This document shows positions 1-64,000 of a DNA stretch of 64,000 nt, in pieces. Every line of letters begins with the position of its first letter. The stretch's first letter is position 1. This DNA is from Xanthostigma xanthostigma. Its lineage: Eukaryota; Arthropoda; Insecta; Raphidioptera; Raphidiidae. The DNA lies in contig OY754464.1 of assembly GCA_963575645.1 (NCBI GenBank), forward strand, positions 30,643,501 through 30,707,500, read 5' to 3'. The notes under the pieces were generated by a model. It did no database searches, was not told the DNA's origin, and saw nothing but the letters and a program-made list of their open reading frames with translations. The position numbers and the translations under genes are program-made.

Positions 1-492
1 CGCACGAGTTGACTCTTGCAAACTAGTAATGTTTAATTTGGCTACATTCTGAATGATAAATATGACATGTGGCATATCGTTGAAAAGAGGATAAAGTGGA
101 GTATTTTTCTAAACAAAACTAATTTCTAAATACCCGTTAATTTTTTTTTAAATGATTTTTAAATTATTTTTTTCTACTGGTTTTTATTAATACAGGCACT
201 TTAAAAGTCCATAGGGTCTTTTTCCTGATACTATTTGCATAAAATTATGATTCATTTAGAACAAGGAGTCATTCGAGAACTCAATAAATGTATTTTCGTG
301 TCTCTAGTACCAAAAACAAACAGGTTACGATTTTTTGAAGGCAATTTTTAGGCCGATTTTCGAAAATAACTAAAAAAAATCGTATCTCGATAACCATGAC
401 ACTTAGGGCAAAAGTCATTGGGGTTAAAATGATCACAATGACCACAAGAACCCCCCAAAAAATTGTGTCGGTTCATGTGCCAAACACCCTGT
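1..492 (-). mobile_element. possible end of a Tc1/mariner-like element, truncated by the window edge
   Basis: Read on the minus strand, the segment starts near 492 with AGGGTGTTTGGCACATG next to TA and runs into A/T-rich sequence. That layout resembles mariner-type termini (AGGGTG ends at a TA target). No transposase is visible and the other end lies outside the window, so this is a guess from the terminal motif only. Confidence 0.3.
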
Positions 493-1321
493 ATATGTAT
501 ATTTTGAAAAAAGTATTTGTAAAATTAAAAACTTGCTAATTTTTAATAATGAGGTCATTAAATCTGAAAACATTGGTCTTCTTCTAATTGTAACTCTCAC
601 AAAGTGTATTTTATCAAAGGTTCTGCTTCGTAAATTAATCACAAATTCATTTTAAATTACGATCTTTAAAACTGTATATCTGAACTACAAAATAATATTT
701 GTTTTGTAAATGGTAGATGGTCTATCTTTCCTTTGATTCTAGCCTCATGTCCAAAAAGGTACAGCAACTTCGTTTGGGCCAGTACCTGTATAATAACATA
801 TTGCCACTAACGAATTTGATATTACTAAACATTTTTTGGGTTCGGGTTTAGAACTACAGGTATAATGGTATAAAAGATTTACACTTGAGTGCCTATTAAA
901 CTTACTGACAATTATTATAAAATTCGTCTATTGCTTTACACAAACTGAGTATTCGACAATTGCTCCAGTAAAATCTGCAAAGAAAATATTTGCATGTAAT
1001 TTCACTTCTTTCTAGCGCGTGTAGTGAAATCGGTGTTTATATAGTTTTCATGACCTATTACAAGCGTCCAGTCTAGGTTATGATCTGAAAACTGGTGAAA
1101 TTTTATTGGATTTCCAATTTATTATTTAAAAATCGGACTGGTTTAGCTCTGGTTATACATCGCAGTGTTTTTCGTAGAACTGTCTACGTCTTTTGAAAAA
1201 AGTTTTACATACATTAATATTTTATAGTATATTTGATCGAGATCTTTATTTTTTGTAATACTAAAAGAACTGTTTCTTTATTAGTCTAGCAATAATCACT
1301 GGGTGCAATAAGTATTTTGAT
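493..1321. other. spacer, no gene seen
   Basis: AT-rich sequence. The short open frames here have no recognisable motifs and no codon bias. I see no repeat shared with the rest of the window. Confidence 0.5.
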
Positions 1322-1815
1322 TCAACACGCGTGAGTAATATGTAATTTCGGGGTCCTGCTAAATTCGGGAGAAATAATAAATTACTTCATGTTGACGCGT
1401 AGAGTGCTAATAATAAACCGTACTGTGAGATAATGAATTTTCTGGACCAACATGAACGCAGTAACAATCCCAAGCCGTTAAATAATGAAAAAAAAACTGC
1501 ACAGCTTCTGGACCAATAGGAACGTGGTAGGCGGTATTGTATATATGAAAAGAGCATCGCAATTCAGTGAAAGTCAGGGCCATCTTGTGTGCTTCGAGGG
1601 CTATGGGTACGTCAATCAATGAAGTGATTTATTATTTTTCCCTCTATTATCAGGGCCTCGATTACATATTACTCGTGCTAGTTGAATAAAGTATTATGTG
1701 CGATCATTGATCGAAGGAGAATATTCCACTCGCGTGTTTCCACACTCGCTAAGCTCGTGCGGCAAATTTCACGCTCATGGAATCTTCTCCTTCTCTCACT
1801 AGTCGCACAATATAC
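1322..1815 (-). repeat. dispersed repeat, copy A (inverted relative to copy at 53006-53495)
   Basis: This segment is, in reverse complement, the same sequence as 53006-53495. Shared landmarks are the GTGCGACTAGTGAGAG end, the AGTGGAATATT block, the CCTATTGGTCCAGAA block and the ACGCGTCAACATGAAG block. The outer 110 bases (about 1695-1810) form an imperfect hairpin. Family unknown; a non-autonomous DNA element is likely. Confidence 0.7.
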
Positions 1816-2159
1816 CATTTTCGGTGTTTCTTTAAAAAGTAGAGCACACAGATAAATGCCACTTATACGAAATTCATATTTTTTGCATCTAATAGTAAAC
1901 TATTTGAAAATCGTTCAAGTCGATCAACTATCTATCGATTATTGACCGATAGTTCTATCGTTCGTGCGCGTTTAGCTTTAATGTTATAGGCGCATTTGAA
2001 TGATAAAATAATAACCGATCAAACTATCGGAAAAAATTGAGAAGAGTGTTAAATGAAAAGAACGTGCATAAAAGCAATCTTATTCCTACTATATTGTCAT
2101 TACTATATTCATGCGCGTCTAGCCTTAGGTCAATTTTTCAATCACGACGTTACTGTTCT

Positions 2160-2351
2160 ATCAAGGTTTATACAGTGTTTCAAACAAATGTTCTCCCAAG
2201 GCAGTATTGATATGCAACATTTATAGTCGTGTGTTTACTACTGTAAATTATTATCATTTGGCTATTACCGCGATAGTGCAGCCGAAGTCGCGTATAAGGT
2301 GGTGGAACGTCGCGGCGTACCGATTAGTGATTTTCTGTTCGTCTGTGCAAT
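2160..2351 (+). other. candidate non-coding first exon
   Basis: A locally CpG-richer stretch ends at a good splice donor (CAAT|GTAAGTACT at 2352). There is no long open frame and no downstream coding exon within reach that I can tie to it. It could be the 5' leader of a gene with a very long first intron, or chance. Confidence 0.18.
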
Positions 2352-2356
2352 GTAAG

Positions 2357-2908
2357 TACTGTGCTCATGTCACGTGCACGAACGAACGCACAGATCGTTG
2401 GTGATGGGCGGACAGACAGAAAGACGGACGGACAGACTCACACACATGTCACTAAACGTAATCGGAGCGTGCACTAGGTGATTTAACAAACTATGTATAC
2501 AATAATACATAAACACTACATGATGTAGAACCACGTGCATCAGCTATACAACCTATACCGTACCCATATTCACCCAAACGTAACGTATACATATAACCTA
2601 TCTCCAGTTATAGCAGATATCCTACGTAATTGATTCATGATTCAGTCTGGTTAAAGAACCCTCTGCCATACTGAATTAGTTTGAGTGATACGGTTATACC
2701 TATACTTAAATTTATTTTCCATACAATTTGTATATATGCGGCTAGAGTCCTAGATCATTTGGAATTCTAATCCGGTTTTCAAAAAAAAAAAATAAATAAA
2801 ACGCACAGCTTCTCCTGAATGCGTGGCATGCTATAACAATCAGAAAACCTGTAGATTTTTAGTCACTTTTAACAATCTGGTGTGTAATGTTTTTGGACAA
2901 TATAAAAA
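2357..2908. other. spacer, no gene seen
   Basis: Starts with a short GACGGACAGAC-rich stretch (about 2400-2445) and then AT-rich sequence. Nothing else recognisable. Confidence 0.4.
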
Positions 2909-3128
2909 ATAAGTCGGCCTTTGGCGTGTGTTACGATTATTTTATCAAACAAAAAATGAAATTACATACAGGCCTTCTTACAATTTTTTATTGGGTGTTT
3001 TAGCCATGACTCACTAAAAATAAGTCCGCGTTTGACGTATTAGTTACAATCATTTTATCAAACAAAAAATGAAATTACATACAGGCCTTGTTACAATTTT
3101 TTATTGAGTGTTTCAGTCATGACTCACT
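2909..3128. repeat. tandem duplication, period 111 bp, two copies
   Basis: The block beginning AATAAGTCGGCCTTTGGCGT near 2909 recurs as AATAAGTCCGCGTTTGACGT near 3020. Both contain TTTTATCAAACAAAAAATG and end in ATGACTCACTA. The copies are roughly 90% alike by eye. Confidence 0.8.
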
Positions 3129-4498
3129 AGGCTTGTATCTCGATTGTTTTTTTTTTTTTTTGAGAAAAGGATAAACAGGGATGTACCGATTTCCAATTGA
3201 ATGAAAAAGGAGAAAAAGCTCTATCAGAATTTCTAAAAAAAATAACTATGGTCCTATTTATGAAAAAAATGTTGTGCTCTGGCCTATGGAGAGATATCGT
3301 TAATGATAAATCGCCATCTTGTAGAGAATTCCATCCCATTTGCGAACATATAATATAGGCTTGTTTTCAACCCTTATTTCAGAATTTTTTTTAATAACAA
3401 AATAATGTACAATCGTTTCAATTTTGTTACCTACATGTTTTTACTAACATCGTAAACTAAGAAAAAAAAAATTTTTTCTTAATTTTACGCCGCATTTTAT
3501 AATTGTTTTTTTAACCTAAAATAAACAACTTTAAATGGAGGTAGGTGGGTAGCGCGGGTGATAACGTCACTTGGAGTCATCTGAATTATAAAAATTAAAT
3601 TGGTTATTGTTTCGTAGGCTTGTGGCTCTATCTCGTACTAAAAATAAACATTTTTATTGATAAATAACAAAATAGCGGGCTTAAAAAAAACAACGAGAAA
3701 ATCGTGATTTTGTCGTTGAAAATCGGTTAAAAAAATAGAAATAATTTTTATAATTAAGTAATTCTAGTACCGGGCGGAGCTATTGTTGGGTAGAATACCC
3801 TGTGCAAAATTGAAAGCAATCGGTTGTATTTTGCTCTACTCTGCGAGAGTATTGAAAACCATTGAGAGGTAAGAGCAGGTAAGAGTCTTACCGTAAGACC
3901 GTTGCTGCTCTTGACTATATGCTATAGCTTTGTAAATATTTAATATTTCGGTTTAAAATTTTTACAGTATTTTTCAATATATTATACTTACTAAAAATGT
4001 AAAAAAATTAAATTCGATTTTCCGAAACCCGAACACCAGACTACGTCCTTAATGGGGTTTTCTCTAAAAATAATCTAAATTCAGTCCTGGGGACTCATGT
4101 CTGCGACATTCTGTATACTAGATTAATATATTGTGCATAATTAAATTATTATATTACATTACAAAAATTTTACTTATAATAATATAATATAATACCCAAC
4201 TTCCATGGAAATAAAAAAATCGAATATTAAGTTTCCTCAATATAAATATATTCACGCAAACAGATTACAGAACTATAGCATGAAAACAAATTAAATAAAA
4301 TATTGATTGTTACTATACTCGTAACTCGTAAATAGTGATATGTTTAACGCATAGTGAATAATACAGTCTCTAAACATAACACATGCAATGGCAGTGGGAA
4401 TGAACCCAAGCATGTAGTTACCAAGTTGTCCACACTGGCACCAACAGCTGTCGCCAGTGTACTGTTAAGCTTACACCGGCAGATGTTTTATTCTCAAG
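3129..4498. other. spacer upstream of the MADF-BESS gene
   Basis: AT-rich, with a pyrimidine run near 3147 and many short A-tracts. No open frame with protein character. The last 120 bases become more GC-rich and lead into the promoter. Confidence 0.4.
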
Positions 4499-4523
4499 GT
4501 TATATAATATAGATACGTTCAGT
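4499..4523 (+). promoter_or_regulatory. candidate core promoter of the MADF-BESS gene
   Basis: TTATATAATAT at about 4499-4510 resembles a TATA box. TTCAGTTC around 4518-4525 matches the insect initiator core TCAGT. The spacing is about 20 bases, a little short. The predicted start would leave a leader of about 90 bases before the ATG at 4610. Confidence 0.3.
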
Positions 4524-4609
4524 TCTTGACCTCGGCGTCAGTGTACTGTACAGTTGCCAGTAACTTACGACAGTGGCGCAAATGTTAACGTGTTTCGCTT
4601 CTTATTAAA

Positions 4610-6523
4610 ATGTCTACTAATAAGAAATGGGGAGCAGAAACGACAATAAAATTTGTGAAAGAATACGAAAGACATACGTGTCTGTGGGACATGGCTAACG
4701 AATCTTACAAAAATAAAGAAGAAAGAGAGATCGCGTTACAGCAGATTGCTGATAAAATGGCTATCGATGGATTCGATAGTACGGCTGTTAAAACAAAAAT
4801 TCGTATTATTCGAAACACGTATGTAATGGAACTTGGCAAGATTCAAAAGGCGTCTGAAGCAGATAATAAATACGAGTCCAGCTTGTCGTGGTTCCATATC
4901 GCAGACAGATTTCTGAGGAATGTCGTCAAGAAAAAAGATTATCATTACGTAAGTTCCGCCGTAGTTTGTGATTTGTAAAAGATTGTATTTGAGAATTTAG
5001 AGGTGTAGTTTAGATCCACTGCATTAGTGAAAAATCTTACAGTAGACCAAAAATCCAAAATTGTGATTTTAGATTAGACTTCGCTAGACAACCAATTTGC
5101 TTCTAGTTGATATAATTTTTATTTTCGAGTGCCATTATAGTCGTTAAAAAAAGTCTCAACGAATTTACGTTTCATGATCCCTATGTAGGTACCGAAAATA
5201 TGATTTTTTTAGCGGAAACCGCGCAATGGATTGAAACTAAATTTTAATTTTAAAAATCAAGGAATAAATTAATTTAAATTTGAAAGTTGTTAGGGGATTC
5301 CTCGGGGGTTTTTTCTCATTTTTTACTCTGTCAATTTTGACTGTTTCATAAATAGAAATACCATTAATGGTTCTCTCATACGCCGCTATTCATTTGTTTC
5401 GGAAAAATCGTTTTCTAATGCAAGAAAATCAAAAATTGTGTTTCTACCGAAAACGGCTGTAACGATTTTGACCATTTTTCATAAATCGATGTTATTCTTA
5501 ATGGCCATACAATATGCCGTCTCTCATTTATTTCCGAAAAATCCAGAAGGAGTAGTTTATTAATGTATGAGTTCTCGAAAACATATCAATAATGACCCTA
5601 CAAAATGCCGTTTTTCATTTGTATCGGAAAAATTCAAAATGGGTAGTTTCTTGATCAGCAAAAATCCGCTGTCGATAGCGACGCAGATCACTAAAAGTCA
5701 GTGCAATGATTTCGTATCTTTTTATTTAGTTCTTGGCGTCAACGAATCAAAAAAGCGAATAAAAAAAATATTTTGTTATTAACAAAATATATTTTTTTTA
5801 TTTCAAATTAGGAATGATTGTACAAATGGTATTTAAATTAAAATTTAAAAATATTCAATGTTACATAACGCAAGTGAACTGGATAACAATATTATGCAGG
5901 CTAGCTCCAGTACAGATAGCATCATGGGTAATTTCCGAGATAACTGTGAAAATGTAATTTCGGCTGCCCTTTTCCAAATTGGCAGATATTACAAGTTTGG
6001 TGGGTTGTGGGAATATTTATGTATAAAATTTGTAGGCTACTATTATACTTATTCTGATATTAATAAGTGAATTAAGTTTTTTAAAGTAGTTTTGATTTTG
6101 CATTAACAAAATATAAAAAATACTATATAATTTTAGGTTGAAGGAGAAAGTGTGACATCGTACAATAGTCCTAATTTTCTAAATGTGAATGTAGATGAAT
6201 ACGAAATGCCGCCAGTTTCAAATTTCAAAAGAAAAGTGCAAGATGAGGACATGCCAGTGGAGAATATTCCAAAGACAGCTCGAACTGCTTATTATAGCGA
6301 ATCAATGCAATATCAAGAAGATGAATTTGATGTATTTGGCAAAAGTATTGCAATACAATTAAAACAGATGCCATTAAGAAGTGCGTTAGAAATACAAATC
6401 GAAATACAAAAATTGATTACAGAAAGACGTCTTCAACTTCTTCAAAACCAAAATGCGTGGTTGCAAGATTCAAATTCATTTATTGTAGATTCAAAATTAA
6501 ATTTAAATATTAATAATGATTAA
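4610..6523 (+). CDS. MADF-BESS domain protein, two exons (4610-4948 and 6137-6523)
   Basis: Predicted 241-residue protein. Exon 1 gives residues 1-113 and ends at a good donor (ATTAC|GTAAGT); exon 2 starts after TTTTAG and continues in the same frame. Residues about 11-107 fit a MADF domain (Myb/SANT-like DNA binding, known from Adf-1): FVKEYERHTCLWDMANESYK, then a helix with three basic or aromatic anchors, ending in SLSWFHIADRFL. Residues about 175-211 (DEFDVFGKSIAIQLKQMP and the following IQKLI helix) fit a BESS motif, a protein-interaction module that usually sits C-terminal to MADF. The family acts in the nucleus as sequence-specific regulators, and many insect copies are lineage-specific expansions. 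ATG 4610 is chosen because it opens the frame directly before the domain, with a candidate promoter upstream. No stops interrupt either exon, so the gene looks intact. A small extra exon inside the intron cannot be excluded. Confidence 0.72.
4949..6136 (+). other. intron of the MADF-BESS gene
   Basis: Length 1188 bases, GT-AG, phase 0. The middle (5150-5660) holds degenerate repeats around the phrases TTTCGGAAAAAT, ATGCCGT and TCATTTGT, three or four times. A 70-codon open stretch at 5858-6070 has a Ser-rich segment and an internal AG and GT that could define a cassette exon, but nothing in it resembles a known domain. Confidence 0.55.
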
Positions 6524-6538
6524 AAAAAATTAAAAACA

Positions 6539-6544
6539 AATAAA
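6539..6544 (+). promoter_or_regulatory. poly(A) signal of the MADF-BESS gene
   Basis: Canonical AATAAA, 16 bases after the stop codon, followed by a T-rich stretch. This implies a very short 3' UTR. Confidence 0.5.
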
Positions 6545-6612
6545 TCTTGTAATCAATTCAAATAATTCCCATAAATCGTTTTAAAAAGATAAATATGATT
6601 ATTACTATGTAA

Positions 6613-6813
6613 CAGGGGTGGGCAAATCTTTTGATCATCGGGCCACATTGCGGATGAAAATTTGACCGTGGACCAACAATAATTTCAAGTTTTTAAACAC
6701 TATTTACTATTTTTATAAAATTCTTTTTATGCGCCAATTCATATTGGCAAACAGTAATATTTTTGCTTTTAATAATCGAATCCGGCCCGCGGGCCGCCAT
6801 TTGCCCAGGCCTG
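6613..6813. mobile_element. hAT-type MITE, 201 bp
   Basis: Starts CAGGGGTGGGCAAA and ends TTTGCCCAGGCCTG, imperfect inverted ends of the hAT type. Flanks are CTATGTAA on the left and CTAGATAA on the right, a probable 8-bp target duplication with two mismatches. No coding capacity. The interior holds a GC-rich palindrome, GGCCCGCGGGCC. Confidence 0.72.
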
Positions 6814-6821
6814 CTAGATAA

Positions 6822-7924
6822 ATATAAAAGCTTTTGGCATTCATTTAGATAAACAGTGTGCAGTGTGTACAGTGTACACTGTACAGAGATTTGGAAAAAA
6901 TCAAATAATAATTACTATCAATTGTCTGCAATGTTTCTTTAAAGTGCGAGTTTAGTATTATTTTTCCAAATACACTGCAACTATCTTCATAAAAAATAAT
7001 TTCGTGCCTTTATAATGTTAATGTTCGTTAATCAGAACTATCTTTAACGAGACTTCATTTTCATAAAACTATAGTTACCTACCATAAAATAGTTATTCAA
7101 AACAAGTAACAATTTGTTTCTCAATCACAACGGTAAGATATTCTGTTAATTATTATTAAGATAGTTTTACTCTACACTTTGTTATTTATAAAGTATAAAT
7201 AATAGGTTGAAGCGCAATATGTTCTTAATTGCTTTACACAGATGTCAGTGATGAAAATGCGGTTTAAAAGACAAGCCACTTAATTTTTTCTCTGAATATT
7301 TCTACAATCAACAAAATATCATCGTGAAAGAATTTACAACAGAAGAGTTTTGTCTCGTTGAATAAATGTAGCATTGGAGTACTGAACAGGAATGGGAAAA
7401 GCCATTTATATTGGAAAGATTTTCTATACTTATTGTCCGTATTTACATTTTTGTGTTGAACAAAATACATTATTTTTTTGTGAAAAAGTTAATCGAAGAA
7501 AGAAATATTGTTTATACTTTAAATTACGTGAATATTAAGTAATTCATAGAATATACCTATATTAAACGCAAATTGACATCGTAAACAAAATGCTTTTATG
7601 ATACTCGTACTTGAACATTTAACAATTTAACAAAAACAATGGTTAACATAATATGTCCAAAATGAAATATTATAATGCTAATGTCAAAATATAATTTTTG
7701 ATCATTGTTATTTTGCAAGTGTATTCTCAACGTACATTATACACTATTGGCATTGATCGAATGACAGGACCTAGAGTGGGGTCATAAAACTCTTGACAAT
7801 ATCATTTTTCAAAAATAGGTAATAAGTATATATAATATATATATTATATCTGCAAAAATGACCGACGTTTTACAGAAAGTCATGGTGCGATATTAGGCAG
7901 ATTGAACACAATTAATTTATACAC
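6822..7924. other. spacer, no gene seen
   Basis: AT-rich. Contains a perfect 18-base palindrome GTACAGTGTACACTGTAC at 6867-6884 and a TATATATA palindrome near 7830-7850. No coding signal. Confidence 0.4.
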
Positions 7925-8237
7925 GGTGTTCCAACGAAAACTTGTACCCCCATAAAACTCGGCAAAATAAACATTGTGACAAAAATCCAAAAACAAGTCA
8001 ATTTTTATATCAAAGGAGACTAATTTTTATGCAAAAATCATTCCTAAAACTCTATCCCTGTGCGGGGAGTCGCAACCCCATCAATTTTTTTTATTCCTAA
8101 TTTGGAAGGGCTTTTCATTACTTAGACAACCGTATTTGTTTTGTTTTTTTTTTTTGAATTTGATCGATTTGTTACCGAGAAATTACTTCTTGAATTTTCG
8201 AAGTTAAAAAACTAATAAAAGCACAAAAAGGCTTTAA

Positions 8238-9271
8238 CTATCGAATGTATTTCTCGAAATGACCTCCATCAATTGCCATACAATAATACATTCTGGATTC
8301 AAATCCAGATCTTACATTTCTCAAGACCTCAGGAGTTATTAGCCGGCATTCAGCGATAATTCTTTGTCGGAGTTCTTGTGTATTTTCGGGTTGAGTGACG
8401 TAAACGATTGATTTCAGATGACCCCAGAGAAAGAAATCTAGGGGGTTGAAATTTGGGGATCTAGCTAGCCATTCTAATGCACCTCTCCGACCAATCCATA
8501 ATCCGGGAAAACACTCATTCAAAAACTCTCAAACCTGAACAGCATAATGTGGGGATGTACCATCTTGTTGAAAAGTTATCTGATCCTTATCGTTTTCTAA
8601 AATTTCCGTTATCATTGGGTCAATGTTATTTTTTAATAATTCCAAATAAGTTACTCCATTCAGATTGCCATCATTGAAAAGTAGTCCAACAATATGGTCT
8701 CCCAAAATTTCGGCCCATACATTAAGCTTTTGAGGGCGTTGTGTATGAGCTTCCCTAAACCAATGTGGATTGCTATCACTCCAATTATTATGAGTGTTGA
8801 CTTCGCTATTCAACATAAAGGTGCACTCGTCCAAAAAGCAGATTTTCTGAAGTACAAAACTGCAGCCGTCGATCCGGATCATCTTCGTTCAACTCTTGAA
8901 CTAGTCATTTTGTATAGATGAAATTTGTGTCTTTCGAATTCTATGAACACTAGAGCGTGAGACACCAGAAGCTTGAGATATTTTTTGATAGACTGAGTGG
9001 AATCCATTTGCATATGACCCAAAACTGCAACTTCAATAGCTTCATTTCGAACTAGACGATTTACTTCACGCTTGATGTTGTTTATAGAACCCATAGTTTG
9101 AAACTTGTCAATTAACTGTTGTACGTATTGGTAGCTTACATTTTTATTCCAGAAGGTTGAGATAGTTTTTTTGATAGACTGAGTGGAATCCATTTGCATA
9201 TGACCCAAAACTGCAACTTCTATAGCTTCATTTCGAACTAGACGATTTACTTCACGCTTGATGTTGTTCAT
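8238..9271 (-). pseudogene. mariner transposase (DD41D), inactivated
   Basis: Three catalytic regions are visible: FLDE (first Asp, near 8830), FQQDG (second Asp, near 8565) and NPLDFFLWG (third Asp, near 8430). Counting between the second and third Asp gives 41 residues, the spacing of the DD41D (rosa-like) families. The C-terminus ends in GGHFEKYI, typical for this group. Damage: an in-frame TGA between AVQV and EFLNE near 8526, and a frame change near 8880 where the link between DNA-binding and catalytic parts is shortened. The N-terminal helix-turn-helix region is duplicated. The element cannot be autonomous. Confidence 0.8.
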
Positions 9272-9334
9272 AGAACCCGTAGTTTGAAACTTGCCAATTA
9301 ACTGTGTGCGTATTGGTAGCTTACATTTTTATTT
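8974..9334. repeat. 186-bp tandem duplication inside the mariner transposase
   Basis: GATAGACTGAGTGG occurs at 8987 and again at 9173. The two copies are nearly identical and the period (186 = 62 codons) keeps the frame, so the stretch NNIKREVNRLVRNEAIEVAV appears twice in one open frame. A slip or unequal exchange after insertion is the likely cause. Confidence 0.85.
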
Positions 9335-9849
9335 GGATGATTGTGATTAAAAACTCTTGCCGCGGCATTGACACAATCATTATTACGAAAGTAAATTTCA
9401 ACTATTTCAATTCTTTCTTCTTTGGAATAAACCATTTTGATTTAGTAAATAAACACGATTTTATACTGTGGCGAATTAGTTTATTTTGACATTTGTTCTG
9501 ATGTTCTTACTTTTTATTCTTATTAGTTTACTTGATTTTGTTACACCTTTTTGTTCTTTTATTATTAACTTCGAAAATTCAAAAAGCAATTTCTCGGTAA
9601 CAAATCGATCGAATTAAAAAAAAACAAATACCTACGGTTGTGCAAGTAATGAAAAACCATTCCAAATTGAGATTATTGACCCCCCGTCTTATTAAAAAAA
9701 ATTTGGGGGGGAAGGCTGCTACCCCCCGCATAGAACTAGAGTTTCAGGAATGATTTTTGAATAAAAATTGGTCCCCTTTGATGTAAAAATCGACGTGTTT
9801 TTGAATTCTTGTCGAGTTTTCTGGGGGTACAAGTTTTCGTTGGGACACC

Positions 9850-11347
9850 TTTTCGGACTAAAATTAATATACTAATTAGCTTTCGTATGTATTTAGTTTT
9901 TACCGATTTTTGGAAAAACCAAAACCGTACTAATATAAAGATTATAAGAGAAAATCTACTGTTTTTAAATGCTTTAAAGCTGGGTAACAGTTCATATTAA
10001 AAAGATTCACAGACAAAGCGAGTGTACATATTATATAGACGCTTCCAGCTATTGCTTGGGTCACGCCTAAAAATGCATAATACTTACCTGTAAAAGGTTT
10101 TTGCATTTTTTTTCTGTATAGAAAGCCTCAACTTTTTCTAAATTTAAGAAAATAAAGATGACCCCATTAATTAATTCCAATCTTAGTATAAACAAAGAGT
10201 TTCTTATGCCTGTAATCTTTGTTATAGGTAGCTATACGTTTTTAAAATTTGAATATGTAGATCCGGAATTTCATTTCTAGATGAGTAAAATTCATAGTTC
10301 CCTTTGTTATTCATACAGTTCTCCTCTAGTCATTTTTACTCACAATGGTGTCTTCATACGCTATATAAATATATGTGTACTTATTATATCCAGATGTTTG
10401 AAAAACATGTTTTAAAATAATATAATGTATATATAATGCACGGGTGTAATAATAATATGTATATGGTATACATATACATTCACATAATTGTAAATTCCAA
10501 ACATAAAATATACTTACGTTGAATGGCACTTTTAAACAGTGGTTAATGATGCCATTAAAAGATAGTTGCGTACTCATCCTTGCTCGGCGTGAAGGATAGA
10601 CAATGTGTATGTATTTATTGTGAGATACTATGTAGCAGTCCAACAACATTGCTCTGCGGCAAATAACATAGATATGTTGTGTAGTATTACATACATACAC
10701 TAACACATTAATATGTTCATGTACACTACACACATATATTGTACGTCTTGCACTGTGTGTACACACTGTACATACACAGAGCAAGCTGAAGGAGCATGGT
10801 TTGTAAGCAGTAGGTACACACACACAGAGATCTAAGGAGATGAAAAGAGTTTTTTAAAGTCACTTTTCTCGGGTAGATGAAAGCCGCCTTGTCGTTTCTT
10901 GTCTTCTTTCCCTTCTTCCTTCATCAACCAGCATTTCGTTTTAGATTCCTCATCTACACAGGGATGCAAAAAGCGCTTTGTCACTGATATTATGGACAAC
11001 CTTTTGCGTAAAAAAAGCAAATTGTACAACACTTGTAATTTAAAGTGAAAATGTATGTTAATTACGTGATTACAATGCAAAATTAAATGATTAGACTAAT
11101 GTTATTAATACCGAGAGTATTATAAAAATCTACGTCAGTTTTTAATTAATTTTCTATGCATCCCTGTCCAAACTCTTCATCCATGTATGGTATAATGTAA
11201 ATGTGCCATGTAGTAAAATAAAGAGGAAAGAAGTAAAGGTATGCATGTACTGTATGTATTCTTCCACATGCTTCACGGTCCAACCGTGAACCGAGGAGAA
11301 GTCTGAACTACGAGAGAAGCAAGCGAAAGAACGAGACTTCAACTTAC
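9850..11347. other. spacer with TA/CA-rich simple sequence
   Basis: 10330-10830 is rich in ATAT, ACAC and TGTA runs. It gives a long but low-complexity (Tyr, Cys, His) open frame on the minus strand that I do not regard as a gene. 10850-11000 is GC-richer without coding motifs. Confidence 0.45.
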
Positions 11348-11590
11348 CTCTATTACAGAACTAGAGAGACTTCGATCTCTACATTCCCCTGCCTGCTCGA
11401 CTAGAGAGCATATTCTTTGTCTGTTTGGCGAGCGTTCAGCTCGATAAGTGCTCCTGCCGACAACAGGACTGGCTGTCGACATCGATCGTTGCTCAGGCGG
11501 CCGACAGACAGAGAGCCAACACACAGCGCGCTAGTGCTAACGGTCTTGTCCGACCCGTCCGTGACTACTCGACGCATATTCCAACTGAGA
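11348..11590 (-). other. candidate non-coding first exon on the minus strand
   Basis: A CpG-rich island (about 11350-11720) stands out from AT-rich surroundings. On the minus strand it ends in a strong donor (AATAGAG|GTAAGTT, intron from 11347 downward) and contains the initiator-like TCTCAGTTGG near 11582-11591. Open frames in it are short and lack domain features. The downstream gene would lie beyond the left spacer or outside the window. Confidence 0.25.
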
Positions 11591-11719
11591 CCGTGCCGTC
11601 ACGACTCGTCACACTAACACACACTCGCGTCGCTTCTGTTTTGTGTTCAGGTTCTGTGTTCTGTAGTACATTGCTTTGCTCAGCTTTGCGTGCCTTGTAT
11701 ATGCACATACAATATATTA

Positions 11720-13544
11720 TGGCGTGTCGTTGAACATGTATGCGTAGCCCCATCCAAAGTACACATGGATCTTTTACTTGCTTATTGTACTGTGTTCTGT
11801 TGTTCGTCTCTTCTCTATGTGCGAAGCCTGCTGGGGACTTTAGTATTTTTCCTTTCGTAGAAATTCAACTAAATATTTTAATACGATTTACAATTGATGC
11901 GTAAGCACCGCTACATTTTAAAATTTAATAAATTTATTCACCATTGTGCCATCCTAATAACATTGTTGCGTTGTAGTTAATATTAATTGGTAGCTCTCAG
12001 GCACAAAGTTTTTTCATCTAGGTACCATTATAGCTACACTAGTTAAAGGCTGTTTCAAGATCTTTCCTAAACAGCATAGACAGCAAATTTTATTAATAAT
12101 AAATTGTGGAATACAACAAAATTTCTTAGTTTCTCTCGTACCTTTTTTAAAAATATTGAGGTATATTGTGATTCAATCTTCTGTGAGCTTTTAAGAATAT
12201 TCTGAATATCGGAAAGACAGTGAACTTTCTCAAGCACAAGCAGTATTTTTTCCCTTACCTACACCTTTTTACACGAACTTTTAAAATAGGTACCGAAAAT
12301 TAGTTACATTTAATCGGTCTGTTATAGGTATGAAAAAGACTGTTCAGTAATCAAGAATCTGTACTTAGACTACAATTTGATTTTTTTTATTTTCAAAACC
12401 GTAATACCATTAATGAATTATTATTTTGTTAAGAAATCTAAATAAATAAAAATTAGAAAGTATGAATGATATGTTTTATATTTTATAATCTGCATCTACT
12501 TGAGTTTTTATATACATACCTATTACATTCAACGATATTAAATTTTCATGTTGAACAGTATGTAAATGTTACAAAGTTTAATAAAAAGTAAAAACTCAAT
12601 ATTAATTCAATGTAGGTATACTTATCTTCTGTGCAGGCTTATTAATATGCAGATGAACTGATTATAGGCACAACAGAAATAAAATATCGCTTTTCTGGTT
12701 TTTGTATTCAGTTATCGATGAAATCGAATCTTTATCATTTTAATATGCACCGTTACTACGTAACTACATAATAAAATGTAAACAGCCGACTACCTAACTC
12801 AATTGAAGAAGCCCTTAAAGACGACGACACCTGTGTTGTGAAAGTGCTACAGTTCCTGGACATCACCAACCTAAAAAACAAAATTTAACTAATTATTACG
12901 TGAAAAACATATCTATTTATATATTTTAATAATTAATAGTAGACAATATTAATACTTACCTTATGACATTCTAAAGAATGTAATAGGTATGACAATACTT
13001 ACCATATATTTTATCATGTGCATATAGCCTAAGTAGCTGAGCACATTAGCAAAAAAAAAATATAAACATGTCAACATTGATGTTTGAACATTTTAGTTCA
13101 TTTATTAATTTTCTGATTCAATTAAACACATTATAGGTATTATATTAGATGGTACTCACTATTTGCTATCTCTGGTTACTCAGTTATATATGTATTTTCA
13201 ATTACGTATAGATAATGGTGTAATGTCACGACAATAACGGTTACCTACAATGTTGACTTTATAGTTGTGTCACCAATCAAACTCTTGTTTTATACCTTCA
13301 TTTTCTATTATAGATTTATACGGGCAAATTAATTATTATTTGCTGTGTTGAGAACGATTTCATTTGTATTAACAATCATAGTTTGATCGAAAATATTTTC
13401 TTTACAAAATCATCATAATATTTACTTCTGAAAAAAATATAAAAAACGGATGTATTGAAGGTATATCCAAACTCAATACCTATTACATATTAATATTATT
13501 CAAAAGCAGAAGCACTCTTCTTTGTTCTCCCTTCGCATGTATTC
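11720..13544. other. AT-rich spacer between two candidate first exons
   Basis: No coding signal and no repeats shared with other parts of the window were found. Confidence 0.4.
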
Positions 13545-14153
13545 GGTGCCTTTTCGGCCGACTTCGTTCTAGCTCGTAAGTACAGTATACCGCAGTCGTG
13601 TTTCGCTGTTGGGACTACAAGCATTGTGGTAATGCAGTGCGTGCAGTGTTAAATTTTAACGATAGTGCAATAAATTTCAGTAAATATTTATCAGAACCTA
13701 ATAAACGATTTGATGTGTTTTTTGGAGTACATTTTTTGTAGTGTGTTGTGTGATAAATTCGATTTAAAGTGTGGTTCGGTTGATAATAGAGTGCTTTATT
13801 GTTACCTACTATAGTGATATTAGATATTTTCTTGCTGGTGTTTTCCTGTAGGATTAGTTTTACATTGTGTCTAAATTGGCCTAATTGTTTAGGTACGGAA
13901 ATGTGTTCTGTGGTAGCTGGATCTCATAAAAGTGGATTATAAAGTTTGTTGTCAACAGCAACTCGAATTTATATTTAGAAAAAAACGTCGTTTTTCAATT
14001 AACATAATTTTGTCGACTTTGTCGGCAAATGTGCTAGTGAGGTGATAATTTTATTACTTGTGTGCTTCTTTTTCACTCGGATATATACGATTCGTCAAGC
14101 CGTTGCTGGGAAAATTCGGCGTGAACGAGAATATTTTTTCTGATCTTTTGAGA
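13545..14153 (+). other. candidate non-coding first exon, plus strand
   Basis: A GC-richer opening (13545-13650, with TTTTCGGCCGACTTCG) is followed by a T/G-rich leader-like stretch without open frames. It ends at a clear donor (TTTGAGA|GTAAGTAA at 14154). A second donor (CTC|GTAAGTAC) lies near 13577. Consistent with a long 5' UTR exon of a plus-strand gene whose coding exons are not in view. Confidence 0.25.
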
Positions 14154-15224
14154 GTAAGTAATATAATATAAAACAGTTCCACTAATTAACTTCAAATACA
14201 CATCTCAGTTCACAAATTATATCTATACTAACGTATACTGTATATTATCATATGACTAGAATCTGTCTCTTTTGTTCTTGTGGAGTTTGTTATGTGTCTC
14301 GCTCGCACCGAACAAAACCGCATCGGATAATGTAGCTGTCTCTGTTCTACTTGTGTGTATTACATGTAATATATAGCTACAGTCTTGTAGAATCATTCAC
14401 ACAGGATTCAGTCACCCTGTAATCTTACTTTGACGACTGAAACTCATTCTACCTGCTTTTGCCTTGGTAGTCTGTAGACTGTGCTTGTGTGCGTATCTTG
14501 TATGTACCTCTCCCGTCTTTGTTATTCTCGAGGGAACTTTACATCCATCTGGTCTCTTTATACTTCCACTCGGATGGATGTTTTTCTCTCCCATCTCGCT
14601 CTCAACCGTTATAGCGATAAGTGCATCGTCTCTGTTGCACTCTTTGACTGAATGTATAGCGGATGTGAATGTTATATTGCGGCTGCTTCGATCTGCAGAC
14701 CCAAGGAAGCCATTTTGTTCTTGTGTAAAGGAAAGATTTCATGAAATGAAATGAATACAGTCTTCATAAATTATGTCTATATGTTTCGGCATATTGCTTT
14801 GTTGAGAAGCGTTTAATGTTTTGAATTGTTTTAACTTATGCAAATATTAAATAGGGATGACTGATACGGTTATGCTTCTTATTTACGTATTATTATACTG
14901 AAGTTTGCGCGAATTATTCACATAATCTTTTATGAGACTTTTCTGAGGAATTGATATTGCTCCTTTAGATAGTTATCTAGGATTTTTTAGTTAAAGTTAA
15001 TGCCTCGCGCGGGATAGCTGATTTCACGAATTTTAATGTCTTGCTAGTTATGATCGGTTACTACTGTTAAAATGTATCTATACTGTTTTGCTAGGGTAGG
15101 TGGCATACGATCACGGCTATCCTCAGATGAGAATATTTTCTTGTTTAATACTCTTCAGTAGTCGGGTTTTAGTTTTTGAACTTACGTAATTTTTATTTAA
15201 ATTATTTTGGGGTTATAATAACCG
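14154..15224. other. spacer, GC-richer part at 14300-14750
   Basis: 14300-14750 has TCTC-rich sequence and a 96-codon open stretch without recognisable domains. If the exon call at 13545-14153 is right, this is intron. Confidence 0.35.
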
Positions 15225-15545
15225 GCCACAGCTAACATAAATATTTTGGAAATGTGCTAATTAAGGCCTTTCATTTGATACCCAACACGGCATCATTAAG
15301 AAACACTTTTATAAGTTTTTGACTTTATGTCTTCGAGAGAGCGTCATATTTAATTTTATGTGACATCACATAGCCTATAACCAGCGGACGATCAAAACGA
15401 TTTGTCAAATTATGATAAGTAATTTAGAAGTTATGAGGGAACAAATGAACATACATACATACACCCACATACGCAGTGACAGACATATACATACCGGTCA
15501 AACACATAACGGCCCCCTTTTGCTTCGCCGAGTTAAAAATTAAAG
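15225..15545 (+). repeat. widespread insect 3'-UTR-like repeat
   Basis: Contains CCTTTCATTTGATACCCAAC, ACATACATACATACACCCAC and a GGTCAAACACATAAC block before a T-rich end. I recognise this phrase set from repeats scattered through many insect genomes, probably a LINE 3' end. No coding part is present. Confidence 0.4.
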
Positions 15546-16130
15546 ACAACGTGCCATTTCTTAATAACTCTCTCTACTGTATATGTTTGAAATAAGAGAC
15601 TCCCAAAATGCTCCAACTAGTACCGAAGTATTTAATATTAAAAGAGACTGCATCTAGGAAGTAAAATAGTTCTGAGAGTGTTGGATACTGTAGTTCGAAA
15701 AGAGAGTTAATCTGAATTAATATAATTAAATGGGAAAAGTATACTAAGATTGTCCATTTTAAAAGTCTACCTTAAATGGGATTTTTGTTGAGTTACCCCT
15801 TGGTCCTTTTTGACAATCTGGTAACGTAGAAAAATATGATTACTTCTTGTGGCTTCATTGAAAATTGTTTTAATATCGGGAGGGGTTTAGCGAACCAATT
15901 AAACACCTTGGCCAGTTATTCATATTACCGATACTAGATTTAAAGTATCTACCACTCAAGTGTGTATAATCAAAAGGTTCTCTTTTGTCCATTTTAAATA
16001 GACTTCTTGCAATGTATATTGTGATCAGGGAAAGTACGCCTGTTGAAAGAATATGCATATCCTCTGGTTCCACAAAAATCTCGCTGTTTTTGACACCCTT
16101 TTTCCTTAGACGTAGGTACTTTCCTTCAGC
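15546..16130. other. spacer, no gene seen
   Basis: AT-rich, no recognisable motifs. Confidence 0.4.
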
Positions 16131-16175
16131 GCTGTGAACATACTACCTACCACTGGTAGGTAGTATGTTCACAGC
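16131..16175. repeat. 45-bp near-perfect palindrome
   Basis: Two 22-base arms around one central base; the left arm begins GCTGTGAACATACTACCTAC. The arms are exact complements. Could be a minimal foldback element or a pre-miRNA-sized hairpin, though its loop is far too short for a miRNA precursor. Confidence 0.9.
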
Positions 16176-16501
16176 ACTATAAGTGAGACATTAAGTTTTA
16201 ATATGGGCTTATGATATTTTGTTAATATTTGTTCCCCGTCAGGGATTTTTCATAATTTCTAAACATTTATTTTGTGTAGAATTTATTAAAAAAAATCTTT
16301 ACAAAATAAAAACAGTTTTAAAAATAAAATAGGTAGAACTGAATTTTGTATAGCTATATTCAGACAAGAACAATCTATTCTCGTAGTCGAGGTTCGAACT
16401 CCAAGCTATTTATATTTTTTATAGGTAGTGTAAATACTTTGAAAATTTTTGACGAATGGCAATCTTTAAAGAAATGCATGATTAAAGATACACCGAAAAA
16501 A

Positions 16502-16750
16502 ATTGGTTGTCTGTAAAGTCGGTTTACAGACGATAGTTTTACGTAATAACGTATTCCGCTCGAATATCATATTTAATAATACATAACCTAAATTTTAGTA
16601 GCTGTCAAACTATATTTTTACTGACTCTCTATCGCTTATACTGCGCTTTCGCTTGCACGCACAGGGTCAGGCGGAACGTAACACTTTTCGGAACGTTACA
16701 CTTTTTCGTGCATGCAGCCGGTGTTTCATCAATTTATAAGACGTCAAAAG
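16502..16750. mobile_element. non-autonomous element NA1, short copy
   Basis: Shares its start (GGTTGTCTGTAAAGTCGG) and end (CATGCAGCCGGTGTTT to AGACGTCAAAA) with a longer copy at 28229-28875. The middle is shorter here. No coding capacity. In the longer copy the ends contain ACGTGATAACGT in inverted orientation. Family not identified. Confidence 0.65.
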
Positions 16751-18199
16751 TCTGTTGAAGGTGATATTTTTGAAAAATAATATTGTTGTGATTCCTATTT
16801 TTTTACTGGTCATGTATACTCTTTTTTTTAGTGTATATTGCATTAAAGATTTCCATAGCCACCAAATATACAAAACCCGCAAAATATGTTTTTAAAAAGT
16901 CGACGTGTCAGAGTAATTTTCTGAGAAATTTCAGCAAAAATTTTAATTCCACGGTGCAAAACTTGATGTGTTCACTGTATAGGTGTATGTAAATATGTAT
17001 GTATAGTCAAGTACACTAATATTTTTATAAAAGTCTCAGCGACCTGTGATTCAAAGAAGAGAAAGAAGGGGGGATTAAAAAGAGAGAACAAGAAGAGTGC
17101 TGTTCACACTGCCGTTTAAAGATAGATAATTATCGTGTCTGGCTTGATTTCGTGTTTTCAGATACCATTAATTGTTAATTAGGAAAAGGAATTTCAAATG
17201 CTTATAATGTTAGCAAAGCAATTTAGAATTACACGGAAGGTAGTTAAAGTATTTACGTAATTAACTTTTCAGATCTAAGAGATAAATTAATGTATTTCGT
17301 CAGTTAATGTTTTATTATTTATGACATGACTACATATATTATATTATGTTTCTTCGATGAAAAGGTATCGTTTTGCTGATTGTTTTTTATATTTCGAGGT
17401 AATACACCGTGTGTTATTTTAATCGTATGAACACTGTGTTGACAAAGTTAAAATTGGTTAAAAACTTAATCTTTTGTTCTGATTTTTTTCAAAAGAATAA
17501 AAACTACAACGACTCGTTAAAAATTCATTAGTAATATAGGTATACCTAAGTATAAGGTTGAAAAAATAGTAATCCAAATTATTATTAATTTTAGGCAATA
17601 ATTCACTATCAAAAACAGGAGATAATTCATAAAATAAGTAAATCGTAAATCCTTACAAGCCGCTCGTTTACTAAAACAGGGTATATTTTGAAAGCGATTC
17701 ATTATATTCAGAAACCGAGTCGACAATTTACTAAAGCACTGCTTAATTTATAACTAAATTATGTACCTATACTAAGTGAAAATAAATAATTAAAAATACA
17801 TACCAGTGTAAAAAATAAAAGTTTAACACTTCATATCTAACATTTTAATTTAAAAACTGTAATAAATTCTTGTATAAATAATAATTCTGTGTAAGAGAAA
17901 AGCGGAAAATTATCATTTCTGGGATCACGACACACCTGATTTTTTAATTTAAATTTCAGTTCAGTGGACCACGATTTACGCTTTGATTCATTTTTATTTA
18001 GTAACATTTTAGTAGCAAGATAACAGCAAGTCTATTTAAAAATATTCCTAACAGTGTTTAATGTATGCAAATTAAATGTAAAAGCATTTATTTATCTTTA
18101 TGAATAATTTTAATTTATAAATAGTTCGCTGTAATGTAGGCGTTTTCACATTATCTATTCTTGTGGAAATGTATTTTTGTACGAATATTTTTATTACTC
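16751..18199. other. spacer, no gene seen
   Basis: Strongly AT-rich with TATATTATATTATG near 17334. No coding signal. Confidence 0.4.
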
Positions 18200-18480
18200 A
18201 CATTTCTTTACAATATATAGATCTCTTGGTTTCTGGGCTTGTGGGCTGTGGTCCGTCGGTATTTCTACCTGACGTTTCGTCTACAACTGCGGTAGACATT
18301 ATCAAGGGCGACTGCAAGCAGGCGAAGTGTCTTAGGCGACTCACTTGTTGTTTTATGTTATGTAAATTTGCCAAGTGCAAACTTGACATCCTCTTAGATC
18401 TTACTTCTTTTTTCGACAAAGCCGGCAAACCCACTTGGTCTTTTTATCAAACTTGGCCCCTTTTTATGTTTTTGGAGGGT
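18200..18480 (-). mobile_element. retroelement end fragment with hammerhead-like core (Penelope-like?)
   Basis: On the minus strand, TTGATAAT is followed by a perfect 6-bp stem (GTCTAC, 7-base loop, GTAGAC) and GAAACGTC, at about 18263-18310. This resembles the CUGANGA-stem II-GAAA core of hammerhead motifs known from Penelope-like elements, although the first box is degenerate. A 78-codon open frame covers it, with Ser/Thr-rich C-terminus. No reverse transcriptase is nearby, so the family is uncertain. Confidence 0.4.
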
Positions 18481-18704
18481 ACTTTTTACATCACTATTGA
18501 ATTTATGCATATGAAACAGTGGTACACATGCAAAGTACTAAATATTTTAATAAGAATGTTAAAAAATTGTACAATACAAGGTCCAATATGCATAGTATAA
18601 ACTATAAAGTATAAACACAGCACTGTCGTCTGTCATTTATGAAAAAAGTCCAGTATACAGCGGCCATAAAATCTTTCAGAATTAACTATACCTGTTAAAC
18701 TTAA

Positions 18705-19123
18705 GAGTATTCGTCCCTTCAAATACCCCCTGCACCCTTCATCTCAAATCTTTTCCCCTCGCCTAAAAACGGTTCGCGCTCTCCCGACGCTATTTTTAAT
18801 GCTAGAGGGTTCTGGTAAACGCCAAATGAAAGACAAAGAATCAGACTACAGATCCTTCAGGCGAATTTTTTGAAAAACAGTTTCGCCTACGTGTGAAATA
18901 TTACGTAACTTATTATTTTTTTCAAAAGGTTGTAAGTTTTTCAGGAATTTTTTTTCAAAAAATTCGCCTGAAGGATCTGTAGTCTGATTCTTTGTCTTTC
19001 ATTTGGCGTTTACCAGAACCCTCTAGCTTTAAAAATAGCGTCGGGAGAGCACGAACCGTTTTTAGGCTAGGGGAAAAGTTTTGAGATGAAGGGTGCAGGG
19101 GGTATTTGCAGGGACGAATACTC
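18705..19123. mobile_element. foldback element with TTAA target duplication, 419 bp
   Basis: Arms 18705-18873 and 18957-19123 are near-perfect complements, with outer ends GAGTATTCGTCCC and GGGACGAATACTC. TTAA flanks both ends (18701-18704, 19124-19127), the target of piggyBac-type elements. No coding capacity. It lies within the LINE fragment at 18665-19985. Confidence 0.85.
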
Positions 19124-19161
19124 TTAATACAATTTCGGTACTTTTTTCTGGTTTCTAAATA

Positions 19162-19658
19162 ATAATAATAATAATAATAAATTTATTGTTCATGAAGATA
19201 TACATCTTATAACAAGGGTTTGATTATAGTATTACTTCAAGGTGTATAGTTTTTAAAATTCTAAAAATACAAAACATGTCTGATCAGAGTAGCAAAACAG
19301 CAAAACATGAAAATAAATAATCGAGTTATATCATTCGTTAATTATAAACGATCTCAATTTTAACGCATTTATAACATAATAATATAAATTATTAACTTTT
19401 GAAAAATTGTTTGCTGTTAATAATAGTTGTGCATAATTAAAATCTGCAGTGAAATTTGTAATTTCAGTAAGAAATTGCACTCGAATACCTTTGTAAATTG
19501 GACAGCGTACTAGAAAATGAAATAATGTTTCTCTTTCATATAAGTTACATAAGCTGCATATATTGTCAGTATCAAAACAGTACGAATTGCCCTTAAAATA
19601 TATGCGAAAGTAATCATCTCTCATTACCCGGAGTTGACAAAATATTCTTATTTTGTTA
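19162..19658 (-). mobile_element. 5'-truncated LINE insertion with 15-bp target duplication
   Basis: The minus-strand frame ends with a zinc-knuckle-like C-terminus: CSLCN, then HFLVRCPIY (CxxC...HxxxxC), typical of the end of CR1/Jockey-group LINEs. It is followed by a 3' UTR and a (TTA)n tail at about 19162-19182. The 15 bases TCTGGTTTCTAAATA occur at 19147-19161 and 19659-19673, a target-site duplication. Everything upstream of the last 110 codons is missing, as usual after target-primed reverse transcription. Confidence 0.75.
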
Positions 19659-19985
19659 TCTGGTTTCTAAATAAAGATTATTTATAATTTCTGAATTGAT
19701 CATTTTCCTCAAATCATTCAAGGAGTCTAGCCATTTTTTTAACTTAACAATTTCATCACTTACATACATTCTTGTTATACCCTTTGCACTATCTTCCTTC
19801 TTTCTCTTAAAACTTTTAACTGGAAATGATGCGTTAAAATAATAATTAAAATCATCTAAAAAATTATTTAGAGCCATTTCAGCATTTTCAGATTTAGAAA
19901 CCCTATTCAAATCACAGTTTTTCAGATAATGTAAAAATTCATTTTTTTTGGTATCATTTATAACTCAAATTATTTATACATATTC

Positions 19986-20368
19986 TGGTATTATCATAAA
20001 AAAGCGGAAACTGCAATTGACAGTTCAGTGGCGACTTTACACACAAGAATATGCTAAGAAGACAATAGTTTCAATTAAGAAGTGAAAGTGCATATACAAA
20101 CAAAAACTCTTAACAATTTCAAGTACATTAACCTTCTTTCCAAATGGTAGTATTACACGTTTTATCTTAGAATTTAGCTATATATACAACTTGTAACCAT
20201 TGGTAATGCTTTATTTAGCAGTTAAGGAGTCATATTTATATTCTCGCTTGTATGTATTTAAATCAATTTAAAACATTCAGTTTACGGTATTTAATACATA
20301 CTAATATCTGGCGCCAGGTCGTGACAGCGCGCACCCAGAATTTTACTCAAGACCAAGTACTGATAACG
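19986..20368. other. spacer, no gene seen
   Basis: AT-rich. Nothing recognisable. Confidence 0.4.
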
Positions 20369-20376
20369 GTCTAGTA

Positions 20377-20886
20377 CAGGGTTGCCAGACGTACGAGAAA
20401 TCTCGTACCATTACGAGATTTACAGTTTTTGTACGAGATACAAGAATAACAAAATTCTCGTACAATTTTGTACGAGATTTTAACAATGATGACTGCCTTC
20501 GCTAGGTATTAGCCAAAAAGTGTAAGAATTTGCATATTTACCTACTCCACACACCACAAAACGATCGACTGGGCGCATCACTAAATGCACTACCTCATTA
20601 CTATATGAAACTAGACAACTTAATTGAATGTATTTATTTGTTGTTGTCCTTATTACACTAATGTTAATCACTATCAGTTCTAATTGTTTCATTTGAATTG
20701 ACAGCTAAAAGCGCAAAGAATATGACTACTCAAAGCTAAATAGTACAGTAAATAGCATAAATTATAAATTTTATTCGATATACCTATACTTTAAATTTAT
20801 ACCTACTTGTACGAGATTAACTGTTGAAAGTACGAGATATTTAGCAACACTGGTACGAGAAAAAAATCCGTCATTTGGCAACCATG
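20377..20886. mobile_element. hAT-type non-autonomous element, 510 bp
   Basis: Ends CAGGGTTGCCAGA and TTTGGCAACCATG; flanks GTCTAGTA (20369-20376) and GTCTAGTT (20887-20894) form an 8-bp target duplication with one mismatch. The first 110 and last 70 bases hold many copies of TACGAGAT in both orientations, a pattern of subterminal transposase-binding repeats. No transposase. Confidence 0.85.
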
Positions 20887-21059
20887 GTCTAGTTATGCAC
20901 CAAAATATACAAAGGTTTTAAAAAATGAAATAAAAGGTACGACTCAATTGTAATACTAAACTTCCCTGCCTTGACATTGGATTTTCATTTATCAGGAAAC
21001 CATTGGGTATATTTCTGAGACAAATGAACGGTATCAGAGTTGTTAATGACATATTGATT

Positions 21060-21435
21060 TATAAAATACTAGTCGTTATCCGCGGCGTCGCACGCGATTG
21101 AGACGAAACACGGATGCATTCATATTTTTTAGCGACGTAGACCTCCCTAATAAATTTAAAAATTGATGACATTCACGTGATCAACGTCCTGACAAAGCAT
21201 GAAACACGTGTTTATTTATTTGTTGACAGCACAGGAGTGATACATCTAATTTATATAATTTCTCCATGCAAATTTTGAACCTCCGTTATGCCCTTTTTGG
21301 GTTTGAATTGCCAAAAATCTGTTCTTAGCGGAGGTCTACCTATGTCATAATAACTATCCGTGTGCTAAATTTCAGCCCGATCGGTCCAGCGGTTTGAGCT
21401 GTTCGTTGATAGATCAGTCAGTCAGTTAGATAAAT
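21060..21435 (+). repeat. RTE/LINE 3'-end-like dispersed repeat
   Basis: Contains GCTAAATTTCAGCCCGATCG, GTCCAGCGGTTTGAGC and GATCAGTCAGTCAGTTAG in order, a phrase set common at the 3' ends of insect repeats, and begins CGTTATCCGCGGCGTCGCAC. No coding portion remains. Confidence 0.5.
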
Positions 21436-22194
21436 AACAATAATAGAGCCATTTTCGAAAAAATTGAAATTTTATTCTTACCTGTTTGGGAGAAGTACCT
21501 ATAGTGGGAAAATAAAATTCCCTGAAAAAGCCCCAAAAAAACAATAACTTTAAAATATTGGTATATTTATAGGTACTATTGTGGCGTTTAGTCACTCAAA
21601 ATTAAATAAAATTAATATAAGTATAAAAATTTTAAGAATTTTAATTAAACATACCAATTACAATTAGGTACTATACATTTTAAACAGAAGAATTAAGAAA
21701 AACTTTAAATATACTGTGTGTGCGACGCCAGACCAGTAGAAAGTGAAAACATGTATCCAAAATATCTTTTAAATTTTTAATCAGTTATTTGCCCGGCGTC
21801 CTTCACTTAAATAAAAAAAAATGAAGTCGGATACATAATAATATACATGAAAAATTTTAATAAATTGTTCAATGCTGCACTATTGAAAGTTCTGACAGCA
21901 GATAGACAACTATAAACTTGCTTTTTTTTATTATTGTATAACCTTTGAGAATAAAATGCCGAAATTCATCGAAATCACGAATTGATTTTCGCTTTACTCC
22001 CTCGATAATAATAAAATATGAGTGTTTGTATTATTTGTCTAAATAAAAAAAAAATATTGTTCAAGCATTGCTAATGACTAGAAATAAAGTTTAATCTAGA
22101 CAGATATATAAAATTGAAGTGGGTGTTTGTAATGTCAAAATAGCAGATTTTTATTTAATGCATAGGTATGAAAGTATATACGGCACTTATAATA
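21436..22194. other. spacer, no gene seen
   Basis: AT-rich, short open frames only. Confidence 0.4.
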
Positions 22195-22690
22195 AAAAAC
22201 AATTTTTAAAGTTTTTGTCTGTCTGTTTGTTCCGGCTGATCTCATAAACGACAGGACCGATTTTGAGGGGATATTCACTGCAAATAACTAATTTTATAAG
22301 GAGTAACTTAGGTCTTAGGCTATTAAAAACTGTAGTTCTTCAAAATACATTTGCATTGAAAAAAAAAATGATGTCATTAATTAGATTTCACATTGTTACA
22401 GTTACAATACTATATAAGAATAATTAACTTTCCAACAATGTCACTGTCGGGACTTTAACCCAAAACTTCCCCCACCAACGACTTATTATCCCGCGGGCTC
22501 AGAACGCTTTAAAAAAATGTTTTCTAGCAGTTAGATCATACTTTTTTGTTTGCTTAAGTGTTTTTTATTTGATCCTCTATATATGATATATATATATATA
22601 GCAGAAAGCTCCACTACTTTTGTCGCTACCGTGTTTCATCACAATCGCGTGCATAGCCGCGGGGAGCAGTTAGTTAGTAATATAAGTAAA
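22195..22690 (+). repeat. dispersed retroelement-tail-like repeat, interrupted
   Basis: Opens with TTTGTCTGTCTGTTTGTTCC and GACAGGACCGATTTTGAGG and closes with GCATAGCCGCGGGGAGCAG followed by TTAGTTAGT. These are the two ends of a repeat type common across arthropods. The middle (about 22440-22620) is unlike the ends and includes an (AT)n run near 22580. Confidence 0.45.
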
Positions 22691-24434
22691 AAGTGAAAAT
22701 ATTGAATGAAAATAACTTAGGATATATAAGGAACCCGTCAGCAACAAAGTAACATCTATATTGCCAACTCATTTAGTTTTGGAGTAAAGTTTCAGAAGAA
22801 AATACCCCTTAGTAAATTTTCATCTGTATTGCAATATTGATAGAACTATAGCTGCAATAGATATATAGTTGACTGTAAAGTGAGTCAAACAACGGCCCAA
22901 TTAGCCCGATGACAAGTCGATTAATGACCTTGTGGTTGAGTCAGTATGGTTGTAAGCGAGCAGAAAGGAAAGAGAATGGAGTGTTGCCCTCCCGTTACAA
23001 TCACGCTCTGGAGACCGACCGCTCTCTGCCTCCTCCTTGTCGAGAAGTACCCTCTATACCCTACGGTATCATCTATTATCAACACTATGTACATTGTACA
23101 TAATACCGACATGTGGTATATTATATAAATGTTGTATCAGCTATACATGCGTGTAATATTATGTAGTCTAACTGGTGCATCAGTAATTAAAATTTCGCAT
23201 GCAAATTAAATCATACATATAGGTACTAGGATTATTTTGCTGTCAGTGCTAATACTATATACTATATAGTAAGAAGTTTTAAATAAAGTTTTTATAATTA
23301 AAAAATGTACCTATATCTATAATAAATCTGGATTCGCTAATCAACTAAGTAAGGAGTTTTATGTTCTTTTATAATAATTGAAAAGCAATTTTTTACCCGT
23401 TAAATTGATAAATGTATAGTTCTACTTATGTAGCAATTTTGTGGAATTTTTTGTAATAAAGCAAGGTACACATTAGCCTTAGGGTTACGTCCTTTATAAA
23501 AATAAATAAAGATGAATTTATAATATAATATAAATACAAGACACAAATTTTTTTTTTAAATATGTATATGTGAATAGCTATACTAATTAGAAAAATTTCC
23601 TTTACTTATGTCTCTAATTAAAATATTATATCTACTTTAAAGAATCCAATAAATTGTTTTGATATAGTTTGCATTTAGATTTCTTTCCCGCTAGAATGTT
23701 TGGCGACGTGGCTCGGTTGTTATATGCGCATTTCTATACAATTTGTTATATTAGGCTTATCTTATGATACAGAAGACAAAATCAATTCATATCCACACGA
23801 GGAGATGCAGAAGTGGCATTTTATAATGTTTATAATGATCTATTCATAATTTTACTCACAATCTACCAAATTATTGCACGTATTATATATAGTATAAATT
23901 ATAGTGTGTACACTGTGTGACTGTACATATTAACCACAAACAAATTCATCCACACTCCACACACGCTATAAAATGAACACATACATAGACTTGTGTGTGT
24001 TTATTATAATATATACGAACACGTATGCGGCAGGGTGTAAGTGTATGTAGGTGGGTACGCTGTATAATACAAACGTTTTATTGATTACAGTGACTGTAGG
24101 TGACCTCCTAACCCTCCCGAACACATACAAGCAATATACGGTATACCTATTATAACATTTACATGTTATGTTAACTGATAGCGTGAATTGTGCAATATAC
24201 ATCGCTGAACCGTGAGACAATTGTTGTATCACGTTATTTACTTATATAATAACAGCTATTTGGATTGGAAATACGATAATTGCATATTAGATTACAATTC
24301 ACTAAATATTAACGTATTTCATTCGAACTCATTTTGGAACAGACATTGTTTCCACAATTATGCTCTATCTTTAATTTACATGTTCGTCGTTATTGTACGT
24401 TATTACTTCTTAAATTTCCGTTTTGGTAGATAGC
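22691..24434. other. spacer, no gene seen
   Basis: Includes a GC-richer stretch at 22940-23060 with overlapping short open frames on both strands, none with domain character. The rest is AT-rich with TG/CA runs near 23940-24050. Confidence 0.4.
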
Positions 24435-24442
24435 AAAGTTCT

Positions 24443-25120
24443 ACGGAAGCCGGGTTGGCTCATTAGTGACTAGTGGAGTAGTGGTACCGCACACGGCCAC
24501 TTCCAACATGTTAACGCGTGCACGCGTTAACATGTGTCCGTGTGCGGGATAAATGCAGATTTCTGCCTTATCCGTGTGCGGGATAAATGCAGATTTCTAC
24601 CTTATCCTGGAACGGTAATCGAGCTATCTCTGTCTTTTAACTGTCAAATTCTGTGAGCAGCGTTACTTTTTGCATTGAGGTTAGGCGTAGCTGAAGTTGT
24701 TTATAGTGAAATAAAGTAATAAAGAATTTCAAAGTAAACATTAGAAATGAGTTTATTGTTCATCACAGGTAATTTTACGGTAACATTTTCATTTTTAATT
24801 TTAACGAAACTCATTTCTAATGTTTACTTTGAAAATCTTTATTACTTTATTTCACTATAAACAAAATTTCAGCTACGCCTAACCTCAATGCAAAAAGTAA
24901 CGCTGCTCACAGAATTTGACAGTTAAAAGACAGAGATAGCTCGATTACCGTTCCAGGATAAGGTAGAAATCTGCATTTATCCCGCACACGGATAAGGCAG
25001 AAATCTGCATTTATCCCGCACACGGACACATGTTAACGCGTGCACGCGTTAACATGTTGGAAGTGGCAGTGTGCGGTGCCACTACTCCACTAGTCACCAA
25101 TGAGCCAACCCGGCTTCCGT
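24443..25120. mobile_element. foldback element, 678 bp, with AAAGTTC target duplication
   Basis: Arms 24443-24754 and 24807-25120 are almost identical complements; the outer end is ACGGAAGCCGGGTTGGCTC. Flanks AAAGTTC (24435-24441) and AAAGTTC (25121-25127) look like a 7- to 8-bp target duplication. Each arm carries a GC-rich 30-base perfect palindrome and two tandem copies of a unit around CGGGATAAATGCAGATTTCT. No open frame. High arm identity suggests a recent insertion or gene conversion between arms. Confidence 0.88.
24506..24535. repeat. 30-bp perfect palindrome inside the foldback arm
   Basis: Reads ACATGTTAACGCGTG followed by its exact complement. The same palindrome is present in the other arm at 25028-25057. 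Confidence 0.95.
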
Positions 25121-25127
25121 AAAGTTC

Positions 25128-25470
25128 AAGTGAAGGCATAGCACGCTGCTTTCAACCTTCACTTTGTATAGTTATCTCGGCATACATTTTTGATAATTCT
25201 TGAGCACAATATTATGAAACAGCTTAACAAGTTGACTGTTTTTCTGGGGGGAGGGGGCATTTGGAAAATTTATTTGTCGCATAGATAAATATTTCGAATC
25301 TGTATTTTACAAATGCGAGTTTTGTGTTCTACAATTACGTTACTCGTTCAATGATAATCCCAATTACATATTTATCTTTTAAACTCTAAATATTTAACAT
25401 ATCTAAAATTAACTATTCCTATAAGTACCATTTATAAACATTGTCCTGAAGTGTCTGTGTTTAAAAAAAA
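25128..25470. other. spacer, no gene seen
   Basis: Contains a G-run (GGGGGGAGGGGG) near 25245. No coding signal. Confidence 0.4.
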
Positions 25471-25860
25471 TCTTACAATATTTCAATTAATTTCGATGGT
25501 GTGCAGCTTGAGTTTTCCAAAGTAGTGAAAAGTTTAGGTGTTTATTTAGACGAGGATCTCGTCTTTACAGAACATGTCAGCAAAAAACTGCAAGCCGCAT
25601 ATTTGCGCCTGAAAAGTATATATCGATTTCGATCCGACCTTGGTGCAAATATCAAACTGAAAATAGCTCATTAGTATTATCGGTGACTTCCTATTGTGAC
25701 ACGGTGTATGTATGTCATCTTCGTACCAACGATAAAAATCGTCTTAGATTTTTACAAAATTCATGTGTTCGGTACGCTAACAGGATTCTTAAATATGATC
25801 ATATCTCTGAATACAGACGCAGGTCTAATATCGTAAGTATAAATTCATTAATGATTAGGA

Positions 25861-26783
25861 CAGTGGCGGATCCAGGATTACGGCAAGGGGGGGGGGGGGT
25901 CTTGAAAAATTTTTATTCCTTTTGCGAAAAATGTTTTTCCAACTGATATGCAGTTTTTTGAGATCATTTTGTATATATAAATTATTCCATAGTGTATTAT
26001 GTACATGCGAAGTTCAAGTCATTTCTACTAACACACTCATTTATATGATATACTATAAAATGAATTCTTTACAATAAGAGCAACATGTTCAATAAAATAA
26101 AAAAAAATGAAGTGAACCAAAGTTACATTGATTTTGATGTATTCTGCAATTTCCGAGGCTTTTTGAAAAAGTTTGGAGAATTTCGTCCTCAGTTAGATGA
26201 ATTTTATGGTGAATGTTTAAAGAAGCAAGTCCATTGAGACGCTCTTGCAGTCTTGCCCCATAGTGTTTCTCAATTCTCAGTAAGTCTTTAACCTCCGTAA
26301 GGTCGAAAATGATCGTTCTGGAGTTGCTGATGTTACCGGTAATACTACCAGAACTCGTAAGATCGTGTTGACGTTTTCGAATGTCTTTTCATTAATCACC
26401 TGTAAAATTTTAAGGTTCTGAACACAAAGTTTATTTCTAAATAAATGATGGAATTCAAAACTACTCACTGATAATGCTGCGAGAGCATTCTGGATGTTCA
26501 GATCGCAGATTCGTTGTCACCACATTTTTATTTCTGAGATGAAATTTCCCTCTGAACAATTCAATATTCCCTCATAAAATTTGTAAAGGTCTGCGCATTT
26601 TTTTTTCATCGAATTGATGTTTAGGGAATAATAAATTGTCCAAAACTTTGGAAAATTGATTTATGTTACTCGAAACGGCTTTGAAGATGAGAAATGTAAG
26701 TATCGATGAATGGAATATAAATTTTTGATTCTCTGGAAGGGGGGGTTTGGACCCGACCCCCTCCCCCCGTGGATCCGCCACTG
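25861..26783 (-). mobile_element. hAT transposon, internally deleted, 923 bp
   Basis: Terminal repeats CAGTGGCGGATCCA and TGGATCCGCCACTG, flanked by perfect 8-bp duplications GATTAGGA (25853-25860 and 26784-26791). Runs of G and C lie just inside both ends. It carries only the end of a transposase gene on the minus strand. Confidence 0.93.
26277..26468 (-). pseudogene. hAT transposase C-terminal dimerisation domain remnant
   Basis: The frame contains ILRVLVVLPVTSATPERSFS followed by TLRRLKTY, the signature of the hAT C-terminal dimerisation region (hATC), whose usual form is LPVSSATAERSFSxLRRLKTY. The catalytic Asp regions and BED finger are absent from this copy, so it cannot be active on its own. 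Confidence 0.85.
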
Positions 26784-27270
26784 GATTAGGATTACACACT
26801 TTCTGTTGCTAGTGCACAAAATAATAGTGACGAAAATTCCCGAATACTTGTATAATAAATTAGTACTAGAGACAGGTACTGCAATCGTCTGTGTGTACCT
26901 CGATTTAAAACTAGCAGATTTACGAATGAATTCACTCATATGGCGGCACACTGATACAACATATATTACCGAATGAATTTAATGTTTGAGTATCAAAAAT
27001 TAAAGTGAGACGTAAGATGGCTGTTGACTATAGTGTTTTTTGTATACTTTATTTTATGGTTCGTTTTATTATTTCATTGTTATGTGGAAATGGAAAGATG
27101 CCACTATTGGAAATTATATATTTGTAGTAAATTTTAATATGTCTCATTTACAAATATTTGTATTTTTTATAAGGGGTAGAGTAGAAAAACATCAGTTTTG
27201 TTGCTGAACTCAATTATCCTATTGATTTATCTGATCAATAAATTATTATTATTAGATAGGTATCAATATA

Positions 27271-27766
27271 CAGTGTAACCTCTTTATAACGTCCTTCGTT
27301 ATAACGAAAAACTCCCTATAACGTTGAATTTTTTACAATTTGATTGGTTTACCTTAAAACCCATACATTAATACCCTCTTTATAGCGCAACAGCCATTCT
27401 CTATTACGAAGAAATACGTTCATATTTAGGCGTCAGCAAATATTTACAGACGTAAAGAGGACGATTCTGAACCATCACCAACTATTCAACAAGCACTTGA
27501 TGCCGCCAAACTTATCGAAAAATTCCTATTGTTTAATGAAGATGATTCCACCACATCTCAAGTAATGCATAAGGTACCTAATAAAATACAAAACAAATAT
27601 TGGCATAGCAACAAACGTCAGGCAAAATTAACAGATTATATGTGTTTGCAATAAATTGATTAAGTGAAATTTGGTTATTTTTCTTTCTTACCTCCATATA
27701 ACGAAAACTCTTTATAACGAAGAAAATGCTTGGTCCCTTGAGATTCGTTATAAAAAGGTTACACTG
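27271..27766 (+). mobile_element. pogo/Tigger-type element, copy A, 496 bp
   Basis: Ends CAGTGTAACCTCTTTATAAC and TTATAAAAAGGTTACACTG, inside a TA duplication (27269-27270, 27767-27768). The interior keeps a plus-strand stretch reading PSPTIQQALDAAKLIEKFLL, which fits the C-terminal part of Tigger transposases. Deleted for the catalytic core. Confidence 0.8.
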
Positions 27767-27768
27767 TA

Positions 27769-28927
27769 TCTTATGCATGTCTTGGGATGTGGTGGAATCA
27801 TCTTCATTAAACAATAGGAATTTTTCGATAAGTTTGGCGGCATCAAGTGCTTGTTGAATAGTTGGTGATGGTTCAGAATCGTCCTCTTTACGTCTGTAAA
27901 TATTTGCTGACGCCTAAATATGAACATATTTCTTCGTAATAGAAAATGGCTGTTGCGCTATAAAGAGGGTATTAATGTATGGGTTTTAAGGTAAACCAAT
28001 CAAATTGTAAAAAATTCAACGTTATAGGGAGTTTTTCGTTATAACGAAGGACGTTATAAATGGGTTACACTGTACTTAAAAAAATACTAAACAAATATTG
28101 GCATAGCAAAAAGCGTCAGGCAAAGTTAACAGACTATATGTGTTTGGAATAAATTAAGTAGGTATGAAATTTGGTTATTTTTCTTTCTTCCCTCCATATA
28201 ACGAAAACTCTTTATAACGAAAAAAAAATGGTTGTCTGTAAAGTCGGTTTACGGACGATAGTTTTACGTGATAACGTATTCCGTAATACATAACCTAAAC
28301 CTCCCAAAATTTGGTTTCAATCCGCTTATCCTTGGTGTCGGAATGATAAGAAATGTCAAAAGTGACGTTTGCAACTGTCAAATTATTATGTTCTAATAAT
28401 AATTAGTTATTCCAATACTTAACTTAGAAGGCGTTGCATTTCACAAAATTCTAATGTCAAAAAATTGAATTAAACATTAGAAATGCAGCCGTTTTCATGT
28501 TAAGACAAGACATACGTTATCTTCTAATTTCTATGTACGGCAAACAAAGACGACCGACCGCGTCGCGCCATGCATCAGACAACATTGCATTTATACAGCT
28601 ATTTTTCTATATAAAGTATAAAAAAACTGTTTAGGCAAATTCTGTTATACGAAATCTATGTAAAATGTTCTCCTCTTTCGTTTAAGACTGGTTTCAAACC
28701 GATCTGATTTAAATTGAGCGAGAAATTAGCAAAAAGCACGCACAGGGTCAGGCGGATCGTTACGCGTTACGCGTTACGAACGTTAGGATTTTAGGAACGT
28801 TACACTTTTTCCTGCATGCAGCCGGTGTTTTATCAATTTATAAGATTGGTGATTCATCAATTTATAAGACGTTATCACGTCAAAAAATCCTCAGTCCCTT
28901 GAGATTCGTTATAAAGAGGTTGCACTG
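27769..28927. mobile_element. pogo/Tigger copy B, left half inverted, interrupted by NA1
   Basis: 27769-28072 is the left half of copy A in reverse orientation, ending in TGGGTTACACTG; 28075-28228 and 28880-28927 are the right half in direct orientation, ending AAAGAGGTTGCACTG. The break corresponds to the CATAAGGTAC region of copy A. The NA1 element at 28229-28875 is inserted in the right half. Copies A and B abut at a shared TA. Confidence 0.7.
28229..28875. mobile_element. non-autonomous element NA1, long copy
   Basis: Starts GGTTGTCTGTAAAGTCGG and ends GACGTTATCACGTCAAAA. The segment TTTACGTGATAACGT near its start is the inverted complement of ACGTTATCACGTCAAA at its end, and the stretch CACGCACAGGGTCAGGCGGA is shared with the copy at 16502-16750. 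No protein coding. Inserted into Tigger copy B. Confidence 0.65.
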
Positions 28928-31900
28928 TATGTAATAATAATAATTTAATTATTCTATATTACATATGATTCCAAGTTTAGATAGTTCTCGAATAGATGTA
29001 CAAGCAGAACATCTGGTAGTTTTTGCTACTAATTTTATTATTAAAAAAAGTGAGTTTTAGTTAACTTTTAAATTGTTTGCTTTTTAGAGAATGCCAATAA
29101 AAACTTAATATATATTTTTTGTAGCGCAATGCTAAATAGATACATCTGTGTCTATATATTTGCATAATATTACATAGTACCGTGACTAATTGAACTAACT
29201 GTGAACGATGTTAAAAAGCAAACATCCCAAATATGGTTACATAATATACTCAATTTGCAACATAAGAAAAAAAACCTGGTGCTTGATTGGATATGACTAC
29301 AATTTGACAGATTTCGTAATAAGTAAATTAAAAATTCGAAATAAAAAAAAAACATATCATTATTATAATGTTTACTTGTTAATTTATAAACGCCTTTTGT
29401 TGAATGTTTATACATCTATTTTAATTATTAGTTTTTGTTATATATTGTATGTTTAAATGTTATTAAATAAATAAGCAACTGAAAGCAAGGTTGTTTGGAC
29501 ACAAATTATAATAAATTGATGAATGTAGTTGTACTCGTAGTTAACTTTTTCATGTAACTGTTAAGTATTATTAATTATTTTATTCGAAAGATAAATTAGA
29601 ATAAACAGGATCTAAAAGAACAATCGTTCAGTAAAATAAATTGTTTGGATATCTATATTAAGTTTTATTTTTAATAGTCTGTGCTGAATTTCGGGCACGA
29701 ATTGTACGTAAAATGTTTCATTTTCAAATGAAAATGTTACTTTTGCACGAAATACCCACTTAACCTTTTCAATTCTAGTTTTTATCAACTTTAAATTTGA
29801 TTTTATCCACCAGTGGACCATATATTACACAGGTATATAAAATAAAAATTGTTTTTGTTTCTATTTAAATTGATACATTTTGATACTATATATATACATC
29901 GAATAATAACTAAAATCTTTAAAGTTTGCTTTTGTCAGGTGAGCATGGTGGGATAGTTAGAAAAGGACATATTAAATTGGGACATATATATATTTCAACT
30001 TATTTATCTGATGTTCATTTCATTTACCATTAAAACTATCATAAAATTCAATGCACATCGTACCAAAAACAAGCAAAGTAATATATGATTTGTAATAAAA
30101 TGATCAGTATAAAATTTGATTTTTTCCCAGTAAATTATTTACTTTGTTTATCCTACAATATATATGAACTCAGCACGGATAGGGGATTAATTACTTATAT
30201 ATATTACTAATTACATGACACCAAAAATTACGTACCTACCACCAATCTTCTATATTTACAACGTAAGTGTTAAGACTTAACACTTAATTTTAATTTATCT
30301 AAAAATTATTATTTATATGTATATAACAAAGGAACATAATTACATAATATCCCACCAAAAATTATAAATGTGAAAAAAAAGGTTCCAGCTATAAGTATAA
30401 CCTAGAAAGAACAGCTTCACCGGGAAAAAAAACTGAGTTCTTAATGGATGATAAGTTTTTACTTGACAAGTCTTCATATTTTATATTATAAAGGAATGTT
30501 TCGTGTGTCATATAGACTTCAATTACTTAATTATTTTTTCGCTGTTTTTTCTAGGTACCAAGCTTGGCCCCTTTTTTCACATCTATGTTTCTGATGGGAT
30601 TTCTAGTAGATCATCGTTGCTGTCTTCATTTTGTATTTATAAGATCATAATATGTTTAAATGAATCGTTAATATACTTTTATAGACACGATCAGTTCATC
30701 TATAAATGTTTAAGTACATAGAACCAACATGAAATAAAGATATAGATAAAAAGAGAATTGTATTGCTAACTGGAAGGCATGTTAACGACATAAGCGGGTA
30801 GATCTGGCAAGTCAGATAAAATGAAACGAGTTTAATGGGATCGGATGTTGATGTACTAAACGAGAGTAATATAGGTCCCATATTTTTACATAGATACTGC
30901 GAGTTCTCTGCTCAAGTTAACAGAGTGTTTTTTTTATTGGCTGACTGCATCAAAACAAAAAAATAACGTCTTTTTAGAATACCTTAACATTTACTTATTA
31001 TATCTACGAAAGAATGCGGTTTTTGTCCACATTAATTTTTGGGTGTTCCAATCGTAAACATTTCTAAGAAGGAAGTGAATATTGACGTTACACTTGAATT
31101 AGTCGAAGCTTGCGGTAAACAGAGTGTGATAGAGAAAAACATGTCGGCGACTCATATTCTTCAGTTGAATACAAATTTAATGATAAAGAAAATTCAACGA
31201 GATTTCAGTTCATTTAATGCACTAGTTATCTTCAAATCTTTGAACTTGTTTTGTCTACTATGACCGATACTTTAAATGATTCCAGTTGTTATTATTTTTG
31301 CCGTGATGTTGCAATTATTAGTTTCTGAAGTTCTGTAAGCTTCAAATTATTTTCATTGGCTACAAATATTTTTATTGGATTTCAATTTGAATTTATTTGA
31401 AATTATTTTAGTAGAGTGTGCGAAATATATTATCAAATCTTTGATATCTATCTTGGGTTCTGTTTGTTAAGATTTTTTATTGAGAGAACACATCAAATTA
31501 GCCCGAACACATTTTTTTAAAGCAGAATAGAATATTTACTATATTAAAAACTAAAAATGGTTTAACAGCGTCATAAGTATCCTCGTACCAATAATTAATT
31601 TTATTGAATTGTTAAAACTATCTAGTTTACTATCTTTATTATTTTCAAAATTATCGCAAACCGTAAAAACAATTTTTGACTTTGTTGGTTCTGAAAAAGG
31701 CTAGCTTTATTTCTAGAATCATTCACAATTAATTTTATGGCACAAAAGACAAGGCCATTAATATAGGCGTGTATTTTTATGACCATATTATGAAAACATA
31801 AAACTGTAGTTACTTTATCCAAATTGTTCGAGGTAGTAAAATGTACGCAATATAATAAAAATGCTACAAAAAGAAAAAAAAAACTTTAATGTTTGTAAAC

Positions 31901-33229
31901 GCATTTTGCAATTACAAACGTAAATTACACTAACGCTTACAAACGCTCTAGGGCTTGTAGGCTCATTCAAGCAACACACACTCACCTTTTTAACAAGATT
32001 AGGGCGATCAGCCAATAGAATATTTCTTTTTGAGATGCCATTCTTCCACCTGAAATTTTCCTAAAACTGTATAGGGATCTCATCGAAATAAATTGTTTTT
32101 TTTTTATTTACTTGTGCTGAATGCTGATGTTAGTCTTTAACAACGAGCTGTAACAAATTTTCTTTGTGTATATTCGGTAGATATCTCTCAGACTTTTTTC
32201 CGGCCGCAAGATTATTAACAGAAAACTTAACTGTTATTCTTTTAAATTCAATATTTTATGAAATTAGTAGATTAGATGATTTTCTGTAAACTTAACAATA
32301 AAAATAATAATAATAATTGTATAATTTCTTAATCCATGAAGACTTGTGGTGTGAAGATACAAAAAATGAAAAGTAAGTTAGCATCATCAGGGGATGGTGC
32401 TAACATGGTTAACGAAATGAGCGTCGATGGTTATTAAATGTTTTGTGCTTACTTTTCTTGCTTTTTATCATTCTAGAATCTCACCCGTAAATGAATTTGA
32501 ATACTGGCACAATTGGTAGAAATTTTCCATAGACCCATTGGATTTAGTTTTGTTTTGTGAAAAATACCTGCAGTTTGATTTTAGAAGGAATATCTTGCTA
32601 CTTTAGCATTTAAATTTATCTGGCCACCCTCTGCAAAATGCATATACATAGCAGTACATTGAGACCCATATAACCTCTCACCCTAGAAACCATTCGTCGT
32701 TCTGTCGTCATCTTTTATGACCTCATGCTGGTGTTCTCTGTCTCTGTGAGCGATAAAACTTCAAGACGAGTTTTGGAGAAATGAAGATAAAAGATTGCCT
32801 GTAAAAAACCTGCTCGAGACAATAAAAAAGACTACGCATTATATAATATATCTCTCTCTTACCATGTCTGTGTAGTGTGTAGAAAATAGAGATGCATATA
32901 TATATATATTGTTGCTTAGGGTGGTTTGAGCTGTGCTGTGTGTAATAGCACTAGAGAAGAGAAGAGATGACATTCAAAAAGTTGTTGAATAGTCGTAGAT
33001 TTGATATTCTATAGATTTGTAAATGTATTCCGTGCTGCGATAGATAAGCTGGACTTTTAATTATGTTTGAATATTTTTTATAAATGCTATATAAATTCAA
33101 ATTTTATTTTTAGAAAATATGATTTTTTTTATTTTTAAGTAGTTTTTTGTAAAACTAAATTCACAAACTCATTACTGGGAATATTTAGAACCAGTCTGTA
33201 AAAAATCACAAAACACTTTAACATACCGC
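28928..33229. other. 4.3-kb AT-rich spacer, no gene seen
   Basis: Open frames are short and A/T-driven. A phrase at about 30550-30600 (CTTGGCCCCTTTTTTCAC and TATGTTTCTGATGGGATTTC) resembles 18448-18480 and may be a remnant of the same repeat. (AAT)n at about 32300-32320 and (TA)n near 32897 are the only simple repeats of note. Confidence 0.4.
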
Positions 33230-33282
33230 CTATGTGCAAAAACTGAATTAAAATACCACTTTAATTTAGTTTTTGCACATAG
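33230..33282. repeat. 53-bp hairpin, possible minimal MITE
   Basis: CTATGTGCAAAAACTGAATT at 33230 and its complement ending TTTTTGCACATAG at 33282 pair over 22 of 23 bases with a 6-base loop. Flanks are CC and TAGG. No coding. Confidence 0.8.
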
Positions 33283-33560
33283 TAGGTTTTACTAGTGTAT
33301 AGAGCTCCGTTTCCTGAATCTTTTCATCTAAAAAACGTAAAATCTGTCAAATATGCACATTGCAGCTATTACAGAACCAACGACGATATGCAATTATCAG
33401 CCCCAAATTGGGCGGGTGAGAAAGTACAAAAATATAAAGAAAAAAATTGGGTGCTTAACAGTTTCAAAGGTCTCGAATCTTTCATTTATAGCAATTCTTT
33501 GTTTCTTAAACTTTAAACTTTAAAGGATAACTCTTGTTGCATAATACCATTTTATATTTA

Positions 33561-33689
33561 ACTAGCGGTCCCGTCCGGTTCACCCGGGTGTAAAAGAACG
33601 AATGGGGAAGGGAGGAACATGAGTACACACATTCATCTTAGTTTACCGAGATGAAAGTTGAGTCCAAATTTCATGATGATCGGAGTTAA
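33561..33689 (+). repeat. dispersed repeat family D, 5' part, cut by an insertion
   Basis: Begins ACTAGCGGTCCCGTCCGG and runs through TTCATCTTAGTTTACCGAGA to ATGATGATCGGAGTTAA. The full form is at 61933-62285; other pieces are at 39908-40018 and 59495-59785. It stops exactly at TTAA, where the next element begins. Confidence 0.75.
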
Positions 33690-35118
33690 GGCTGTCGGAA
33701 CGCTCTGAGATTACACATAAAATAGGGCTTCGGCTCCCAATTGATTATTGACTTATTAGTCAACATTTTGCAAAAATTATTTTTTTATAAGGAAGATAAA
33801 AGACCAATCTCGGTTCCTAGCGGAGTACTTTTTTAATTAATGTATTATTTTCTAGAAAAAAATTGATAATAATTGCGCGAAAAATGCTAATTTTCAAAGT
33901 CACACTACAGCTTTATTAATACTTATTTGATAAAACTGTTCCGTGAGAAACCGAAAGTGAACCTTGCTTTTTCGAAAAAGCTCAAAAAATTTTCGAATAT
34001 GTCCAAAAAAATGGTGTAATCTATTGGGAGCGGTACCCTTGCAATGCCTTTTTTTTGCATCGTGGTGTAGCGGCAACTGGTGACAATATTTCAAACTAAT
34101 ATTTAACCCCGCCTGCGAATACAAAATTACGACAAACGCTTTTGTAAATAGTAGAGGAAAGTGGTGTCAAACATCGAATAATATGTATTTATATTTCTAT
34201 ATTCAGATTTTATATTTAAAAAAAAGTCAATCTAATGTTGGGAACGCACATGCTAGGGTTTCGTTGTATTCGCACGACGATAATATATTTATAAAAATAT
34301 TCTCACGAATAGTTGCAAACTGTAGTAGTTGATATCTGTCAAAATTTGATACATTTTAACATAAAGATTTGCTTGTGTTAAAAAATCCTACCTCAGGACC
34401 GTTTTGTTTTCATATCGTGTAATTTTGATTGAAAGTAGTAACTAAAGAATTTTTCTATAATTTTTTGTATGGATAGTTTAGAAATTGGAGGTGGGGCTTT
34501 TGGATAAAAAATTTTAAAGCAAATTCTTCGTTTCTTATAACATTTCTATTGCATTTTAAGAAATACACCCCACTCAATTAAACTATAAGGCGGAAAAAAA
34601 TATTTTGATTACACTTTCAACTCATGAGAGAGGGTTCAAAAAAAATGTTTACAAAAGATCATCATATCTTTTTTTAATAACTATAAGAGGAGATAAATAT
34701 AAAAATTAAATAATATAATTGAATTAATCAATAAATAAAATTATCGACCAATTTTTCAGACAAATATACCTATTAACAAAAAATATAAAAATTAACGGAT
34801 TTGGATCTTCTTCAGAACTGATCTAAAATAAATTATAAGAATTAATTAATAATTAGTTTCTAATTGGTTTTTGAAAAAAATTTATAAAAAAATGTTTGTT
34901 ATTATTTTTTCAATATTTGATAATTAAAAACTTAAAGCGAATTTTATTCAAAAACCAATTAGAAACTGATTATTAATTAATTTTTATATTTTTTAGATCA
35001 GTTCTGAAGAAGATCCAAATCCGGACCGAAACGTTAATGTATTCATTTTTATATTTTTTGTTAATATATTTGTCTGAAAAATTGGTCAATAATTTTATTT
35101 ATTGAAGAATATCATCCC
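33690..35118. mobile_element. TTAA-flanked repeat element TE1, copy 1, about 1.43 kb
   Basis: Starts GGCTGTCGGAACGCTCTGAG after TTAA (33686-33689); a TTAA also follows at 35119-35122. A second, nearly identical copy starts at 62729 after TTAA and runs off the window. The interior has no convincing protein; a 74-codon frame at 33900-34124 is not kept between copies. The right 380 bases are a palindromic sub-element. The inverted ends are poor, so assignment to a piggyBac-like group rests only on TTAA. Confidence 0.6.
34728..35104. repeat. palindromic sub-element with hammerhead-like core in both arms
   Basis: ATAAATAAAATTATCGACCA on the left and its complement on the right delimit two arms of about 150-170 bases. 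Each arm has, on opposite strands, CTGAAGA, a weak stem, then GAAACGTTAATG. Copy 1 has lost about 20 bases of its left arm relative to the copy at 63770 onward. A miniature made of just the outer ends occurs at 53493-53556. Confidence 0.75.
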
Positions 35119-37221
35119 TTAACAACCGGCGAAACTTCTTTTGTTTTATGTTGTATGAATTGTAGGTATATTCTTATTATTTATATCTTACTATTATCGT
35201 ATTGAAATTTTGTAGGCATATTTCACATAATATTTCGAACATTTTTCAGCAAAAAAAAAAAAAAATAATACATATTTTTCCTTTTGAAAATTTGCTAAAT
35301 GTGAATAATAAGAATTTGATGTACGTGTTGCATTTCAGCCGATGATTATTGACACAGTGCAGCTATTTGTATGCATTCCATACAATTTGTTTCTTTCAAA
35401 TCTTATATTACTTATCATGCGTATACACATACATATATATTGTGATTGTGTGTCGTATACACACACACACTAACGCAATTACTCAGGTTATACGTGTGAC
35501 GGGATGCTCTGAATGTCGAACCAATAGGTACATAAAAAATATTGTAATAGCTACAATTTGCAAATAAAACAATAGTATGCTTTTAGTATTTTACAATTTT
35601 AACTCTGCGAGTGGGCAACGGTACTAATTTAGGTCAAAATTTAATTTTCAAAATTTTACAATATTTTTTGGTTTGAAGCTCAAAAAGATATTGTTCATCT
35701 GTACGGTCTGTTAGTTTTATTTGGGAGTTATGCTTTCACGATACTACTAAATAACAGTTGTGGCAGTATTCGCATTTCACTCATTAGGGTCCCAAAGAAA
35801 TTTACATTGCAAAAAGAAATGGAAGGGTCTTTTGAGATCCTCTTTGATACTAGATCCCGGGCATGCGCCTTTGCTAGTAGGCAACTCACTTATTAAAAAG
35901 AAATATTACCTTATCAGTATCTACCAGGTCATAATTTATAACATTTTCATTCCTTTGTTTAACAACTACGTCTCCGTCATTTTCCTAAGCTGTATTTAAA
36001 TAAACCGCCTCGTGCTGGATTTCAATTCCTATATTATTTTAGAAACAGAAGCAAAGTTTTTAAACTATTACATTTTCAAATAATTATTTTTTTTATTATA
36101 CCTAAAGAAGATTTTTTCATGTTTGCTATTTTTTCTGCGAAAACCTTTCCTCGCTTTCCGAGGAACCCATAACCTGAGTCGTTTTTTATTTCCCCGCCTG
36201 TATTCTCAGAGCTGTAACTTCAACTTTTCTTCTCTTTAATTTCGTTATGAGTATGCGCAGTGGAGGTGATATTTTAATAATTGTGAACGAGAAGAATTTG
36301 TTTAAAGTTACCTTTTATTTAAATAATATTTTAATAATTGTAAGTTTATAGGTTGACTTGACCTTATGGTTAACAATGATGAAAAAATTTAAATTTTAAG
36401 TTTCCGTCTTGCCGGCTCGTAGCGCGAACGACTTAACAATTTTTGTTACAATTGCGTATCGTATTGAATAATTTACTGTTAATAGACGATCTTCAATATT
36501 GCACTGCGACATTACCGGTTCGGACGCCAGTTAAAATATTTCTCCTTTTTAGAAAAAAAAATCTCTTTCAAAATTTAGCGAGAATGCAAATCAATTTAGT
36601 TATAATAGACGTAACATAAATGTCAATTCAACCTATAAACTTACGTAATTAATAATTGGTATAAATGTACACTATTTGACAAAATTTTAAATTAAAATAA
36701 AATAAAAACATACATAAAAATAGTAATTAAATTGTAAGGACAAATATTATCGTTACAGAGCGTTCCATAATACGTAGGTACTAATGCACAGAGATGTTTA
36801 CTTCAATAATATGATTGTTTTCGCTTGCCTATCTAAGTACTAAATAAAATCATATTTCACGGTTTTACCCTATATCATAAGAGCAGTATGTGTGCAAAAT
36901 GAGACGAGGCGATGTTGGAGTGAGACATCGCAATAAAAGTATCCGCCCAAAATATATTTATCGTCTACCTCGTCTCTCACCGCGGAACCCCTGAGAAACT
37001 TTAGGAAAGTGATCCAACAGCGTTAACCGTTCAAAAGTTTTTGTCGGTTGAATCTGCGGTTGAATCTAATTTTAACCAAACAGATTTTGTTTAACCAGAA
37101 AGATTTTGTTTAACCAAACAAAACGAACCATTTCTACAATGGACGTTGAAGAAGTTCTTGCTGTTTATTATGTATACAATCTCTATTAGCCCGGTCATAT
37201 TTTACACTAAAAATCGCTAAT
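35119..37221. other. spacer, no gene seen
   Basis: Includes an (A)15 run near 35253, TG/CA runs near 35440-35470, and a 27-base fragment of family D (GTTCAAAAGTTTTTGTCGG) at 37021-37047. No coding signal. Confidence 0.4.
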
Positions 37222-39770
37222 CTCGCAAACTAACATGTAGTTCTGATTTTTTAATATATTGTTAGGACCACTACCAGTAGCGTATATCCAAGTTTGCAGC
37301 TTCGAAAGACCTGTGCTAACTTTGCAGCACTCAAAAAACTGCGAAATTTTCGCACTTTTTTTGGTATTCTCAATATAGGTCTTAAACTATGCATTTTTTT
37401 ATAAAATATTTTTTATACGTTTTTAAGTAGACTAAAATTGCTACAATCTGAGACAAGAACCAGCTCTGTAGGTTCAATACTTACCGAGATACAGCTTTCC
37501 AAAAATTGACCAGTTTTTTCAACAAAGTGAAATTTTAAGATTTGGTCAACTTTTGACCCCGATATCGGGGAAAATACTCATTTTAAGGGAAATATCATAG
37601 GAACATATTTTGTAGCAAATGTAATTAGCTTTAATTTAAGCAGAGAACGACGTCTGTAGGCCATATAGTTTACTCACAAATTTTAAAAATCCAAAAAATG
37701 AAAAAACTGCATTTTTGCAAATTTAAATTTAATACCTAATAATCGTTCTGTAAATCCATTCAGTGATTTTAATGTGGTTGAGTAACCAAATTGAGTAGCA
37801 TAGTAGCATAAACGATTAACATAATAAGAAAAATAACATAATTGATAACATCATAAAAAAATTATGCAGTTTTATACAAAATACCGTCGTATTTCAGCCA
37901 TTTTGTAAAAAATATTTACAAATTATATTCATAAACCTTCCTCGTTTATCGCTCTTTCTATTACCGAAAACAATTTCAAAATCCGGTGCGTGGTTTAGTA
38001 GAAGAGAGCGGAGAAAAAGACAGAGACTTTGTTTTTAACTGTGCAGTCTTTGACAAAATACCGTCGTATTTCAGCCATTTTGAAAAAATATTTACAAATT
38101 GTATACAGAAAGCTTCCTCGTATATTGATCTTTCTATTAGCGAAAACCATTTCAAAATCCGGTGCGTGGTTTAGAAGAAATGACCGGTGAAAAAGACAAA
38201 GACAGTCAGAGACTCTGATTTTAACTATGTAGGCTTTGCTAAAATTCCGTCGTACTTCAGTTATTTTGTAAAAAATATTTATAAATTATATACAGAAACC
38301 TTCCTCGTTTATTGCTCTTTCTACTATCGAAAACCATTTTTAGGTTCGGCGCATGGTTTAGAAGAAGTGAGCGGAGAAATAGACCAAGACAGACAGAGAC
38401 TGTTTTTAACTATGCAGTCTTTGACAAAACAACGTCGGTGTTCTTCTAAACTATGCGCCGGATCGTAAAACGGTTTTCGGTAATAGAAAGAGCGATAAGC
38501 AAGGAAGGTTTCTGTATATAATTTGTAAATAGTTTTTACAAAATGCCTGAACTACGACAGTGTTTTAGCTCAGACTGCATAGTTAAAAATAGAGCTTCTG
38601 TCTGTCTTTGTCTTTTTCTCAGCTCACTTCTTCTAAGCCATGCGCCGGATCTAAAAATGGTTTTCGGTAGTCGAAAGAGCAATAAACGAGGAAGGTTTTT
38701 GTATATAATTTATAAATATTTTTTACAAAGTACCTGAACTACGACGCAATTTTAGCAAAGACTACATAGTTAAAATCAGAGTCTCAGACTGTCTTTGTCT
38801 TTTTCACCGGTCATTTCTTCTAAACCACGCACCGGATTTTGAAATGGTTTTCGCTAATAGAAAGATCAATATACGAGGAAGGTTTCTGTATACAATTTGT
38901 AAATATTTTTTCAAAATGGCTGAAATACGACGGTATTTTGTCAAAGACTGCACAGTTAAAAACAAAGTCTCTGTCTTTTTCTCCGCTCTCTTCTACTAAA
39001 CCACGCACCGGATTTTGTAATTGTTCTCGGTAATAGAAAGAGCGATAAACGAGGAAGGTTTATGAATATAATTTGTAAATATTTTTTACAAAATGGCTGA
39101 AATACGACGGTATTTTGTCAAAAACTGCATAATTTTTATGATGTTATCAATTATGTTATTTTTTTTATTATGTTACTCGTTTATGCTACTATGTTACTCA
39201 ATTTGGTTACTCAACCACATTAAAATCACTGAATGGATTTACATAACGATTACTAGGTATTAAATTCAAATTTGCGAAAATGCATTTTTCTCATATATTG
39301 AATTTTTAAAATTTGTGAGTAAACTATATGACCTACAGACGTCGTTCTCTGCTTAAATTAAAGCTAATTACATTTGCTACAAAATATGTTCCTATGATAT
39401 TTCCCTTAAAATGAGTATTTTCCCCGATATCGGGGTCAAAAGTTGACCAAATCTTAAAATTTCACTTTGTTGAAAAAACTGGTCAATTTTTGGAAAGCTG
39501 TATCTCGGTAAGTATTGAACCTACAGAGCTGGTTCTTGTCTCAGATTGTAGCAATTTTAGTCTACTTAAAAACGTATAAAAAATATTTTATAAAAAAATG
39601 CATAGCTTAAGACCTATATTGAGAATACCAAAAAAAGTGCGAAAATTTCGTAGTTTTTTGAGTGCTGCAAAGTTAGCACAGGTCTTTCGAAGCTGCAAAC
39701 TTGGATATACGCTACTGGTAGTGGTCCTAACAATATATTAAAAAATCAGAACTACATGTTAGTTTGCGAG
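37222..39770. mobile_element. 2.55-kb foldback element with tandem repeats in its arms
   Basis: Outer ends CTCGCAAACTAACATGTAG (37222) and its exact complement (to 39770). Arms of about 1.2 kb pair from 37222-38432 with 38545-39770. The outer 650 bases of each arm are single-copy; the inner part is made of units of about 176-185 bases, each with CCGTCGTATTTCAGCC, CTTCCTCGTTTATCGCTCTT and TCCGGTGCGTGGTTTAG. The loop (about 38433-38544) is itself a partial inverted unit. The two arms encode the same 62-codon frame (37986-38174 and 38820-39008), which repeats the tandem unit and is unlikely to be a protein. No clear target duplication. Confidence 0.88.
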
Positions 39771-39907
39771 TTTAATGTTAGATATGACTGGCCTATATAT
39801 AAAAAATAAAAAGAAAAAAAAATACTGGGTACATCCTTTCTTACAAACACGAAATGAAACCAGGCATTTTGATATATTTTTTAAAAACCTCAAAAAATAT
39901 GAAAACA

Positions 39908-40018
39908 AGTTAGCCGCTATCCAACAAAAATTTTTTTTCAATTTGAACCAGTAGTTCCTGAGATTAGCGCGTTCAAACAAACAAACAATCTCTTCAGCTT
40001 TATATATTAGTATAGATA
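39908..40018 (+). repeat. dispersed repeat family D, 3' part
   Basis: Contains GAACCAGTAGTTCCTGAGAT, TAGCGCGTTCAAACAAAC and the tail CTTCAGCTTTATATATTAG, matching the end of the copy at 61933-62285. Confidence 0.75.
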
Positions 40019-40077
40019 ATAGCGAATAGTGGCTTGTGTGAGTCGGAAAAAACACGAAAATGGTAAATATTTTGAGC

Positions 40078-40123
40078 CGGAATGAAACTACCTTTCCCCC
40101 CGGGGGGACGGTAGGTTCATTCC
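40078..40123. repeat. 46-bp GC-rich hairpin
   Basis: CGGAATGAAACTACCTTTCC then CCCCGGGGGG and the near-complement GGTAGGTTCATTCCG. A C6/G6 tip makes this by far the most stable local stem in the surrounding AT-rich spacer. Confidence 0.8.
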
Positions 40124-43100
40124 GTTCTTAAAGTTTAAACGACAAAAATGAAACAGATTTTTTTTATCACCCGGTATAAAAATGAAGGGAAGTATAATCG
40201 TGGTGCGTATCTATATAATATTTCTGTTCTTTGTTTTTCTTTTATATTGTGTTCTATACACTCCGCTTTGAAGTCGAGAAGTACTTATTTCAATTTAAAA
40301 GTTTTTGTTCATGTTTTGTGTTGTCTGCACAGTTTTTATATTCGTACTGCATTCATCGTATAATTAATTGAATACCTATATATAGATTTCCGTAGATTTT
40401 ATTCCTCGTTCTTCATATTTTTTTATGTCTTTGAATATTAATTCTTAGATATTTAGTAAGTAATTAATGCTTCTATATTAAGTACTTATTAAGGGATTTA
40501 TTTATTTTTATTCTAGTAATCCTTACAAGCGAGGTAACATAAAAGGCTTTGCAAGAACTCTGCCCCCATGGATTTAATATTGAAATTGTGAAATGTTAAA
40601 TAAGCGTTTTTTATTAAGGCTACCCATTATATCCTGGAACTGGTTTTAATTAATCAAAATTCGAAATGATTGAATGTTTTTGTAAAAATCGAAATTTTTT
40701 TTTTTAATTTTCTACATTTAAACTCGCCAACTGCCAAGGCTAACTGGACCTAGTAGGAATGAAACATTTTTTTATGAATATTTTAAATAATACATAAATC
40801 AGCTAATTCGCTCAGCGGTTCGAAGATTAGTCCTGGGAACGAGCCGCATGGAATTGATTATTTCATGAAACTATTTAAACCTATAGTTTATATAAATTTG
40901 AAGTGTTTTCAGGTTTCAATGGTCACAGTTGAGCATCATTTTTGTATGTTTATTTTCAAGAAACGTCAAAAATTTCCGACGATTCAGGGACAATTTTTGC
41001 GGTTTCGATTGCGTTAATGTTGGTTTTGACAGAAAACCTTATAACGACAAAAAATAAGTCAAAGTTCGAAAAAATTAGGGGAAAGCTAAATTTTTGCATG
41101 AACTTTCCTTTTGTGATTCTGAAAAATATCCCAAAATGAAAAGTCCCCACCGACATGTGCCGCTATAAATGTTACGCGGGTCAAGAGTTACAAGATACGG
41201 ATTTTCACGAAAATTTCGTTAACGGTGACTTTTATAGCAAAAATAGTGGTTATCAAATTTGTAGCTTAGAAAATTGCCTACGAAGACAAGTTTTACATAC
41301 TAGTATAAATATGTTATAAATATTAAATACTGTGTTTTCGACATGTTGTAAATTTGTAGTACGTATTATAATAATATGTTTTCATCAGCATCACAGTTGG
41401 AAGCGTCATTTGTTTGTTATTAATTATTTAAACTGTCATCGTTTATCAATGTTTTAGTGTCCATATTTATTATTTATTTTGTTGATTAATAAACGTTATT
41501 TATTTAATGAAGTTGTTTCGCCATCGATTTATATGTTACTTTCGTCATTTATTTGTCGAATATGAACTTACAGTTCAAGGGTTAATACACAATGTAAAAT
41601 TTTATTGAAAATTAAAAAATTATAGTTTTTTACAAAAATATCAGTTATTCTCTTGTGCATTACATGTGAGATATTTCGAAAAACTAAGATATAGATATGT
41701 GCTATTTGGAGCACCATAATAGCGTTTTTTGATCCTTAGACAATTCTAAAATTGCGTAGTGCTGTTAATGTATAATTGTTGTTGTTTTGTATAAACATTG
41801 TTACGTGGAAATTACAGCTGTTTACCACACATTACAGTTGTAAAGGTTTTTTTTAATATGACTGAATTGCTCATTTTACGCCATTTCAAGTTCAACCTCA
41901 ACGTCTGAGGAAAATCTCACCGTATTTATTTTCATTAGAAGTTAATTAACGAAAACAAGCTTAGAACTTATAAGCCAGTCGTCAAGTCAGAATAATTTAA
42001 AGACATTGGAAAAAATCAAATTGCAAATATTATCCCTTCTCTAACAAGGTCCGTTACTCCCGTGGTAAGAAATGAAAAACAGTTTTGCCGGATTTTTGGC
42101 GTTCTTTTAACTCTACCACAAAAATAATTATAGGTACTATACTTACATTAAAACTACTAAAACGCGTCTATTCATATTTTTGTCGCAGATTCGCATTTCT
42201 GCAAAATTTTCATTGTTCTGTGTATCCTTATTAAATAAACTAGCACAAAAAATAGCCCCGGTTCTAATTTTGAAATTCATCTAGTGACCACGCACGTGAG
42301 CCCGCAGTGACTTCACTTTCATCTTTGCAGCAAGCGCGTAAACCAGCGCAAATCCCACAACGATTTCAGCGGCAAAACCAGCCTCGTGTGCAGCGGCCTT
42401 AAAATCCTAGTCGACTTACAATAATTTTTAAACTTTAGATTTATTTCTCCAACTTTGGTTTCATATATTATTTCAGAAATCGTTGACTTTAACTTCTGAC
42501 TGTCGATTACCGTACATTAAATTTTAGAACAAAAATATTGGATAGTGTCTATTTAAAATCGACATATTTGCCTGAAATTATTAAATATTATTGTTCCGTT
42601 CCTTTAATTCCTATATGAGAAGAACAAGTCAATTGAAAAATTCGATAATATTGTCCTGTTTAGTTCGATTTTTATTAACCATGATAAGAACTTGTATAGC
42701 CAAAGGAAAAGTTGGGTGTGCATATTTTATAAAAATCTTTTTTTTCCAACCTACGGAATCCTTTAATAAGGAAGTATAGCGCTTGGTTACACGACGAGCT
42801 TTTGAGTATGCACACAACCATTTTTAATTTTGGACTTCAGACTGTGAAAGCCGATTACAAATGAACATTAAAAAACTAATAACACCGAACTAAATTGTGA
42901 TTATCCCTGTGCAATGTAATTTACTTTTACGACCAGGCATATAGACGCAGGTACTACGAGCTATGGCTGACATTCTCCGAGGTGAATGTATGTAGTTGCC
43001 TGCACACAACATAATCTAAATTGGTAATTGTAGATAAATGTTAAGTTTAGTGATACCAAACTAAAAGTTCCTGTGCAAATCATGTACTTAAATGCATAAT

Positions 43101-43434
43101 ATACTTGAGCGTTTACGGACGGAGAAGATGAAACCACTATTTTTTTAAAAATAAAGATAGATGTCTGTGGAAGTACGGTTGAAGAAGGTGCGGCCAACGC
43201 TTATTCAGGGTTGAAAGTACGATCAGCACTTTTAGGATTTAATTTATCATATTTAAAGGTAATGACTGTACCTCCTCGGATGCAAGTGCGACCACTGGGA
43301 AGGTCCTCGCTATTTGCTGACCGACCCAATAAACTTTTTAATTACATTGCAAAAATGTCTGTATAGTTCTGTGCCTTAAACCCAAAAAACTGTTTCATTT
43401 TGTTTTTCAAAAAAGGAGAAAATCTACCAAAAAA
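40124..43434. other. 3.3-kb spacer; one weak exon-like stretch
   Basis: Mostly AT-rich without coding signal. At 42331-42403 a pyrimidine-rich acceptor (TTTCATCTTTGCAG) precedes an open stretch reading QARKPAQIPQRFQRQNQPRV to a stop; basic and Gln-rich, it could be a terminal exon or part of an old transposon. I cannot link it to any other exon. Confidence 0.35.
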
Positions 43435-43442
43435 GTATAAAC

Positions 43443-43981
43443 CAGTGATTCCCAAAGTGGTCTATATCGACCCCCAGGGGTCGACGACAATTTGCAAGGG
43501 GTCCATGTCAGTGGGAAAAAAAATTGGGGGTCCAAGAAATGAAAATGGGGGTCAACGATAGTGAATCTCCTAACAAAAAAAGAAACAAACTGGACATTGT
43601 TAACCGAAGAGATTTAAGATTAAATCTAACTAAATTGATGCCAAATGTTGAAAATTTATTATTAAAGCATCAGGTTCTGCATCCCTCACACTAAAAGCAT
43701 TTATTTTTTGCTTAGTTATTTTATGTAACAGAAAGCAAATTTTAATTTGATTTGTTTAATTTGAATCTAATTAATAAATGTATAAAACTAAACATTTCAC
43801 ACTACATTTCACTACCGTTATAAATTTAAATCGTTCAAAGTGAGTAGCACTATACCGGTTGTCAAAAATACATTTGAAATTAATGAATTTGCAAAAAATC
43901 AATATCAGATAAGCAGGGGTCTACCCAAAACCAAAAAACATGGCAAGTGGTCTACGAGACAAAAAAGTTTGGGAACCTCTG
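43443..43981 (+). mobile_element. hAT-type element with transposase remnant, 539 bp
   Basis: Ends CAGTGATTCCCAAAGTGGT and AAGTTTGGGAACCTCTG with perfect 8-bp target duplications GTATAAAC (43435-43442, 43982-43989). A plus-strand stretch near 43605-43690 reads NRRDLRLNLTKLMPNVENLL and ends HPSH before a stop, the C-terminus seen in ZBED/Charlie-type hAT transposases. The rest of the gene is deleted. Confidence 0.9.
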
Positions 43982-43989
43982 GTATAAAC

Positions 43990-44465
43990 AGTTGGTAACC
44001 GAACTATCAAAGTTGGTACCAGCTGCAATCTAGCCGCTCTTGAAAAAATGGGTCTTGATAGATCGACAACAAACTGATCCTATGAAAGTTTCATTTAAAT
44101 TAAACTTAAAACAACCCTTGAATAACTAAATACGATTATCTATGCGTTTTTTAAATGCGGTTTTCGTATATGGTTTGTTCTTTAAAAAATATGATTAATA
44201 GGTCAGAAAAGTTGAATTTCTATATTCAAAGATAATTATAGGCGAGAGGAATTTATTGAAGTGTACGCAAACGATAATTGTATATATTACTGAGTATAAT
44301 ACTGTACCGAAAAGTGAAAATTTCTAAAAGCACACAATCACTTATTCAGCCCGCAATCTGATCTCTTCCCTCGCTTCAAATAAATAAAATAGATACCAAT
44401 CTCATTCAAGTTGTTATTTTGCCCATTCGTGTGACTGGACATTATTATTAATATTAGTCTTTATA
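43990..44465. other. spacer, no gene seen
   Basis: AT-rich. Nothing recognisable before the DIRS end. Confidence 0.4.
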
Positions 44466-44514
44466 ATTTTATGATCAAAGGAACTTACCTAAGTGATCTT
44501 CGATCATAATTTTA

Positions 44515-44650
44515 TGAGAGTATTTTCCGAAGAGATCAGTTACTTGATAGATAAGCCTTCTGCTTGATGTTGCCACAGTGTTTAAATCGTGTAGAAACAA
44601 AATCTATGGTGTCCCTACACATTGCTCCACTCTGTCTACATCTCCATTAT
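44515..44650. repeat. DIRS terminal inverted repeat, 3' side
   Basis: About 130 bases that are the near-exact complement of 49855-49990, for example CTGCTTGATGTTGCCACAG here. Confidence 0.92.
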
Positions 44651-44732
44651 AGTTGAGAGCTGAGAAAAATCATAATATTCGCAGCCTTATAACTTCCACA
44701 GGGGAAGAAGAATGCGTTCGGGTAGGGAGGGA

Positions 44733-44850
44733 TACTGATCTCTTCGGAAAATACTCTCATAAAATTATGATCGAAGATCACTTAGGTAAGTTCCTTTGAT
44801 CATAAAATTTTATTTCGAGTATTTTCCTCAAGATCAGTTACTTGATAGAT
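44733..44850. repeat. DIRS internal complementary region
   Basis: The first half (GATCGAAGATCACTTAGG) complements 44470-44540; the second half (TTTCGAGTATTTTCCTCAAG) complements the right extension near 49960-49993. In DIRS elements this region templates restoration of the ends through a circular intermediate. Confidence 0.9.
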
Positions 44851-45134
44851 GTTTAAAGCAAAGAAGTTTTAAGGCGGAGAGCGAATATTTTATACTTTAT
44901 TACACTCACCGCCATATTTAAACAATCTGGTATAGACCTATATATTATAAAGGTGTATAATGTATATGTATTTAACATTCTTATTTAAGGTAAATAAAAA
45001 AATAACAGTCTATTTCTCTTGACTAAATCACATAAATTATCACATTTAACATTTCTAAAGTGATGTTAAAGCAATTTAAAAAAATAACAATAATTCTTTT
45101 TCTTTAATCACATAAGTTACCATATTTGGTCATT

Positions 45135-45572
45135 TTACTTATTTTTGGTGGATTGCAAAATTGTTTTTGCAAATTCTAGGTCATTTCCTACAATAGGTCT
45201 ATTGTAGAATTTTGCGAAGGAACAAGACGACCTTGTCCATCCTGCTGTTTTCCTTATAATGTCTATATTAATGCCCTGTCTCTCTGCTAGAGAGGTTGAA
45301 GCATGTCTAGTGCTATGGGCGGAAAAAATATTTGTATTAATTCCGCTGTCCTCTAGTGTTTGTTTAATCCACCGGCTGATACTTTGACTAGAGGCTGCGT
45401 GATATGGTCTTTTGAATGTAATAAATAGTCTATTAGCGTGAGATCTAATATTCTTAGTCTTATTCATGTACCCCACTAGAGCCGTTGCTGGACAAATGTT
45501 AGGGTTGTCCGTAAAGTCTGGAACTCGTAACAAAGGTTGAAATCTACCCAGGCCAGTGGCCTTAAATTTTTC

Positions 45573-45621
<49 letters not shown>

Positions 45622-46311
45622 CTCTAACGTTTCGTTACATATTGATATATTATCTATATTGATAAGGAAATAGTTTGTACTCTCTGAGCTGTACACAGAG
45701 ATAGTAAGGTTACTGTTTTCTTGGTTAAGACTTCTAGGTTTAAACTTTCATTAGGCGAAAGTGCCTAAGTGTTCTAGCACTGGCGATGGGTCCCAGGTTT
45801 TTTCGTATTTCGGTTTTAAGGGTCTTAAATTAAAGGCCCCCCTAAAGAATCTCTTTATTGTGGGATCAGAACCTACTTCCGGACCCATAATCATTGACAA
45901 TGCTGATCTAGCGCCGTTAAGGGAACCATATGCAGCTCCATTACTGAACAGTTCATTTAAAAAATTAATAAGAGCGGCGTCTAGTGTGTACGGACTAATT
46001 TGACATTTATTACAGTATATTTACCACTTACGTAAGTAGAGGTCGTATTGTTTAGCTGTAGCGTTGGATATTGAAGCTATGATGACCTCAATGCTGTGTT
46101 TAGAATGGCCCTTTCTTAGATATGCCGTGCTGACAACTTCGCGGAAACCAGGGTAAGCTTGTAAAGTTTTCATAATCATAGAAAAATGGCGGGAAAGCAT
46201 AGAAGTAAAAATTTTTCCCATTTTTGTAAACGCATCTACTGCGTACGATTCTGGATCCTTTTTCCAAGATACGAATTTTGAGCACTTTTTATTTATTCTA
46301 GAGGCAAACAA
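45135..46311 (-). pseudogene. tyrosine recombinase part of the DIRS fossil
   Basis: The C-terminal portion shows HSTRHASTS (the HxxR box) and AKFYNRPI with the candidate nucleophilic Tyr, the pattern of DIRS recombinases. The N-terminal portion near 46021-46311 has WKKDPESYAVDAF, a phrase typical of the RNase H-recombinase boundary in this group. Broken; a long T-run (45575-45619) lies within it. Confidence 0.8.
45575..45619. repeat. 45-base T homopolymer
   Basis: Uninterrupted T on the plus strand (A on the element's coding strand), inside the recombinase part. Length in the source genome may differ because such runs are read poorly. Confidence 0.9.
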
Positions 46312-46479
46312 GTCTATTTCTGGTTTACCGAAACAACTGACAATCTTTTTGAAAATGTCTGGGTGTATTTCCCATTCAGTTTCGATTTTTGTTCTACCTG
46401 GCTCAAAATCAGCCTCTTTGTTTTCTTTAGATTGGATATACGATGCAAATATCCAAATATGTCGATGTTCTCACCAACT

Positions 46480-47448
46480 CTAAATTTTTCGGGCTAAGTT
46501 GTTTAAGTTTGGGAATTGGATACCGCCCATACGATTCACATAAGCAATCGCTGTTGTGTTATCGACACGAAGTAATACCTCGCAGTTTTTTAAGTCCTTT
46601 GTGAAGCATTTAATTGCGAGATATACCGTTAGCATTTCCAAATAGTTGATATTATGACGCCAATAAAATGAGCAAGTTTTCTTATAGAACACTGTCTTCG
46701 TTCTTTGAAATGTCGTATTAAAAGAAATATTTTATTTCTTTTTTCCTGCGGAATGCCCAATGTAGAAGTTTGTGAGTTTAATTCAAACCCAAGAAATGTA
46801 CAAACTCTACGAGGGGTCGTTAGACTTTTTTCAAAATTAATTATAAACCCTAGTGACTGAAGTAACTTGGAAGTGAAGTCGATATTATCTTTGCATTGTT
46901 CTGCCGTACTTTCTATTATTAGAAAATCATCCAAATAATTAACTGAGATACAACCACGTGATCTTAAATATGTAAGTACTGGTCTCGTTAACTTTGTAAA
47001 TACGTATGGAGCTGAGGCCAGGCCAAATGGTAGACAATTGAATTCATACAAAATGTCTTGAAAAGAGAATCTAAGGAATTTTCTATGACCCTCATTTATA
47101 GGTGTAACAAAAATATGAATCTTTCAGATCTATTGTGCTAAAATAGCAATTTTTTGAAATTAATTTTATCGCAGTCCTAATGTCCTCCAACTTAAAATGT
47201 TTCGTGTTTCGAAAGGTATTTAGATTTTTTTTTAAAATTAAAATAAATCTGTTACTGCCATTTGGTTTTGGCACCACGAAGATTTTTGATAGGTGCTGAC
47301 CCACAGTAGGCTGACATTTTGAAATGGCACCCATTTCAAGTAGCTCATTTATGCAGTTATTAATTTTTCGAGTATCTAGTTTTCTTTGGATCTTACTAGC
47401 TCTGATAATGTTGTTCCCAGAGCTGAGACTGTCGCACTTATTTGACAC
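46480..47448 (-). pseudogene. reverse transcriptase and RNase H part of the DIRS fossil
   Basis: RT landmarks: NCLPFGLASAPYVFTKLTRP and VNYLDDFLI with the YLDD active-site box (near 46930). RNase H landmark: VLLRVDNTTAIAYVNRMGG, the Asp-containing strand of DIRS-type RNase H (near 46550). Order and spacing fit the family. Broken. Confidence 0.85.
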
Positions 47449-47469
47449 TGTCTTTCGTTCAACTTTTTA

Positions 47470-47760
47470 TCTCTGTTGACCACGGTCTCCGAGATCGTAG
47501 CACTCCTTCGATGACGTCTTCCACAGGTTCCTGATCAGGAAATAGTTTTAGTTCATCTCCGTCTGGCCCTTCACTGAGGGGGTATTCCGGATACTCGTAT
47601 TCGCTGTAGGTGACACTAGAGTGACTGCTATTGGTGATTGACTGAATGAATGATTCATTATTGTCTATGGAGGTGTTTCCTGAAACTAAACCAGGCTTGC
47701 TTAGTTCCTGATGTTTAATACCGAAGTATTGTATGTTTACTGTCTTTTACAGTTATCTGG
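47470..47760 (-). pseudogene. gag-like remnant of the DIRS fossil
   Basis: An acidic stretch including LSEGPDGDELKLFPDQEP lies directly upstream of the RT part, where DIRS elements carry their first open frame. At the far 5' end (about 49700-49795) a short Lys/Glu-rich coiled coil (KRKAEEKIRKLKKGLNKYEE) may belong to the same frame. Broken and incomplete. Confidence 0.45.
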
Positions 47761-47802
47761 GTCTAGGTGATCAAGATTGACAATTGATTTGGAAAATGGG
47801 TA

Positions 47803-49250
47803 GATGTCACACATCTAACATGTCCGCCGCGCGGAACATGCTTAGCCAGTAGTGTATTGTAGGTAGATGTCACACATATAACATGTCCGCCACGCGGAAC
47901 ATACTTAGCTAGTACTATATTGCAGGTAGATGTCACACATCTAACATGTCCGCCACGCGGAACATGTATAGCCAGTACTGTATTGTCGGTAGTTGCAATA
48001 GATGTAATGTACATCTAGCATAACCTTAGCAAGGTGTATGCTTTTCGGTATTGTAGTTGATAGATGTCACACATCTAACATGATCGTAACACGATACATG
48101 TTTGTTACCGAACAGTAGTTGCAATAGATGTAATGTACATCTAGCATAACCTTAGCAAGGTGTATGCTTTTCGGTCTTGTAGTTGATAGATGTCACACAT
48201 CTAACATGATCGTAACACGATACATGTTTGTTACCGAACAGTAGTTGCAATAGATGTAATGTACATCTAGCATAACCTTAGCAAGGTGTATGCTTTTCGG
48301 TATTGTAGTTGATAGATGTCACACATCTAACATGATCGTAACACGATACATGTTTGTTACCGAACAGTAGTTGCAATAGATGTAATGTACATCTAGCATA
48401 ACCTTCGCAAGGTGTATGCTTTTCGGTATTGTAGTTGATAGATGTCACACATCTAACATGATCGTAACACGATACATGTTTGTTACCGAACAGTAGTTGC
48501 AATAGATGTAATGTACATCTAGCATAACCTTCGCAAGGTGTATGCTTTTCGGTATTGTAGTTGATAGATGTCACACATCTAACATGATCGTAACACGATA
48601 CATGTTTGTTACCGAACAGTAGTTGCAATAGATGTAATGTACATCTAGCATAACCTTCGCAAGGTGTATGCTTTTCGGTATTGTAGTTGATAGATGTCAC
48701 ACATCTAACATGATCGTAACACGATACATGTTTGTTACCGAACAGTAGTTGCAATAGATGTAATGTACATCTAGCATAACCTTAGCAAGGTGTATGCTTT
48801 TCGGTATTGTAGTTGATAGATGTCACACATCTAACATGATCGTAACACGATACATGTTTGTTACCGAACAGTAGTTGCAATAGATGTAATGTACATCTAG
48901 CATAACCTTCGCAAGGTGTATGCTTTTCGGTATTGTAGTTGATAGATGTCACACATCTAACATGATCGTAACACGATACATGTTTGTTACCGAACAGTAG
49001 TTGCAATAGATGTAATGTACATCTAGCATAACCTTCGCAAGGTGTATGCTTTTCGGTATTGTAGTTGATGGATGTCACACGTCTAACATGATCGTAACAC
49101 GATACATGTTTGTTACCGAACAGTAGTTGCAATAGATGTAATGTACATCTAGCATAACCTTCGCAAGGTGTATGCTTTTCGGTATTGTAGTTGATGGATG
49201 TCACACATCTAACATGATCGTAACAGATACATGTTTGTTACCGCTGCATC
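47803..49250. repeat. 63/126-bp hairpin tandem array
   Basis: Three 63-bp units (47803, 47866, 47929) precede a transition unit and then ten 126-bp units (phase marker TAGATGTCACACATC at 48061, 48187, 48313, 48439, 48565, 48691, 48817, 48943 and the variant TGGATGTCACAC at 49069 and 49195). Each 126-bp unit is two diverged 63-bp halves. Every half has a short hairpin (GATGTCACACATC or GATGTAATGTACATC) and a longer one: TCCGC-loop-GCGGA, TCGT-aac-ACGA or CCTT-agc/cgc-AAGG, framed by CATG or GCAT/ATGC. Since 126 is divisible by 3, one minus-strand frame stays open with a 42-residue (2 x 21) Cys/His-rich repeat. A degenerate single unit recurs at 49464-49500. Confidence 0.92.
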
Positions 49251-49854
49251 TTGATAGACCTCCTTGGTGTTTGGACATAAAATGTCAGTGTTGTATAGTT
49301 GACTATACTTGGCTCCTACTCTTCTTAGACCTCATAGGAAATGCGTCATTCGCCACACAGAGGTTATGTGAACTTGTTCGATGTAAATCGCCGACGAAAG
49401 AGCACTGTTTAACGTATCGCACAGGAAACCGGAACCTGCTTAGCCAGTACTGTATTGTAGGAAGATGTCACACATCTGTAATGTCCGCTACGCGGAAAAA
49501 ACTTCTCCAATACTATATTTTGCCAGTACTATATTGTTGGAAACATATTGCGCTCCCTCTCATTTTTGACCTCACAGGCTACAACTGCATAACTGTACAG
49601 TGTACATGGTCTAAGGTCTGTGATATGACAGCAGTGTATGACAGGTTATGTCGCAAATTGAACTATTTGTAGTTGCATAGAAAACGATCATGCGATGTTT
49701 TCTCACCTGATTTTTCTTTTTCCATTTGTTCCTCGTATTTATTTAGTCCCTTTTTCAATTTTCTTATTTTTTCTTCGGCTTTTCTTTTGCCCATCCTGAA
49801 GATTAAAGGTGAGAAGAAAAAACACTGTAAGCAACGCGTCGCACAGAAAACCGT

Positions 49855-49990
49855 AATGGAGATGTAGACAGAGTGGAGCAATGTGTAGGGACACCATAGA
49901 TTTTGTTTCTACACGATTTAAACACTGTGGCAACATCAAGCAGAAGGCTTATCTATCAAGTAACTGATCTTGAGGAAAATACTCGAAATA
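49855..49990. repeat. DIRS terminal inverted repeat, 5' side
   Basis: Complement of 44515-44650; ends in CTTGAGGAAAATACTCGAAA. Confidence 0.92.
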
Positions 49991-49994
49991 AAAT

Positions 49995-50646
49995 CATGTA
50001 TCTATATGTTATACATTTATTGGTCGCTGTGGCTATATTCTATAGCTCTACATTGCCCTAGCCTAACTATAGCGGTGCTACTATGCACAATATCATATTG
50101 TAACAAAACTGTTCTTGTTCGTGGTGGAAAATATTTATTTACAATAGTGAAACGTTAACAAAACAAATAAACAAACTAAAAGCACTTCTCTATAACGTAA
50201 TAGAAACAAAACAACAAATTCTAACTAATAAAATAAAAGAATATAAGTAATAAAGAATACAGAGTCACTATTTATGTACACTAAACACTATAGGACTATA
50301 TACAAGGGATTATTTATGTCAAACTAGATTTATATAATTGAAATCAATGGTCTGTTAACCACTCCGCACTATTTATTTCGCGCACTGTTTATTTACAGAG
50401 TTCATTTATCTATTTATCTCAGCAGTTACCTCAGTACCTACTGTTCACTGTACTGACTGTCAATTTATGTCACAACTATTTGTCAATTATTAATTTGATG
50501 AAGCACAAATACTGAGCTATCACGGTGGTATACCTATATATATGCGCTGGATAATTCTTTTTTTTCTTATATTCATTGTTGCCTGGAATTTGGCAACAAA
50601 GCCATTTTTTACCTACGCATATTGTTATTGTTTGAGCAATCAGGCC
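49995..50646. other. spacer, no gene seen
   Basis: AT-rich; ACAAA-rich stretch at 50150-50230. No coding signal. Confidence 0.4.
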
Positions 50647-50815
50647 GATTGTTGTCCCACAACAATCCGTGTGTCATTGTTAGAATAACAATCCGATTGT
50701 TGCCCCATAACAATCTGGGTATCATTGTTAGAAAAACAAGCCAATTGTTGTCCCACAACAATCTGTGTGTCATTGTTAGAATGACGAGCTGATTGTTGTC
50801 TCACGAAATTCTTTG
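50647..50815. repeat. 48-bp tandem repeat, about 3.5-4 copies, each with a hairpin
   Basis: GATTGTTG marks unit starts at 50647, 50695, 50743 (AATTGTTG) and 50791. Each full unit holds GATTGTTGTCCCACAACAAT, an 8-bp stem with a 5-base loop, and CATTGTTAGAA. The stem is kept in the third unit although its first base differs. Confidence 0.88.
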
Positions 50816-51668
50816 TCGTCGCCGGCTGGGAGGTCTCTGTTACAATATTTTATATTACTATACTCTAATAATAATTACAGCCTCCGGCAACAGCAGGTAT
50901 TTGTACCTGTACGATGTAGGTATACCTGTAATCAAACAGGTAGACTTTTTTCCTTTATTTTTTATAACATTAAAATACAATTAGTATGAATAATGATGTG
51001 ATTAATAACTTGTTTTTATTTACCTATCACGTTATATTATAACAATATAATATTTAAACACATTGAGATTAAAAATATAGAAGGAATTTGAACTATCATA
51101 GATCTGTTACTCTTTTTGTCCGTCATATTAACAAGTTGGCAGTTTTTTTTAATTTATAGCATGTTTAAATGTATATTCAATAACACTTATATATAATTGT
51201 TATCCAGTGTTATTATACTCTATAGTTTCTTCCAAATATATTATTATATTAAAAAAAACTATAGAGTATAGAGGTTCGAATTCCAATGTAGGCTTTATCT
51301 ATTACTTATTCAATCTGCTGAGAATAGACAAATGTACCAGCCAAGTTGATTAATATTTTCTATGGGTTTCTTTTTTAATTCCAGATAAATGTCGCCATTG
51401 TTTCTTGTACAAGGCTTTGGAGATAATTTCAATTTCTAAAATATAAAATAAGAGGCATCTGTGATGATATAACGCTGGGAAAATCATTTTTGTCGTATTG
51501 AATGTTTTAATTAAAAAAGAGCCAAGAGAACGATTGCAAAATAAGTGTGGGTCAAAGAATGGGCAAGGTACTTCAACAAACCCATATTTATCTTAAAAAC
51601 ATGGTGAAAATAAGTCAAGGCGGTCTTATACATTGGATTCAAGTGTCACTCAATTTTTCAATAATATT
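50816..51668. other. spacer with one hairpin
   Basis: TATACTCTATAGTTT near 51214 pairs with AAACTATAGAGTATA near 51255-51270, directly followed by GGTTCGAATTCC, which resembles a tRNA T-loop/B-box. No A-box or cloverleaf was found, so this is not called as a tRNA. Confidence 0.45.
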
Positions 51669-52999
51669 AGTATAAGAGCCAGTGATCGGCTACCAGTATG
51701 TATTTGACCAGACCTGAATTTTTACACAGTGAGTCTCCTATACCTACCATACATGGAGTGGGGACTCACTAAGCCCGGAGTGGCCGCCGCGGCCCGTACT
51801 CAGGTGCGACAGGTACAAAATTTGACTAATTTTCAAAGTATTTGACCACGTCTGCCATTTGGAAATTTAATAATATATTATTATTGCTATTGAAAAATAA
51901 CAATGGCAGACCATTATCGCGCGACAATCATCGTGGAAGACAATTTTTTAAGTACTAAAAATTATGAAATTTTGAAAGGTATATTTTTCATTACGGATTA
52001 TTATTCTATTTATTATTTCAAGCAAGTTTCGTAAATAAAATTTTTTTCTAAACTTTATAGTTCCGAAAATATTTAGAAAATTAAAAAAAAATCAGCTGCT
52101 CTTTTGTCTTGTAGATCTGTCAGAAATAAACTAGTTAAGCAAGCTTTGATTAATTTTTACATGACGTGGAATATATTTTGTAGGTGACCAAGACAACGAA
52201 TAGCAAATATCATATTGAATACTAGCCATTACCCGCGTCAAATCACGCGATATCAGAAATGTTATTTTCTTTATTTTACTATATCAAATGTCAATATTTT
52301 TGAAGTTGGAATGGTCCCGTCGCCCAATTGGTTGGAATTTTTTATTTGTTCCAAAACAAAAATAAAAAATCAAGAGAATATAAAAAATTATTTATGCCTA
52401 TACCTATAAGCAATATTTTTATTCTCACTTGACACTTTTTAATTTTGTTTTGGAACAAATAAAAAATTCCAACCAATTGGTCACCTACAAAATATGTTCC
52501 ACGTCATGTAAAAATTAATCAAAGCTTGCTTAACTAGTTTATTTCTGACAGATCTACAAGACAAAAGAGCAGCTGATTTTTTTTTAATTTTCTAAATATT
52601 TCCGGAACTATAAAGTTTAGAAAAAAATTTTATTTACGAAACTTGCTTGAAATAATAAATAGAATAATAATCCGTAATGAAAAATATACCTTTCAAAATT
52701 TCATATTTTTTAGTACTTAAAAAATTGTCTTCCACGATGATTGTCGCGCGATAATGGTCTGCCATTGTTATTTTTCAATAGCAATAATAATATATTATTA
52801 AATTTCCAAATGGCAGACGTGGTCAAATACTTTGAAAATTAGTCAAATTTTGTACCTGTCGCACCTGAGTACGGGCCGCGGCGGCCACTCCGGGCTTAGT
52901 GAGTCCCCATTCCATGTATGGTAGGTATAGGAGACTCACTGTGTAAAAATTCAGGTCTGGTCAAATACATACTGGTAGCCGATCACTGGCTCTTATACT
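51669..52999. mobile_element. 1.33-kb foldback element, near-identical arms
   Basis: Arms 51669-52191 and 52477-52999 (523 bases each) are almost perfect complements; outer ends AGTATAAGAGCCAGTGATCG and its complement. The 285-base loop contains a second, inner inverted repeat (CAATTGGTTGGAATTTTTTA near 52324 and its complement near 52460) plus about 120 bases of unrelated sequence with ACTAGCCATTACCCGCGTC. Each arm has a GC-rich patch (GAGTGGCCGCCGCGGCCCG). No protein coding. No clear target duplication. Confidence 0.92.
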
Positions 53000-53005
53000 A
53001 TATAG

Positions 53006-53495
53006 TATATTGTGCGACTAGTGAGAGAAGGAGAAGATTCCATGAGCGTGAAATTTGCCGCACGAGCTTAGCGAGTGCTGTAACACGCGAGTGGAATATT
53101 GTCCTTCGATCAATGGTCGCACATAATATTTTATTCAACTAGCAAGAGTAATATGTAATCGGGGCCCTGATAAAAGAGGGAAAAATAATAAATCACTTCA
53201 TTGATTGACGTACCCACCGCCCTCGATGCACACAAGATGGCCCTGACTTTCGCTGAATTGCAATGCTGTTTTGATATATAGAAATCGCTACCGCGTTCCT
53301 ATTGGTCCAGAAACTATGCAGTTATTATTCATTATTGCACGCTTCCGCTCGCTACTGCGTTCCTATTGGTCCAGAAAATTTATTATCGTACAGTACGGCT
53401 CATTATTAGCACTCTACGCGTCAACATGAAGTAATTTATTATTTCTCCCGAATTTAGCAGGGTCCCGAAATTATATATTACTCACACGTGTTGAT
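53006..53495 (+). repeat. dispersed repeat, copy B (inverted relative to 1322-1815)
   Basis: Begins TTGTGCGACTAGTGAGAGAA; its first 110 bases fold into a hairpin closing with CAATGGTCGCAC. It continues through GGCCCTGATAAAAGAGGG and two spaced copies of GCGTTCCTATTGGTCCAGAA, and ends near CACACGTGTTGATTAAAT. It starts seven bases after the foldback at 51669-52999. Confidence 0.75.
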
Positions 53496-53556
53496 TAAAT
53501 AAAATTATCGACCAATTTTTCAGACAAATTGGTCGGTAATTTTATATATTGAAGAA
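53493..53556. repeat. miniature palindrome made of the TE1 sub-element's outer ends
   Basis: ATAAAATTATCGACCAATTT, then TTCAGACAAATTGGTCGGTA and a TTGAAGAAT tail. Same outer ends as 34728-35104 but with the whole interior gone. Confidence 0.8.
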
Positions 53557-54701
53557 TTCTAATCAGACGTTAATCAATGTTTTGGTCATTCAATTCTGTT
53601 TTTTTATTTATTATTTTATTATTTATAAATCATTTTTAATATTGCTTTTTATTTTGTTTCAGGTAAGCATTGTTATTCATTATACGTTGTGAGAGGTGGT
53701 AAGTTTTTTTTTTACGAAATACATAATATAGTTTTTGTAGGTACATTTGCATTTAGCCCTGTAATTACAATGACAGAACGGATAATGAAATAACTAATTA
53801 TTACCGTAATTTATGATAAACAGCCGGCCGCGGCGTAGACAATACAATGCTGTACGAAGCTATCATAATTACATCTAATATAATATCTGTTGACGAATAG
53901 CACTTAATTGATTATATTATTATAATTTTTACTTGAAAATATTTTTTTATATTGATAATCATGAACAAAGGCTGTTGATTTGACAATTATTTTGATTGAA
54001 ACAATAATTTAATAGAGACACTTGAAGCTAGATGTTTTCTTTCTGTCGTACTTTGATTATACATAATTTGAATTATATGGACTTTTTGTAAAAAAAATCG
54101 TTCAACTCGGGAACAAACCCACCCTCCTGCGTGTATGTACATGGATCATCAATGACTTTATTCTCGTTTACTTAATGGAAATTTGAGACACGTTTGTTTT
54201 TCAAATAGGAAGATATCTAAAAATATCCTGCCATCAGCAGTTATTTCTGAGCGGCACGAAATAATCAACCATTTTGGAAAACTGTAAGGGTTTTGTAGCG
54301 AATAAAAGTGCTAATTGTACCTCGTCGGTTCAGTGCGTTTTAATTTTACCGGTTTTTGAAGTTTATTTAAGTGGTCTAGGTAAATATAGATCACTGTGAA
54401 TGCCCGTCTTCTGAAGGTGAAAAAAAAAACGTTTCTACTACTGTTTTTAGTACAAAATATTTTCGTTATCAAAAGATCAACTTAATATAAATATCTTTGC
54501 TATGATATTAATATTATGGTGGTTCTGTGAAATTGAGGAACTTCGTACGCGTTGAATAAAATAAAATTATTCAAAAATAAATGTGTGCTGTTGATGCGTT
54601 ATAGGAAGAGATAGTTAGAAATAGTGAATTATATGTTATTATAGTGACAGTAATAAATTAGGTAAATTGTAACTTGTTCATAGTACGTATTACGATATGC
54701 A
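53557..54701. other. spacer; weak promoter-like spot
   Basis: AT-rich. CGGTTCAGTGCGTTTT near 54326 contains an insect initiator-like TCAGTG and a donor-like CTAG|GTAAAT lies near 54378, which might belong to the transposon to the right. No coding signal. Confidence 0.35.
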
Positions 54702-55004
54702 TATATCGTCGCTAACAATACGAACAGGCGTAACTCGAAAATTGGCGGTTTTGAGTTAAGCCTATCACGAAATTCGCGTATATCAAATCTATGATATGAC
54801 GAAGTGGCGTAGCTCTTCTGCACCTAGAAACCTACTTTATAGAAATCGTTGCACGGGCACATCTTAGTTTAGTGTTAACTTGAAAAACGACGTACCGGCG
54901 TAACTTGACTTACGGCTGTTCGTTTTATTATAGTGAGTACTTATTGTGAGTTGTTGTGAGATACGCCCTCCTGAATAATTACCGGTAAGTGTTTTCTTTC
55001 ACTT

Positions 55005-55260
55005 AATATTGCGTTTTCTACTTTATAAATTCAAAATATAGTGTGCCATGTTGATGAACTTACTCATCCATTGGAATAATGAGGCTAAGAATGAGTTCTT
55101 GTAGCGCATTTTGATTAATAATTATCGCTGTTTTTAATTTCTAATATTGCGTTTTCTATTTTGCAAAGTCGAATAGTGTGTTTGCCGTAATGATGGACGT
55201 CCTCGTGCTTTGGGATGATGGGACGAAGAATGTAGTTTCCCAATCAGACATAGAAGCCGT
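55005..55260 (+). repeat. 138-bp diverged tandem duplication at the gene start
   Basis: AATATTGCGTTTTCTA occurs at 55005 and again at 55143, each followed by a leader and an ATG. Copy 1 would read MLMNLLIHWNNEAKNEFL and stop; copy 2 reads MMDVLVLWDDGTKNVVSQ and continues. The pair is old (clearly diverged) and copy 1 is a dead start. Confidence 0.6.
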
Positions 55261-56537
55261 TATAAAACCAGAAAAAATTGACGTAGGGGTGCAAATTAAA
55301 ATGAACTGGAAACCAGAAAAAAAATGGTATTTTGGAACTGTTCTGCAAGTTGAAGATGAAACAGTTAATACAATTTTCGACACTGAGGATGATGATGATG
55401 ACACACCTCTCGAGATTTTGAAACAGGCGATTCTTATTGAAAAGAGAATAGTTTCCGATACAAAAACTAATTATCCTCATGATGATAAAAATAGACACCA
55501 AGAAATGGAGAATACTGCAGAAGACGATGATATTTATTTGTCCGAGTTTGATGATGTAGACAAGGATCCTACCTATGGTGATCATTGTCAAGCTGGAAAT
55601 TGTCAGAGAGAAGATGTGTTCGTTGTTTATGCTTGCTATGCTGGGAGCATTTCGGTCAAATGGGACCTTGCGAATATAATCACAATTTAATAGTAATAAC
55701 ACCAACTCCAGAGAAATATATCGTTGACGGTTGTGAGAAAGAACATAGCCAGATTTTCTACAGTCGTAGACTCGCTAATTACAATTTTATGATTTACAAC
55801 CTACAATCAAAGCAATGTCAATGCTATTTTTGGCATGAAGGACTCAGCAAACGGGGTTCTTGTGAAATCTCAACTTGCCTTAGTATGTATCTTAAAAAAC
55901 TTGACCTAGATGGAGTTCACACTGTACATTTATTTTCCGATGGGTGCAGCGGGCAAAATAAAAATTCAATCGTTGCCGCCGTGTTGCTGCATATTATTTC
56001 CACATCGAAAAATATTAAATCTATTACCTTGTCGTTTTTTGAAGCTCATCATGGACAGAATGAAGGTGATTCTGTGCATAGTACAATCAGTACTGCAATA
56101 GAAAAATCAGGGGACATTTTCGTGCCTTCACAGTTGGTTTCAATTATCCATTTAGCACTCAAGGAGATTATTCGTATATTGTCAATTGCCTTAATTCTCA
56201 AAATTTCCTTCATTTTAAAACTCTTGCACGTGATTTACGAATATTAGCGATTAGGAAAGACGATTTAGGAGATACTGGAATTGACTGGAAAAATGTTAAA
56301 GAAATTATGGTCACAAAGAATACTTATTTCACTGAAAGCCATCTGACAAACCAGTACCGCAGCATTACTCTGAATACGAGATCGTCAGTAACTCCAAACA
56401 GCGATCCACCTATTCTAAATACTAGTACTACAATTTCTATAGAAAAGTTCAAGGACCTAATGTCACTTTGCCAAGGACCAACCCCTGTAATACAACTATC
56501 AGAGCATGTGCAATTTTATGAAAACTTACCTCATTAA
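55190..56537 (+). pseudogene. transposase-like protein with D/N/H-rich core, frameshifted
   Basis: Start chosen at ATG 55190 (MMDVLVLWDDG). Residues 1-60 look like a small beta-rich module (VLVLWDDGTKNVVSQ, then NWKPEKKWYFGTVLQVED), reminiscent of the Tudor/BEN-partner-like N-termini seen in some insect proteins. An acidic linker follows (TEDDDDDTP, EDDDIYLSEFDD), then a Cys-containing stretch (GDHCQAGNCQRED). The main domain has FYSRRLANYNFMIYNL, CYFWHEGLSKRGSCEIS, HLFSDGCSGQNKN and FFEAHHGQNEGDSVHSTIS; the Asp of FSDGC and the H..D..H cluster look like catalytic positions of an RNase H-like (DDE) fold. The end has NTYFTESHLTNQYRS. I know this style from uncharacterised insect proteins that spread like transposons. 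The frame changes near 55640 and again near 56150, so this copy is inactive. Confidence 0.55.
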
Positions 56538-56960
56538 TATTTATTTACGTAATATTGTTTACAAAAAAAATGATATTTACTCGCATTAAACTATTGACTT
56601 TACTTGTTACGTGTTTTATTTTATTATTTTAACCTATTTTCAGCTCATTCGCGACATTTAAAGCGCAGTTATCAGTAGCGTAATTAAAGGTCTGGACATG
56701 CGAAGTTGCATATAGTAAAAAGACGAAAGGGCGTATGTGCTTTAGGGGTGTATATCACCCCTGTGTGTTCAATTTTTACTACACACAATCACTGGTTCCT
56801 GAACCTTATAATATAAACTACACTGTGTCGTTTATTTGAGATTGATAACTCAATAAATAGCTCAGTGGCGTTTAACAATAAAACATAAAAAACTTTAAAA
56901 CGTTATACTGAAAAATGTTAAATTTGGAGTTACGTCTGTTCGTTTTGTTAACGACGATAT

Positions 56961-57107
56961 TTACACATATGTAATGTATATTGGAGAGTTATTCGCCCGA
57001 AAACATAATAACAGCACATTAAAACCACTGTAAATAGTGAACCTATATTCTAAATGATTTGGCAAACGTTTTCTACATTATGCATACAATTTATAGGTTC
57101 TCTAGAG
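56961..57107. other. short spacer
   Basis: May include the true right limit of the preceding transposon. Nothing else seen. Confidence 0.3.
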
Positions 57108-58031
57108 CAGTGCTTTTCAACCTGTAGTTCGCGGCGCATTATCAGATGGTTCTCAGTTGCGGTGTCAATTTGATTTTTAATTGCTTTGATTTTGCTTGGA
57201 ACTTCCAAGCGCTTTTAGTGATCTGTTGCATGAAAACTGCGTTTATGGCATTTCTATATAGCGTATAAGTTGGCAATCTGCAATTTATATGAAGTTCGAA
57301 AACGAGTTCTTAGCTGTAAAAATTATGTTAAATACGTGTATGCACCGTTTGAAAAAAGTATCGTTTCAAACGATAAATTATTATTTTTCGAGCAGAATCG
57401 ATTTAAAATTTGAGTGTTCTTTTCTTTTGACGAAACATGCGTGATCACAATCTATAAGGTCATTTTCAAATCAGATTTTCTGATAATGATTTCTGCAACC
57501 CAGCAAAAGTGTCCGAGAAATAATCGTAGTGCAATGATGGTTTGTAGAATTTTTCAAGTCTCTTTAGTTTTGTTATTCAACCAGTTTCTACGAAGTGCCG
57601 AGTGAGGAGCAGACTTGTAAAGTATTTGAGTAAAAGTATTTAAAAATACAAATACAAATATACTTTTCTAGTATTTGTCTTTCAAATACTTTTAAAAAAT
57701 GTTTTTCAAGTCTATGCAGCAAAAGTTTTTGTATTTGTATTTAATTATTTATATACTCAATGAATTAGCAATAGTATTTGTACGTGCAATTTAAATACTT
57801 TTAAAAAGTATTTTCACAAGTCTGGCGAGGAGTCAGTGAAAACTGTAAACCGTTATTGTTTAAATTTATTGATATGACGAACGGCGAGTAGGTACTTATT
57901 GAGTGTATTCCGAAATATAACTCAGTATACTGGCCAGTGCTAATGACGCCGTACTGGGTTATATTTCAGAACATACCCATGTTGTGTATTAAAAACCAAA
58001 CCGCCAACCTGAAAAAAGTTGAAAAACACTG
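57108..58031. mobile_element. old hAT-type element, about 0.92 kb with an insertion
   Basis: Ends CAGTGCTTTTCAACCTG and AGTTGAAAAACACTG match as imperfect inverted repeats of hAT type. Flanking 8-mers (CTCTAGAG, AGTTACAT) do not match, so the insertion is old or its boundaries have moved. No transposase motif survives. A second hAT element sits inside. Confidence 0.6.
57610..57824. mobile_element. hAT-type MITE nested in the older hAT, 215 bp
   Basis: Ends CAGACTTGTAAAGTATTTG and AAAGTATTTTCACAAGTCTG; flanks GTGAGGAG (57602-57609) and GCGAGGAG (57825-57832) form an 8-bp duplication with one mismatch. The interior is a string of AAATACTTTT/GTATTTGTA motifs in both orientations. No coding. Confidence 0.85.
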
Positions 58032-59494
58032 AGTTACATTTCATTACGAACAGCTATTTATTTTGTACGTTGGCGGAGACTAATGCCAAGCTATGTTAAT
58101 TTCGTCCCCATTATATTATAGATAGATACTCACTTGTATGTATTTATTTATATTTTATGCACGTGTTTATATGATGTCTAAATAAGATCAAAACGTTGAC
58201 AGCTTTTTAATGTATCGATCAATATTAACTTTTTAACTACACATATTGTTGAACTTTGACCGCATTTAGTATTTAGTAGACCTTCGATAAGACGTGCTAT
58301 CTACGGGGCTCTCGCTTTTGGGGAAGAAAATGTAAACGAGAACCATTTATTTATTTACTTTTTTATTTAAATCAATAATCTATGAGACTTCAGATTCATT
58401 CAAATACCCTGAAAATGAACATTAAATATGTTGCAATATTAATTATCTTTACTGTTGATATACTTTTTTTAGAGCGATGACTAAAAATGTTTTTGAATAT
58501 TTGGTAGCAAAGTATTGTAATATTTAAATTATAATTCGTACTTCGTTTTTATACAAATATTTGCTGTTTATGATAATATTAATCAAATTTATATAAAAAT
58601 GTCACAGAATGATTTTGATAACCTTGTATAACAGTTTTTATATTTAAAATTCTTATTTTGTCTATAAATATTTAATAATTATAATTGATAGTGAAATGTT
58701 TCAATGCTTTGGGAAATTTTTATGTCACTTTTAAGCACTTTAAATAATTATGTATTATAGCTTGTTCTTTTGAGTGTGTTTTTATTACACTTGACTTATT
58801 AACGTCAGTAAGTACCACTGCAGATAAAGTTGTACTTTTTTTTTTCAATAATTAATTGTTTCAGATTAACACTATGTATACTACTAGAAAGATTTTTCTA
58901 TCACTCTGAAATCATATTTCAAGCGATATGATCAGTAAGACAGTTAATGATTTGAATTTTCAAAATATGTGAAATTATTGTTCAACTATAATCACAAGCT
59001 TATTTGGTTTTTAGTTTGGAATACACAAACTGAGATTTGTAAATAGAAATAACACAAAATAGATTCTATTACTAAAAAAATAGATAAAAAGCTTTTTTAA
59101 CCCTTTCACGGACAAACAGCCTCAAACCGGCATAACAAAAGTTGATATATCTTGACAAGGCGACTGAAGTCGTCGTATAATTACGGAACGTATAGATATT
59201 TATAGTCGAACTGGTGCAGCCAACTCTTATCGGCATAAAATATAAATTGCTTTGTTACTGTCACTGTACAAATCACTACAAAGGCAATATTGTCACAACA
59301 TAACAATTGTTTTTATCCAATTGTTATATGAATGCGCTATTTCTAAAACTGTAATATCCAAATTTGAACGTACATGTACTCAGTTTTAAGTGTCAGTTTG
59401 AAGTTCAACGGTCTTATTATACAATCGATGATGCACTAAAAGCTAGAAAATAATTATGGATAATCAATCTGGGGCTTTGATCAGACTAAAACCT
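58032..59494. other. 1.4-kb AT-rich spacer, no gene seen
   Basis: No open frames or repeats of note. Confidence 0.4.
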
Positions 59495-59785
59495 GCACAT
59501 TCATCTTAGTTTACCGAAATGAACGTTGTGTCCAAATTTCATGATGGTCGGAGTTACCGTTCAAAAGTTTTTGTCGGACGAACAAATTTTGAGTTACATT
59601 TTGCGACATTTTTCATTGGTGCTCCGCTCCTATTGGTCATAGCGTGATATTATATAGCCTATAGCCTTCCTCGATAAATGGGCTATCCAACAAAAAAATT
59701 CAATTGGAACCAGTAGCTTCTGAGATTAGCGCGTTTAACCAAACAAACAAACTCTTCAGCTTTGTATATTAGTATATAGATATCG
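59495..59785 (+). repeat. dispersed repeat family D, 5'-truncated copy
   Basis: From TTCATCTTAGTTTACCGAAA through GTTCAAAAGTTTTTGTCGGA and CTCCGCTCCTATTGGTCATA to AAACAAACAAACTCTTCAGC and ATTAGTATATAGAT. 5' truncation with a common 3' end suggests spread by retroposition, probably by a LINE of RTE type; this is an inference. Confidence 0.75.
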
Positions 59786-60312
59786 CTGTAGTCCAGAGGT
59801 GGAAAATTGGCTTATGCGGAATTTCTCGTCTGAAATGTTCTAGTTTGAACTCTTTCTAGTTTTGTCCCATGACGTGGATCCCGTCTATTTTTGTAAAATG
59901 TCAGCCAACATTTATTTTTGTCAACACATTTCTCAAAAACAGTTGACTTTAAACAAGAATTGTGATTACAAAAATATGTAAAACAATAGTATATGAAAAG
60001 CGTGAACATCATTGAAAAAGAATAATCTGATATATTTTTCCGGTAGTGTAATTAGGTAATGATTTTTATTGTGCTGGAATGGTTAATGAGTATTAAATTA
60101 TAAAAAAAAAACATTTAGAGGTTTAATATTTTTTTCTGCTCATGAGAATAAAAAATTTCAAAATTATTTCAAATTCGTAATCAGATTAAAATGTTTCTTT
60201 AAAATTTGAGGGACTTTGGGCCACTTAATAGAGTAATTACGTACCTATTTCAGTCCAATTCATCAGGCGTGTTGATAAAATACTCGCTTGGCTTGGATAG
60301 TTCCGAGCCTGA
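59786..60312. other. spacer, no gene seen
   Basis: AT-rich, no recognisable motifs. Confidence 0.4.
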
Positions 60313-61099
60313 CGTCCATGAAGCTAGCAGAGCAAAGTCAGCAGAACAAAATATGACATAACTAATAATTAAGTGCTAATATAATACTACTTAAATGCCC
60401 CAATCAAAAATTTATTGCTCCTTTTTTTAAATATCGTATTTTCTGCTAGCTTCAGATGAACTCAGCAGAGCAGATACTGAAAAACCATTAAAAACAAATC
60501 TGACCGAATGAAAATCAATTGAAAAATTAAGTGCTAATTTAATGCTCCAATAAGAAGTTTATTGCTCATTTTTTAAAAAAATATTACATGTTCTGCTAGC
60601 TTCAGATGAACTCAGCAGAGCAGACTACTGATAAACCATTAAAAACAAATCTGACCAAATGAAATACAATTGAAATATTATATGCTAATTTAATGCTCCA
60701 ATAAAAAATGTATTGTTCCCTTTTTTGAAAACTATCGCAATGTCACCTTATGAGTACATAAATGCAACAATGTGTCCAGGAACTGTAGTGCGGCGACATC
60801 AATGACTGAAGCAGAAAATTGGCGCGAAAAATACAAATTATAAGTTTTCGCTCTTTTTTCGGAGCATTAAATTTGCATTTAATTTTTCAATTGATTTTCA
60901 TTCAATCAGATTTGTTTTTAATGGTTTATCAGTATCTGCTCTGCTGAGAACATCTGAAGCTAGCAGAACATGCTATATTTAAAAAAAAACGGAGCAATAA
61001 ATTTTTGATTGGGGCATTTAATGAGCATTATATTAGCACTTAATTATTAGTTATGTCATATTTTGTTTTGCTGACTTTGCTCTGCTAGCTTCATGGACG
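60313..61099. mobile_element. 0.79-kb foldback element with tandem units in the left arm
   Basis: Outer ends CGTCCATGAAGCTAGCAGAG and its complement (to 61099). The first 125 bases of each end pair closely. Inside the left arm a unit of about 140-150 bases occurs twice (landmarks GCTAGCTTCAGATGAACTCA, CCATTAAAAACAAATCTGAC, GCTAATTTAATGCTCCAATA), and the right arm holds one inverted copy. The central 150 bases (about 60730-60880) are unique and GC-richer. No coding. TCCGAG occurs near both flanks but is not a clean duplication. Confidence 0.85.
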
Positions 61100-61932
61100 T
61101 CCGAGAAATAGTTCTAATTTCATCACGAGATCTGACTACGTAATTAACAAAAATCGTATTTTTAAAGAATCGTTATCTGATTCTAATTATAAAATTTAAA
61201 CACTTCTACAAATTAAGTGATAGTGAAAGTAAAGCGTTGATACGTTCTCGATTAGAATTAGAATTAAAGAAAGAATAAGAAAAAATTCAGTCCTTTCAGC
61301 GCAAAAATGTCAGTGAAACTACCATAGATATGTTCCGCTCGACAATTATGGAACATTCCGTGTTCATTTCATCTTTGAAAATTTTAAATATCTACTGATT
61401 ATAGAAATTGAAAAAACTTAAAAAGATTTGAGTGGGTGTTATAGTTAAATATTTTTGCGCACGAAATGAAATTTTATTAAATTACATATTAATGAGATTG
61501 TCGACAAGGTTTTGCATTAAGAGTTGAGAACTTGAGACCAACGATGTATGTTTTTGAATTATTTAAATACATACAAGCACGCACACGCCAGTTGAAATTA
61601 TTTTTACTTGACGGTTTTAAGTTTTAAATCAAGCCATTTGTAGACGTGGAATTATTTAGAGCAATTACGTTTTAATTACTTTAATAGAGTTTACGATGTA
61701 TACGTAGCTAAATAAATTTATGTTGTATATTGAGATGTGTTAATAATATGTTTCTATCGACGTCGATTAATTATTTACATGTTGCGTGATGTCTTGTATT
61801 ACATGTTTACGTAACTTTTATATTATTATGAATTTGTTATAATTATTACTTGCATATTCATACTGTACTCGTTATAAAGTTTTGAAGTTTTGGGTATCCA
61901 ACTTTTCGAATCATCCTTTTCTATATACAGTA
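61100..61932. other. spacer, no gene seen
   Basis: AT-rich, no coding signal. Confidence 0.4.
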
Positions 61933-62285
61933 CTAGCGGTCCCGCCCGGTTTCACTCGGATGCAAAAGAACGAATGGGGTGGAGAGACATGAGTACGCAC
62001 GTTCATCTTAGTTTACCGAGATGAATGTCGTGTCCAAACATGATGATCTGAGTTACCGTTCAAAAGATTTTGTCGGACGGACAAATTTTTAGTTATATTT
62101 TGCAACATTTTTCATTGATGCTCCGCTTATATTGGTCGTAGCGTGATATTATATTATAGCATATAGCCTTCCTCGATAAATGGACTTACCAAAAAAAAAA
62201 ATCTATTCGAACCAGTAGTTCCTGAGATTAGCGCGTTCAACCAAACAAACAAACAAACATTTCAGCTTTATATCTTACAATAGAT
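61933..62285 (+). repeat. dispersed repeat family D, longest copy
   Basis: Begins ACTAGCGGTCCCGCCCGG and ends CAAACAAACAAACATTTCAG followed by CTTTATATCTTACAATAGAT. Includes all blocks seen in the shorter copies at 33561, 39908 and 59495. No coding capacity. The (ATAG)-like end suits an RTE-mobilised sequence. Confidence 0.75.
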
Positions 62286-62724
62286 GTCTTGTTGCTCGTT
62301 AAGTCAGATCTTTTAATCTTTCCCCTCTCGTGTCTTGTTTTCAGCCTTTGTTGTAATGTGACTAAAGTTTGTTTGGTCTAAGAAGAAATAACGAGAAGGA
62401 GCTCCCGTTTTGCTGGCGTTTTCTTGCCTAACATGGACATAACCAATAATCCCAAAGGACACTGGGAAAGTCTACTATATGCCGAGTTTCGTTTTGCAGA
62501 ACAGTGCAAGGTGTTTTAGTTTGATGTAGCTCACTGCTATCGATATTATACAATCAAAGATCTTTTAAAATATCGTTTTTCTTCTTGTAAAATCGCTTGT
62601 ATAAGATCCTACGTTATAAATAGTTATTTAGTATAAAAATTTACAGCTGTGAAACACATTGTGATTCTTGCAGAATAGAACATCGTATTGCATGCAAACG
62701 GTTTTTGCAATTTTGTTATCAAGC
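62286..62724. other. spacer, no gene seen
   Basis: No coding signal or shared repeat found. Confidence 0.4.
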
Positions 62725-62728
62725 TTAA

Positions 62729-64000
62729 GGCTGTCGGAACGCTCTGAGATTACACATAAAATAGGGCTTTGGCTCCCAATTGATTATTGACTTATTAGTC
62801 AACATTTTGCAAAAATTATTTTTTTATAAGGAAGATAAAAGACCAATCTCGGTTCCTAGCGGAGTACTTTTTTAATTAATGAATGATTTTCTAGAAAAAA
62901 ATTGACAAATAATTGCGCGAAAAATGCTAATTTTCAAAGTCACACTACAGCTTTATTAATACTTATTTGATAAAACTGTTCCGTCAGAAACCTAAAGTGA
63001 ACCTTCCTTTTTCGAAAAAGTTCAAAAAATTTTCGAATATTTCCAAAAAAATGGTGTAATCTATTGCAAGCCGTACCCTTGCAATGGCGTTTTTTTGCAT
63101 CGTGGTGTAGCGGCAACTGGTGACAATAATTTCAAACTGCTATTTAACTCCGCCTTCGAATGCAATATTACGACAAACGCTTTTGTAAGTAGTAGAGGAA
63201 AGTGGTGTCAAACATCGAATAATATGTTTAAATTTCTGTATTCAGATTTTATATTTAAAAAAAAGTCAATCACGTGTTGGGAACGCACATGCTAGGTTTC
63301 GTTGTATTCGTACGACGATAATATATTTATAAAAATATTCTCACGAATAGTTGCAAACTGCTCTTGTTGATATCTGTCAAAATTTGATACATTTTAACAT
63401 AAAGATTTGCTTGTGTTAAAAAATCCTACCTCAGGACCGTTTTGTTTTTATATCGTGTAATTTTGATTGAAAGTAGTAACTAAAGAATTTTTCTATAATT
63501 TTTTGTATTGATAGTTTAGAAATTGGAGGTGGGGCTTTTGGATAAAAAATTTTAAAGCAAATTCTTCGTTTCTTATAACATTTCTATTGCATTTTAAGAA
63601 ATACACCCCACTCAATTAAACTATAAGGCGGAAAAAAATATTTTGATTACACTTTCAACTCATGAGAGAGGGTTCAAAAAAAATGTTTGCAAAAGATCAT
63701 CATATCTTTTTTCAATAACTATAAGAGTAGATAAATATAAAAATTAAGTAATATAATTGAATTAATCAATAAATAAAATTATCGACCAATTTTTCAGACA
63801 AATATATTAACAAAAAATATAAAAATTAATACATTAACTTTTCGGTCCGGATTTGGATCTTCTTCAGAACTGATCTAAAATAAATTATAAGAATTAATTA
63901 ATAATTAGTTTCTAATTGGTTTTTGAAAAAAATTTGTAAAAAATGTTTGTTATTATTTTTTCAATATTTGATAATTAAAAACTTAAAGCGAATTTTATTC
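62729..64000. mobile_element. TE1 copy 2, truncated by the window edge
   Basis: Follows TTAA (62725-62728) and matches 33690 onward almost base for base, including the palindromic sub-element from about 63770. This copy keeps the TTCGGTCCGGATTTGG block of the left arm intact that copy 1 has partly lost. Its 3' end is outside the window. Confidence 0.8.

Follow-up and report, generated by a model that had tools for sequence, protein, structure and literature searches.

A tandem array of hairpins in the predicted gag intron of a DIRS retrotransposon of Xanthostigma xanthostigma: a candidate cis-acting element of genomic RNA

Why should the units of a tandem array differ in sequence while nearly all of them keep the same kind of hairpin? 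The question is raised by an array of about 1.4 kb in the genome of Xanthostigma xanthostigma (assembly GCA_963575645.1, contig OY754464.1), lying in a stretch of 64,000 nucleotides that was analysed as a whole and is called the window below (positions 30,643,501 to 30,707,500, forward strand). A preliminary description of this DNA had counted about 23 subunits of 63 bp in three sequence classes, each with its own inner stem, and more than 40 hairpins, and this picture is borne out. From repeat analysis and stem counts, the array occupies 47800-49243 on the minus strand and has 23 units of 63 bp. It opens with three class A units (47800-47988), after which C and B units alternate in ten C+B dimers of 126 bp each (47989-49243), the last B unit being shortened; a degenerate class A unit, 63% identical to the first A unit, stands apart at 49460-49542 (minus strand). 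On the plus strand each unit is composed of a plain hairpin, hp1, and a hairpin with a single-base bulge, hp2, giving the total of more than 40 small hairpins. In classes A and B hp1 reads TAGATGT-CAC-ACATCTA and in class C TAGATGTA-ATG-TACATCTA, and it is exact in 20 of the 23 units. The second hairpin has an outer stem, then one unpaired base whose position is the same in all three classes, and above it a five-pair inner stem closed by a loop of three bases. Its inner stem is TCCGC/GCGGA in 3 units, ATCGT/ACGAT in 9 and ACCTT/AAGGT in 10, i.e., it is kept in 22 of 23 units, the exception being the last B unit, from which some bases of the inner stem are missing. Rfam covariance models gave no match to 44000-50500 up to an E-value of 5, and a scan of viral_contigs with the class B core returned nothing.

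The array is carried by a copy of a DIRS retrotransposon at 44462-49994, on the minus strand like all parts of the element named below, recognized by terminal inverted repeats and an internal complementary region and by the stop of similarity between copies at about 44462 and 49994. The 5' inverted terminal repeat (49849-49994) is 98% complementary to 44533-44654 over 49849-49970, and 100% complementary to 44807-44850 over 49951-49994. The 3' inverted terminal repeat region (44462-44654) is defined by complementarity to the 5' repeat and to the internal complementary region (44734-44850); of the latter, 44734-44812 is 99% complementary to 44462-44540, and 44807-44850 is complementary to the 5' end. 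Coding remains comprise a reverse transcriptase piece at 46629-47123 (PF00078, E 1.1e-14), a weak Dam-like methyltransferase piece at 46021-46470 (PF05869, 19.3 bits, below the cut-off of 28.1) and a tyrosine recombinase piece at 45135-45617 (PF00589, 27.8 bits against a cut-off of 27.1, a narrow margin in a broken frame). In the window copy the tyrosine recombinase region contains a run of 45 T (45575-45619), at which alignments to most other copies break. A reverse transcriptase, a tyrosine recombinase in place of a DDE integrase, and inverted terminal repeats with an internal complementary region make the element DIRS1-like.

Matches of 99-100% to the initial 398 bases of the array occur at 40 or more places in the 623-Mb genome, counting the window. 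In the 21 main-family copies analysed (20 further copies and the window) the polymerase frame is broken, the open frame with the reverse transcriptase motif never exceeding 180 residues; in a relative, L029, this frame is open for 282 residues to the end of the fetched piece. The window copy has in addition lost about 294 bp internally at 46642-46656, with 15 bp common to both sides, as judged against nine copies with both sides listed. The preliminary description had placed the array near the 5' end of a DIRS fossil. The DIRS host and the 5'-side position, in what is predicted below to be a gag intron, stand; the word fossil does not, because copies that are 99-100% alike indicate a young element, and the main family is, on this evidence, a recent burst of defective copies, which probably moved in trans. 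It had also been asked whether other arrays of this kind always sit in DIRS elements, and wherever the surroundings were examined (L009-L029, L031, L032 and the window) every array was found within a DIRS copy. Among the best candidates scored, class A units were found only in L029 and in main-family places, and the stretch 49244-49445 in 40 places, all of them main family and near kin; a free satellite is disfavoured by this confinement. Other repeats in the window include a 48-bp tandem array of 3.4 copies just beyond the 5' end of the element (50644-50804), whose unit has a hairpin GATTGTTG-TCCCA-CAACAATC, an inverted repeat with 524-nt arms, 99% complementary and 285 nt apart, that looks like a foldback element (51668-53000), and two oppositely oriented blocks of repeats of about 187 bp (37863-39131). 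An open frame on the plus strand at 55582-56247 matches DUF7869 (PF25273, E 2.7e-07).

Within the element, the array looks like part of an intron, as predicted from consensus donor and acceptor sites and a kept phase. Predicted exon 1 of gag (49707-49794, MGKRKAEEK..., 88 nt) is short and basic and ends in phase 1 at TCAG/GTGAGAAA; the predicted intron, GTGAG...AAAAGACAG, spans 1967 nt (47740-49706) and contains the array; and the acceptor, AAAAGACAG/TAAAC, restores the frame of the predicted exon 2 piece, the remainder of gag (47459-47739), which is an open frame and continues in the same frame in L029. No obvious pyrimidine tract is seen at the window acceptor. All 21 main-family copies, and L029 as well, have both the donor and the acceptor string; in L031 and L032 just the donor string is seen. 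Six other DIRS families, obtained from a reverse transcriptase search (L033, L034, L035, L036, L037 and L040), were compared, and a short basic exon 1 followed by a donor-like site occurs in all seven families, with the donor in phase 1 in 7/7; donors were picked by eye before their phase was computed, and acceptors by eye with the acceptor phase computed for the window family only. A copy derived from spliced RNA was sought through the 22-nt exon join, which was not found in the genome within one mismatch; at two mismatches, the uncut acceptor accounts for 43 of 51 matches. A relative, L030, has the same first exon and has lost the middle of gag together with the intron. The unit lengths, being multiples of three, could also point to a repeated segment of the Gag protein, of 21 or 42 residues, and in L029 one frame indeed runs through the class A array without a stop for 265 residues. 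The window frame, however, stops in the C units with an AGC loop, both loop types occur in every copy counted, and chance alone will often leave some frame of a 21-codon repeat open, so that a protein repeat is disfavoured as highly improbable.

It had been proposed that the fold has been kept rather than the sequence, and that paired columns should be compared with a shuffled background. Covariation was scored on 24 of the 25 distinct hp2 variants observed, the one in the shortened B unit being excluded. Standard pairs make up 90.2% of 264 cells, 41 cells carry a change in both partners, and the covariation score reaches 0.434. None of 500 shuffles matched any of these three values, and slid pairings gave 26-49% paired cells and between 2 and 11 two-sided ones. 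Nothing unusual was seen in two further measures, namely how many pairs show two-sided change (6 of 11, equalled in 123 of 500 shuffles) and how many further pair types occur (equalled in 487 of 500). This signal sits between the three classes, and only three class sequences carry it in the window. Within classes, among 24 loci, no constraint was seen: variants hit stems as well as spacers, and recent ones break stems freely. The idea that differences inside a class fall mainly in the loop has accordingly to be given up, the common loop variant being found only in class C. Such stem variants argue against strong constraint during the recent spread, when copies were already defective. Selection on the fold appears partly supported: the proposal holds between classes, where paired change exceeds shuffles and slid pairings on most measures, and fails within them.

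The main rival to a role of the fold in RNA is that the array has no function: a hairpin-rich unit would have been amplified by slippage of the reverse transcriptase or by unequal exchange, and its arms would have been matched by template switching, one arm being copied onto the other. We regard this as quite possible, if on the whole doubtful. Array length varies by 126-bp steps, the 20 copies (of 21) with both anchors having between 19 and 25 units (one with an extra 3-bp change), the lack of constraint within classes fits as well, and hairpins with two-sided changes are known to arise and persist by template switching, as described in the available part of one report (PMC8794818). Repair of one arm from the other should, however, erase the bulge too, yet the bulge stands in A, B and C.

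A second feature that amplification would not predict, though with three classes the cases are few, is the complementarity of partner units B and C. In folds of the array a helix forms between units, TTCGGTA of C pairing with TACCGAA of B (9 exact copies each), and at the same place class A has a palindrome, CAGTACTG, with a variant, TAGTACTA, that is altered on both sides; further variants of the class A palindrome keep one G-U or break the pairing. Adjacent units are, by predicted pairing, able to contact each other in both kinds of array, through self-complementarity in A and partner complementarity in C-B, and the latter may be the reason why the long repeat is of 126 rather than 63 bp. 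The array folds exceed chance (z -1.2 to -3.6 as RNA, z -3.4 to -5.3 as DNA). The 126-nt dimer reaches z -3.1 to -3.6 as RNA and z -4.8 and -5.3 as DNA; the single class A unit is the weak case, with z -1.2 and -2.3 as RNA and z -3.4 and -3.5 as DNA.

Folds that are equally good on either strand and with DNA parameters are what would be expected of an element acting as DNA, for instance inverted repeats serving as recombinase, promoter or host-protein sites. The one-sided variants agree, in that they have no clear strand bias: 9 distinct G-U events fall on the strand of the element, 6 of them in hp2 and the other 3 in the palindrome, and 6 on the opposite strand, 3 each in hp2 and hp1, with hp1 and palindrome being counted in class A only. 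A direct binding site should nevertheless hold its sequence, and here the sequence changes while the pairing stays; the ends used by the recombinase, moreover, are at the termini and not in the intron. A role at the DNA level appears rather improbable.

The same intron in other DIRS families was examined for hairpins as well. In L034, whose reverse transcriptase is 45% identical, the intron has six CAGCAG sites, and 5/6 of them lie within a bulged hairpin, CTAGC-C-CAGCAG-G-c-GCTAG. These hairpins show two-sided change in 3 of 6 pairs with 30/30 cells paired, and their covariation score was reached by 2 of 500 shuffles; a conserved fold with compensatory change is seen in L034 and between the window classes, not within classes. 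L036 and L048 are 91% alike over 1040 columns, and their intron includes an unchanged run of 85 nt with two hairpins that have a core GTCAYATGAC, a U bulge and differing lower stems. Given 32 differences in 253 intron columns, the chance of such a run is about 1e-4 within the intron; over the whole alignment the longest unchanged run is one of 87 nt in the leader, a length reached by 37 of 2000 shuffles. Folded alone, the 85 nt have z -2.9; the first hairpin forms in that fold, and the bases of the second pair differently. A genome search for the first hairpin allowing up to three mismatches found it exactly at 11 places, once with three mismatches and never with one or two. L035 has two like bulged hairpins, which are suggestive only, and the introns of L033, L037 and L040 have no informative hairpin repeat.

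Counts under a strict definition of the bulged hairpin, which leaves the L034 hairpins uncounted since their upper stem is too short, give 23 in the window against 0.33 expected and 8 in L029 against 0.14, both inflated by tandem copies; none in L034, L040 and L033; and one each in L035 (50 of 200 shuffles had as many), L036 (12 of 200) and L037 (14 of 200). Nor are introns uniformly more structured than exon 2: on the element's strand their fold energies range from z -1.3 to -8.2, against z +1.4 to -3.0 for that exon, the values of L037 coming from a 16-bp array and those of L040 from a TA run. Such a 16-bp tandem array is present in the predicted gag intron of both L037 (1494-1861, about 23 copies) and L039 (1817-1912, about 6 copies), where 4-bp hairpins are possible and the copies are too alike for a covariation test. 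Bulged hairpins in the predicted gag intron thus appear to be supported in three of seven families and hinted at in one, with three not in favour. The hairpins that L034 and L036 have in this intron, unrelated in sequence to those of the window, and the unchanged block of 85 nt, would not be predicted from functionless amplification, and slippage on a structured template, which the preliminary description had offered as another possible origin of the array, fits the 126-bp length steps and alone leaves the kept bulge, the B-C complementarity and the hairpins of other families unexplained.

The L049 group bears on a further possibility, namely an effect of the structure on splicing or export; it might, for instance, restrain splicing so that enough unspliced RNA stays. 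The position of the array between predicted donor and acceptor would suit such a role. L049-L057, the nine of the 11 exact places other than L036 and L048, are copies of a coding-dead DIRS subfamily and nearly identical over the stretch compared, except that L055 has its 5' part replaced; their donor reads GC in 9/9, and exon 1 is shortened by a common frame change in 8/9, while L048 has lost its start codon. The 85-nt block is nevertheless unchanged in 11/11 copies, those with the GC donor included, which speaks against a role in splicing or export without being decisive, as a GC donor can still splice; we consider such a role unlikely. Fisher tests on the block concern a region picked post hoc and copies that cannot be counted as independent (the comparison of L049 with L048 alone has p 0.09), and for this reason the run statistic within the intron is relied on instead.

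Some light on how the array of the window family came about is shed by L029, in which about 12 units, all of class A, make up the array. The C-B array of the window family, together with a stretch resembling the leader of another DIRS lineage, L030 (49385-49434 on the minus strand, 86% over 50 nt to L030 and 75% over 44 nt to the leader of the window element itself), has class A units on either side, and the A-C join preserves the 63-bp register. The simplest account would be that copying switched between two RNAs, which would require both to have been in one particle.

Taken together, the array may be a cis-acting RNA structure that belongs to the unspliced genomic RNA and has been multiplied in tandem; it would be similar to a packaging or dimerization signal and lie in the gag intron. 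This is the reading that we favour, tentatively and with somewhat less than even confidence. Splicing would remove the array from the Gag messenger, so that only the full-length RNA, the template of new copies, would keep it, and the hairpins would label that RNA for the element's own particle through binding of Gag, RNA-RNA pairing or both. A packaging-like role is favoured because shape is kept while sequence changes, because the units are repeated and make contacts with themselves or with partners, and because the array is absent from the predicted spliced RNA and survives in copies whose coding capacity is dead. The array, the paired change between classes, the complementarity between units, the splice context and the hairpins of two other families are read from the sequence, and from them we infer splicing, RNA as the folded molecule and a role in packaging or dimerization. 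A cis-acting RNA would be consistent with the paired change of hp2, the kept bulge, the helix between units, the phase-1 introns of 7/7 families, the hairpins of L034 and of L036-L048 and the search for an intronless copy, which found none. Against it stand a signal that comes from three class sequences only, stems that are unprotected within classes and the lack of a clear strand bias, together with the uninformative introns of L033, L037 and L040, the mere hint in L035 and the fact that the longest unchanged run of L036-L048 is in the leader. In a wider form, which is put forward with more reserve, the DIRS gag intron could be an address label of genomic RNA, made of bulged-hairpin modules that are fixed in shape, free in sequence and spliced out of the Gag messenger; in the window family it would have been amplified to 23 units with helices between them, and the arrays of two lineages would have been recombined in register, as expected if their RNAs were co-packed.

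No account of how tyrosine-recombinase retrotransposons select their genomic RNA was found in the open-licence literature, and a predicted phase-1 gag intron in 7/7 families, with bulged hairpins well supported in three, would provide a concrete, testable candidate. With its three unit classes, the window array is a natural place to test whether paired change comes from selection or from template-switch repair.

Introns in some DIRS or Ngaro elements may reportedly have been mentioned earlier, and novelty is claimed for the structured array and the intronic hairpins, not for introns as such. The element shares with DIRS1-like retrotransposons its reverse transcriptase, tyrosine recombinase, inverted terminal repeats and internal complementary region, and differs in its predicted gag intron and hairpin array, which go without mention in the available text of PMC3266345 and PMC9210276, where the words intron, tandem and hairpin do not occur. 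An intronic hairpin array in DIRS was likewise not found in the literature on these elements, as far as the accessible portions extend (PMC3266345, PMC5633606 and PMC9210276 included). Retroviral packaging and dimerization signals also consist of structured hairpins and palindromes near the 5' end, partly in or beside gag, according to the excerpted text of PMC5035971; the same excerpt places the packaging sequence of Rous sarcoma virus upstream of the splice donor, so that an intronic place is no rule for such signals, which counts against the proposal made here. In barley, as the available part of PMC3735527 describes, BARE1 and BARE2 offer a parallel to the proposal: a spliced RNA serves Gag and another RNA packaging, and the parasitic BARE2 has no Gag and has lost its splice signals while keeping those for dimerization and packaging. 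BARE is an LTR retrotransposon with experimentally tested RNA pools, whereas the window element, a DIRS element with a tandem array of 23 units that sets it apart from the retroviral signals as well, is known from sequence alone. Finally, satellite-like arrays spread by a mobile element are known from oyster Helentrons, and one oyster satellite is annotated as LTR/DIRS (in the accessible parts of PMC7492417 and PMC8268682, respectively); what distinguishes the present array from those of the Helentrons is its DIRS host, its place in a predicted intron and the paired change of its hairpin arms.
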